Assembly (NCBI GenBank): GCA_025330725.1
Contig: JAIWND010000016.1
Coordinates: 496,001 to 560,000 of the forward strand
Origin: Chlamydoabsidia padenii
Taxonomy: Eukaryota; Mucoromycota; Mucoromycetes; Mucorales; Cunninghamellaceae
DNA length: 64,000 bases
Direction of reading: 5' to 3'
Part shown: positions 1 to 64,000 of the stretch, piece by piece
Numbering within the stretch: position 1 is the stretch's first letter
Layout of the letters: each line of letters starts with the position of its first letter
Program-made: the position numbers and the translations under genes
Notes under the pieces: model-generated
What the model was told of the DNA's origin: nothing
Databases searched by the model: none
The model's input: the letters and a program-made list of their open reading frames with translations, nothing else

Positions 1-393
1 CGGTCTGATTTGGCGGAATCCAATAAAGTAACCGCACCCACCATGGTAGGTGAGTTCTCCTTTGCCACCAATGATTGTGGAAAATACTTGAATGGGGTAG
101 GGTTGGGCACAAGGTATGAGAATACAATGGATGGTGGCGGCGTGTCTCAATGCAAAGAGTGTAACTGTACCAAGATCGAAGATTGGAACGCATGGACTCC
201 TGACTATAAGCATTTCTTGAATACCTTTGTCCAGCATCAAATGGATGCTTATGAAAGTGGTGTAGGTTGGTTCTTTTGGACGTACAAAACCGAACAACAT
301 GTCAATCCTCATTGGGATTATTCTCTTGCTTGGGAAAAGGGCTGGGCTCCCAAAGATGTCAACCAACGAGAATTCTCTTGTCCTAAAAACTAA
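1..393 (+). CDS. Exo-beta-1,3-glucanase (GH5), C-terminal part
   Basis: This is the 3' end of a gene entering from the left edge; the frame is open from base 1 and stops at 391-393. The 130 visible residues match the C-terminal part of GH5 glucan 1,3-beta-glucosidases (family 5, subfamily 9). A V-G-E-F-S segment sits where this family carries its nucleophile glutamate, and a W-F-F-W-T-Y-K-T-E stretch followed by H-W-D-Y forms the last strand and helix. Several cysteines in the middle fit a secreted protein. Such enzymes release glucose from beta-1,3-glucan during wall remodelling. No ATG is visible because the start lies outside the window. Identification as GH5 is confident; the exact paralogue is not. 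Confidence 0.85.
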   Translation, partial: RSDLAESNKVTAPTMVGEFSFATNDCGKYLNGVGLGTRYENTMDGGGVSQCKECNCTKIEDWNAWTPDYKHFLNTFVQHQMDAYESGVGWFFWTYKTEQHVNPHWDYSLAWEKGWAPKDVNQREFSCPKN

Positions 394-628
394 ATCACTT
401 GTTTCCCCCCCTCTAATTTATATTATTATCTATAATAAAAGTAATGTTACCTTTCGTCCATATGTGTGTATGTGTGTGGGATAATTACCATCTTCATATT
501 GGTGTGAGTGATCACAAGAGGTCCGATTTGATTAAATTCATGCAGTTTCAAACCCCGGCCCTTTTTTTTTCTTGTTCATGATGGACTCAATCAAAAAGCT
601 ATAGTTCTCAGGAACTCAACACAGCAAC

Positions 629-719
<91 letters not shown>

Positions 720-985
720 AGTGTCGATAACTTTTTGAACCAAATGTGTCACCTACCTAGAGTATAGCACACTGACAAACCCAAAAATGATATAGTCGGA
801 GTTTATTCATCAAACGGATGCATTAATCAGGTTTATTTTATTGAAGGAGCAAAACACAAAGCTAGATACTATACACTATATCTAACAATATATATATATA
901 TATATCCTAAAGAGTATTTGAGAGCAATAAGACCAGATGGCTAAGCGGTGGATTGTGGATGACGTTTATAGCAGCATAAGGTTCT
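394..985. other. Intergenic, homopolymer-rich
   Basis: No gene seen. The stretch holds the presumed 3' untranslated region of the glucanase, the long poly-A run at 630-716 and a (TA)n microsatellite at about 888-905. No tRNA-like cloverleaf was found. Confidence 0.6.
630..716. repeat. Poly-A tract, 87 nt
   Basis: An uninterrupted run of A. It could be the tail of an inserted retroposed sequence or a slipped homopolymer. No target-site duplication or recognisable element body was found next to it. The exact length is prone to sequencing error. Confidence 0.9.
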
Positions 986-1452
986 TCACCGACACAAGCT
1001 TTTGGAGGCAATTTGAGGAATTATTCCAGTATTAACACCAGCAGACACCAAAGTGATAAACCTCCAAGCAGCCATACCCACCATGTTCTTTATTTGTTCC
1101 CCCTCCCCAATGCCAAGTAAGCTATTGATTACAATACCAAGCATCATTTTTGATCAACCACCCTTTTTTTATTTGACTGTACCTTGTTTACAAATGTCAA
1201 ATACGACATTCTTTCAAGTAGAAGGACTGATCCAACACTTCAAATCCATAGTCAATGATGTTTGCAAAGAATCCAAACAAGGTCCCTACAATAAACAGTA
1301 GTGGTTAGTATATCATATTATCATTAACAAATCCCCCTTTTTTTTTCCATTACTACCCTACTGTATCTTGCAATATCACTATCACAACAAATACAATCCA
1401 ATACCTTGTTGATATAAACCCAGATAAGTGTATTTAGCCTACTTGTTACCCT
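986..1452 (-). pseudogene. Possible broken or misread small gene
   Basis: Three protein-like segments follow each other on this strand. The first (about 1408-1452) reads VTSRLNTLIWVYINK between good splice-like borders. The second (about 1210-1292) contains TLFGFFANIIDYGFE. The third is a 53-codon frame (986-1147) that starts with two ATGs, contains AWRFITLVSAGVNTG and ends in TGA. GT and AG signals lie between them, but the phases of the first two do not join, so this is either a decayed gene or a model that I cannot solve. The composition suggests a membrane or secreted protein. Family unknown. Confidence 0.25.
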
Positions 1453-1804
1453 AAGAGACCACAAAGAGAGATAGTAGTATTATGTTTAAGAGAGACATTG
1501 TTTATTGTAGCAAAAAGGCTATTAACAAAGAATAATTCATTTAATGTTAACCAAACGTGGCCATGTGGAGACAGGACTATATTGATGTTTATTTTCACAT
1601 CTGCCAACGAAGGGAATTTCAACCAATGGACAGCACATCTGCCACAGGTTGCAGCTAGGTCTAGTTGGGACTCGGTGTGTTTTAGCAAAGCCAAAGCCAA
1701 AGCCAAAAAAAAAAAAAAAAAAAAAAAAAAAGAAAAAAGAAAAAGAAAAGAAAAAGTGAGTAAGTGTTCGTCACATCAACAACCCGAGACTGTTGGACAG
1801 TGGA

Positions 1805-2182
1805 GAAACCCGCATGATTGTCCATCAAAGATGACTCAAACACTGGTAGCATGATACGTTCGCCTCCAGTCTTACTTGAAGCAAGCAAGCCTTCACCAGC
1901 TACTAATACCCATGCATCTCCACGTATGAAGAAACCCGCATGATTGTCCATCAAAGATGATTCAAACACTGGTAACATGATACGTTCGCCTCCAGTCTTA
2001 CTTGAAGCAAGCAAGCCTTCACCAGCTACTAATACCCATGCATCTCCACGTATGAAGAAACCCGCATGATTGTCCATCAAAGATGATTCAAACACTGGTA
2101 ACATGATACGTTCGCCTCCAGTCTTACTTGAAGCAAGCAAGCCTTCATCAGCTACTAATACCCATGCATCTTCATATTATCC
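1805..2182. repeat. Three tandem copies of a 126-bp unit
   Basis: The phrase GAAACCCGCATGATTG recurs at 1805, 1931 and 2057, exactly 126 bases apart, and copies differ at only a few positions. The unit is a multiple of three and is open on the minus strand through all three copies (42 residues each, containing GGERIMLPVFESSLMDNHAG). This looks like a duplicated piece of coding sequence, but no start, stop context or flanking exons could be identified. An A-rich run (about 1705-1750) closes the left side. Confidence 0.85.
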
Positions 2183-2900
2183 TCCAATCTTTTCCCCTTC
2201 CCAGACTTACCTTCAAAAGCAAAATATTTTTTTGGGACAAAAGGAAAAACAAAAAACAAAAAAAAAACATTTTGACGAGAATGATTAGTCACATTGTCGC
2301 GGGATTTGAAAATAAAGTCAATGTAAGGGGGTTTCTTTTCCCTTCTTTCTTTTTTGGGATATTACACATAGTGTAAAAACCATGTATCTCGACCAGCGAT
2401 TGTGACCACCAGCAATCAAGTAATTACTTTGACTACTTCAACAACAAAACTCCGTGATCCTTCTCTCAGAGGTGCAATGCAGGTCGTATTAATACAATGG
2501 TAATCATCAACAATGACTGGCGCGAATCTGGAAGTAATCAAGAAGGACCAGCTCGGCTATCTCAAGGGCAATGTACGTCGAATATGATGATGATATGGAT
2601 TAACTTACAAGACAAGTAAATGGGCAAGATAAAGTGGAATAAAGGATCATGGATGGTACCAAACGAAATAATGGCCCGACTTGATTACTTGATGCGTGGA
2701 TTACTTTAATATAGATTAGTAGTTTATTTGCATGGGTGTGTGGAGTGGGTAATTCAGTCATTCTAATAAAATAGGCCATAGCCTGTATCTCTCTTGTTTG
2801 GTTTTAGCATACTTTATATTATTACAGTAGTGTTTATTATATTCTCATATTGTGTTGGTTATTATCCCTTATCCCCTCATAGACTATCTAGTACATATAA
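2183..2900. other. Intergenic, no gene seen
   Basis: AT-rich sequence without a supported open frame. It contains one copy of the recurrent GCGGGATTTGAA motif at about 2299-2310. Confidence 0.6.
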
Positions 2901-2916
2901 ATATCTCATTCTGCAA

Positions 2917-2966
<50 letters not shown>

Positions 2967-3187
2967 AGTCAGGTTAAAACGATCTTGAGGCTATATTACT
3001 CCATACAGTAGACTTGGTACAATGGCCATTATGTAAAGTTTGTTGGAAATAGGCTGAGTAATGCTCATGGTCACTTTTGTCATTAGCATCGCTTGTTCAT
3101 TAAGCTAGTAGAGCTCTCCCAAGATTCAAGGCGAGAGTAAGCGGGTTTTGAACTAAGTTTTGTCTTGTCTGTCAATTTTCATTCTGC

Positions 3188-3228
<41 letters not shown>

Positions 3229-3980
3229 AGTCAGGGTAAAACGATCTTGAGGCTATACTGCTCCATACAGTGGACTTGGTACAATGGCCATTATGTAAAG
3301 TTTGTGGGAAATAGGCTGAGTAATGCACATGGTCACTTTAATCATTAGCATCACTTGTCTATTAAGGCAGTAGAGCCTTTCCAAATCTTAGTAGAGGCAG
3401 GCGGGATCTGAAAAAGTACGAAAAGGAACCAGACTTCTTTTTTTTTTTCTTGCAAAGGACAGGTAAAAGTCATCGCAAGTCTGAACTGACCGACACAAGG
3501 CTCTTACTACATTGGTCATTATGTAAGTTTTGTTGGAAATAGGCTATAATGTCCACATCGCCACTTCAATCATTAGCATCCGTGGACAATTGGAGCAAAT
3601 AGAGCTCTTACCAAAATCCCGTGCGCCTGGCAATTCCCCAATAGAGTTCAAATCATGTTCCGGGCCAAAAGTAAAGAACTATCAGATTGGATTTGATATG
3701 GATACTTCCAATACCATTTGGAGATATCCCTGAAAGGGGACGGTTTCACTTTTTTCATGTTTTCCCTTGTGGACCGTTTCCGCAAAGAGCGGGTTTCAAG
3801 CCCCGCGTACCCTATGGTTCCTTGTAAGAGCTCTACCGTCTCAATGGACAATGGATGCTCACCAATAAATGGGCCATGAGCATTGCTTAGCCTATTTACA
3901 ACAAACTTTACATAGAACACCAAGCGCCAAGTCCCTTGTATGGAGCTGTACAGGCTTGCAGACTTTTTTTCTTTTTCTTT
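2901..3980. mobile_element. Cluster of SINE-like elements (3 direct, 1 inverted)
   Basis: A roughly 230-bp unit occurs at about 2920-3153, 3190-3412 and 3436-3660 in the same direction, and again inverted at about 3755-3970. Each unit has a T tract, a short conserved phrase (AAAGTCAGG), a strongly conserved core (GTTTGTTGGAAATAGGCT) and a tRNA-like end. That end has a D-arm-like GGTAGAGCTC and a T-arm-like GCGGG...TTGAA...CCCGC, clearest in the inverted copy at about 3785-3808. The poly-T would be the poly-A tail of a transcript from the minus strand, whereas the tRNA-like box order fits plus-strand transcription, so the direction of the element is unsettled. No coding capacity. Confidence 0.6.
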
Positions 3981-5500
3981 TTACCTCCCGTGTCTAAAAA
4001 AGGAGAATATCAGGTCTCACCACGTTATCAAACCGATGCCGATAAACCGAGTGTGTACTTTTATGATGTATTCTCGGTAAAAAGTCAAGCTTTCAGGCAC
4101 TTATTTCAATCGAACCAAGTTTAAGGTCATATGTACCTGTCATTCCTTTTGCATTGACAATGTCAAAAGAGCTTAACGAAAGTCTAGCTCTGTCTTTTTT
4201 GTTACTTATCATGCTAAAAGGGTGATAGGAGAATAAAAGAAATGGAGAAAGTATTGTAGTAAAAGACTAGTTTCTCGATCAGAGGCTGTATTTGTCAAAC
4301 CCGCTTCATGATAATGTATGTGTGATCCCAATGTCATGTCGTTCAGTACCATTCATTGCTATCATATGTATGAGGTCATCAGACAATCAACTAACTAATG
4401 CTTTTTCGCTTATTACAAAGACCTATGTACACAAAGTGCTTGATATGATTTTTTTTATTACATCCAGAGTCATTTCTATACTATATCTACAGCTATGTCT
4501 ATACTATAGTGAGAAGGAGGGGGGGTGATAAAAAGAGAGCCTAAATTATGTGAGTGAAGAAGGGATGAGAGATAAAGAATGTCAGAGACCGCCACCACTT
4601 TTTTTCATCGTCCAATCCAACCCAATGTTAAAGAGTGAGTCGCTCGTTTTTTTCCTATTGTCTGATTATCTAACCCTACTGAATAAAGACATATTTAGCT
4701 GATCATTTCACTATTCCCAGATCTATCGAGGCGGAGTTTTGTTAGGACGTTCATGCAAAGTGGATGAGAGTTTTCGTGATGAGACAGTTGATGATTTGTA
4801 CCCAGTTTGATCGCCATCTAGATCCACCTTTTGATACAACTGTCGGTGTCGTCCTCCCGAAGCCAGATACCATCCATTCAAAAGAAGGTTGCTCCCCCCA
4901 GTTTGTTACCAGTAAACAGTCCACTTCTACTTGGGAAGAGAGAAATAAAAAAATTAGTATTAGGGTATTGCTAAAAGTGTTCATCCAAGAAGAAGGGGCA
5001 GTATTCACTACTACTCCTGGCTTTCGCCTTGTTTTGTTTTGTTTTTGTTTCTTTACCTTTTCAAGTTCACTGAGTTTTAATAGAGATTCGGTTATTAGTA
5101 GTAAGATGCCACCCATTACCACAGAGTCAGTTACCTATTGTGAAAAAGACCAGTGGAGGGAAGGCTCGTTCATTTTTTGGATTCGCACGGTTGGTTGTTG
5201 AGTTGCTTGAGACTGGTAGGGTTCATAATCCATTGTCGATGATACAGTATAGTCATGCCGTCGCCAAGTTAAACTTCATTATTAAGAAGATTAAGTCAAA
5301 TGGTAAAAGAGAAAAAAGAATGTTCAGGCGTAATAGCATCTGTCAGATCAATTAAAACGGGGTTACAGGAGAAAAAGAAGAAGGAAAAAAAAAAGGCGAA
5401 GGGGATTAAATCTTCCCTGAATTTTTAAATGCCGCTTTTGATCAAACTTGGAAACATGGAGAAAGGGAATGTGTATTTTGTTGAAGTGAAAGGGTTGAAG
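3981..5500. other. Intergenic, no gene supported
   Basis: Open frames of 123-145 codons overlap on both strands at 4751-5201. They lack splice logic, recognisable domains and normal amino-acid make-up, so none is called. The stretch is otherwise AT-rich with short homopolymers. Confidence 0.5.
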
Positions 5501-7194
5501 TTAATGACCGTATCGTAGTTGGCATGAGCGAGTGCTGTCATGAGAGGAATCAATTGCGTTGTCGAGTGTGAGAAGAGTGGGTTTATACCGGGACTCGATC
5601 ATATCTGGGTTGGCCGACTTTTTACAATGCCGCCAAAAGCAATCATGCACTTTGAGGAGGCGGCCGAGTGTTGCTAATGTGAAAAAGCATGGCAAATCTT
5701 CCAGAGACTGTGGAAATCGTACGTAATCCAACTCCACAAACGTATAGATTCCCTTAGCATTCAGTTGCATCATGAAAAAAGTGATGTGAAACCCTATAAT
5801 GCAGACAACACGTTAGCCATTCTTTTTTGATTGTAAAAATATTTGTTCTGTCTTACCGTGTATCTGGAAGGCAAGAGCTCCATCCAACATGTTAACATCA
5901 ATGGCATTTTTCATGAAAATGGTAAGGCGCAAGGTGTCCATGCACAAGGAGCGCTTACCATTACCTTGCCACACCTTGACCTCACCAAAGCCCACATTAC
6001 CCCTGAAATCCATCTGTGGTTTTTTGGAGATCACTGCGTCTGGGCGGGATTTTCCCTTTTCGGATGGAATGGTATTAGACCATCGAAGGTGTATCAACTT
6101 GTCGGGATCACTGATTAACACGGAAAGCATGGGGTCAAAATATGTACTCCACAACTCACTTTCGCTCATGTCAGTATAGTCGTTCAATGGCGTGATTGGC
6201 AGTTTTTGAATCCTAAAACGATTATCATCAGTAAGATTAGCTATATGAGTTATAGTACTCACAAATTATTAATGCCCATAATAATGCGTTTTTCACCATA
6301 GTTGAGATCAGGGTACATGTTTGTCAAGGCTACAATACTGCGTTCACGATCAGGGGTGCTGGATTGGCTGAGTAAGGTGATGTGGGTGTTGATATCTGCA
6401 TAATTCTTTTGACTGAACTGAATCTCACGGGTCAGAGCAGAGGTAAGCTCGTCACTTAAGTGCTTTAAAAGGTCAAGGGTAAAAATCTTTTCAGCAAGGG
6501 CACTGTGCTGATTCTTGCAAATAACAAGAATGTTCGTTAGGGCCGCCAGCTCGTGGATGTACGATTCTAGTGGTAGGGTTGTATGCTGCTCAACCATCTT
6601 GTGAACCGTCTGTTGGTAGCTCTTAAACAATGATGTAATGTTTTTATGATTGAAAATCCATTTTTCTTCCTCTGTATCATCATTGCTCCCAACCATATTG
6701 ATTTTTACAACATTGTTTTCGAGTTCGAATTCAGTCAAGGTGGTAGCTGCATAATAATCATTTTCATTGGGTGTGGCGGGGTTAGAATCGTTTTCACTGG
6801 TGGCAACATCATGTGATTCCGAGGAAGACGCAGCTACTTTTAATTCCTCGACCTTTTTGCTTGTTGTGATGTCCATTAGTTCTGAGCTTGCAAGCGATAA
6901 ATTTTGTAGGATACCCTTGTCCAACCGTTGTTCCCAGAATCGGACATAGTCTGCGGATGCCTTCCAAGACTTGTAGTTTTCTTTGAGTCCTTTGTTTCGA
7001 TCATTTTTGGTCGAAAAATGTTTATTAAGGATATATTCATATCTATGTTGGGCGCGTTTACGATCGAGGCAGTCGAATTTCTCGATGAAGTTTTTGAAGT
7101 TCAAGTTATCACCGCTATCCAAACACCATTTTTCTTCATTAGAAAATGATGGGGCTTTTTGCTTTGTAGTTTTTTGCCGTTTATTTTGATGCAT
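5501..7194 (-). CDS. Orphan protein with PD-(D/E)XK-like core
   Basis: Model: complement(join(5501..5793,5857..6212,6263..7194)), 526 residues, phases consistent. The frame extends upstream to a GTG at 7236, but the first ATG is at 7194. Residues 1-310 are hydrophilic, with a basic start and a helical stretch. The C-terminal half looks like a family I associate with Mucoromycota (inference). It holds SESELWSTYFDPML, then RPDAVI (D369), GFGEVKVWQG (E388-x-K390), a Thr-Leu-Arg helix, and two beta-like segments ending near DCFWRHC. The spacing of E330, D369 and E-x-K matches the layout of PD-(D/E)XK nuclease folds; this is inference from motif order only. Introns carry GTGAGT and GTAAGA donors. 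Lies alone beside repeat-rich sequence. Function unknown. Confidence 0.75.
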
Positions 7195-8453
7195 GATGAG
7201 AAGATAAAGAAGATCAACAAGTTGATGCTTTTTCACTATTTAAAAATAAAAAGTGAAGGGTGTATACTCCTGGTTTTCGTGAAGTAACACAGAGGTCATC
7301 CGCCATGTCTGTGTACCGACGGGGTTTGAAATTACATAATTTATGCAAATTGATCTCCCGCCCGCCTTTCATAAAGAGTGATAAACAAGTTATTCACAGA
7401 GTAGACAAGAGTATTGGTCATCTATTGCAAACAAAACAGTGATTTTTGTACTCTGATTTCAAACAAAAAAAAAATACGCCCATGCTTCATTAACGATATA
7501 AACAAAAAGATGATGGTACATGGATATGGATTCCTAAGAAGGTAATACAAGTTCTCCTTAAAATCAGAATTTGAAAGCCATCGTTTCGCAGACACACATT
7601 TGCAAAGGTCGCCAAACCACCCACCCACAGAGTCGTACTCTGGTTAGTTATATAAGTATCTAGATTAAATAATTAAGTGATGTGTTTAATAATAGTAAAA
7701 AGGTGCCAATGGATTAGAAGATTATGTTTATTGTTTTAAAATAAAAATTAAAGGGAATCAAGACTAACAAGTAACATTATATTTCTATATAAATAAGAGG
7801 AAGAAGGGGGTTTTATGTATAAATCTATATGTTTGAGCTATATTATACGGGATCCTTTATGTAGTGCATGGTTAAAGTCGATCCAATGGTAAAGGTGCTT
7901 CTTCTCAATTCCAGTCCAGCCCATCAAGAATACTTGAAGAGATAGTCATTGTTAGTTTTTCCTTCTTGACAATAGCCTAACCCTTTTGATTGTATACCTG
8001 CTATCCACCAAGTCTATATTCACCAAGCAAAGGTATACTGTTGTTATTAAACTCAGTAAAGATGTCGAGTGGTTGATTCATATTAGTCGATATTGTAGTA
8101 GTGGAAGATGGTATCACTGAGGTTGCCAATCGTCGTTTAAATACTAGTCAATAGATAGTGTCGGCGGATTCCTTTTTTGCAGGCTTCATTGTAGTGGTTG
8201 ACTATTAATAATAACAATAATAATAAAAAGAAATGTCATAGATGCAAAGATAAAGTATTAGTGTCTGGAAGATACATTGTGATCTTTTACCTTCTTTTAC
8301 ATATAATCTTTTAGTGGAAAGAAAGAAAAAAAAAAGTTTCGTTCCTTGATGGCGGATTTTAATTCCCGCTTCAATAAATTTGAAGTGGCTGTTATTTTTG
8401 CCCTCCCTCTTTTTTCTCTTTATTTCTCTTTATAACATATTTATTTATTACCA
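7195..8453. other. Intergenic between divergent genes
   Basis: Upstream region of both the orphan (-) and the histone deacetylase (+). AT-rich, with a copy of the recurrent motif (ACGGGGTTTGAA, 7319-7330). A pyrimidine-rich leader at about 8400-8450 precedes the deacetylase ATG. No gene seen. Confidence 0.6.
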
Positions 8454-10537
8454 ATGTCAAACTCCATCAGTCTAGCTAATTGCTCTAAACGGAGGGTATC
8501 TTACTTTTACGATCGTAAGTTGACTTGCCTTTAACATCACGTTATTAACCTCCTTCTTTTGAACTGAAATAGACGACGTTGGTAATTTCAACTATGGGCC
8601 TGGTAAATACGCTCGTTTAACGAAAAGGAAAATAAAAGACTAACAGTAGTTTATTCGGAATGTGCGGACGATGGATATAGGTCATTACATGAAACCCAAA
8701 CGTATGCACATGGTACACAACATGGTGGTCAATTATGGTCTTTACAAGAAACTCGATATTGTGGTAAGAATAAAACATTGATATAATCTATCATCAAGGA
8801 AACAATACGTATGATACTCAATTTATTCTTCTTCTTCTTCTTTATCTGTAGAAACCTGATCGAACAACAGCTTATCAAATGACCCGTTTCCATTCGGATG
8901 AATACATCAACTTTTTGCAAAGCGTCACCCCAGACAACTTGGAAAGTCTCGCGATGCAGCATGGTGGTCTGGAACAAGGAATCGCTCGTTGTAAGTAAAC
9001 TGGTGGATTGGTTTGTATTACTATGACCAACTTTTATTCATTTATCTGGTTGATTAGTTAACGTCGGTGAAGATTGTCCAGTGTTTGAAGGTTTATTCGA
9101 ATTCTGCTCCATTTCCGCTGGTGGATCAATAGGTAAAGGGGAGTTACTATTATCAGATACACTTGACATATGACTTTTTTTTTTTTTTGGATACTAGGTG
9201 CTGCAAATAAACTTTTGAATGGTGAAGCTGACATTGCCATCAATTGGGCTGGCGGGCTACATCATGCAAAGAAGACCGAAGCATCTGGATTCTGTTATGT
9301 AAACGATATTGTTTTGGGTATCTTGGAATTATTAAGGTAAATAAAAAAAAATTACTGCTATCAAAAGATATAACACTGATACTCTCTATTGTATGGTTAG
9401 GTATCATCAACGTGTTTTGTACGTTGACATTGATGTGCATCATGGTGACGGTGTTGAAGAAGCCTTTTATACAACGGATAGAGTCATGACATGCTCATTC
9501 CATAAATTTGGTGAATTCTTTCCTGGGACTGGTGATATCAAGGTAGGGAGGACAAGGAAATGTAAAAGTAAAAGGGATTAACGCTTGTCTAATTTTTATT
9601 ATTTTTTATCTATAGGATACTGGATTAGGAAAAGGGAAAAAATATGCTGTGAATGTACCTCTAAGGGATGGTATCAATGATGAAGCTTACAGAAGTGTCT
9701 TCCAACCGGTAAGAACCCTCATTGACCTTACTATCACACACACACACACACACTCACACAAAGGAAATACTTACTAGTTTGATTATATTAATTAGATTAT
9801 ACAACGTATCATGGATTGGTATCGACCGGGTGCTATTGTATTACAACTTGGCGGGGACTCGTTGGCTGGAGATCGGCTGGGTTGCTTTAACCTATCAATG
9901 AAAGGACATGCTTCTTGTGTTGAATTTATAAAGTCATTCAACATACCCATGATCATGGTCGGTGGTGGTGGCTATACTATTCGAAATGTGGCAAGAACTT
10001 GGACGTTTGAAACTGGCCTTGCTGTCGGTGAAGACTTGACTCAACGTAAGTATTAGTACACGTACCATCATCCATGTGCTGTTCGTCTAACTTCACTCAA
10101 CTATATTTAGAGGATTTACCTTACAACAATTACTTTGAATACTTTGGACCGGAATTCAAACTCGATGTGCCTTCAAACAACATGGTGAATCACAACACTC
10201 GCGAATACCTCGACCGAACAATGTAAGCGAGTTGTCATATGCTTGATTACTTGACACTAATGAAATTATTCTTATACCATTCTCTTACTATAGTGCAAAG
10301 ATCATTGACAATCTTCGATACATGCCATTTGCGCCATCTGTGGGTATGCAGGAGGTACCGAGGGATTTCCGACCTGATGATTACATTGATGGAGAAGACC
10401 CAGAACAAGATGATGCGGATGTTAGAATGACTCGTAAGTATATATTGATAATTGGGATCTCACATGCTTGTTTACTGATTTCATTTTTATTCCTCTATAT
10501 AGAAAAACGAAAACTTCAAACGATGGGTGTCCTTTAG
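8454..10537 (+). CDS. RPD3: Class I histone deacetylase (Rpd3/HDAC1-like)
   Basis: Twelve exons: 8454-8514, 8573-8602, 8681-8763, 8852-8990, 9058-9132, 9198-9336, 9401-9542, 9616-9708, 9796-10045, 10111-10222, 10294-10433, 10503-10537. All phases join, giving 432 residues. The enzyme removes acetyl groups from histone lysines using a bound zinc. The catalytic landmarks are present: [25 protein letters not shown] with the zinc-binding Asp and His, [10 protein letters not shown] with the second zinc Asp, and [12 protein letters not shown] with the active-site Tyr. The tail is short and acidic and lacks the long extension of some Rpd3 proteins. [13 protein letters not shown] and VGMQEVP in the C-terminal part favour the HDAC1/Rpd3 branch over Hos2/HDAC3. 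Likely nuclear, in corepressor complexes. Intact. Confidence 0.95.
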
Positions 10538-11446
10538 TATAGATGATAAAATAAAAAAGTATGCTTAAATGTTATGGTTTAATCTTTCATACAAGTATTG
10601 CGGATATTTATTGTATTGGTTTAGGGATAATTGAAAACAACAGCTTTTGAACAATGACTTTATATGTTTGGATACTTTCTTAGTATAGTTTGTCGATATG
10701 ATATATTTAATAAAACGTACATTTATCACCTTCCTCATTCGTTGACTTTAATGATAACGCTGTACAGTGTATCCAATAGGAAAAGTATAAAAACCGATAT
10801 AGGCATAACTAATATAAACATTTTATTAGACATTCATTACCATTAGAGTCCTCTAGCAGCAAGACCTTCATGGCGTCGGCTATGTCGGGATTTTAAATTG
10901 TGATTTATGCATTCCCTGTTCTTCTCCTCTCCCATCTTACCACATGAAGATTCCTTCCTTAACGTGATAAAGCTACCATGTGATTAGTATCAATACTGTT
11001 TACAAAGTATTAATCTATTTTAACTTGATCTCTTTATTCAACCCCCCTCCACTCCCCACAATTGGCAAGCATCTACGAGCTTCTCCAGGAATCTTTACAA
11101 AAACAATAGTATGGTAATCCGCATCAATCCTTTTCCAAAAAAGTAAAAAGGCGGTGTTTGAAGGAAGGAGGTAAAACTGACGAACAGCCATGTTAAAGAT
11201 GATCCAACAATGATATATACAATGGTGAAACAATGAATAAACTAAAACACGAAATTGTCAAAGGGAAGGAAAGCCAAAGGGAGGTGCGTGCGGGTATAAA
11301 ATTTAGGGAGAAGGAGGAAAAAATCATTTCCCCCTTTTTTCACTCCTCTTCCCGACACTTTTTTTTTTTTTACTACTCTCTTCTTTTTTTTTTTTTTTTT
11401 TTTTATTGATTCTTATTTTGTTTACTATTCCATCTACATTTACTTG
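10538..11446. other. Intergenic upstream of G-beta gene
   Basis: No gene seen. It contains a variant of the recurrent motif (TCGGGATTTTAAA, 10885-10897), a TATA-like site at 11295 and a T-rich leader at 11330-11405. Confidence 0.55.
11295..11301 (+). promoter_or_regulatory. TATA-like element of the G-beta gene
   Basis: TATAAAA follows a GC-rich GTGCGTGCGGG, about 150 bases before the ATG at 11447 and just before a pyrimidine-rich leader, which is a normal fungal core promoter layout. Inferred from position only. Confidence 0.4.
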
Positions 11447-12652
11447 ATGAACACCAACGACACCGACATTCAGGAACGAATTGCAGCAGCACGTCGTGAA
11501 GCCGAAGCGCTCAAAGAGCGTATCAAACAACGAAAAGAAGCACTAGCCGATTCAACCTGTAAAGACTATACACCTTGAAAACAAACTTGGAATAAATGAA
11601 TGAATAAATACTAACACTTAAAAGCAATGTCTGATATATAGTACAAGAAATGACCAAAGACGTTGAAACCTTACCGCGGATTGTGATGAAGGCACGACGA
11701 ACACTTAAAGGACATTTGGCCAAGATCTACTCGATGCACTGGGCCCAAGATAAACGACACCTTGTCTCTGCTTCACAAGATGGTAAACTAATTGTCTGGG
11801 ATGCCTATTCTTCCAACAAGGTCCATGCTATTCCTTTACGATCGTCTTGGGTGATGACGTGTGCCTATGCTCCTTCTGGGAGTTTCGTCGCTTGTGGTGG
11901 TCTGGATAACATTTGCTCCATTTACAACCTCCGTGGACGTGACGGACCGATGCGACCTCAACGTGAATTGTCTGCTCATACTGGGTATCTCAGCTGTTGT
12001 CGATTTATCAACGATCGCCAAATCTTGACTGCTTCAGGGGATATGTCTTGTATGCTCTGGGATATTGATGCTGGGGTGAAAACTGAAGAATTTACGGATC
12101 ATACTGGGGATGTGATGAGGTAAGTTCAAAAGAGAAAGAAAACTCCCCCCCCCATCTTGCCCATTTTTACTCTTTCTTTTTATCTATTTGAATAGTCTCT
12201 CATTAGGACCGAATCCCAATATATTTGTCACTGGTGCATGCGATGCAACAGCCAAAGTATGGGATATACGAACAAAAAAGTGCGTACAAACCTTTGTTGG
12301 CCATGAATCGGATATCAATGCCGTCCAATTCTTCCCTAATGGTGATGCCTTTGCTACAGGATCGGATGATGCCAGTTGTCGATTGTTTGATCTTCGTGCG
12401 GATTGTGAATTAAGTACTTATTCCAGTGAAGCGGTGCTGTGTGGTATCACATCCATTGGATTCTCGGTGTCTGGTCGTCTTTTGTTTGGTGGCTACGATG
12501 ATTGTAATTGTCACGTGTGGGATACTCTCAAAGGTGAACGGTTGGGTACTTTATCTGCTCATGATAATCGTGTGTCTTGTCTTGGGGTGGCCACGGATGG
12601 CATGGCGCTTTGTACTGGTAGTTGGGACTCCACATTGAAAATCTGGGCATAG
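11447..12652 (+). CDS. Heterotrimeric G-protein beta subunit
   Basis: Three exons (11447-11558, 11642-12119, 12196-12652) giving 348 residues, the usual family length. It pairs with G gamma and binds G alpha at the plasma membrane to relay receptor signals. Residues 1-40 form the expected N-terminal coiled-coil helix ([17 protein letters not shown]). Then come the [13 protein letters not shown] signature and seven WD repeats with typical closing pairs (IVWDAY, IYNLRG, MLWDID, KVWDIR, RLFDLR, HVWDTL, LKIWA). The frame ends at W-A, as in nearly all G beta proteins. No lesions. Such subunits commonly serve mating and nutrient signalling in fungi; which pathway is served here cannot be read from sequence. 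Confidence 0.96.
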
Positions 12653-13134
12653 ACTCCCCCATTGATACCTACTCCCCATTTATCCATCTCCCTTATTTTA
12701 TTACCCCCTTTTTTGTACAACATTATTTATTTTTATGCTATTATTACTAGTTTTATCACACAAACATTATACCTGTTTTTGTTAAACTTTTTGCTTATGG
12801 TATTCTTTATTAAAACAAATAATAATAATAATAAAAAACATGTCAAACTATGTTTTGGCTGGATTTGACAATGATGGTCTTTTTTACAAGGAGCAGATTA
12901 CTGCTCCGATGGATGATTATGCATTATGCGCTTGGCATATACCATTTATAGGTTGATTATTACCGAGTTAAAAAAAAAAAAAATGCATCTATGATACCAA
13001 GGCAAAAAGACAAGACAACTGATAAAAGAGGAATGATTAAGTGGTTTATGAAGCTTTTATTGAGTGATTGGGAATGTGAATATAATTATAAGTGTGTGTG
13101 TATATATATATAAGGTAAGTGACTATCCTACCAA
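12653..13134. other. Intergenic between convergent genes
   Basis: Shared 3' region of the G-beta and acyl-CoA-binding genes. AT-rich, with short A tracts and a TA microsatellite near 13100. Nothing else seen. Confidence 0.6.
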
Positions 13135-15150
13135 CTAGGCCTTGATAAATCCAAATTTGATCTTGCACCATTGTTTATGAAGAGAGCCAATAAATGCATA
13201 TGCAATAGGATTTCCACGCTTGAATAAGAAGAATATAATAGCAAAAGCTGCCACCAGATTCACAGCAGTGTGTTTCAATGCAGCCTAATAATTATAACAA
13301 TGTTAGATCCTTCTCCATATCCTCTACCCCCCTCTAATTTACCTTGAGCACCCATCCCCATGCATCCCATACTTCATCGTCGTCATCGTTATCATTTTTA
13401 GCATTGGATAACCGTAGATTCTTCTTTTGAGCGGCATCATCCCTGTCCACCAATTCTTGTCGTAACCCATCAATCCGTTCGTTCAATCCAATGATTTCCG
13501 CCTGAAGGGTTTCTAGAGCTCGTTTGGTGGCAGGTCCTAGAGCAACCACTGATGTATACTGCTGATCCGTCAATAACCTATTCCCCGGATACCTTTGTTG
13601 GCGATATGTTTCTGATGGTAGGCCTGTGACAGACGTGTTGATGGATTCCTCTAACAATGATGATGGTAGTGATGGTGGTTGTAGTTGACGATGAGGTTGT
13701 TGATGATGGCCGTAATAGGAGGATACAGACGACGAAGAGAGGCGAGAAGAACGTGAGGGTACTCTTGATGGTATCGTAGTATTAGTTGTTGTAGTAATGG
13801 TATTGTGTGCTGGTGGCCGAGTATAAAGGTAGTTTTGAGAGTATTCTTCATCGATGCTGTCTTCGCTAGTATTTTCGTCCTCCTCTTCTTTTAATTTATA
13901 CCGTCGACGGGTTATACTTGTATTGTTACCACCCTCTTGGTTTGCTGCTGCCCATGGATTTACACTATTGTCGAAATGTTCATCGGGGATCGGTGGATGC
14001 AAAGGACGTGGAATATCAGTGGTTGTCGAGGTCATTTGAGGTAATGGCGTTCGTCGAGGAAGGTATCGGTTCCTATCAGATCGATGAGACATACTGGAGG
14101 CAGGTCGTACATTCGTCGAGTGGTTGTTGTTACTAGAGTTGAGATTGATGGAAGATGATCGTGAAGGTGGACGTCGACTAGGTGCGCTGGGTGCTGTGAT
14201 CATAGAACGAGTTGATTCTACTGATGGTGCACGTCGTAATAATCTTACGGGTGGTTTTCCATGCCATGATCGTCGATTGCTTTGTTTTGTTCGAATAGAT
14301 GTTGATGATTGCATTGCCGGTGACCGTAATGAATGATAAGTATCGCTATTTTGACTGCCCGTAGTAGTTGAGGTTGATTTCGATGGTGTCATTGTTGGTA
14401 TGCTTTTTTGAATGTCCATAAGATAAGCTTGCTCTTCTTCGTCCACAGATTCGTCAGTGTCTACAATAAAGTATCGAGTCGAGTTCAAACCATACTATTT
14501 TTTCTTTTTTGATCTTTTTACTTACCTCCTTCATCATCGTGTCCATCTTCAATATTACTATCGTCACTATCATCATCACTGTCGTCGTCAGTTGGTCGCA
14601 GTGTAGCAAAGACTTGTATGATCTGTTGGACTTGAGCCTTTGCAGCAGGTTTCTTGTATGCCTATATAGTTCCAAACATTAGCAAGTTAATAGATAACAT
14701 TCTCCTTCCCAGAACATTGTATGATTACCTCCGCACAGACTTTTAATAGTGTGTCGACATATTGATGTTTTGCCTCCAAAGTATTCATTCCTTGTAACTT
14801 TTTCCAAGCGTCCCTATAGATCATATACAAACGTGTTAGCTGTCTTTACATTTGTTTTTGTTTTTTCCCTTTTCACCTTTTTTACCATTTAGCCCGTCCA
14901 ACGACATCAAATATACCTGGTCTTTGTGTATCAATATCGCCATGGGAGACTTGTTTGTAAAGAGAGTATAACTATCGGTAGATTTAACGAGTTAGTCTTT
15001 GTACACTCTTGTTCATAATCTTACCAAAAGCTTTTCATCTTTATTTGGCTGGAAACTTGATGTAGCAGGCAAGTTTTGTACAATATGAAGTGCCTTGTTG
15101 TATCGTTGATTGACATAACGTGGAGAGTAATGTGAAGGAATAGAAGACAT
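13135..15150 (-). CDS. Tail-anchored acyl-CoA-binding protein (ACBD5/Atg37-like)
   Basis: Six exons: complement(join(13135..13284,13343..14460,14526..14661,14729..14813,14886..14971,15025..15150)), 566 residues, phases consistent. Residues 1-100 form an acyl-CoA-binding domain: YNKALHIVQNLP, DEKLLLYSLYKQ, GDIDTQRPG, GRAKWDAWKKLQGM and a closing Tyr-Val helix, covering the four-helix fold that binds long-chain acyl-CoA. A long acidic and Ser/Arg-rich linker follows, then a short coiled coil (LQAEIIGLNERIDGLRQELV). The last 49 residues hold one membrane segment (AVNLVAAFAIIFFLF) with a basic flank. This plan matches animal ACBD5 and yeast Atg37, peroxisomal membrane proteins involved in pexophagy and lipid contact sites. 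Peroxisomal location is inference; no FFAT motif was identified with confidence. Confidence 0.85.
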
Positions 15151-15617
15151 GATAGGAAGAATATATGAATGGGTATGTTCTTTTTTAAAGGAATGGGGAA
15201 ATCAATCAAGTGAAATCCAAGTGAAGAGGGGAAGGGGAGTAAAATGTTATTAAAGAGTGTATTAATCTAATAGGAGGAAGGATAGGTGGAAGAAGGGGAG
15301 AAGAGGGAAGGCCTTTATTTATTTAATGGTTTGGTGATGGCACAACTCAATTATTGAAATTTCACTTTCACCGGGAATTCAAACACCGCTGACAAAACCA
15401 TCACCTTGTTTTTTTTTTTTTTTTTTTCAGGACAATGATTCCAATTGACTTTGCATATCCTTCTAATGTCATTTACCATTTGGTGCTGATATATATATAT
15501 TCATTTGATTAATGAAAGGAAAAGCACGATCAATATGGTGTGGAGAGTCAAGGCAGTTCACTGTCTCCTTACGCCTGATGTCAGTTTTCATCCTGATAAA
15601 GTAATTTTTCCTATTTC

Positions 15618-15623
15618 CACGTG
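15618..15623. promoter_or_regulatory. CACGTG E-box in a divergent promoter
   Basis: A perfect class-B bHLH site midway between two divergent lipid-related genes. The window also encodes a bHLH protein with the His-Glu-Arg triplet expected to read this sequence (23035-24023). A regulatory link is speculative because six-base sites occur by chance. Confidence 0.3.
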
Positions 15624-15882
15624 CAGTGGGCGCTCGACTTTTAAAAGAATACGCTGGATTGAAAAGATCTCACCAAGATATCATTACGTGTAACTAAGGA
15701 GTCATCCTTTGCCTTGATTGATCGTCTATCGAAACAACGGGACTTTTTCCCTTTCACTTGCGTGGTGGTGAAAGAGTGAACATTCTTTCATAAATCATGT
15801 AGCAAACCGACATCTTTTTGCTTTATCTGAAACAATGCTTCACTACATGAAGACACATGCATATTCAAACCCAGTTACTGAC

Positions 15883-15894
15883 GCGGGGTTTGAA
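15883..15894 (+). promoter_or_regulatory. GCGGGGTTTGAA motif near a start codon
   Basis: One of about twenty similar sites in the window, here 62 bases before the ATG of the reductase gene. It resembles an E2F-like GCGGG core running into the TTTGAA of a CHR element, or a Pol III B box. The role is unknown. Confidence 0.35.
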
Positions 15895-15955
15895 TGACAT
15901 TATTTCACGCCTGATTTTTTTTTTTCGTGCCTTCTCCTTCTTCCCCAGCTTTTTA

Positions 15956-17131
<1,176 letters not shown>

Positions 17132-18143
17132 ATTAATAGTTGTAGTATATACACCTTCTTTTTTTTTTTTTGTTATCTTTTTGAATAAAAACCGAGGATG
17201 ATACCTTACTTTACTGCGTTTAACATTTGACAATACTTAAACAAATATACAAGGTGGCATGGAGGAAGGTAGGTCCTTCTACTGTGAATAAACTTTTCAA
17301 TCAGAGGGTGGAACTGTGTCTGAAAAACTTGATAGGAAATCACTTCCTGGTATCCTTGTGGTTCGCTTTTGCAATGATTTAGTTTTGGGGATGTAATATG
17401 GATTGGTCCGATTTGAATGTGAGTGACAATAAACGGGTAGAGCTTGTTTTAAAATACCCCCTCTCTCAAACAGTCTTCTTTTGTAAAATGAAATTTTTAT
17501 CCTGTATGATGAAAAGCATTGTTTAAAGTATCCTCATTTCTCGTATGTAAAATGCATGAATGCAATTGGAAATAGCGGTGATGTTTAAACGCCGACAGCG
17601 TCCCCTTGAGGATCGAATCGACTATACCAAACAAGATAACATCTCGATTGTCATATTACCAAATTGTGTTTAATGTATGGTTGTGAAAGTGTACATATAT
17701 ATATATATATTAGCTTTATGTCCAATTGGGTTTTTTTTTTTTTTTCATTTTCTCAATTCATGCTACTGGCAATCGACACATTTCAAACGGCGCTCGTGAC
17801 AAAAAGCATTTAAATATCAACACTTTTTTTAACTTTTGTCAATAATCCGTGGTCATCAATCCCGTCAGGTAACTAACACTCTCCTCCTTTTCAGTACTCT
17901 ATTATATACTCACAAACACTTTTTTACTTACAATTGAGTCCTTCTATGTACATTCGTAAAACAAAAATACATTTTTACTCCTCTCTTGTATGCATGTTGA
18001 TAGGCACTCTGACTTGATGGAACTCTCTCTTTCTCAATTTAGCTCATAATGTATAACATTCATCTCTCTCTTTTTTAACTTTTTACTTTTAGCAGACTGG
18101 ACTGTCAATATGGTAAACTACAGTACAGCATATTTAAAGATAA
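17132..18143. other. Intergenic
   Basis: No supported gene. A 30-codon frame at about 17581 (MFKRRQRPLEDR...) and a TA microsatellite near 17695 are present but unsupported as features. Confidence 0.5.
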
Positions 18144-18462
18144 ATGGAGGCCAAAAGGTAAGAATCTAACAAATTACTAATAATGGGACTTTTTTTTTTT
18201 GCAGGGCGGTTAATTGGCTCAGGAACAAGAAATGGCGGTATAAACGGGGGGGGGATCACCTCTTATTCATTCAAAAAATCAAACAATCAGGCCACCTCAT
18301 TCAAAAAGTAAGTTATGGAACTAGATTAGACTGTATTTTATCATCATGCAAAGTCGCTAACCTACTTTTTTATATATGTATCTCTTGTCCCTGTAATAGA
18401 ACCATATTGTACGTCATACATATAACGACGAATCAAACCATGTCTCCCCCCTCCCTCACTAG
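18144..18462 (+). CDS. Possible small spliced gene, 59 residues
   Basis: Three short exons join in frame: 18144-18157, 18205-18307, 18400-18462. Intron borders are good (GTAAGA to TTTTTTGCAG; GTAAGTT to CTGTAATAG). The product is strongly basic and Trp-rich at its start (MEAKRAVNWLRNKKW...) with a His/Pro-rich end. Without splicing the frame breaks within a few codons. It could be a real small nuclear or mitochondrial protein, the middle of a larger unresolved gene, or chance. No family recognised. Confidence 0.35.
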
Positions 18463-18738
18463 TATAGTATTCTTAACAGTAGATCATCTTGAATAAAAAA
18501 CACATTCCATTAGTATATTACTCTTAACAATAGACCCCTATTCAATAAAGAAATAAAATGCACCTTTGTTTTGACATTTACCATATTCGACTAGTCTCCC
18601 CCCCGGTTATCATATATATCGTCACTGTTGTGCTACGATCCGGGTAATTGGTCGAATACATTTGTCTATAAATAAGGTCTAATTTTTTCTCTCTCTTCTC
18701 TTTGTCAATTTATTACTTTATACTGTTTTTACTTTGTT

Positions 18739-20163
18739 ATGAATTTCATCCGAGACCTCTTGTGTGTCCCTTCATCGACCCCTTCTGTTAATACGTCGGA
18801 GCTTAAAAATGCAAATTTCTCCCAACTACTAGAAAAAGTATATGCATTTCATCCATTCAGCCATTCCCTTGTATATACTTCTCTAATTATTTTTAATTTT
18901 AATTTTTTGTGAAACATATCATGATGTAGACAATGATATCATCTTCAGAAATTGTTCATTCTGGACCATTGAAGAAGGAAGTATCCGGGTACATGACCAG
19001 TAGCCTCAATAGCAAGTCTCATAGTATCAGCAACACCCGCCGTACTGTTCAACAAATCATCGACACTGCCATTAAGACAAGGAAAAGCGAAAAGGACAAG
19101 GACGTGTTGAGATGGGTACAATTTTGTGTGGATACCTGTCTCAGCCAGCAAGAACAGGAATCAGGGGGTCGTAAAACATCAGGTTCCGCATCGAAACAAA
19201 AAAAGACAGAGGTGGAAGAAGAAAATGATGCTTATGAATCTCCAGGTTATCATGTCATTGGTGATTCGGATGATGATTTTGTACCTTCAGATGATGATCA
19301 ACAGGTACCTGATACTGACAAGAAAAAGAAAAAGAAGAAACAACAACAGCCCAATAGAAGAAAAAAGGAAGAAGATCAACCGCCGTTCATTCAACCGAAT
19401 GCTGGTGCCAAAAGTGTCGTCTCTTACTTTTCATCTGCTCACCCTGATTCCGCCAAAAGTGGGCTGTCTTCGGGCCATTTTGCCAAATCATACTTTTTCC
19501 CTTCCAAAGAGAGTTTCAATGTAAGTGGGACGATCTGCATGAATCATGCTGACTTTATATTTTTTCCCTAATCAGGCATTCATATCAGTTTTAAATTCCG
19601 CCAAAAAAAGCATCGATGTATGTGTCTTTTCCTTGACAGATGATGATGTGGCTGATGCACTAATAGCCGCAAAGAAAAGAAAAGTAAATATTCGTATCAT
19701 TACTGATAATCAACAAGCAGCAGGTGTGGGTGCGGATGCGGAAAGACTACAAAGAGACCATGGCATTCCTTATAAAACAGATCACACGTAGGTTCACCTT
19801 TTGATCGCAAGAAAGAAAAAGATTAAATCCATTATTTGACTATATAGAACGGGTTACATGCATAATAAATTTGCAGGTAAGGGATAGGCAGCATGCATTT
19901 CAATACTCATCCCTCCCCTTCTTTTTTTTTTTTTACCTAGTGGTCGATTCGAAAACGTTGATCAATGGAAGTTTCAATTGGTCAAAAGGGTAAGACGAAC
20001 TGCCTTTTAATATTTTCAAATCCCGATAAGCCTAATTTTTGCAAAACCTGTTTTTCTTTGAAGGGCCCGATTCAAGAATAGAGAAAACATCATGATCACC
20101 AATCTTCCTTTTTGTATCAAAGAGTTTCAAGCAGAGTTTGATGCTCTGTGGAAAGAATTTTAA
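18739..20163 (+). CDS. Single-HKD phospholipase D-like protein (PLD6 type)
   Basis: Six exons (18739-18837, 18930-19520, 19576-19787, 19848-19876, 19941-19989, 20064-20163), 359 residues, phases consistent. The C-terminal 150 residues form one PLD catalytic half. It begins with FISVLNSAKKSIDVCVFSLTD and continues through IITDNQQA to H306-N-K308-x4-D313, the HxKx4D motif, then LINGSFNW. The end carries the family's N-R-E-N and F-x-x-x-F-D-x-L-W signatures. Single-HKD members such as PLD6/Zucchini work as dimers and act as cardiolipin hydrolase or nuclease, so either activity is possible. Residues 1-230 are a hydrophilic extension with acidic and poly-Lys stretches, unusual for PLD6, which has an N-terminal membrane anchor instead. 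A nuclear role is therefore conceivable. Confidence 0.85.
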
Positions 20164-22046
20164 AGTATGATCTAATATTTCGCAATGTCAGACCTGAAAA
20201 CATCGGGAATCCAAAAAACGGGATGTCATCTTTGCATCAAGTTTTTTAATCCTTTAGCTTGGATCGTTTTATTCATTCCCTTAAAACTTATACACTCAAT
20301 AAACTATTCCATTATTTGTATTACCTCTATTTTTTTTTCTTTTGTAGTTACATCTTTTGGTTTATCGTGCGAGATCTTTACATACCTGTCAAAGATCAAA
20401 AGTTACCCCTGAAAATTTGATTTGAGTCAGGTCGTTTTCCTTCTTTCTTCCAGTCTCAAATATCTTATAATAGCATATCATTGTCAACTCATGCCTGTAT
20501 CATTGTTTATTCCTTATTACTACCGTTAGATGTAGTACTATCATACTGATTTAGCGTATACCTATTGTTGCTTTAGCAATAAACCTGTTTTGTCAACTTG
20601 TTATAATAAAATCTTCCTATCTGCCTTGTAAAAATGAGTTGGTCGATTTGGTTTGAGGTGCATTTGAACAGATTTTGTCAGTACAGGATTGACAAAGTTC
20701 ATGGTCACCTCCGAAAATTAAAGGGCCGACCAGCCAGACATGTTTATTTCGCAAGTGTTTCCTTTTCTCCTCTTCCTCTCTTTCTTTCTCCATTCTATTT
20801 ACTCCAACCATGCCCGATAGCGTACTTGATGAAATGATTGATATTGTTTGAAGAAGAGCGGGTGTTGGAAATTTAATTATAACGGTGAAAATCTACAGCG
20901 GACAAATCAGGTACATTAAACTAGGAAAAAAAAAAAAAAGATAGCAAACTCACGCTTTCAGGAGGTACTTTGTATAGTGAAAGGTGCAACGAACAGCTAC
21001 AGCTGAAACAAGACAAATAAACTGATGACACTATTGGAAAAGAACAAGCCTGCTGCCTTTTTAACAATTAACCCGGCTTACTGGATGACACTGTTCATTC
21101 CTAGTGGCAACAACGACGAAAATCTCAATCACTGTGGTGACGATGATGATGCGGGTGGAGTTAAAACCAACAGCAACTGTGACGACAACGGGTATTTCAG
21201 CAACAGCAGTGATACGGATTTGATTTATACCAGCACCCCATTATATTTAGTTGTAGTTTTACCCCTTCTTTATTACTATAGTCTTCACATTGGCGTTGTA
21301 TCAAAAAATAAAAATAATAATCATATCATACCATTTTACCATCCATTTACTTTTTGACTTTGTCTTGGTTGCCTTTTTTTTTTTTTTTTGTTAGTGTAGC
21401 AAAGTTTCATCATACTGATCCAGATTCTCGCCCAACTCTATGCTGCCATGTTGTTGGTTTACTTTATTTTGACATTTAGTGTAGGATTCCATATCCAATC
21501 GAACACCATTATCAGGTACATGCCCATCTTCATCATCCCCCCTTTCTTTTATCTTTGGGACACATCAATTATCTTTTTGTTTTAATCAATAAATAAAGCA
21601 ATTCTGATTTTGTCATCATAATAAAAACAGTTTGCCCATCAAATACATAAACAAGTGTGAAAATCAAGGTCGATCATGCAAGGATGACCGGCTTCAAATC
21701 CCGACTTTGTTAAAACCCCGCCTATGCTCGACCGTAAGCAAGACCACTAATACTTTATCACCATTATGATATTCTTTCTATTGTCCATTGTTTATTTTTA
21801 GTAACCACACACAAAAAAAAACAAAAGGAAATGAAGGGGATTCCCACCAATAGAGGGCAACACCCCTTACTTCCACCCATTGTCATAACAATCAATCAAT
21901 CCTTCAAGGATAACAACAACACATACACATACATATACATACAGAGAGACACTAGAGAATAAAATGATTGGCTTTATGATGATAAAAACAAAAACAAAAT
22001 GATAAACACTAACTACAACTAAAAAAAAAAATAAGGGGGTAATCCA
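20164..22046. other. Intergenic, 1.9 kb
   Basis: No convincing gene. A 110-codon frame at 21025-21357 is Asp/Asn/Tyr-rich and ends in low complexity, so it was not called. Two inverse copies of the recurrent motif lie close together (TTCAAATCCCG at 21693 and TTAAAACCCCGCC at 21710). Confidence 0.5.
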
Positions 22047-22736
22047 TTACAATGATATAAGGGCCAGGATGAGAAGACCAGAGAGAATCGTACAAGAGGG
22101 AGCCAAGATCGACGCGGATGATTCACCTTGTAAGAAGATATTAGATGCTTGACCAGGTTTATTGTTTGTTGAGGTTGCCGGGTTCGATGCACTTGCTGAA
22201 TAAGGACGGACAACAAAAGGCACAGTCGTATTACCCCCACCCTTTGTATCCACAAACACAATTTGATAATTCCCAGCCTTCGTTTCTTTTGGAATACCAT
22301 ACTATTTTATCATAATAAAAATTTAGTTGTCCCTTCTTCTTTTTCTTGAGTCACTTACATTTAGTTGATGTTCATAATAAACTTGTGTATTAGCCATTCG
22401 TTTAAAACTGAATCCTTGGCTAAGATCAGCATTTTCAGTAACAGTTGCCTGGAAGAAGGGGACAGAGTTATCTCTTGAAGTAAAGTAGACACTTAAACCA
22501 AGGACTAGAAAGAATCGTTAGTATTCCATTTTTTTTTTTTTTTGTTACTTACCGTTTGGTAAAGAAGCATCATCAGGTAAAGTATAAGTGATAGGCACGA
22601 TTTGACCCGCCACATAAGGAGAGTCAGCAACGGGAGCTGTGATGTTAAATCTTCGGTTGACTGCCTGTACCTGGCCGTTCACCATAAGCAATCGAGTCAA
22701 GAGAAGGATAAACAATGTATATAATAGTACATACAT
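22047..22736 (-). CDS. Kre9/Knh1-like GPI-anchored wall protein
   Basis: Three exons: complement(join(22047..22301,22359..22504,22553..22736)), 194 residues. An N-terminal signal peptide (residues 1-22) leads into one Ig-like domain of the Kre9/KNH type: FNITAPVADSPYVAGQ, VPITYTL, then a middle strand set ending in AGNYQIVFVDT. A Ser/Thr/Asn-rich stalk and a C-terminal hydrophobic tail (ILSGLLILALISL) preceded by small residues predict a GPI anchor. Related proteins support beta-1,6-glucan synthesis or sit in the wall; many fungi have several with no tested role. Intact. Confidence 0.8.
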
Positions 22737-23034
22737 GGTGTTGATTATGTGTTTTATCAGAAAATGACAAAGAGTTGAAGAAAAAAAAAAAACAAAGAAG
22801 AAGAAAAAGAGAGAGAATGAAAATAAAAAGAGAGGGGGGAAAGAAGTCCTCTTTTAAATGGACAACCCCCTTTCTTTTTTGAGTTTCCAATCCCGCTCGT
22901 CGGTGGTTGGTTGGTTGCATAATCAAATAACTAAACTCGACCGCTTTTTAATTCTTTCCCTTTCTTCCTTCTTCTTTTTACTTTATATATATATATTTTT
23001 TCTCCCACGGCATATCTCCCTGTTTGACTTGGGT
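22737..23034. other. Divergent promoter, 0.3 kb
   Basis: Pyrimidine/purine-rich leaders run in both directions, with a weak TTCCAATCCCGC variant of the recurrent motif at about 22884-22895. Confidence 0.5.
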
Positions 23035-24023
23035 ATGATACAACAGCAACAGCAACAAAGTATGCATCCTTTATCGACGACCATCCCTCATCCCTCAGTC
23101 ACTCTACATTCTTCGTCCAGAATGTCCCACATGGTGCAACAAGACGGACACACCAGTCCTATTGACTTTACCAACAGTGATGGACTCTTCATGTCACCTC
23201 TAAGTCGTCCTAATCAATTCGATGACTTTGAAGATTTGGATTATCAATCTGGGTTAACAAGTTATCAAAAACAACACCTTCGACATCCTCCTTTGGTAAG
23301 TAGAATAACAATAACAAATAAACAAATAGAGACAGGTAAACAACAGAGAACTAACCCCCCTTTTTGGATAACAGCAATCATTCCATTCAACAACAACAAC
23401 AACAGCCACCATACCTATCCATTCTCCTCCATTGAAGCAGGACAATATTACCTCAAGCTATCCTGATAACAATCTATCTTCCTTCCCAATGTCGGCCCCA
23501 GCTAATATTGGTCAATTTGGCGATCAAGCACCTTTGATGATTCAGCAACATCACCACCCCATTGACAGTCCCAGATCTACACCAAGAAGTTTCGAAGAAG
23601 ATGACTATACTCTCCAGATGAAGTAAGTACCTTTTTATATATATAACTCGACTCTGATCTTGTGTTTGTAGTATGCAAGTAATGATGGATAAACGACGAC
23701 GACGACGGGAATCACATAACGCAGGTAAAGGAATAACTGCCTCTCCAAGGGAATATCGATTTAATTGCTGACGCTTTTTTTATTTTATATATATAGTGGA
23801 ACGCAGACGCCGAGAAAACATCAATGAAAGGATTCAAGAGCTAGGCACCTTATTACCCGACAATCTGATGGAAGCGTCCAGTAATAATAATAACAAGCCT
23901 AATAAGGGGGCGATCCTTAGGCACTCGGTGGACAATATTCGACAATTACAACAACAGGTCCAGTCTTACTCTCAGCAGGTCAAGGAATTGGAAGCAACTC
24001 TGGCTAGATTACAATCAACATGA
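23035..24023 (+). CDS. bHLH transcription factor, TFEB/MITF-like
   Basis: Four exons (23035-23295, 23375-23622, 23672-23724, 23797-24023), 262 residues. The first ATG after the pyrimidine-rich leader is used. Residues 1-170 are Gln/Ser/Pro-rich and disordered. The basic region RRRRESHNAVERRRRENINER has His185, Glu189 and Arg193, the class-B set that reads CACGTG. Helix 1 (IQELGTLLPDNL), an Asn-rich loop, and helix 2 (NKGAILRHSVDNIRQLQ) continue into a short leucine-zipper-like helix. The sequence is closest to the TFEB/MITF group, which controls lysosome and autophagy genes in animals; its fungal targets are unknown. Confidence 0.9.
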
Positions 24024-24379
24024 AAAATACAAACACTTGTCGATCAGCCATCTGGATTCCTTTTTTAGTCATAGTTTACCTATCCCTTATTATCACTACT
24101 ACTACTACTACTACTATTATGACCCCATGTTTTTATATATTATATCCATTTTACTAGTCCTGTCATTTACAACTATATGCATCCATGTATTATCCCACAA
24201 GAATAAAGTCCCTTTATATATATTTGTAAAACCAACATTGTCATTCATTATTTGTATGCGAAGAATCACAATACTATACATCTGTCTAATCTACTACGAG
24301 GGGGAGGGGAATATCAACTATATAAGTCTACACTAATAAATCAAAAAAGACAGATCCCAATTCCCCTTTTTTTTTTTTT
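24024..24379. other. Intergenic between convergent genes
   Basis: Contains a short CTA/TAC repeat near 24094 and a T tract before 24380. Nothing else seen. Confidence 0.6.
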
Positions 24380-25757
24380 TTAAGAGGACCATGGATTATC
24401 TAATGTATCTTGTTGTTGCCATTGGAAAGAAGACAAGGTTGTGGGTTCACCAATTCCTGCAAATGCAATATCGCGCTGTTCACAGGCCACATGATCAAAA
24501 AAGTGATCATCCGGGTCCTTCCTGGTATGCTCCTGTCGAGCCCCATGCCATTGAGCAATCAGATCCGCAAATGCAGCCTGTTTAGCGGGTTCAATGTCGT
24601 TCTTTAAATCAGTGGTTGAGGTGGATGCCAATAAAGCAGGTGGTGCCCAAGGATCATCATTAGTGTTGTTAGTGGTGGTTGGCATATCGGGTGTGAAAGA
24701 TACATTTGGTGGTGTGATGCTGAGTGATTGGGTAAAAGATGAGCACAGTTCAGGATCATCGTAATAGGTTGGGGTTATTGTTGCAAATGCTCTAGTGCCT
24801 TCGTCTTCCATCATCGCTCTTTGTTGTTGCATCCTATCGTCTTCTATCCTTTGAGTATCTTTGTCCATTGATGATAATGTTTCTTGTTGACGTGATGAAT
24901 CCTGTTGTTGTTCAAGATGTTTTTTGTGTGTTCGAGGTGGTGGAGGTGGCGGTGTATTGGCCAACACAGGTGAAGAGGGCGAGGATGAGTTTGTTGTTGT
25001 TGAAGAAAAGGACGACAAGGAAGAGGTGGAAGAGGAGACTAGAGGTGAAACAGTTGACTTGGATAGTGTTGATGCTGGTCGTCGAGTACGTGGTGCCTTT
25101 TTAATGTTATCGTTATGGCTGATAGATTGTGGTGACGAGTTGACATCAAGTAAAGACGATAAGGAATCGTTTTTAACGTTATCGGTGGTTGGCATAGTCT
25201 TACTGATAGATTGTGGTGGTGACGAGTCGACATCAAGTAAAGACGATAAGGAATCTTGTGGTGATGATAGAGGAGTAGGTACAAGAATCGTATTGTGTGG
25301 TGATCCTTTAGGCAAGGTCGCTTCCACTGTTGATGAGCTACTATTTCTTGGTGCCAAGCTGGATGATGTCGAGGGTTTTCTTCTTCCACCAAATAACAAG
25401 TGGTCAATATCATCTTTATCGTCATCCAATAGTGAAGAGGTAGGCCGCAGAGATGTCGATGACCGTGGATTGTTTCGCTTGTTACCAAATTTGCTAACGT
25501 CAATACCTCCAAAGATACTGCCACCGTGAACCGTCTTGTTGTTCACAGTTCGGCTTGTTGATGATGAAGAAGAAGAAGAAGGTATAGGTGTTTTCGACAT
25601 TGATTTTATCGTTGACGATGTTGTGCTGATGGCGTTGAGAGGATCTATAATAATGTTGCCATCAGTACAGTGTCTTCGTCATCAAGTTACAATAATCTCA
25701 CTTACCATCACCAAACAAAAGACCATGTTTAGCTCTTTGTTTCGATTTGAAGGACAT
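24380..25757 (-). CDS. Ser-rich disordered protein with DPW/NPW motifs
   Basis: Two exons: complement(join(24380..25644,25706..25757)), 438 residues. The short first exon gives MSFKSKQRAKHGLLFGD; the rest is largely Ser/Pro/Thr-rich. It contains two near-identical segments (NDSLSSLLDV and DSLSSLLDVDSS), a Pro run (PPPPPPRTHK), a DDPWAPP motif and a conserved-looking C-terminal region (ADLIAQWHGARQEHTRKDP...) ending in DNPWSS. DPW-type motifs can bind clathrin adaptors, so a trafficking role is possible but untested. No family recognised. Confidence 0.7.
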
Positions 25758-26026
25758 TTTAAATAAAAGGTATCAATAAAAGAAGGAGAAAGAGAATGAT
25801 GATCCAATTCATACATTAGAGCAAAAGCGGGATTTAAAATAAAATGACTGACCATATAAAGCCAAGTAAAAATAGGAGATAGGTGTTCATTTCAGGGTGA
25901 TTGATATGAGACAAGTTGATTTTATTGCAGAATAATTTAAAACTGATAATAAAGTGGATGGGGGTAAGAGGGGGGGGGGATAAATGACATAATATATCTA
26001 TAGTTTGACAGTAAAGATACCCTACT
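25758..26026. other. Short intergenic stretch
   Basis: Contains GCGGGATTTAAA at 25827-25838, 70 bases upstream of the ATG of the Ser-rich gene. No gene seen. Confidence 0.5.
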
Positions 26027-29000
26027 TCAAGGAGCCACACGCTTGAGCTTGGTAACATAGGCATGTAAAGAGGTTCGATTGCTGCTGTTGTCTGATATAT
26101 CATCCTTTTCTTCTGTCGATGATTCCATTTGTTGTGTTCGTTTCGCTAGTTCCATATCCCGATAAAGACATTCCACAGCTGTCTTGGTGCCATTTTCTTG
26201 TCGAATCGCTTCACCCAGTAGCCGAGCTTTGCTTATCATTGCTTGGTTTTGTGTGATTGTCAGCAGGTGATCTTTTAGCTTGGCTTTGGTCAACTTTGGC
26301 ATACAAATACCTACACCCTGCGCTTCGATTCGTTGCGCCCAAAACCTCTGGTCACCAAAGAAGGGTTTAATAACAGTTGGTAATCCAGCGCGAAGACCTA
26401 GTTCATCGAGAGTAAGTATGTTAAATTGAATTCCCGCCCCCCCTTCAATCCTTACCAGCTGCACATGTCCCTGCGCCACCATGGTGAACAACACCTTGTA
26501 TCAATGGGAATAACCAATCATGAGGGACAGAATCCAAGCTGAGAATCACGTCAGGGTGTTCTTGTAAAATGTGTGATGATCGGGCCTTTCCTTGTTGCTG
26601 ATTGTCTTGATTCCTTGCGGACCACCCTTTACATACAATGGCACGCACACCTGCTTCCACCACAGCATCCACAATCACACGAGACATCGCATCAGGATCA
26701 GACACAATGATGGATCCAAAGCCAATATACACCACCGGTCGTACATCTTTCTTCTTATCCAATGGGTCATCCTCTAGTTGTAAAAAGGATAAGAGTTCTG
26801 GAGGTGGTTGCCAATAATCCCTTGTTGTGTCCACTTTGTGTTCGTCCAAAAACCAATAGCCAGTGCAATGGATATAATCAGGCCAGTCCTTGGGAATAGG
26901 TTGTATTAGAGATGAGAAGGAGTACAGGCAAGGGACCCGAGATAGTTCCAATCGTTCCAGCGATGTCGGAGCCAAACCAAGCTTTTCGCGCCGAAATCGG
27001 TTAATGGGTTTAGAGGTGCCGAGCCACATTGCCATATCAATTAGCGTGTAAGTCATGTCGTTGTAGATAGGTCCACCAGAGATGGTAGAAGATGCAAAAG
27101 GATGGGGGAATTTGGTGGTTCTGGTCCAAGGAAATGGCATTGATCGAAAATAGGGAATTTCTACAAGACAAATGAATGAGAAGGGGATGGTTATAACAAT
27201 TATATTCGAGTATTTACCTAGTTTTTCGGCGAAATGAATGCCCACCATGGCGCTTGGGCTTTCAATCAATACATCCGTCCCTTGGCACGCTTCCCAGGCT
27301 GTTTCTAGTAGAGTATCCAGCCAGGTATAAAACTGAGTGATTAAAAAGTATCTTGTTAATTCATCGCACATTTATCCTATTGTTTCATACTTACAAATTT
27401 GGACCCATTCTTGATAAAAGAGATTGATAAAAAATTGTTTTCGATACATAGTTTCATCAGATCCTCGGGATTACCACCAATAGACTTGAATTCAATACCA
27501 TGATTTTCGATCCATTGTTTGTATTCTTCGTGAGTAGCAATCCGGCAATGATGAGCACCATTCTTCTGTAGTTGTTTGCATAATGCAATATAAGGCTGCA
27601 CATCTCCTCGGGACCCAATAGTCAGGCAAGTGACGATCTTTGGCTTGGACGATCTGCGGTTTCGTGGCAAGTGGTGATCTGGTTTCGTCAAGCTTGTAAG
27701 TACAGGAGGTCCGCCTATCATAGATAAAAACAAAGCATTTAGATACGCCGCAAGTCTTCCCACTTACCATATTTGGACGGCGGAGTGACATGTACTGTTG
27801 CCATTTTCTTCTCAAGATGAGCATCCTTTGATTTGCGTCTTGAATGTGGAAGATGTCTATGAACATCATGATATGTGGCAAGAGGAGATAGTATATTAGT
27901 ACATAACTTGATAGCACACATTTTTTCTCATGTTACCTTTTGGATTCATCAGAGGCAAGTTGACAAATGGATTGTTTCGGTGACTTGAGAGACAACAAAG
28001 CCAAGCAGCTATCCCTCAATCGCAAGGATGAGAAATCAAACAGTATCTACAATAATCATGGATTAGTATCGCCAACATATCAATTTGTTTTTAGACATAT
28101 ACCTCTTCATTCATGTCCCTTGTGGTCACCCCAATATTATACAGAGAATAATAGCCATGCTTTTTCGGTGATCGGATGCTGGCAATGTCGTTGTAAGGAA
28201 TGATGATCTAAATAAGTAAGATGCATATTAGGATGATGTTCAATACTTAGAGTATTCTTTTCATATTACTTTTTGATGACCCGCCAAAATGTTGGCATGG
28301 AAACATGCAAAATCCTGCGTAAAGTAGAGTCGCCCATAATAAGGAAGTATTCTCCATAGAGTTGCTTTGTAAACTATCAAGATAAAGAGATTTAATATTC
28401 ACATCGTGTTTTTTTTTTTGCTGCCGTGTTACCTGCAATCACGTCTTTGTTTGTACCAAGCATTGGGAAATACCTTTGCAATTGTTCTTGTAAAGTCGAC
28501 TGATATTGTTCCTCCATATCATCAGTTTCCGTATCACCAGATGACGGTGACCCAATGGCCGCATCCACTTGTCCCCGTAATCCACTACATATCCACATGG
28601 GTACCGAAGATAGATCGTCCTTCTTCCTTGGATTTGTTTGTTGATCCATGTCTTTATGTCGATTAAGAGTAAGTGATGATGTGAGTTGTGATAAATGAGG
28701 AGTTACCACTGGAATCGATAGATGTTTTACTGCCGATGATGATGTGGCACCAGTGTGTGTCTGTTTTAGTGAAGGAGTGACGGGTAAAGATGTCGCTCTG
28801 GACGCCAGTTGTTGTAAAGGTTTAGTTGCAAGGTGCTTGATGGCTTTAAACGACCCGCTTCGATTTCGTCTAGATGGTTTTTCAATACCGCGTCGTTCAG
28901 CGTCTGGTGCTAAAGATGCTGTCGGTGATGTACCCATATTATTTGCTCGTTGTTCCAATGGTTTGGATGGGATATGAGTGCCACTACTATCATGTATGAT

Positions 29001-30241
29001 CGTCTTGTTGATGGATGACTCGTGTGGTGTAGACTCCATGGTGGCATTATCTTGATGATCAGGACACAGTGTAGAGTGTGTTGCATGGGCAAGTGCACGT
29101 ATGTAATATAAAGGTACTGCTAACTTGCTATTGTCGTTTTCCACACCCAGTGTTGTCAGTCCTGGCTTTGCTGCATCCATTTGAGTATCGTCATCATCGT
29201 CGCCGCTGGTCATATCGTCCATTGTCGTGAGGTCGGAAGGGGACTCACTCTTCTCCGCACCTTGTTGTTTCCAATATCCATTTATCGTTTTATACGCCTT
29301 GTCGATATCAGGGAAGAAGACAAAGTAGTACTAATCAAACAAATATATATATAACGTTAGTTCCTGTGCATTCCTAGAGTGTTCTAAAGCAAACTTACCA
29401 CATCGTCTGCCTCTTGTAGTTGCATTCCAAGAAGAGAACGGTCAATATCAAGCTGTGAAGAATCAGAGAGGGACACCTTGATGTATTCAACGAGATCAAA
29501 CGCTGAAGCCTTCAAGATATTTGTCGTCTTGTCAAAGGGTAGAGTGATTCGGACGCTATCACCGTCGTTTTTGGCCATAAACATGGTTCGTTGTAAATCG
29601 TCCACCCATTCCTTTTTCGATACTTCAGAATCCGCAAAAAAGGTGTGTCGCCCAGTAGGAGTCCATAGTTCGAATCCGTGTTGTTTTCTTGCTCTTGTTG
29701 TTTCTTGGATTCTAGAAACAGTCTTGAGATTGATGCTGCCCAAAGGTTGATAATGGGTTTCCGCCGATCCATACCAGACAAGAACGTCATGTTGTAAAAT
29801 AAAGTAATATCGTGAAGTCAATAATGAGGTCTTTGGGTTCTTCTTGGTGAGATATCCGGCCTTTCTTGGTGCATCCTACAAGATTTTGTTAATTCTTACT
29901 TGCCATTCCCCCCTCCCTCTCGCTTTTTTTTATTTTTATACTTACTTCTTCGCCAGGCAATGGTGCAAAGAAACATATGCGTTCATTAGTCAGGTACATC
30001 CAACCAGGTAGTGTTACTAGTTTGACGAGGTAACAAGGATATTCTTATCATTATCATTAAAAAAATTAAGCAAAAGAAAAAAAATTAAATCATGTCCACT
30101 TTTTATATCTTTTATCAAATTACCGCCGACGATGATTTCGGAGTTTGACAATGAAAAGGCTGTACGTACTAAACACTCATGATCCTCCATTTTATCTTGA
30201 TCCTCCAATACCTCAATAGGTGGTCTTCTTTCGATTGACAT
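26027..30241 (-). CDS. ATG26: Sterol 3-beta-glucosyltransferase, Atg26 type
   Basis: Twelve exons: complement(join(26027..26397,26456..27160,27218..27332,27395..27714,27768..27856,27937..28046,28103..28207,28270..28373,28433..29330,29399..29875,29946..30017,30124..30241)), about 1160 residues. The enzyme moves glucose from UDP-glucose to sterols, and in some yeasts is needed for pexophagy. Domain order is GRAM (MYLTNERICFFAPLP), PH (AGYLTKKNP...WVDDLQRTM), disordered linker, second GRAM (LPYYGRLYFTQDFACFHAN), then a GT1 glycosyltransferase with GSRGDVQPYIALC, VVYIGFGS and the donor-binding HHGGAGTCAAGLRAGLP. Exons 3-12 join perfectly. Exons 1 and 2 do not: exon 2 carries one base too many near 30000 (TGG-G-ATG), so the first GRAM is out of frame as sequenced. 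It is either an assembly error or a real lesion. Confidence 0.92.
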
Positions 30242-30907
30242 TTCTGATTGAAGGGTATATTTAGAAGATTGGGTCTAGAGGACAAATAGACAATGACCGT
30301 TAGAGTTGTTGGTTGATTCATGTATATGTTCTTACCATTAGTGGCATGGGAGGATCCATCGATATCTTTGGGATTTCTTTGGGATCTGTTTTGCTATTTA
30401 GGGGCATTGTTGGAAGAAGAAGAATGGCAAAGAACACAAGCAAGGGTTGTGAAAAAGAAATCACACCATGTACTTTGGTAGCTGGGGTATCGAGCATTCT
30501 ATTCCATCAATTCAGTCGCCGCTTTCCGCACCCTTCCATTGAAGGGTTGATGGATTTAAAACGCATACCTGCATGAAATTCCTAATCCGACAAACTAGCT
30601 CCGACTGAGAAGGAGCATTGGCACCAGCACTGCCATTTTTTTCACCCTCCGCCAAATGAAAGTACATGGTGTTTATGCCACAAAGTTGTTCGCCGGGATT
30701 TGAAAATTGTTCCACCCGCCTGATTGAATAAAGTGAGTTTCTTTTCTTTCCTTCTCTTTCACTTTTTAAAGCATTATCTCTGAAAAGAATGGTACTTTTA
30801 TCAAACGCAGTCTTTGAAAGTAAAAAAGAAATAAGAAAACCAAGTAGATCAACGTCATACTGACGACATGCATTCGTCTTTCTTTTTTTTGGGGAGGGGG
30901 GCGTAAC
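30242..30907. other. Intergenic
   Basis: Upstream of Atg26. Contains CCGGGATTTGAA at 30693-30704. A 137-codon minus frame (30512-30925) overlaps the decarboxylase fragment and is judged a shadow. Confidence 0.5.
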
Positions 30908-31371
30908 TCGTAAAGCACGTATCAAGGAATCAGGTGAAAGTGATCATGATACTGTCCTTACTTCTGTTTATGGAACTCGTTGGGCTGCTGAAGGAATTTC
31001 AAGGTAAGGACTTCTTGTTATTTAGTTTCATTTGTTACCTTCACGTACTAATTCAACCTCTTGTCACCTTCCAGGTACCAAATGCCTGCCGTAAGATTTT
31101 AAAAAAATGCTGTATCTATATCATACAGGACGTACTAAACCAAACGAACTTTATAATCTTTATAGGATGAAATGCCGTCAAGTAAGTAACCTCAATGGAA
31201 TTAAAATAAAATAAAAACAAGATGATCTAACCTTTGTGTATGTACCTGACTATTTAGCAACTGCTTATCAATTAGTCAAGGATGAACTTCAATTAGATGG
31301 TAGTCCTTTTATTAACCTTGTCATATTTGTCACCACCTACATTGAAGAAGAGACGCAAAGATTGATGACTG
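30908..31371 (+). pseudogene. Glutamate decarboxylase, N-terminal fragment
   Basis: Four exon-like pieces still have good splice borders: to 31003, 31075-31090, 31166-31181 and 31258-31371. They read ...SDHDTVLTSVYGTRW, RYQMPA, DEMPS and TAYQLVKDELQLDG...NLVIFVTTYIEEETQRLM, which is the N-terminal lobe of PLP-dependent glutamate decarboxylase, the enzyme that makes GABA. No start ATG lies in frame, and the segment after 31371 reaches a stop within about a dozen codons. The whole PLP-binding part (about 400 residues) is missing; LRR-like sequence follows instead. A remnant, probably not functional. Confidence 0.75.
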
Positions 31372-31479
31372 GTAAGTGAATCACCACCTCAAAGCATACG
31401 TCGATATTAACCCTCTTCTCTTTCTATTTATAATGATGATTTTGGTAATGATATTATTAAGCTACTTTTACCAGCAGCC

Positions 31480-31846
31480 AACGAATCGTTGCATCACAAA
31501 CTGTAATACCATTTATCCTGAGATCTTCATGGCCTTTATCAAGTCCCGACCTCGCCTTCATAAACTCGGTTTAATCGATTGCAAAGTTACTGACTCCATA
31601 GTGGACACCATCACTGACTTTATGCCTGACCTACAACATCTGGATTTGTCTGGAAACAGTGGAATCACTATCCCTGCTATGGGACGACTGATAAAGGCGT
31701 GCACAAAGCTAACTCATTTGCATCTTTCTGATGATAATTTCTTTGATGGAACCTATACCTTTCTTACCGCTTCTATTCCTTTCGTTATTGGAACAGAAAC
31801 AACTGGACATTATTCGAAGATCTTTGAATACGGCAATCTAAAGTAG
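31480..31846 (+). pseudogene. LRR fragment (F-box/LRR type)
   Basis: One open frame encodes several leucine-rich repeats: LHKLGLIDCKVTDSIVDTI, LQHLDLSGNSGITIPAMGRL and LTHLHLSDDNFFDG. It starts after a splice-acceptor-like CTTTTACCAG at 31479. It has no start of its own and no F-box is visible. Such repeats are typical of the large F-box/LRR families of early-diverging fungi. It may be the 3' end of a gene whose 5' part was replaced by the decarboxylase fragment. A tail of about 30 residues after the repeats has no LRR pattern. Confidence 0.55.
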
Positions 31847-31906
31847 GAAATGGATGGAATGACATGGAACAACTTGGTGTGGGTGGGTCACTTACTCTTT
31901 TTATGT

Positions 31907-32230
31907 AGTATAGTTGTTTAGAATATGTAACCTTGTAAATATCAATATCAATAAACTTTGTATGTATACTCTTTTTTTTTTTTTTTTGATAGTGGTACCT
32001 GGTGGTGGTGGATGGGAAACTTGATGTCATTTGCACGGAGGGAAGTCTCTGTATAATAAACCTATTGTCTTTGGTATGTCTTTGTACTTTAAATAAAGTC
32101 TCTGGCAGTTTGATTTGCTATACGTGGGTAACTGAAACCATTACTGTGTGATATGATAAACGAATATACTTTTACTCTTGGAAATGATAATTTATGCATG
32201 AATCTGTCATTGAATTTAAACAGAGTTAAC
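31907..32230 (+). repeat. Dispersed repeat, copy A
   Basis: About 320 bases are clearly related to 47243-47611 in the same orientation. Shared landmarks in order are AGTATAGTTG, TCAATATCAAT, GATAGTGGT, GGGAAGTCTCTGTAT, AGTCTTTGG, AGTCTCT, TTATGCATGAATC, GTCATTGAATT and a final GTTAAC. The flanks are unrelated, so the ends are roughly defined. No coding capacity. Confidence 0.8.
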
Positions 32231-32429
32231 AAAAAAGAGGGGGAAGGTACTCGTTTGTGATTGGTTCCCAGAAAATAAAAAAGTTACATCATTCCTGGGT
32301 CATTTGATGTGGAATAAAAAATAAAAACGCTAGCGTTTTTTCATCTTGCCCCTCTCTTTCTTTCAAAATAATAATGCCATCTCTACTATTAAACACATTA
32401 TAGACTATTATCTTATCTTTCCACCTTCT

Positions 32430-33275
32430 ATGACCCATAATCCATTAACTGCTTCTCAACGATTTATCACGTATGTTTTATCACTATTTGATATACAAAC
32501 TCCATCACCACAACAAGAACAGCAATATGAATCAACAGGTCTTTTATCACCCACCTACTCCTCATCGTCCAATTACTTTATGACTAATTCCATGGTGCTT
32601 GTCCAACGACAAGTTGATTACAAATACACCTACTCACCCTGGTCGTTGGGTATCTGGTTCAAGGGGTTATCGAAATACAAGTTATATCAAATGATCATGA
32701 ATCTACAACCACTACGATATACCTCAAGTACAACGATACCACATACTGACGATATACCTTCTGACAATACGATGATATCACCCGTGAACCAATTACTATC
32801 GATTCAACAACAGACACATGAAATCGTCCACCAATTAGATCATTTACGACCCAGTGATCAATTTGCTCAAGCCGATTCGATCACTCGCTCACTTCATCCT
32901 CTTGTCCGTCTCTCAACCGATACACTTCCATGGCCTTTTTCTCTCTTGGCTCTCCTCACCATTGTTCAAGAATTACTCAACATATCGACTTCAGCTCAAC
33001 TTCGTCGGCATGTGTTTTATCGTTGCAAATGGGGCCGTTGGATCATTCTTGAAATGGCAACTCTTTTAAAAACGGCATCATTGGATATAACTATAGAATC
33101 AACAACAACGAATCAACTCTTGTGGGATCGTTTAAATCATCCTCTTCAGGAACAACAACATTGGATCTTGGCGTGGTTGGAACTTACTTGTACAAGCATG
33201 GCTAAATATGATCATCATTGGAAATTCAAACAAGAATATCAAGATGTGATCGAAATGGCCAAGGAACTCTTTTAA
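32430..33275 (+). CDS. Orphan protein, 281 residues
   Basis: A single open frame; the first ATG in frame is at 32430 although the frame is open upstream to about 32346. The N-terminal region holds MTHNPLTASQRFITYVLSLF and a Gln-rich patch. The middle holds YTYSPWSLGIWFKGLSKYK. A hydrophobic segment (PWPFSLLALLTIVQELLN) may be a buried helix rather than a membrane span, and the C-terminal third is helical and Trp-rich. Codon use looks coding over the whole length and a TA microsatellite follows the stop. No family recognised. Confidence 0.7.
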   Translation: MTHNPLTASQRFITYVLSLFDIQTPSPQQEQQYESTGLLSPTYSSSSNYFMTNSMVLVQRQVDYKYTYSPWSLGIWFKGLSKYKLYQMIMNLQPLRYTSSTTIPHTDDIPSDNTMISPVNQLLSIQQQTHEIVHQLDHLRPSDQFAQADSITRSLHPLVRLSTDTLPWPFSLLALLTIVQELLNISTSAQLRRHVFYRCKWGRWIILEMATLLKTASLDITIESTTTNQLLWDRLNHPLQEQQHWILAWLELTCTSMAKYDHHWKFKQEYQDVIEMAKELF

Positions 33276-33290
33276 ATAGTAATACTTTAC

Positions 33291-33323
<33 letters not shown>

Positions 33324-33432
33324 CAATGATAAAGTAAATGTCATCCATCATTGTGTCAAACCTACATAATAAAACGGCTATTTATTTATAATATATGTAT
33401 TCTAAATGTGTGAAGAAGGGGGGGGGAATATT

Positions 33433-33829
33433 CTACTTTATTCTACTACCATAGACCGTCTTGTTGCCCAATTTCTGTACCCGGGTAAATTTAAGCATCA
33501 AACCATCACGTTGTTTATCATCCCGTGCCAAGTCATTGATAAAAGGATAAATATCTTGTGCTGTCCATTGTGGTTTTTCCATGAATAAGCGAGTGAATCG
33601 TTCAGCCGGATCGGTCGGCAGTTCTGATAAAGGTAAATAGGTGATATAGAGTTGTGGTTGTTGTAATATATATCGTTCTGTTGTATAATATAATCCTTGA
33701 AGTGAGGTCAATGTCGGTTGTCGATTATCCAATACCAGTCGTGTTAATCTTCCCCATGTTTCCATAAAGTCCTCCAATTTCCATTCCCGACCCTATATAA
33801 AACCATCATTTATCAGTTCAAGTCATCTA

Positions 33830-33882
<53 letters not shown>

Positions 33883-34684
33883 CCATATTTACCTTTTCCA
33901 TTTCCAATACAATCGATCCCAAGAATCGACATACTTTGTAATCATCCAAACATAATAATGGATCTGACATGTCCTTGACAAAGGCTTGAAGAAAGGCGAA
34001 TCGCACAGGTTCAGGCACAAGTGCAAAATCTTGATCCAAACAAAGATGGGCTTCTTGTATCGATAGAGACCGAATATTATACCCAAGAATAGTCGCATTT
34101 GTAGATAAACCGTCCAACATATGGTGAAGATAGGTCGAATCAATACATCGATGATAATTATCCAGTACAAACGCATTCATCTCCTTTAGAGCAGTGACAA
34201 GTTCGCGAGGACTGGCTTGGACAATGGATAATAATTGATCAAAGGTGTATAATGTGCCGGTTAGTGCTGATTCATGTTCGGGACCCGTGTATAATGTGGT
34301 CGAGAGTAAACTGGTGAGGCGGCCTACACGTGCTTTGCAGGGTAATAGTTCAATCGTGCTGGTTAGATCATCGTATACTTGCCAACTATCAAGATCGTCA
34401 GTGGTGCTGAGGACAAGGGAATTGGAGGTGTTGACTTGACGGAGACTAAACGTGGCCGATTCTGTACAAAGCACCGCTTCATCGTCAGGGAGTCCTTTGA
34501 TCGTAACGCTACATTAGAGAGAGAGAGAGAGAGAGAGAGTTGCTAGTTTCGAATTCTTGTCTTGTTGTCGTGATTAATCATACCTTGTTCCAGTTTCGAA
34601 TTCTTTTACAAGTTCTTCAGTACCAAGTTCAATCAACTTGAAACTGCCCTTGTTGAATTCAGATGAGTAGATGAGGTCAGGCAT
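33433..34684 (-). CDS. DCC1: Sister chromatid cohesion protein DCC1
   Basis: Three exons: complement(join(33433..33792,33893..34508,34584..34684)), 358 residues, near the family's usual 380-400. DCC1 joins Ctf8 and Ctf18 in an alternative clamp loader that supports cohesion during replication. The N-terminal part has AVLCTESATFSLRQVNTSNS, typical of the triple-barrel region. The middle holds helical repeats, and the C-terminal winged-helix part contains FMETW and PERFTRLF-like segments near EKPQWTAQDIYPFI. The second intron holds a poly-T tract running into poly-A on the plus strand (33829-33883), which could form a hairpin. Intact. Confidence 0.85.
33829..33883. repeat. Poly-T/poly-A inverted homopolymer in a DCC1 intron
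   Basis: About 40 T bases pass straight into about 14 A bases inside an intron. In the transcript this would fold back on itself. Confidence 0.8.
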
Positions 34685-34895
34685 TAGGTGTCGTGATCAC
34701 TATTGATTAAAAGAAAGAGAGAGAGAGAGAGAAAGAAAGAGAGACAAAGTCAAAGGGTCAAAATAATTTTATACAGAATATTGATTTCAAAGTCCGAATA
34801 AGAGAGAGAGAGAGAAGGCAAAATATGATGTTTATTGGAAATGTCAAAAAAAAAAAAAAAAAACTAGAAGAGTGCTAATACTAATACTATTGTTA

Positions 34896-36846
34896 TCATT
34901 GAGGTGGAGGTGGAGGTGGGGCGGAATCAGAATGTTCAGGTGCTATAATAGTAAAAAGTAGGTTAGAGAGATCATCCAAAGGCAATGAGGAATTAGTTAC
35001 TTACGAGGTGGTGGTGGTGGAAGTGGTGGATTTCCAGCTAAACAAAGAGCATATATATGTGATCAGTCAACATCTTTTTATTTTTATTTTTATTTGAATG
35101 CATTGACTTACTTGAGGGTGTTAAAGAAGAAGGAGGAGGTGGTGGTGGTGGTTGACCTTCCCATGATTCTCCATTGGATGGAGGAGGAGGAGGAGGAGGA
35201 GGAGGATAATACTCGTTATCACCTTGTTGTTGTTGTTGAGAGTAATCCCATTGACCCTGTTGATCATATCCACCATAACCTTCATAATAACCATACGAGC
35301 CACCATTGTTGTAATATCCACTATTGTCGTACGCATAACCAGTATTTTGCCAAGGTGCTGAACCATATGTGTTGGGTTGATGTCGATTCCTTTGCCATGG
35401 TGGAGCTGCTTCACTACTAGCAGTTTGAGTTTGTGGTGAGGATTGATAATAATTTGGTTGTTGTTGTTGTTGTTGTTGTTGCCAAGGGGCTGCTGGTGCT
35501 GGTACTGATGATGTTGGACCATACTGGTAGAATAATAATAAAAATAAGTTTAGTATAGTATCGCATGAGATGAGAGTGGAAATCTTACCTGTGACGTTTC
35601 TTCTGGTCTTTCACCCAATTCCGCCATTAGATTAAGGTATTCATGATCCAAATGTTGATCTCGAGCCCGAGCAGCTTCGACGACTTCAGGATTATCCCGT
35701 TGATTACAATCACGGGCAATATGACCATGACCACCACAAATACGACATGTAAGATTGGCGGAGAAGTTGGATCGTTCGGGGCATTCGAATCGTCTATGAC
35801 CAGGAGCACCACAATTCAAACATGTTTGATTTTCATCGTCTCGTAATGTACCGTTTAATGCTGCTAATTCCCGAAGTTGATTACGTTTTAATTCATTTTG
35901 ACCTTCTGGAGTAGATGCAGACTATATAAATTAAAAGAAGATGATTAGATTAGAGTAGATACCAAATTTAATTACTTACCGTTTCAATCGTCTTTTCAAT
36001 CATCTTGACCGCCTTTCTGACCTTTTCTTCAGTATCACCCATGACCAAACAATGTAAATCTTCTTCTTGAGCAGAATTAGCCGCCGCGTCAGTTCTTGAT
36101 TTACCCTCCTTGACAGATCCACGACCACGAATACTGATCTTGGCACCAGAATCCGATTCCATCGCTTTGAGAGTTTTACCACGAGGACCAATGAGGAGAC
36201 CAATAAAGTTAATTTCAGGGAATTCTTTGGCAGGGATGTACACCTTTTCTTGAAGTCGGGTAGGTTTTCGATAGTCGGCAGGGGGAACAAATCCTGGAAT
36301 GGTTTTCGTAGCATGTTCCACTAGTTTATGTCGTTCGTCTTCCAACTTTTTACGGTATCTGAATTCCCGAGTGTTGACACGTTTACCATCAGAGTTATAG
36401 ACTGGTTCAGGTGAAGGTGATCTATTAAAAGAAGAAGAAGAAGGTTAGTAAGAGGGGGGGGTGTCTATCTCTTGGCTTTTTTTTTTTTTTTTTTTTTTTT
36501 TTGAAAAAAATAATACCTTTCACGTTCAGGAGGTACCACATCATTTGTTCGTAGTTTTCTATTAATTTCTTCCAACCGAATCTTCACTATATAAAAGAAG
36601 AAGAAGAAGGACCAGTTAGTACAATGAACCATAACAAGATGGTTTCTATTAAACTTACAAACATAATTATCCTTTTCCTTGCCAGCCGCTTTAGGTAAAG
36701 TTGTTGGTATTCCAGTTACTTCTTTTTCTTCAGTTCCCCATCTACTGCGTCGTTTACGTTTGCGTTCTTCTTTTGGCGTCAAGTTATTGCTACTACTAGC
36801 TTCCGAATCGGGGGTGGAAGCGGCTTGACGAGGTGGTTCGGATTCT

Positions 36847-36884
<38 letters not shown>

Positions 36885-37144
36885 AGCAAAGGTTAGATAA
36901 TATTGCAAGTTTCAACTAGACAAACTTACTGATAGGTGATGATGGTACAGGTGGTGTTGTAGGTGTTGCTGTTCGGTAAGAGGCAGGAGACATGGAGTTG
37001 GTGGTGACGGGTTCTTCTTGTTGACTTTCATGGCGTCTTTTGGTTCCCAAAGGAATAACATTTGTTCCTAAAGTCAAATCACTTGAAATATAAGTATCCT
37101 TCTTTTACTTTTGTGAGAGTGTACTTACCTGTTGGTCTCCACAT
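34896..37144 (-). CDS. BBP: Branchpoint-binding protein (BBP/SF1)
   Basis: Nine exons: complement(join(34896..34942,35005..35037,35112..35523,35589..35921,35980..36421,36517..36586,36659..36844,36930..37067,37129..37144)), 558 residues, all phases consistent. SF1/BBP recognises the intron branch point in the first spliceosomal complex together with U2AF. Visible in order: the U2AF-ligand motif KRKRRSRW, the SPSP motif, a KH-QUA2 RNA-binding region with [17 protein letters not shown], two CCHC zinc knuckles ([14 protein letters not shown] and [14 protein letters not shown]), and a Gln/Tyr/Pro-rich tail with a poly-Pro run. The start exon holds only 16 bases. Nucleus. Intact. Confidence 0.95.
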
Positions 37145-37981
37145 TAATGATATAGTTTAAAAAAGAGAGAGCAAGGTCTAGAAGAAGGGAAAAAAAAAAA
37201 AAATGGTGGAGTGAAAAAGAAACAGCACCAGTCACCGCCACCCAAGAAGAATACTTACCATATTTTAACCTCCGATATGGGACTCTGTTTCCATTGGCTG
37301 ATGAGGGCTGACACACACGCATAATCTGCTATCAATTCAGGTACATTGACGGCAGGATCACAAATATATGATAATACTAATATCAATCATCATCATGACC
37401 TTGTAAGATGGGTTTTGGTAATTTGATCTTGAGATGATCCCTATTTCAGAGTGGAGAAGACAAAGTCATATTTTGTAAATCTCTGAAATATAATTTATTG
37501 GAAAGGAACGCATACACTTGATTGAACTCTCTGTACCAAAGATGATTATGTATATAGGAAAATAGATAATCCCACCAATGGAAATCATGTAAACCATGAA
37601 CATTCTTATCCTTGACCTATAGATAGGGCAAGGTGATACCTGGTAGATTATTTTGCTTGATACTAGTGGAAGGTTGCTTACATAATTGGTGTGACGCATC
37701 GTCCTGCTTGCTCCATTTTTTTGCACAAGATGAAACATCTTACCTGGAGATGGATATGTAGTATTCACTCTCCAAACAATACAATGTTAGAGATTATGTA
37801 TGTCATTCATCGGCTGAAAACCGAAAAAGTAACTTTATTTTGAATTTCAGATCCCGACATAAATGTCCTTCTTCCTCTTTCTCTTCTTCCTTATCCTCTT
37901 GTCATGTGTACTGTCATCTTCCACTACTCCTTTTGAATTCTTTTTACCTCTTTTTGATATCTTTACCTCTTTTGAATTCTC

Positions 37982-38013
<32 letters not shown>

Positions 38014-38123
38014 TCATTATATAGTATAGAATCAATCCCCTTCCCCTCGTTTTTTACTTTTATTTCTTTATCCTCTTTTAATTGTGATCATCAAACTTCC
38101 GACAATCCCAAGTAAACGACAAT
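37145..38123. other. Intergenic between divergent genes
   Basis: Shared promoter of BBP (-) and the presenilin fusion (+). Contains TTCAGATCCCG at 37846-37856 and a (GT)n run near 37992-38013. No gene seen. Confidence 0.55.
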
Positions 38124-40318
38124 ATGACAGCAGAATCTACACGACCATCAAGCGAAACAACAATAATACAAGATGGTACTACTGTCGATGAAACGATACC
38201 ATTAAACTGTGCACAGTGTCAACAACCAGCGACATTTATGTGCTCGTCTTGTGGACTCGAAGGACCTCGTTACTGTACACTGGCATGTCAACAACGTGAT
38301 TGGAAAAGTAGCCACCATGCCACTTGCTCAAGCACCATTCTACGCCATCAACAAAGACTGGCCACTTCTATTCAATCTACAGGTAAATCACAAAACCCAC
38401 TCATTTATTGTGAATAAGAAAAAGATTTTAATGAATTGTATATAAAGGCACACTAGATCATGATAGGAATACACAACAACAAGATCAAGAAGAATTTGCG
38501 GATAATCTCAAGTTTTATATGCAACAGATCTACTTGATTATCAAACCTGTGGTTGTCTGTATTGTCCTCAGCATATTCTGGGTCAAGGTGGGGTTCAATG
38601 ATCAAAGCGATTATAGGTAAGGAGGAAGGAATAGGATGGATAGATATTGATCATATTGTTGACTTTTATTAGTCCAACACGACCCACTTATGATGTATTG
38701 ACCTCTACTAATACGGCACCCTCAGGATCGAGTGATAGTGGCTCGGTGGGACTCTCATCATTTACGAATGCCGCCATTATCATTGGACAAATCATTGTTG
38801 TTACCGTGGTGATTGTGTTTTTTTTCCGCAAAGGATGGATCAAGGTATAAAGAATAGAATGAGGGAACAAAATATAGAGTGTTCTGACCTTTTATTTTTA
38901 ATAGGTACTTATTGGGTTTTTTATGATCGTGGTGATGTTTTTACTAGGCTTCATGACTTATCTTCTGCTCCTGTAAGTGATATATATATATATATATATT
39001 GATTTATTAGCGTGATACATCTTACACTAACACTTGATTGATAGGAATTTGATCCAAATCTTTTATATACCTCTGGACTATATCACCTTGAGTGTCGCTC
39101 TTTGGAACTTTGTTATTGTGGGCTTGGTGTCTATCTTTTGGAAAGGTCCATTATGGCTTCAACAAGCTTATCTCACTGTGCTCAGCTCATTAATGGTATA
39201 GTTATATATAAAAAAGAAAAAGGCACCGTGTTGTATGCATCGGGATTACTCACTAAACTCTTTTTCTTTGTAGGCATTCTCATTGACTGGATTGGAACAA
39301 TGGACAACATGGATTCTATTGGGTCTTCTTGCTGTATGGGGTAAGTGGGCGATTTCTACACTTTTTGGGCAATATCTAACTTTATATTTTTCTTGAATAG
39401 ATCTTATTGCCGTACTTTGCCCCTTTGGTCCTCTTCGATTATTAATAGAAAGCTCAAGAACTCAGCAACGTGAAGTACCTGCTCTTCTTTACTCGGTTAA
39501 TGCTGTCTGGTTTATGCTCGCCTCTCCCAGCCATATCTCTCACAGTTTTACAACACCTGACAACATTGCCTTGCCGGACATACATCATCATCCTGCAACA
39601 ACATCCTCACAAAGCCTGAATAGTCTGGAACATTCTCGCTATCCATCATCTACTACATCGTCCTCGGCACCACTATACCAATATCATCATTCGGACCATG
39701 GAATATCAACCACTGATACGACTACACATCAGAATGGACATGGGTTTTATCGACTACAAGGAAACAATCGATCAGCAGGAATAACAACAGGAATTGAATT
39801 GGAAACAATGGATGCTCGACCAAGAAGTGTTGACCAACGACGATCCCAGGATCTTCCTGTACCACCAACTACTAATAGTCTCGTGGACGAAGAAGATAGT
39901 AAGTATAATTAGGAAAAAAAAAAAAAAAAAAAAAAACTCTTGACAGGGGCACTCAATCGTTTACTATTAGCGGAACGTAGTGGATTGAAATTAGGATTAG
40001 GTGATTTTGTGTTTTACAGTGTATTGGTGGCCAGAGCAGGTAAGCCAACTTTTATAACTCTTCCTTGACTTTTATACTAACCCTTTCTCTTTTATTTTTA
40101 TTTTTATAGCTATGTATGATTGGATCACAACAGTCTGTTGTACCATTGCAGTGTTGACGGGTTTGACAACAACCATCTTTTTATTGGCCATCTTCAAAAA
40201 AGCTCTTCCTGCGCTTCCGATCTCTATCGCCTTTGGTATCTTGTTTTACTTTGTAGCAAAAACTGTCTTGGTCCCCTATGTTGCTGCTGTCTGTGTATTT
40301 GGTATGGTTGGCATCTAG
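38124..40318 (+). CDS. MYND zinc finger-presenilin fusion
   Basis: Nine exons (38124-38382, 38448-38616, 38673-38844, 38905-38972, 39045-39195, 39274-39340, 39401-39898, 39947-40039, 40110-40318) join in frame to 561 residues. Residues 29-68 form a complete MYND finger (Cys29, 32, 40, 43, 51, 55, His64, Cys68). From about residue 105 it is presenilin, the intramembrane aspartyl protease of gamma-secretase, with nine likely membrane segments. Landmarks are VWDLIAVLCPFGPLR with the first catalytic Asp (296), a long Ser/His/Thr-rich loop of about 130 residues, LGLGDF with the second Asp (481), and PALP (526-529). The usual Tyr before the first Asp is Trp. MYND fingers bind proline-rich partners; here it would face the cytosol, assuming the standard presenilin orientation. 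I know of no such fusion. Confidence 0.9.
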
Positions 40319-40526
40319 TCTAGTTTTTACTTTTTTTTTTTTTTTTTGTATTATATACCCCCCACCCTATAAATGATAATAAAACATGATGTTATATAAA
40401 GGTTTTTATTTTATTTTTATTATGGTGTAGTAAATGTATGTAGACAAATAGTACTAATCTAAAATATGATGATATTAAAAATAGGCATATTATATATATA
40501 CGTATATATATAACAGTGTGGTAGTG

Positions 40527-41561
40527 TTAGTATGGAATAGGATGCTGATTGTGATGTTGAGAAGGATGGGTATTACTGGGTGTAGACGAGTCACATTCCG
40601 ACTGTGGAACCTCTGTGGTGGTGGGTGATGATGAGAGTGGTGGAGACGGCTGACCAGGTGTTGACTCATGGGGTCGTTTGAATCCAGTGATTTTATTAGG
40701 TGGCGAAGATCCGATGCGAGGAAGCTTGGTCGATCCCGATCGAAGGGAAGAGGTGGGTGCCACTGGAGACGAAGCAAACCGTGGGGATGCTGGCGCAGTC
40801 GCAAACGTGTCCATGTGCAAAGGCGGTAATCGTAAATGGTCAGATTCATTATCACTACTGTTGGTTCGTGCCGCCCTCCTCCGGTAACCCATATCAATCG
40901 TTTCACTTTTTTCCAAAAGCAATTGCAGAATCCTTTCAATGGCAGCCAGACGTTCTTCGATAGCCACTATCGTAGGCACATTTAATCGTGCTTGTTCTCG
41001 ATGTTGTTGTTTCAGATGCTTGTGATAGTGTTCTTGTTCTTGTTGTTTTCCTTGTTCTTTTGCTTGTTGGTCGTCTTGGTCCTCTTCTTGGTCGTCCTGA
41101 TCTTCTTGTTCTTGTTGTGGTTGATAATGGAGATGGTGAAGGTAGGGTTCTTCAGGTGTCGAGGATGAGCCTGAATGAGGTGGTGTTGGTTGAGGTACAT
41201 GGTGAGAAAAAGAATGTCGAGATAAACCAGCAGAGTATAAAGGTCGAGGTGTTATGGTCGAAGAGAAAGAAGAGCGCATACTTCCAATATTGGGTAAACC
41301 CGGAGTAGAGTGATGGTGTTTCTCTACTTGTTGGTCCTGTTTTATCATTCGAGAAGGAGGATAGGTGCTGGTATTGTTCTTTAATGTCGTTTTCGAGGCG
41401 ACATAACGACATTCCACTTTGGCTTTAATGCAACTGGCACAAGGCTGTGCTCCATCACATTTAGTTTTCCGTCTTCGGCATTCGGCACAGGCACTTGGTA
41501 CTTTGAGTCGTTTACGTCTAAAGACATCATCGGCAGGAGTTAGGTCAAATTGAGGAAACAT
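40527..41561 (-). CDS. Zn2Cys6 transcription factor
   Basis: Single exon, 344 residues. The frame continues upstream through a Phe-rich stretch read from a polypyrimidine leader; the ATG at 41561 is the sensible start. The binuclear cluster is Cys25-x2-Cys28-x6-Cys35-x5-Cys41-x2-Cys44-x6-Cys51 with the basic loop RRRKTK. A Gln/Glu-rich stretch and a helix (VAIEERLAAIERILQLLLEKS), probably for dimerisation, follow. The rest is Ser/Pro-rich, with no middle homology region visible, so it is shorter than most of its class. Target genes unknown. Confidence 0.9.
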   Translation of the reverse strand: MFPQFDLTPADDVFRRKRLKVPSACAECRRRKTKCDGAQPCASCIKAKVECRYVASKTTLKNNTSTYPPSRMIKQDQQVEKHHHSTPGLPNIGSMRSSFSSTITPRPLYSAGLSRHSFSHHVPQPTPPHSGSSSTPEEPYLHHLHYQPQQEQEDQDDQEEDQDDQQAKEQGKQQEQEHYHKHLKQQHREQARLNVPTIVAIEERLAAIERILQLLLEKSETIDMGYRRRAARTNSSDNESDHLRLPPLHMDTFATAPASPRFASSPVAPTSSLRSGSTKLPRIGSSPPNKITGFKRPHESTPGQPSPPLSSSPTTTEVPQSECDSSTPSNTHPSQHHNQHPIPY

Positions 41562-43010
41562 TGATAATAAAAGAAGGAAGAAGAAGAAGAAGAAGAAAAA
41601 GAAAAAGGGAAAAAAAGGAAAAGAAAAAAAAAAAGACAACGCGGTCATTCAAAATAAAATAAAAGGGCTTACTCGTGCAATAGTGGTTACCCAAAGAAAA
41701 ACAAGGTTTATCTTTTGATGTCATGATTCATCTCTTTTTTTTTTTTTAGTTGTTTCGCTTTTTTTTTTTTTTTTTTTTTTTTCATTCATTCTAGTATACC
41801 TCATTCCCATGATGATGATCCCTGGGGGTTTCCACAGTGTTCATATCAGGTGTTCAGGTTACGGTCCCGGATGTGGCGGAAAAAAAAACCGTGTGTCATC
41901 TCGGAAATGGGCTGGTCCTACCTACTTATCCTCTGTTATGGGATTCATATGATTCGTCGAGCCTCCTTCCGTTCGCAACACCTTGTGTCACCAGCACCTA
42001 TCCCGGAGACTCCGGGCAAAAGGCACTTTCTACCTTATTCAGTCGGCATTTCAATCGGGGTGAGAAAGGGTTACTTTTGACCAAGTCCTTTCCCTCTCTT
42101 TTTTTTATTCTTACAGCTTGCTATTTACCTTTCGACCACATACCACCAACTCCTTTGATACATGTAGTAGCCAAAGAATGGACTCTAGCAAACAATGATT
42201 TCATGTGGGGGGGGGAATGAATTCAAAAGACAAGAAACGTAGATCTATCTCCTAAACCTTGATGGCGTCAGCAATTGGTGTTTTTTTTAATAAAAAAAAC
42301 TTTGGCTCCAATACCTCTCTCCACTTTATACAATAGATCCCCCTTAAAAATAGTACAACTCTTCAATACCTATTATACCAATAAAATGAATGCTTGTTTT
42401 ATTTCTTAAAACGTACTTTTGTGGTCTTATCCTTGTTGGCCTTCAATACGGGGTTTGAATTTCGCAAAAAGAATTATGCAGATTACCTCTTGCCTTGTCT
42501 AAATACAAAGACTCACTCAAACGATGCTAAAAGCCGCCATGATGGGATGTGTATACATGTCAAATCAACTTTTGCTTATGAAGCCATGCACTCCCCCTGT
42601 GTCAGTGCCATGCGCTCAATCCGAAACTCCGGGATCCGACATTCACACCCCGCCTTTTCTCTTTGACCCTATTGTAATGATATACTAAAATCTAAACAAA
42701 TTAATAAGAAGACAATCCATTACATTTAAATCATTCCTATGTTTTATTTATTCGTTGCCATTAAAGTGTACTAGTAAAAAATAAATAACAAGTAGAGATA
42801 CAAATGTTGTGTGGTATATGGGGGATGTAACGAGTAAAGAAAAAAAAAAAAAAAGAAGAATGAAGGAATGGATAAAACGGTATATGGATAAGTAAGTGTA
42901 AACATATATATATATATATGTGTGTAATATGAGCATGAGTATGTGGTTTTAAAACAAAAGGGGGACTAGCTACCATTACCAAGGTGAGAGTGAAGGACTA
43001 AATGTCGTTT
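41562..43010. other. Intergenic, 1.4 kb
   Basis: No supported gene. It includes poly-pyrimidine tracts (41735-41785), a motif copy ACGGGGTTTGAA at 42448-42459 and a TA microsatellite near 42905. A 127-codon frame (41837-42220) has no recognisable features. Confidence 0.5.
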
Positions 43011-43548
43011 TTATTTGTCATCATCACCATTGTCGTTTTCAAGTTGCCGATCATCGTCCTGTTGTTCACTATATGAGATCACCCTTCCCATTCCTTTAAA
43101 TTCAAACGATATGGCACGATGAGCTTGTTCGATCAACTTGTCCGTCATTGAGCATAATCGTTGGAATGTCTTGTCGTTTTCCCATTCGTCTTCAGATATC
43201 TATTCATATCATATAATAAGTAAAGGTATTCAAGGGAAGAGTTTCTTTTTTTTGTTGTTGTTGTTATTACCTCTGATGTTGGAAGTGGAAGGACCAAGGG
43301 ATTCACATGTACACCATTATCACTTGATATAAAGAAAAGATCGAGATTAGTTCGGAGGATTATAAAGAAAGTTCTTTTTGACTTACGTGACAATCATCTG
43401 TTTCTTCATTTGTGCCATTTCAGACGCCTGTTTCCGCACTGTAGCTTCCAACATTGCATTGACGGCCAATAAAGATTGATTTGAGATCTCCAGGTCGGCA
43501 ATCTAAAAACAGAGGGTGAGTGAGTTGATCATTAAAAGAGTTCCTCTT

Positions 43549-43591
<43 letters not shown>

Positions 43592-44508
43592 TGACGATTG
43601 ACCCGAGCTTCATTCAGTACCGTAGATTCTTGATCATCTTGTTGTTCCAAATCATCATCATCCTTACCACTATTATCTTCACCATCGTCATTATTAAACC
43701 CATCGTCGCTATCACTATGATCCACATCCTTTTCATCATCCGATGCTGATAAACTGGTTGGTGTGGATGAGAAAGACCCCGCATGTTTTCGTACTTGATA
43801 CCGATGTTCTTGTTGATCCTGTTGATATGTATAATTACTACTATTTTGGTGTTGTTGGTAGGACGTCAAGGCGGAGTATTTTGTTCTTGGTGAGGTAGGA
43901 TCAGGGGTTGTTGTCGAATGAGGTGGACTGTTGGTATGCTTGTTATTGTTGTGTGATGTGATGATGGGTGCAGTAAATGATTTGGTCATTGATGAAGATT
44001 TAGGATAAACAGAGTGACCACTACCAACTGGGCGTTGCTTTGATGTTGCTGATCCAGGTTTATATATTTCAATCGCAGGTCGTTCTTTTGTTGATACATG
44101 ATAAGAAGAAGGATGATGAAAAGATGATAAGGTGCTAGAAGAGGCTGGTTTTCGTCTAGACTCGTGTTCGTTTTCAGTTCGATAATAATGAGGTCGAGAG
44201 GAAGATGATGACGAAGAGGAAGATGATGAGGAAGAAACCGCACTTCCAGATGTTGGTATTGATATATTCCTTGGCAAGTGGAGAGATTGTTGTTGAGATG
44301 GTGGATGATAAATGTTGAGTTGAGGTTTTTCTGAAGAAGACAAGTGTGCCACTGATGTCACACGGGGTTTTCTAGATTGGTAGGCTTGTTGACTATTGCT
44401 AGAGTTGGAAGAGTAGCCAGATAGGATACTACTTTGTTTTGATGAAGTCAGTGGTTGACTAGGTCGTAATATGTTGAGTGCTTTAGGTTGTGTGGTTTCT
44501 TTTGTCAT
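43011..44508 (-). CDS. Ser-rich protein with C-terminal coiled coil
   Basis: Four exons: complement(join(43011..43199,43271..43322,43387..43502,43591..44508)), 424 residues, phases consistent. Residues 1-280 are Ser/Gln/His-rich and disordered with a poly-Ser run, followed by an Asp/Glu-rich stretch. Then comes a predicted coiled coil (IADLEISNQSLLAVNAMLEA, then TVRKQASEMAQMKKQM) and a short acidic tail with FQRLCSMTDKLIEQAH. The first intron begins with about 30 A bases right after its donor. The conserved-looking part is the coiled coil and tail; the family was not recognised. A cytoskeletal or septation role is possible but unsupported. Confidence 0.75.
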
Positions 44509-45403
44509 GGATTAGATTAAAACAGACTAGAATAAAATAAAAAGTAAAGGAAGAAATAGGAAGAAGAGGAAAAAAAAAAAAAAAAAAAAAAAATCGAAAG
44601 TCAAAAAGTCAAAAAAACAAGGTTTGTTTTATAGGGCGATTTGACATCAGACCTAATAAAGCAAAAATCAACGAGGGGGAGGGATCAAAGTATAAAGGCC
44701 AGATTTAATAAAATATATATAAACATAGCTGCCTTGCATCATAGGTGGATTCTATGTCGCCGTCTTCTCTCCTTTTGGCCATTAGACATTAAAGTCCATA
44801 CAAGGTATGATCCTTGCTTGGGGTTAGAGAAGAAAATGAATGTCGCGGGGTTTTAAATCACGTACGGCTTGAACATCATAAATGAGTCCCAGTTCTATCC
44901 AAGGACACAGAAAAGTCCATTCTATATATTCTTATTATATTTCAAAAAAGGTTCGTCACTTTTTGCCTCTGTGTAAAAAGTCAAAACCATGACATTGTTG
45001 TTGCTTTTTTAGGGAGAGGGGGAGTTAAAAGTCGCCGAAAATCATCACAAAAAAAAAAAAAAAAAAAAAAGTCCCTAGATAGATGCTAGACATATAATTC
45101 GTTTAGTACGAAGAGGATTGGAAGCACTGTACCTGATTAGATAAATGCGACCGGAACTTGAATTCTGATGCCGCATAAACGATTCCATTGACCGACACCA
45201 TTTATACAATTAACAACCATAAAGAAAGTTGATGTAGCAAAGCATTTTTTATCAAGTGAGAAGTTTATATACAATAGAGAATACCTATTAAAAGGCTATT
45301 AAAAGGGAATACGCTATACTAAAAGTAAACTATGCCAAGATCACCCAGCCATCACCACCGTCTTGATTCCAATATGTATTATGATGTCAATTCCAGATGA
45401 TGA
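44509..45403. other. Intergenic
   Basis: Contains A tracts (about 44571-44592 and 45050-45070) and GCGGGGTTTTAAA at 44845-44857. No gene seen. Confidence 0.5.
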
Positions 45404-46029
45404 TCATGATAAATCATCTGTTGCACTATAGAGATGTTTTTCATTCCAAAAAGGACGCAATTCAATCAAAGGTGCCAGTAATTCGAAGAAAATCAAAACG
45501 TCCAAAGGTGTGATCCTACAACAAGAGTTTATCACAAACAGTAGATTTATGACGTTATGTTTACCCGTAATGGATAATTTTCCAAGTGGATGATCCAACT
45601 GCAAGGTCAATTAAGGGTGGTGAGTTGGCGATAAGTTATTGATTTAGAATAAGTTATTGTACCGACAAGTGTAAGTCACTTTGATGCAGTTCATACTTGT
45701 ATGTCATTCGGTTCCCTGTCATTAGATATATAGTTAGTTTGTTGGAATGATCACTGGAAAAGGATATACCTGCCTTGAAACCAAGACAAGAGTAAGGTTC
45801 ATACTAAAGTGGTAGCCGGAACAGTATCAGGTAGTAAACAGATAGCCTACGTTTCAAAAACAAACAAGGGTTATTATTAGTAAAGAAGAGTGTGATGAAG
45901 CGGGGTACTGGGTTTACTTGCTTCTTCCTTGCCATCTTGATACCAGGGATAAGATTGTATGAATCTTGACGTTTCAGCCATTTGTGGGCAAAAGTCGACC
46001 AAGTTGATTTCGTGCATCTTGGTGTTCAT
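45404..46029 (-). CDS. Tentative small spliced gene, 107 residues
   Basis: Tentative model: complement(join(45404..45515,45565..45598,45680..45715,45770..45803,45922..46029)). It needs one GC-AG intron (GCAAGT donor at 45921) and three GT-AG introns. The parts look protein-like: DFCPQMAETSRFIQSYPWYQ at the start, then MTYKYELHQ, STWKIIHYG and a hydrophobic ITPLDVLIFFELLAPLIEL before PFWNEKHLYSATDDLS. The whole is in frame, but other splice choices meet stops, so this may be a decayed gene. No family recognised. Confidence 0.35.
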
Positions 46030-47242
46030 GTCAGTTTCAATTTATTGGCCAGGGTCGACTCGTAATGTCAATAGAGTGGTCACTGATGGACGATCAAGAG
46101 TCCAATTTCCATTGACTTTTTTGTTTTGTTTTGATCAAGTCGGCAAAAAAAGACATGTAAGGATGAGTCAGCCAGTTAATCAATCACTTGGTCATGCCTT
46201 GGGTGCTTTCATTTTGTGTCTACTATTTTTCTTTTTTACAGTTTCCATTGTTGTTAAAATAGTCGCCAAGATTAAAAAAAGTGAGAAGGAAGTTGAAAAA
46301 TAAAAAAAGTGAATATTTAGCCACCGATCATGCAAATACGACTCCAACGTTTTAAACCCCAAATTGCGTTTGCTCGTTTGTCAACAGGTTCAGTAGCAAC
46401 ATCCTGGTCAAATCCACCATCAAAAAAAAAAAAACATCGAATACAAGCCAAGGGTCAAAGTTCTGTGGCTGAACACCGCTATATGTATCCACACACACAC
46501 ACAATCAGTAAGAGCATCTTTGAGATTGGGTAGATGTTTTCTTAAGCAGGAATATGGTTAACGTTCACATAATGTCGGAGCGTTCCCCGATCGTCCAGAA
46601 CATCAATGTAAAAAAAGAACATTTTAGGTTCAGTGGTCCAAGATTGTTTGCTACATCACGATCACCCTGGTATGATGCGAAACCTGGTTACCAGATCCGG
46701 CCGTTGATCCGAAAATGAGCAAGATTGATACCGTGAACTAAAGTTACATGGTTGCCCACGTTCAATTTGGAGCCAAAGGTGACTCGTTCATTGAAGTGGG
46801 GATAAGGGTAAATTACAAGAGTTGGGATTTCCATGCCATTAGAGAAAGAGAGAAAGGTGAATTAGTATGATACCGTAAAACCTGCTCTTATAGTGTCACA
46901 TGCAAAGTGATCATGGTTAAGCGTCATTGTTAAAAATATAAAGTGGTTGATTCACTTGGACTTTACTTGAAGCTTATGGTCAATGTCAAGCAAATGAAGT
47001 GGATCATTCAATGATTAGGTGTTGCAATTCAGTTTTATGCAACATTGAACCCCCGAATGCTCTCGCTTGATTTACTTGGGACAGTGGTTTTTTTTTTAGG
47101 GGTAATGTGAAACCCAACGCAAAAAAAGGGGTATACTCATCCACATATGGCAGAAATGTGATCAGTAAGTTCACTCGGGTCATTTGGCTTGTTCACTTTG
47201 GAAAGAGAGCTTTGTTCATTATTTTCATCATTTTTTTTTTAC
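46030..47242. other. Intergenic with unsupported small frames
   Basis: Short frames occur at 46163 (46 codons with one strong membrane segment), 46330-46533 (67 codons, basic) and about 46555 (53 codons). None has a recognised relative, so none is called. A TTTTAAACCCC variant of the recurrent motif lies near 46349. Confidence 0.4.
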
Positions 47243-47611
47243 AGTATAGTATAGTTGATTACTATAGCTGTCAATGTCAATATCAATCAACATTTTTATA
47301 TGACTTAAGCTGATAGTGGTGTTTGGGGTGGGGGAATAGAAAACTTTATATACTGTAGTTTGCGCGAAGGGAAGTCTCTGTATGATAAACTCAAAGTCTT
47401 TGGGATATGTTGTAATGGATGTACTTTGAACACAGTCTCTAAAAGTTTGGTTTGTTATACGTGGATAGACAAAACCATTGTTGTGTGATATCATAAATGT
47501 GTATATTTTTGGAAATGATTCTTTTTGTTACTTCATTCCAACAGTGTGTGTGTTTATGCATGAATCGGTCATTGAATTAAAAACCCGCCAGAGAGTCTAA
47601 AAAGTGTTAAC
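47243..47611 (+). repeat. Dispersed repeat, copy B
   Basis: Related to 31907-32230 over its length, same orientation, with small indels (an extra GTGTGTGTG stretch and an AAACCCGCC near the end). Both copies end in GTTAAC. Lies just downstream of the receptor kinase stop. Confidence 0.8.
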
Positions 47612-47746
47612 TTTGCCTTGACCAGCGGTTACATGGTCATTGCATTTTCTTTTAATGGGTCAAAAGAGTTGGTGTTTTATTATATAAATATTAATATGGA
47701 ATATAAACTAACTATCTATATCAATTATAATGTTTTATTGTCTGTG

Positions 47747-50700
47747 CTACGTGAGATCATTGGTTGGTGTTTCTTGTCTATCAGGTTGATCTTGCCATTG
47801 TTGGTCTGGTTGTAGCATGGCCAAAGTTTGGGTATAGGTGTGAATCGCCGCCTCCAGTTCTTCTTTTCGTACAGGTTTGCTGACATAATCATTCATTCCT
47901 AACGTACAAAGGAGAAGGGGAGGAGATTAGTAAATTAGGTTTTGGAAACCTTTGCCTTTTTTTTTTTTTTTTTTTGTTCTTACCGACTTCAATACACTTT
48001 TCGCGATCACCAGACATTACACAAGCAGTCATGGCAATGATATAAGGCTTCAGAGAAGAATCTGACAGTTCCTGACGAATGATATGACTAGCTTCAAGAC
48101 CATTCATTCTGGGCATCCATATATCCATAAAGACCAGATCGATCGGGTCTGAAGTGCGAGCGTTTCGGATGATATCACACGCCTCCTTTCCATCGTTCGC
48201 CACTTTGCATGACAAACCCATACGGCCAAGCATTCGAGACAGCACCTTTTGATTCACCGGGTTGTCATCGACTAGGAGCGCATTGATGTTGGCCAAAGAG
48301 TCATCCGTCGATCTGTTCCTGTCGGTCGGAGATGAGCATGGTGAGACGTAGGATGGCGCCAGGGTACTTGTTTGAGAGATGTTGGATGAAGTTGTCGAGA
48401 ATTTCCGATCGTTGTATGAATCATCCGTGCTCTTGTTGGCTGAAGATCGACGACGGTTAGATTCATTGGAAGAAGTAAAAGATAGGCGCTGGTGGCGGTG
48501 ATGTTGATAGGCATTGTTGGTTGGAATTGGAGCCATCAAGGTGTCGGTATCACTACGAGGATCTGTCATTTGGTGTAGAACGGAGAAGAGCGTAGAGTTC
48601 TTGAAAGGCTTGGTAATGATGGCTGGTATTTGACAAATGTGATGGTTTTGGAAAGGATCGACAGTTGTTGGAGTATCGGTCGGTTCGGACACTAGTTCGT
48701 TATGAGTGACAAGGAGAGGACTTTCCGTCGTGGTGTTGTTCTCCTGGGATCGTTTCAGTCGTATATCATTGACACATAGTGTTGGAATGGTGGCGAGTCT
48801 TGGATGCTGCTTTCGAAGATAGGTCACCGCATCGTCACTTGAAGTTATTCCCATGTCCAGTTTTTCCAAATCCATAAAATCCACATCTACAATCAGCAAA
48901 TTGGGCTTTGCTTGATTTGAGCCTTGATTAAAGTACTGGTCCGCTTCTGCAAAGGCTAAAACTTGTATAAACTTGAATCCAGCATTACCAAGAATACTTC
49001 TCCAAGCCTTTTGATTGTGTGATTTTTCGGTGATCACCATAGTCCCGCTACATGTCTTGGTCAGTTCTGCTAGTTTATGTTGTTCACCATATGTGCAAGT
49101 GTTGGGTTGTTTTTGAAGCATCACTTGGAAGGTAAATGTAGTACCTTCACCATATTTTGAAGTAAGCCACTAAAGCATAAAAAAAGTGGTTAGAATGAGT
49201 ATAGCTTCCCTGTTTATATTTCTTTCTTACAACGTCACCATGCATCAATCGACAAAGTTTACGTGATATAGATAAACCAAGTCCAGTACCACCAAAGTTT
49301 CTTGTGATCGAAGCATCCACTTGAGAGAAGGATTGGAAGAGGGTCTCAATCTTATCTTCTGGGATCCCAATTCCCGTATCACTGACAGACACCTTGATTG
49401 GGACAAAGTCTCCATCCAGGTGGTGGTAAGAGGTTGCTGATTCGTTGTTTTCATCGCCATTTGGTAGGTTGCCGTCTCTATTGTCTGGGATGATCAACTT
49501 GGGCAAGCTGGAGGCACCAACTTCAACGTGGACATGCACATTACCACCAGAATCTGTGAATTTAAATGAGTTGGAGAGGCTAATATAAAGAAGTAATGCT
49601 AATAAGTATCTTTGTTGTTTTCCTTTGCACGACAAACTTTGTAACTTACAAATTCAAAATAATTTGACGGAGTCTGATCAAATCCCCTATGATCTTGATA
49701 GGTACCTTTGGGTCGATTTCGATCCATAGTGCAATATCCTTTTGCATATAGTTTGATGCAACCAGTTTTACAGCGCTTTCCATCACAAATGTCTATTATA
49801 TAATATAATGGTTAGCATATATACCTCGTCATACATTAGTTCTTTATTTTTACTTACCAGATCCAAGGAATTTTGCTCCAAAGTGAGTTTCCCCGACTCA
49901 ATCTTCGAGTAGTCCAGTATATCATCAATGATGGCCATCAGGTGATTTCCAGAGGACTCGATGGTTTCAGCACAGTCATACAATTCTGCAGGTAGATCAC
50001 TTTCCATCAAGATACGAGACATACCAATAACCGCATTCATAGGAGTTCGGATTTCTATATAAAAATATCGTTCAGTAGGTGTCATTCTATTCATTTCAAA
50101 TATGGGGGAGGGGGTTTTCGAGTCATTACCGTGTGACATGTTGGCCAAAAAGTTTTGTTTTGCCGCTGCCGCTGCCTCCGCTGCCTCTTTGGACTTTTTG
50201 AGATCTACAAGGTAGATAATCACATAAGAGATCAGAATTTTTCTTTATCTTTTTTTTTTTTTTTCCTTACTTACCTTTCAACAAGTTTTGCGTCCTGCCT
50301 CGTTCTTCCTCCAATTCCAAAGTCCGTTCCTGTAAGTTGGCCGTCCTATTGTACACCAAGTTCTCCATATCGTTTGCATATGTTTCAAGCTATAATATCA
50401 TAAAAGTTAAATTAATCCCACTTTTTTTTTTTTTTTTTTTTTTTATTGCAACTTCAATAACATCAAAGTCTTACCAAAGAAGCCAGATTGTCCACTACAT
50501 TTTCGGAGCTTGCCATGGATGGGTCAATTGCCTTCATGTGTTTCTAATGGATATATGTATACAAGTAATCAGTTGAATGAATCAAGTTTTCTGGGTAATA
50601 TAGTCACTTACTATTAAATCACTGGTTTGTGGTCTGTCATCAGGATCGACAGCCCAGCATCTTGTGATCAGTCGATTGACTTGGTAATAGTAGCCATCTC

Positions 50701-53700
50701 GATCGTTGTCAGCCAGTATTGGAGTAATATGTTCATGAATAATCTGGTGGAAGATGTCATCAGGACCACCGCCTTCTTTTGCCAATTCGTTATACGGCTC
50801 TGTCCTAGACAATATTTGATTCATTACCACACCGACACTAAAAAAAAAACAACCACCACCCAACGATGATGAGAAAGTGTCCACATATTAAAAGTCAAAT
50901 GTAGATTTTACCTATATATGTCCGCCTTTTTCGATGGGAAGGTAATTTTCAAATCCGTTGATAAATTAACAACCGATTCAGGGGCCAACCACAGTAAGAT
51001 GTTCTTGTGAGGGATGATGATAGAGGGAAGATCAGGGTATTGTTTTTGAATAAAGTTGGTCACCGAGGAATCATATTGAACTTGATGCATCTTTTGTAAA
51101 CCATAATCAGTGACCTTCAGTTCCCAGCGGCCGGTAATAATGCAAGAGGCAGTTGTAAGTAGTCCATGTGTTTCAATTTTCGATTGGTGTATAAAGTGAA
51201 TCCCTTTTAACAAGTCGTTGATCAAAGAGCATCTGAAGATCCAAGTCAGATCTATGTCGGGGTTTTCCAGTATCTTGTCCAAAGGTCCTTTGCGGCAATA
51301 TTCTACGAGATACAAGTATATTAGGTATTTTATTAGCATCATCCATATATGATCCTTTTCTATACCCAACATAAAAGCAGGGAGTTGAATACACTCACAT
51401 ACCTTCCACTATATATGTGCCATGAGATTCAATACATACACCAATAAATTCGACCAAATTATGATGTCGTTGTTGTTTGAGTATCGCGATTTCCCTCTTC
51501 ATATCTTCATCGAGCCGTAATGATTTGAAGCCAATTTGCTTGATGCACACGAGAAGGTTCCGGCTAGAATAATAATAATAATAATAAAGTAAAATGTGAA
51601 TTGATGGTTCATCATGTTTCATGCTGATTTTTCTATTTACTTACTGTCGTCCAATGGAGTTATGCATTTGCTTGATTGTTGGTGAGCCTGTTTGCATTCT
51701 AAAAGGAAGACCATTGAGTTTAGCGGTCTTTTTTTTTTTTTTTGTTTTGTTTTACCTATACTTTCTTACCTAGAATGTTCATCTAGATCCAAGTTGATGG
51801 ATTTTTCATAGCCCATAGCCCAGTGAGCGCTGTTTGTTTCGGTATCTGGCGTCTTGACACTCTGCTCTTCAAACTTGTCGTTGTATTGTTGATTGATGAT
51901 GTTTGCTAAATGATAAGTGTCACTGACGTTGCAATTGTTGTTATTGTTTATGCTGTCACCAATGAGATCGGTATTGTCGACAGTGGCATTATGTGATTTC
52001 GATAATAAGGGTGTACTTGTCGGACTATGCCCACGTGACGGTATTTCTGTAGTCAAAAGCTGGGTATCGTATTGATCGTCTGTTCGTTCGTTCTCCATGG
52101 ATGGACGGGGTTTTCGTGTTAGAGAGTCGTAAGATAGTAGCCAAGAATCTTCTTCACCAGGATCAAGACCATCTTTATGTTCCTTGAATCGTTTACGCAG
52201 GTAATAGCATAGCCATGCAAACAACACAAGTAGAAGCACCAACACGATGGGAAGGACAATGGATAGGATTTTTCGAGTTCTTCGATATTTTTCATGTTGA
52301 ATGTAGGTAGCACATAGAGTAGATTTGACCGCATCAGGATCATAGCATGAAATACAAGAGGTAGAGTCCATGTTTGCGATGGTTCCATTCTGGCAGGGTA
52401 GACATTCATTTTGGTCCTCCATGGCACTGTAATGATTGAATGGACAGGGTCTACATTGGATTGATGATCTTGCAAGCCCAGATTTATCCAAACAGTATGA
52501 AGATCGAGCCAAGGCCAAGTAGTAGGTACCAGGTGGACAAATATGAGTCAAGAGATAGGGCCGGACTTGAGTATTTTCCCAAGGCAGTTCGTCAAGTGTT
52601 TCTGATATAAAGAGATCAAGCACGGTCAAAAACCCTACGGCAAATGTATTCAATGACCTACAGATAAATGAAAAGGTGAGCAAAGTGATTGAGATCAAGT
52701 GAATTTAGCCCTATTGTTGTCTTACCATGAAGTGTTGAGGCGTAGATCGATTAAAGCTTGTTTTTCATCAAATCGATCTGCTGCGCTATATAAAGACACC
52801 CTGGACGGCGTGTAATTTTGAAGGTATCGCTAATACATCAAGTACAAAAAAAAAAAAAAAAAAAAAAAAAAAGTGGGAGGGGGGAGAAAGAGAATTAGCA
52901 AACATACTTCTTGATTCCATTTTTTTTTCCCGGTATTACCATGTTGACAGAGTCAAAAATGTATTCCGAGAAGGTAAAGATGCCATCCACTGTTCGATTC
53001 TGCCTGTGTAGATCGTCCAAAATCACGGAAAGTTGTCTTCCCACACTACCTTGACTATCGACATTGATGAGATGCACCATTTCATTTTCAGCAGGGATAG
53101 GAGACAACGATAGATCTTTATATTGTTGATATAGCATATTGCATAAATAGTTATCCACCATGACGCGCCTTTCCGAGAAGCATATAGGAGCCATGATTCC
53201 ATCAGCAATGGCGTTTTGAGCAGCCGAACGAGACAGGTATTCAAAGTCAATGTTGATTTGGACAGTCGATCTATTAATTAAGATAACAAAATAGCCAGTA
53301 ATAGTGAGTATATTTCTCTGCATGATAATCGAATACGCCATTTCTTTTTGTTCACTTACTTTGGATAGGTAGTATTCAAATGTCCAACATAATCCAGTCC
53401 AAGTGCGGCCAATGAAATATTTTTTGAAGCTGCAGAATTTACTACCTGTCTAAGCACGCTGTCATCATTCCCCACAAGGACGATCGGGGTGTTGTTATGA
53501 TTTATTAGATCGTTGAATGCCGAGAGAATCGATGGAGGATAACCTAATACAGTAGAGAAAGAAGCGTTTATTATATTTGCATCAAACATCTATTCCCAGT
53601 TTGTTTTGTTTGACTTACCGATAAAATCATTCTACATACAAAAGTGATATGATAAAAACAACATTGAGTAAACAACATAGCCTTGTATCAAATCAAATGT

Positions 53701-55114
53701 TTACCTGAATAGCATCGATAATTGTCCATCCAAGCTTGTTTGACAACTGATTCATTCCAGCCAATACGTTTCGACCATAAGTATCACCTTCAGCATTTGG
53801 AATCAGTGCACCAACAGTAGATATATCAGATTTAACAGTAAGGGGTCGTTTTTCAATGTATCCAATAAATCGTTTGACAGTTTCACTTGTGACAAGATAT
53901 GGACCAGTGGAAATAGTTTGATTACCAAATATACTATGTCCTGTAATAGCCTATTTTAAATAGAGTGGTGTTTAATATTATAGATCTATATGAATCGTCC
54001 ACCTTACCTCCAAGTAAATGTAAAAAAGTGGAAGAGCAGCTTGATAATAAGGTAGTTGGTCGATAGCAAAAGTCGATTGAGGGCGAGTTTCGAATAAAGT
54101 CGTCATGTTTTGTCCACCAAAGTCAATCAGAATGGTGTCAAACCGTCGTTGAGGTTGTTGAGAGTTGATGGTAATGGCCGTGTTAATAACCAAATCAGAA
54201 GAAGTCTACCCCACATCAACGAAAAGGACAATTAGTAGCCAGTCAATGATTATAAACACTATATTTACCATTCCACCAAGAGAGACCAGAGAATCAAACT
54301 GACCAGATAAAAAGTACTCTTGTACTCTTTTCAAGGTGGTACTGGAACTGTCGGTAGGTCGTAAAAGTGTCACTTGAGACCCATTAGGATGTAACGTCTT
54401 TGTAATAGCATCCAGGCGTGCATAAGTTTCATTGACAAGGTTTTCTATATGAGAGATCGCCAAAGGTTTGTTATATCCATCTTTTATTAATTGTTGAGCC
54501 ACCATGACGCCGACATCCCAGTCAGACTGAAGCACCCGTGTCAGTCCCAACTGATAAGAGTAATGTTCACCCGTATCGTACACAACCACAGGGACGCCTT
54601 TTGATTTGGCATACTTGACCGCTTCGTATACTTCGTCATCAGGGATCGTGGTGATAATGCCGTCTACACCCTTTTTGATAAAAATAGGAGGAAGAAAAAG
54701 TATGAGAATTAAAAAAATTAAATAGCGGGATCTGAAACCCACAGACATGAATGAATCTTACATTATCAACTGCTTCGTGGATATCATGCACCATTTGAGT
54801 TCGACCACCACTCCGATGATTCCAGTTTATCTCCACACCCTATAAAAAGATACATAATGTTAAAAGAGGTTGTTGTATTGTCTTTAGTAGCGATCTTTGA
54901 GAAGACCTACCAAAAGGGTGGCAGCATCCAACGCCCCACTACCTGGATTACCGTAAAATTTGTTATAGCTTGAATCGTGAGTGAATACGGAAAAAGTCGG
55001 TTTGGAAAAATTGGCGAGATCAGGATCACAAAGGGGTAGTATTGAGGGTTCTGGGACTGATGATCCCATCCTAAAGGTCATAAAGAAACAAAGACATGCT
55101 AATACAATGAGCAT
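47747..55114 (-). CDS. Receptor hybrid histidine kinase with guanylyl-cyclase-like pseudokinase
   Basis: Twenty-two exons, 55114 down to 47747: 54911-55114, 54762-54839, 54269-54670, 54008-54205, 53705-53950, 53619-53631, 53360-53543, 52940-53270, 52726-52829, 51770-52657, 51645-51698, 51403-51563, 50912-51302, 50612-50837, 50475-50543, 50275-50389, 50130-50204, 49858-50054, 49650-49792, 49231-49579, 47984-49169, 47747-47898. All phases join (1921 residues). Order: signal peptide (1-19); two sugar-binding-protein-like domains (about 25-335 and 340-620); Cys-rich stalk (627-705); membrane helix (717-741); pseudokinase (about 900-1160) with Lys909, HG in place of HRD at 1000 and TDYG at 1019, as in animal receptor guanylyl cyclases; signalling helix [15 protein letters not shown]; HisKA with His1246; HATPase ([21 protein letters not shown]); degenerate receiver; intact receiver (DD pair, Asp1825, Lys in SKPV). 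Likely senses a small ligand and signals by phosphorelay. Confidence 0.93.
53619..53631 (-). other. 13-nt micro-exon of the receptor kinase
   Basis: AATGATTTTATCG is flanked by TATGTAG and GTAAGT and is needed to keep frame between its neighbours. Skipping it would shift the frame in the second ligand-binding domain. Confidence 0.7.
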
Positions 55115-55544
55115 GATTTCGTGAAATAAATAGGATAGAGAGAGAGATAGAAACAAAGTGGAAAAAAAAGTGTTGCTGAAGTTTAAATGATGGGTTCAAC
55201 TGTTCTGAAACATAGTGTGATCTGTCTACATGGGCGTTATTAAAACCCCGCCGGGTGGATTGTGAATTAGGTTTTATTGATGTGAAAGCATAAACTGTGG
55301 TATAATATGTATGGAGGAGAAGGAGAAAAGTATTTACATGATGTAAGAAAAAGAAATGAACATAACATATAAACAAATGAGAGTGATAGGATACCATAAA
55401 AGATGATAATGGATGCTTGTAAAGTATATTCAATATCGTGTAATGCGTGCTTAAATAATGATGATATGCGTATAGAAAGTTGAAAATGGTGATAACCGTT
55501 CGACAGCGTCTCCATTTTTCCATTTTTTTTCCTTCTTACTTTCC
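55115..55544. other. Receptor kinase upstream region
   Basis: No gene seen; frames here are shadows. Contains TTAAAACCCCGCC (55240-55252), an inverse copy of the recurrent motif about 126 bases before the receptor ATG. Confidence 0.5.
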
Positions 55545-56141
55545 CTAAAGAGGGGATGAAGGAGTTGAAGGGGATTGCTTTTTTCGGATCATACTGCCTA
55601 TTTTGAAAGACCGCACTTCGCATTCACGCCAATTTCTCTGATGTTGTTGATGATGACCTAGATCTTGTGCGACTGATTTCCATGCGTGTTTAAATAGCTT
55701 GGCATGTTTTTTGATGGCTAACAATAAAAGCCGATCTTCAGGGTCTGACCATTCTTTGTGTTCCAATGCTTTTGCTTGAAGTGTTTTGAATCGACCCCAA
55801 CAACAACCACGTGATCGGTGAGGTAAATAAGTGGAGGATATCATTGCCCATGATAAACCTTGCTGGTATCCTTTTTGTAATAAAAAGTCTTCTTCGGATG
55901 ACCAAGGTGTGCGAGTTTGAGTGGTCAGTCGACGTTGAGGTTGATCCTGCTTTTGCTGTTGTATCATAAAAGGTGAAGTGGGAGGAGATACTAGGGTCGG
56001 AAATGGGGATGCATAACTTGAGATGGGACTAGAGGTCGCTGATGAGGCTGATGAGTAGCATGATTTGTAAGAATAGCCTTCGTGGTCGATTGTTATGACT
56101 TTCTCGGAAGTATGAGTGCAAAGTAAGTTTTTGATATCCAT
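55545..56141 (-). CDS. Myb/SANT-like DNA-binding protein
   Basis: Single exon, 198 residues, ATG at 56141. Residues 1-80 are Ser/Pro-rich. Two Myb-like repeats follow: TPWSSEEDFLLQKGYQQGL...WAMISSTYLPHRS...CWGRFKTL, then EWSDPEDRLLLLAIKKHAKLF...AWKSVAQDLGH...CEVRSFKI. The spaced tryptophans of each repeat are partly replaced (Trp-x-Trp pattern plus Phe/Tyr), as often in fungal Myb-like proteins. Likely a nuclear DNA-binding protein; targets unknown. The C-terminal tail is short and basic. Confidence 0.85.
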   Translation of the reverse strand: MDIKNLLCTHTSEKVITIDHEGYSYKSCYSSASSATSSPISSYASPFPTLVSPPTSPFMIQQQKQDQPQRRLTTQTRTPWSSEEDFLLQKGYQQGLSWAMISSTYLPHRSRGCCWGRFKTLQAKALEHKEWSDPEDRLLLLAIKKHAKLFKHAWKSVAQDLGHHQQHQRNWRECEVRSFKIGSMIRKKQSPSTPSSPL

Positions 56142-57375
56142 TGTTATTGCTGTAAAGTGAACTGATAAAGTAGGATAAGAGAAAAATAGGGGGAAAGACT
56201 AGATTGAAGATGATTTGAATGAAAGAAATGAAATGAAAAGATTGATCGACGTCCTTTTATATGTGTTTTTGTGTTACAGTTTTTTTTTTTTGTTAAAAAA
56301 AAAAGGCACGATTGTTTCTCCCGTGAAGAAGGAAAGGGGAAGCATGAGGAGCTCAACACGCCTTGAAGGAGAACAAATATTCCAAACAATGGTCACTTTA
56401 GTGTAAATCATTGTGGAATAAATGACAACATCACAAAAGGGAAAGGTGGACCCTCATGCATAATGAAATTACCTTTTTGGTAAATTCATGCAGATTTTCA
56501 AATTCCGTCAAACCAAGTTTCACTTTCCTTTTGTTCTTTTTATCTACTTGTTAATTCAACTCTCTTGGAGTAAATTAAACCAAGTTCTCCACATTCACCA
56601 ATTTGTACATCCAAGTTGATAAAAAAAGAAGAGGAGGCGAAAAAAAGACTTGAAATTATAGGGAGAGAGAAAGGAGAGAAAAGAAAAAGAACGAGGACCC
56701 TTTTACGATTTTTCATGTGCCGCTTTTAATCACGACTTTTGGTAATCGGTCAACCGAAAGTAAAAAAGACCCCTTCAGGGCAAAACCGATGAACAAAAAG
56801 AAGGGTACATATGTATCATGTCACAATCTATTTCCATTGACAGAAAACGAACTTTACTTTTTATATACAAGTTGGAAGATCATTATTCATTTTGTTGACA
56901 GTGCAAGTTTTACATTGATACCCCGGAAATCTCACTTTTTTGTTTTTTTTTGTTTTGTTTTGTTTAGTCATCATTTATATTCAGAAGCTTATAAAAACGT
57001 GGAAAGAGATCAAAGTTATGCAGGTGACTTTTTCATATGATATCAGTTAACGTGAAACCAGGGCATTTACACACGTTACTCAGTCGTGTGGCAGGGTTGT
57101 CTCATACTTAATAACATGACATAATGTAATGCTTTTCAAGACGAATCTGATGTAGATACAATCGTCACGACTGAAAGGGGAATCTCAAAAGGAGATATGT
57201 AATCATGAATGATCTTCTCGGTTTCAATACCCAAAAAGGATATCAACAAATGGGGTGAGTGGAAAAAAGGGGTCTGGCTGATAAACATGACAGATGAAAT
57301 TCAATTTATGGCCTGACTTTTGTAACGACTGCATGATCTTTTGCTGTTTTTGAAATGCAGATTCAGATCCCGCCT

Positions 57376-57409
<34 letters not shown>

Positions 57410-57944
57410 CGTGAGTGGGGAGGGAAAATGAAGTAGCCCCTTTTTAAATCAAGTACTATTGAAGCATCAGCAAGGTGCTTTTCATAAGTAATGTCAACTT
57501 GTTTCCTACAGACAAGTGTGAACGTGGCACACAATCAAACCTCATGGTCAAACTTGTTCACATGAGATATAGGGGAAAGGGGAGGGGAAAAAAAAGGAGC
57601 AAGAAGGGTTTGGTCATTGCTTCATTCATCTCAAACCTTTTCATTATTAATACACGTTTTTATTAGGGACACTGACGATTCTTTTATCATTGTTGCTTCG
57701 CACAGACTAAAAATGGAGATAGGATTAAGGTTTAGATCAAGTTCTTTTATTTGACATTTGTCTTTTAAAACAATACAAATGTAACATTTATTATAATGTG
57801 TATTGATGATAGAAGGAAGATAAAAAAAAAAAGTCTAATGGTTTTAATAAATGCTATTTCTAGAATGTAAAATATAAGAATGAATATACAATAGAATGGG
57901 ATAAATGAAGGATAAGGGGGAAGGAGAGGGGGAAAAAGATATTC
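56142..57944. other. Intergenic, 1.8 kb
   Basis: No supported gene. AT-rich, with a long T tract (about 57378-57408) next to TTCAGATCCCGCC (57362-57374), and a TTTCAAATTCCG variant near 56495. A 107-codon frame at 56717-57040 has no recognisable features. Confidence 0.5.
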
Positions 57945-60900
57945 CTAAGTAAATCGCACCCGTTTGCTTGAAGATGATTTTCGAAGATTGCGTGCCATTT
58001 TTCGTTTTGCTGCCAATACAGGGTCAATGACTGATTCCACCGCCCTTTGTGCTTTTCGTTCCTCCTTGATATCTGTAGTGTGTTGTCGAATATTTTGGTA
58101 GATAGCAAAGTATGCGGTTGGACCTGCCTTCTTTTGGATCATCGTCAATACTTCGTTACCGAGTGTCTTTAGTTCATCTACATAACAACAATAGGAGAGA
58201 TAAAAGAGATGAGACAATGTACACCTTGTATGTTTTGCTTTCGTTATTGTGTGATGGCTTACCAAATCCTTTTTCCCGACTAACTTGACCATTGACAGTA
58301 TGATAGATAGGAGCAATCATTGAGAATAAGTAAGGCGGCAGTTCTTCCGATTTCATTATGCTACACATGGAAGCAAACCACTTGAAAATCGATGATCGCT
58401 AAAAGAGATAAAAAACAAAGATGATTAGTATTTTACCATTTATGATTTAAAGTTTTTTTTTTTGCATATTAGTGTAACGCTTACCAATAAAAGATTCTTG
58501 CCTTGATTTCTTCCAGCACCTCTTGCGGTATAGGATGCCTTGTGGAATAACCATAGTAGAGATGCATGTACATGATTTTGATCCACAGAGATATCTTGTC
58601 CCGACAATAACGTTTTAGAAGTAGCATCGTCTTGTTTAGCACCATCCACTTGATCATCTTCGTCTTCTTTTACATCTTCTTCTGGAGACAAATGATAAAG
58701 GCACCGACCCACGAAAAAGAGATTCTTGACCAATTGAGTTGCTTGTTCATCCGATAAATAGTTACTCTTGAGTTGTTCCACAAAAGCATAGGCCAAACCG
58801 CGCAACACCTTTCGATTCAGATAGCTGTTTCTTGTCACTGGATTGATACCTGCAAAATAAACACCGAATAGTCGAGCACCTGATGATCGAATCCAAGAAT
58901 GTGGATGAAGAAGAAGCGATTCAACGCCACTCCAGATAGGACTGTCAGTATAATCCAGCTTGGGGAATGCTGATATAACCTTTGCAAATGTGTTCAAACT
59001 GTAGTAACCGACTTCCCAGGGTACATCCACGGCCATAGCTTCGTCTTCAGAGTTCAGGACATCATCTTGTTCTTCTTGTTGCTTCAATGCATCCATCCAG
59101 TGTTGATGGTTAGATTCAATCATGACTGCCAGACGACCAACCAGTTGGGAGACATACTAAATAAATAAAAAAAGCAAGTTAGCGGAGGTCTAATATAATG
59201 CATTTGCATTGACGGTACTTTACCTTGAAATCCTTGCCATAGGCATCAATCACCAGACCATACATTTGACATCCAGCACGTTGCAAGTTGACCTGTTTGC
59301 TATCCATCCACTTGTCCAAGAGCTTGTAAACGGTTTCCATTTCATCATCCATTCGCAAGAGCAGCGATTTGATCAATTCAGCAGTCATTTCACGACACTT
59401 TGCAGATTCATCATTGATCAAACGCATCACCAGAGCCAGTAAGAGAGATTGAGAGAATTCCGCCAAGATTTCATCGCCAAATTTAGAGATGATATGGTGT
59501 AAAAGTTCCATCACAGATTCACGACCAGTTTCATGTACATATTCCAGATTCTTGGTGATAAATGCCATTTGCTTCTTTAATCGGCCACGACCCTGAGGAT
59601 AGTCCATCAAAAACATAAAGTAGACCGAGCGTGCCTGTTCCCTGGTTTCTGGAGCTTGATTAGTGACCAAGATAGTGCCGATAGTGTCCATGAGATCATA
59701 CATTTCAGGGGCCAAGAATTTGCGAGAAACAATGGCACGCACCAAACCAAACGCAGTACCTTGTCTTGTAGGTTCTTCCAAGTCAGGTCGAATAATGTTG
59801 ATAAGGTAAGTGAGTTGGTGTTCGGAGAGGTTGGATTTCTTGGACTGAATACAGACAGTGAGTAGGCGGAAGCATGATTGGATCATAGGATTGTTGGTGT
59901 TTGGTGAATGCTTCAGAATTTGGAAGATTCGCTTGATGGCCACAGGTACAGATTCATTGACAGAAGCTAATGGTAGTTTAAAGAGAATACAGAGATTTCT
60001 TGCCGCCAAAGTAACGTTTGCTGATTGTGTTGAGAAGAGAATGTTGCCCACCGTCATCAAGATCTTGTCCAATCGTGTCGCATAATCATCATCAGACAAG
60101 TCGTACCTATTTCGCCGCAAAGATGTGTGCAGTAAAGACAAACCAAAGTAGACAAATCGATGAGAGTTGACATGAAGATAATCCACAGGTTCCTCCACAA
60201 TTCGCTTGGTTTGGACTTCAAAGTTTAATTCCTTTTGAGACTTGACCACCTTGACCTTCTTTTGAGCCTTGTATACATCCACGTTTTCAGAGATCAGATC
60301 ATTGGCAAAGTCGAGCATTTCAATAGAGTCGTAACCAGGATTATGCACTAAACCATTCGCGGTCCGTTTCAAAACATCGTCTACCTTGTTGAGAATTTTG
60401 ATACTTTGGGTATTTGTCATAACGTCCTTGAGTGGTGCCAGTAAAAAACCAATGTTAGAGAATTTGACCAGCTTAGCGAGGAGTTCAAAGGCAGCAGGGC
60501 TACGTCGGCTTTTAGCTTCCTTGGTTTTCCCAGTGATTTCTTGAGTATCCTTTTCTTGACCAGTTTTACCAAAGATGTCACTGATCAAAACTTGAACAAT
60601 ATCCTCCATACAGTAATCTAAATCGCCAACATCCATTCGAGGGGCCATATCGTTCAGTAAGGCGCTGACAGTGTAACCAAGTACATGGAGTTCATAACCA
60701 CGAGACAAAGCACCACGAAGTTCCTTGATGATGAATTGGAAATACTTTGTACCGAGAAATTCATTGATTTTCAACAGTGTTTCCCGAGTAACGTCGCGGA
60801 CATCTTGAGCACGGCTACGGATAGTTTGACATACAATTGTGAGCAGACCAGGCAAGTTGAGACGCATCGATTTTTCAGGAAGTTGTCGAAGGAGTTTGGC

Positions 60901-63900
60901 AATACCAAGAGCAACAGGCATTCGAGAGATCACGGATTTACGACTTTTAGTTTTCGAGATAAAAGCATTCAATGTTGGTAACACCTTGGTGATCAGTGTG
61001 TCATGGATTTTTTGGGCTTGTTCAGTCGATACAATAGATGCATTGATAGGTGTGATTGGCGCCGAGTTATCATGATTGTTGCTATCTTCATCGTTGTCTT
61101 CTTCGTCACCATCGATATCTTCTTCATTCACTTGGTCGAGTTCACCTTTATCAGCATCGTTATCATCGTTATCTTCCTTGTCGTCGTTATCTTCCTTGCC
61201 AGCATCTACATCCATATCGTCAGCATCAATATCCATCACCTCTTCCACAGACTTTTCGGTAGTAGCATCACCAGACGCAATGGCAGCCGCTTCAGCTTGT
61301 TCCTTGGCCTTGTTGACAATTTCCCGATGGCTGAGATAGTTGATGATCACCCTTTGTTTGCCCATGATTTTTGCTTCCGCTTCTTCACTAATTTCTATAT
61401 GAGAGATATCAAAATGGAATGCCTCCAAGACATTGGTAGCCAACCGCACATAGACCTTTTCCATTTCATCTTGTTGAGACACCAAAGACAGATAACGTGA
61501 GAGAAGTCGATAATAATGTCCCCATGGTAAGCATTTTGCAAGAGATCCAATCGTCGCCGAAGCTTGATGAATAACATTGTGGTCCGACAATCGATCGCTT
61601 TCATAGATAAATCCAGACACCAAAGGAATAAACACATATAGAATTGCAGGCACAGATAATTGGCCTTGAGAAGCAAAGTCGGATAGGCGTGACATGGCGC
61701 GCATACGACGATGGAGTTGTATGTGATAAATGTTGTTGAAGAAATTGACTTCTTCATCATTATCGCCAAGTAGAGGGACCATTGAGGCAAAGATAGGCAG
61801 TTCTGGGAAAGTCTTGATACCAGCATCTAATAAGGTGACAAATTCCATACGAATGATTTCAACACGATTCATTAGACCACGTTTGATGGCAGGGTAAATG
61901 ATGTGAGTGACATAGGAGACCAGTTTTTCTTGTTCACCAGCATCTTGTTGTTCCTTGGCCGCCTTTAAGAATCGATTGACACAGTGAGTAGCCGTACCCC
62001 GCACAGCAATTTCTTCGGCATCTTGCATATTGTAAAATAGTTGATGGAGGAGAGGAAGCCATTGATGATGATCCAATGTCATGTACAAATCTTCACCAAT
62101 TTTGCCGAGAGCGTCGAGAATGCGGTCATAGTCAGGTTCGTCAATTCGTTTGCGAGAGAATGAGTTGAGATCGTCCAAAAGAGAACCGACAGTTTCCAAA
62201 GCAGAGTTTACATCAACGAAGGTGCGGAATAGCTTGACGAGGATCTTGCGACTTTCCCGAGATCGCATCAAAGAGAATGTATCGGAGGCCAGTTTGTAAT
62301 AATTGTAATAGACCTGGGATCCGTTTTCAAAACCAGGAACAAGAGGCATAAAGTTTGCCCAGATAGATAAAATGTTGCATTTAGTGACTTCAGGGATCCA
62401 TCGGTTTGGTTTCTTGAGGTTAGGTATCAGCATTTCCAGAATAGTTGCAGTGTGAGCCCCATTGGTAGTGTAAGGTGCCAGACGAGAAACAATTGCGATT
62501 TCTCTAACAGAATAACGGCCGCTCTTGAATTGTTTGTCGTCCTTGGATAGTGTGAGTCGGTACTTCAAGTGATCAAGTAGCCTATCTACGTGCTTGACTA
62601 TAAGATTTTCCTTAAAGTAGTCCATGTCGATATCCATGCCATTTTCGTCGATCACCTTGTCACCAGCTTTTCCATCACAATAGTCCAACAGATTATCCAA
62701 AATATCGAGCACCACGCCGAGAACTTTTTGATCAATCTTCTTTTGAGACAAGACTGCATACAGTTGTGGCAAGAGAGAGGCATCATAATCAGTAAGGAAG
62801 GACACATAAGAAGGTTTTTCGGCCCATACCCCAAAGATAGACAAAAGACTTGATAGTTGTTGAGAAGCTTCACCAGGGAAGTTGGCCAAACGAGGAGATA
62901 TAAAGGAGCCAAACATAGCAGTGATATAAGGAGTGAAATCAAATCCACCCCTGATTTCGAATATTTCCAATAACCGACGCATGGCCAAAGATCGCACCTG
63001 TTTGGACCGGTTGCTGATTCCACTTTTTGCTGCTTCATGCTCGTCTTCCACACTATCAATGTCCATGGGAGTAGATTTGTCGTTATTTTGGGAAGAGTGA
63101 AGGATATATAAGATCACCTTGAGAATATTTGGCATGAATGGCAATAAAGCGGACCCAAGTTGTTTGATCATATCATCGAGCACATGAATAAGACCGCTTT
63201 GTTGCCGCCAAGGGACGCTGAGTATAGCGGTAGAGCCTTGATCGACAAATTTAAATCCAATCACACGGTTTTGATCATCTAATGTTTCACCAGGCACCGC
63301 CAAAAGAGCCTGGAAAGGTTCCAAAGCCAGATCGATAAAGGTCTTCATTTCGGATTGAGTACAGCATGACACCGCGCCCAGAATAGCCTTACGCCGCAAT
63401 TTCTTTAAATGGTTACCACCTTTGGATCGACGTTCCACCAACCGACCAAAGAGAACACGCATTACAATTGGCATCAAACCATCACGATGAGAAGGATCAA
63501 TCAAGTTTTGTTCGTTGTTCTGAATAAAAGTTGATAGTTCATCCCGGAATTTCGCATCATCCAAGAGGTTTCGGAGGTTGTCGTTATAAGGTTTGATGTT
63601 CTTGTCTTTCCACGCAAATAAGGCTTCCAAGGCAGGGGCTTGAAGACGCACATCACCCTTGGCAATAAGACGAAGAATCACACCATACAGTTCTTGAGAC
63701 TTGTACACACCACGAATGTTGGAGAAGCTAGCAAATAGTTTAAGCCAGGTGGTCATCTTGTTCTTGACATTTGAGACGGTGCGAGTAATCAGACCAATTT
63801 TTCTTTGTTCTTGTTCTACAGCAGGCCCATCTTCTTCTTCTTCTTCTTCTTCTTCATCTACAACCAGATCATCTTCGGCCACAGTGTCAAATTCATCAGA

Positions 63901-64000
63901 CAAAAACTTGAAGAATACCGGGATCAAGTGTCGGGCACGTTGTTCAACAACACTGGGAGTTTCCATCAAAGTTTGTAGAATCATGTTGTAGTAATGCCAA
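57945..64000 (-). CDS. UTP20: UTP20, small-subunit processome scaffold (N-terminus outside window)
   Basis: Visible exons: complement(join(57945..58177,58263..58398,58485..59156,59224..>64000)), about 1938 residues. The frame runs open through the right edge, so the N-terminal several hundred residues are missing (yeast Utp20 has about 2490). Utp20 is a HEAT-repeat scaffold of the U3 snoRNP/small-subunit processome needed for early 18S rRNA processing in the nucleolus. Landmarks are KMTTWLKLFASFSN, GDVRLQAPALEALFAWKDK followed by a PY-x-x-x-L segment, and repeated helical pairs throughout. Two acidic low-complexity stretches are seen (a Glu run near 63825-63850 and an Asp/Glu/Asn region near 61085-61240). 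The C-terminal end is basic (KRKMARNLRKSSSSKRVRF), usual for nucleolar proteins. Intact where visible. Confidence 0.93.

Follow-up and report, generated by a model that had tools for sequence, protein, structure and literature searches.

The gene studied here points to an undescribed receptor family, our best reading being a protein that follows the plan of the animal receptor guanylyl cyclases (RGC) but would drive a phosphorelay. More specifically, we assign a probability of roughly 0.78 to its product being a single-pass receptor histidine kinase of the Mucorales and Mortierellales with an animal-receptor-cyclase-like chassis. Judged by sequence, this chassis consists of periplasmic-binding-protein (PBP) ectodomains, a Cys-rich stalk, a membrane helix, a pseudokinase and a signalling helix, and the part that spans pseudokinase and signalling helix is homologous to its counterpart in animal receptor guanylyl cyclases. 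The original prediction that a hybrid histidine kinase stands in place of the cyclase, joining a sensor to a phosphorelay, is supported; the domain order and the intact residues of the histidine kinase and second receiver are shown by sequence. Coordinates (Table 1) are positions in the window, i.e. the whole 64,000-nt stretch of Chlamydoabsidia padenii that was analysed (GCA_025330725.1, contig JAIWND010000016.1, 496,001 to 560,000, forward strand).

Table 1. Features of the receptor gene and its product P0001
Feature	Position in window	Strand	Residues (aa)	Remarks
Whole coding region	47747..55114	-	1921 in total	22 exons; P0001 = BC941DRAFT_429688
First PBP domain	53858..54973	-	about 48-325	CUT2 sugar-binding type
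Second PBP domain	52731..53836	-	about 333-585	diverged
Cys-rich stalk	52312..52539	-		nine cysteines, C627-C702
Single membrane helix	52213..52269	-	717-735	hydropathy
Pseudokinase domain	50523..51563	-	about 901-1167	RGC type
Signalling helix	50275..50501	-	about 1175-1222	aligned to ANP receptor, directly after pseudokinase
HisKA / DHp domain	49891..50163	-		Pfam; phospho-acceptor His1246
HATPase_c domain	49116..49579	-	about 1361-1494	Pfam; one intron inside
Degenerate receiver	48573..49046	-	about 1518-1675	read from sequence
Intact receiver	47843..48278	-	about 1774-1890	Pfam PF00072; phospho-acceptor Asp1825

Two homology searches recovered at least 118 fungal relatives, all from genera of the Mucorales or Mortierellales, and the next relatives after them were animal receptor cyclases. 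The second search, in which 6142 candidates were scored, gave 118 matches (95 fungal and 23 animal RGC) and not a single ordinary kinase. The first search also matched the region in a bacterial histidine kinase (P0037, 5.1e-7); its Pfam list shows no kinase domain, and the family counts exclude it. In the Pfam lists of the 118 fungal homologues, tallied by eye, the kinase family was present in all, HisKA in 116 and a PBP family in 99. The cyclase domain PF00211 was listed for none of them as against 26/26 animal matches; Pfam found none in P0001 either, the three PF00211 places of the genome lying elsewhere. Among the 19 PBP-less proteins, the 11 from the first search have a membrane helix nearer the start than in P0001, or none was found, and may therefore be cut annotations. 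The annotations of P0002 and P0018 are short, and the genome shows the remaining parts. Some family members are named guanylate cyclases in databases, a name that their domain content contradicts.

A tree of the kinase domains was built from 20 of the 118 fungal proteins (19 after P0090, an oversized match, was dropped), 9 of the 26 animal matches together with NPR1 and GC-C, and an outgroup composed of RIPK2 and those 10 of 20 own-genome kinase loci that passed the filter, with one tyrosine-kinase-like kinase among them. Fungal and animal RGC domains joined against these 11 kinases at 93/98; the animal receptor cyclases formed one clade at only 68/20, the fungal domains formed their own clade on a long stem, and the program warned of long branches. 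We regard it as possible, but rather doubtful, that a fungal ancestor acquired the pseudokinase and helix from an animal or an animal relative and then joined them to a resident histidine kinase. Beyond the Mucorales and Mortierellales, the next matches listed are already animal ones, with chytrids, plants and all other non-animal eukaryotes missing from the matches listed, which would fit such a transfer. Against it stand the separate fungal clade on its long stem and the nature of the searches: both require shared 5-residue words, and one scored at most 7992 candidates, so that they are no proof of absence elsewhere.

The domain search recommended for the joined protein was done with Pfam on P0001 cut in two pieces, and recovered Peripla_BP_4 (2.5e-16), PK_Tyr_Ser-Thr (2.3e-27), HisKA (3.4e-20), HATPase_c (1.1e-26) and Response_reg (1.5e-26, one stretch only). 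The Peripla_BP_4 match is the first of the tandem PBP-like domains that had been read from motifs. The second is diverged: scanned alone it scored 0.0085, under the cut-off, PF13407 (Peripla_BP_4) nevertheless being the top, though likewise sub-threshold, family in 4/4 members scanned. A four-member profile of this domain run against solved structures gave 22 matches at E<=1, all 22 of PBP/LacI type (best 2e-4), and a strand/helix pattern is present in the predicted P0033 model (residues 367-651). The ectodomain homology search, which scored at most 7992 candidates, gave 4 matches and is uninformative about the wider occurrence of this ectodomain. Bacterial CUT2 sugar-binding proteins (4ru1 and relatives) resemble the first ectodomain in sequence and predicted fold and match the second weakly in sequence; they are transport proteins, whereas the fungal PBP domains form the receptor part of a kinase. 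We propose that the receptor is a dimer in which a binding domain outside the cell would close on a small molecule, likely one resembling a sugar or cyclitol. That the ectodomains now bind a peptide instead, or serve dimerisation only, seems to us improbable by about three to one: the far divergence of the second domain would agree with it, the ligand-site identity to 4ru1 was read from a single alignment, and in the animal receptor cyclases peptides are bound by a domain of this general fold.

The stalk keeps each of its nine cysteines in 41/41 aligned members, and scored 0.014, below the cut-off, with the Pfam nine-cysteine family in P0001. Its profile matched a mastigoneme protein (1.1e-26), the calcium-sensing receptor (2.6e-4) and also ELAPOR1, TNF and ephrin receptor repeats. 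Class C GPCRs such as the calcium-sensing receptor likewise place a flytrap-like domain before a Cys-rich stalk, but they have seven membrane helices against one in the fungal receptor, and the stalk kinship is not specific because the mastigoneme protein matches far better and the ELAPOR1, TNF and ephrin repeats match too. Hydropathy of P0001 agrees with the single membrane helix claimed, revealing one strong hydrophobic helix plus an N-terminal signal-like stretch. Animal receptor guanylyl cyclases (NPR1/GC-A, GC-C, retinal GCs, Gyc76C) also combine an extracellular PBP-fold part and one membrane helix with an HG + DYG pseudokinase directly followed by a signalling helix. Their ectodomain is of the ANF_receptor family (PF01094), in contrast to the tandem Peripla_BP_4 (PF13407 or PF00532) of the fungal proteins, the general fold being the same.

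Within the pseudokinase the residues read as claimed, with HG for HRD (HGLL at 1000-1003), TDYG for DFG (1019-1022) and Lys909 preserved. A residue census covered 45 of the 118 fungal proteins, i.e. those aligned, and the VAIK Lys, HRD Asp and DFG Asp occurred together in none (0/45); by sequence, the full kinase catalytic set is lost. An active kinase domain, which would make the protein a double kinase, is accordingly very unlikely: P0001 keeps Lys909, Glu925 and Asp1020, but has Leu in place of the HRD Asp, and the 15/45 members with Asp at that position have kept neither the lysine nor the DFG Asp (14 read R,D,G and one R,D,S). The pseudokinase would rather act as an allosteric relay, perhaps still binding nucleotide in the lysine-keeping members of the Mucorales.

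Its assignment to the RGC type, part of the original prediction, holds by sequence. The kinase without the helix, compared with solved structures, had the ANP receptor as top match (3e-33), the best ordinary kinase (2.5e-15) trailing by 58 bits; with the helix included, the values were 2.9e-41 for the ANP receptor, 1.7e-22 for GC-C and 1.9e-15 for RIPK2. Adding the helix thus raised the ANP receptor score by 26 bits (118.7 to 145) and that of RIPK2 by none. A profile of five fungal kinases gave 171.9 bits for the ANP receptor, 126.3 for GC-C and 94.5 for the next match. Structure searches, which could have placed the region with ordinary kinases, were divided: in Foldseek the GC-A kinase homology domain was the first kinase-fold row (rank 14), whereas in the VIA fold comparison GC-A (25.1; rmsd 5.8 A over 287 residues) came slightly below RIPK2 (26.6) and BRAF (26.1), so fold alone does not favour RGC. 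We give very little credence to the idea that the domain is an ordinary tyrosine-kinase-like kinase, with independently lost residues and only a resemblance to the receptor cyclase type, given the 58-bit deficit of the best ordinary kinase (77 bits with the fungal profile) and a shared helix that benefits the ANP receptor only. RGC kinases are regarded as animal: none was found in a survey of 30 fungal proteomes (PMC2838846), and a later survey calls the group mainly metazoan (PMC8449880).

The alignment of the coiled segment to the ANP receptor is in line with its identification as the signalling helix seen before cyclase domains. The spacing from RT to the next KT..LL, counted with a first pattern, was 17 in 73/80 fungal proteins, the second motif being unmatched in 7; only 4 animal proteins, three of them near-identical ant proteins, matched that pattern. 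Counted by eye, the spacing was 10 in 24/24 animal sequences, so that the fungal helix exceeds by one heptad that of each of the 24 animal matches measured, out of 26. Counts by regular expression, with a pattern that missed most animal sequences, placed the Thr of the RT pair 44 residues from the H-box in 113/115 cases (58 and 61 in the other two). In the predicted P0007 model the helix is continuous into DHp, with a pLDDT of about 65-73 there and a pTM of 0.50. Through the coiled helix, the ligand-induced change might be handed on to the DHp helix and so switch His1246 autophosphorylation.

HisKA, HATPase_c and REC with their phospho-acceptor residues lie on one chain, as in a hybrid histidine kinase. 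His1246 is kept in 45/45 aligned members; N1363, D1427 and G1429 of HATPase_c, and D1777, D1778 and K1879 of the second receiver, in 43/45; and D1825 in 42/45, the rest being gaps in each case. Of the proposed HisKA-HATPase-REC-REC order, the histidine-kinase and second-receiver residues are intact, but the first receiver is degenerate: it was not called by Pfam in P0001 and has Thr-Glu at the acidic-pair site, Asp1571 and Lys1663 being kept. From His1246 the phosphate would move on to Asp1825, next to an HPt protein and then to response regulators, with a probably regulatory role for the first receiver; as candidate downstream parts, the genome has two HPt and 24 receiver matches.

On the minus strand (55114..47747), our splice model gives 22 exons and 1921 codons with a single terminal stop, all introns are GT-AG and of 57-110 bp, one of them interrupting the H-box coding sequence, and the product is identical to the database protein of C. 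padenii, which upholds the claim of one continuous gene. In this genome two paralogues, the loci C47 (aa 27-1915) and C1 (aa 18-1895), are collinear with it over nearly the full length, so the architecture is not due to chance; the three genomic sites at which Peripla_BP_4 was found are this locus and its two paralogues. A fusion by the gene model of two or more neighbouring genes (receptor and histidine kinase) can be dismissed for practical purposes: a low-complexity linker of ~165 aa between membrane helix and kinase might suggest it, but the phase-consistent exons, the identical annotation, the order kept in both paralogues and the PBP and HisKA families listed on the same chain as the kinase in 99/118 and 116/118 homologues all speak against it.

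Other known systems share parts of this plan. Bacteroides BT1754 is a hybrid two-component sugar sensor with a PBP outside and a histidine kinase inside, without a pseudokinase and with a prokaryotic output. Fungal hybrid histidine kinases, of Sln1p type and others, share HisKA-HATPase-REC on one chain, to which the receptor adds PBP ectodomains and a pseudokinase between membrane and signalling helix. PMC1592074 describes a signalling helix before HisKA in Sln1p, all fungal cases being Sln1p-like, and a helix downstream of a kinase domain in animal receptor cyclases only. Sixteen groups of fungal hybrid histidine kinases plus unprecedented forms are distinguished in PMC5285503. In keeping with the claim of novelty, no description of this domain plan was found in the open-access literature, nor is it mentioned in the accessible portions of PMC6944256, PMC8510515, PMC4133162 and PMC10386755.

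With at least 118 fungal relatives having the same core, a receptor module supposed to be animal is therefore also fungal, with another output. Tentatively, and with odds that we would place well below even, the chassis may predate animals and have first driven a histidine kinase, the guanylyl cyclase having been attached to this helix in animals. The output swap would then have been made in nature, and the helix, which differs in length by whole heptads between the two outputs, would serve as the standard plug by which an allosteric pseudokinase is coupled to dimeric enzymes that can be exchanged. Because this large fungal family combines the same pseudokinase and helix with a different enzyme, it opens the origin of receptor cyclases to testing, and it is a swap experiment done by nature on the way in which a pseudokinase sends its signal through a coiled coil. 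For the Mucorales and Mortierellales, this would mean an additional class of surface sensors, which may respond to sugars or cyclitols.

The original prediction of a single gene spread over 22 exons was borne out. The exon model, established from splice signals and reading frame, comprises 1921 codons in 22 exons, and its GT-AG introns measure between 57 and 110 bp. The database protein BC941DRAFT_429688 (Chlamydoabsidia padenii, Mucorales), retrieved by protein search, equals it at every residue. In the assembly containing the window (95 contigs, 34.2 Mb), two paralogous loci, one on contig C47 and the other on C1, match the receptor protein in order and nearly over its full length (aa 27 to 1915 and aa 18 to 1895, respectively). 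At the sequence level, the whole receptor plan is that of one gene. The annotated proteins of these paralogues are P0002 (C47), which lacks its start and end, and P0018 (C1), which lacks its start; stretches matching the missing parts are present at both loci, in order. Peripla_BP_4 was detected at three genomic sites, the receptor gene and its two paralogues (the third just under Pfam's cut-off), and guanylate cyclase domains likewise at three, none of them at the receptor gene.

Features identified in the window (positions in nt)
Feature	Position	Strand	Basis and remarks
Receptor gene	ATG at 55114 to stop ending at 47747	minus	exon model from splice signals and reading frame
SANT/Myb-like open frame with two tryptophan-rich stretches	55545-56198	minus	by eye; just upstream of the receptor gene
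WD40 exon, reads like heterotrimeric G protein beta subunit	12119-12652	plus	by eye
Open frame, reads like sterol glucosyltransferase	26445-27371	minus	by eye
Zn2Cys6-type transcription factor open frame	40527-41648	minus	by eye

The domain search that had been proposed for the joined protein was carried out with Pfam and returned Peripla_BP_4, a protein kinase domain, HisKA, HATPase_c and one receiver. After the first periplasmic-binding-protein (PBP) domain lies a second, diverged one; searched alone, it had Peripla_BP_4 as best family in four out of four members, under the cut-off (6e-5 to 0.015), and a four-member profile of it compared with solved structures yielded exclusively PBP/LacI-type matches (22/22 at E up to 1, best 2e-4), in agreement with the predicted tandem. 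The Cys-rich stalk and the single membrane helix were likewise recovered: nine cysteines (C627-C702) are each kept in 41/41 aligned members, and one strong helix spans aa 717-735. The linker from membrane to kinase (about aa 736-900) is of low complexity, and the matching region is unfolded in the predicted structure of a homologue.

Active-site residues were surveyed in 45 aligned members, the rows being sorted by genus into Mucorales and Mortierellales. The VAIK lysine, HRD aspartate and DFG aspartate never occur together (0/45), as expected from the predicted pseudokinase: of the 21 Mucorales rows, 18 retain the lysine (two of the remaining three are gaps), as do 6/24 Mortierellales rows, and the HRD aspartate is present in 0/21 and 15/24, respectively. 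His1246 is kept in all 45 members, the residues of the N-box and G1 as well as the acidic pair and lysine of the receiver in 43, and Asp1825 in 42, the others being gaps. Conservation therefore lies with the histidine-kinase output and not with the chemistry of a protein kinase; these residues mark the kinase domain as a pseudokinase and the histidine kinase as intact. The proposed HisKA-HATPase-REC-REC order held for HisKA, HATPase_c and one intact receiver; the first receiver, read from the sequence between the HATPase and the intact receiver, is degenerate in this protein. In the alignment, a DD pair is kept there in 23/24 Mortierellales rows and in none of the 19 Mucorales rows with letters at this site, and the first receiver of Mortierellales members may still be active.

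After the kinase domain, a stretch of 25 residues aligns directly with the helix of the animal atrial natriuretic peptide (ANP) receptor, as predicted for a signalling helix. Between its RT pair and the following KT/RT..LL motif the spacing is 17 in 73 of the 80 fungal pattern matches (second motif unmatched in the remaining seven) and 10 in 24/26 animal sequences (counted by eye; two not measurable), i.e. exactly one heptad shorter in animals. From the RT-pair threonine to the H-box, 113 of the 115 fungal members measured (of 118) show 44 residues; of the two outliers, one has 58 (two heptads longer) and the other 61, which may reflect a gene-model fault. In P0071, a homologue from Mortierella sp. 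GBAus27b, the heptad ARTADLQ is repeated and the distance to the H-box is 14 residues longer, making this helix a natural in-phase length variant. In the AF2 model of the homologue P0007 (monomer, moderate confidence), residues 320 to 408 form a single helix, in which the signalling helix continues into that of the DHp. This continuity and the heptad spacing fit the published idea of the signalling helix as a coupling element common to histidine kinases and cyclases (PMC1592074). According to the same paper, a kinase domain precedes the helix only in animal receptor cyclases, and the fungal cases are Sln1p-like; the receptor family is an exception to both statements.

Two homology searches gave 118 fungal proteins, with a PBP family listed in 99 and HisKA in 116 (Pfam lists, read by eye). 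Judged by genus name they belong to Mucorales and Mortierellales, orders that NCBI assigns to two phyla (four of the names were looked up there). None of the 118 lists a cyclase domain in Pfam, and 26/26 animal matches do (read by eye). Database names of some fungal members include RGC/RGC protein kinase (RGC, receptor guanylyl cyclase), guanylate cyclase and gcy-13; the latter two are at odds with the domains of the proteins. P0082 (Mortierella sp. GBA30) carries additional PF00781 and PF19279 domains and is possibly a fused gene model.

No description of the receptor plan was found in our search of the open-access literature, and none had been known to the original prediction. In the passages concerned, RGC kinases are reported as absent from 30 fungal proteomes (PMC2838846) and the RGC group is called mainly metazoan (PMC8449880). 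A survey of histidine kinases in early-diverging fungi describes unprecedented forms with membrane helices (PMC5285503); its section 4 and related passages do not name the domains of this plan. Two more histidine kinase genes of C. padenii, L043 (C27:169308-171866) and L044 (C25:216549-214146), have a HisKA exon matching profile stretch 12-66, as in the receptor family; neither the kinase part nor the ectodomain of the receptor has a match in the 10 kb compared.

Up to the signalling helix, the fungal receptor is built like a receptor guanylyl cyclase, but it is not one, because the cyclase is absent; by its output it is a hybrid histidine kinase. As to its working, we infer that a ligand, at best guess a sugar or cyclitol from the fold, would close a flytrap domain of a receptor dimer, and that stalk and membrane helix would carry this change to the pseudokinase. 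A turn or shift of the coiled helix would then put the DHp bundle in its kinase or its phosphatase state. The genome has two matches to HPt and 24 to receivers, and phosphate would pass from His1246 to Asp1825, then to an HPt protein and a response regulator.
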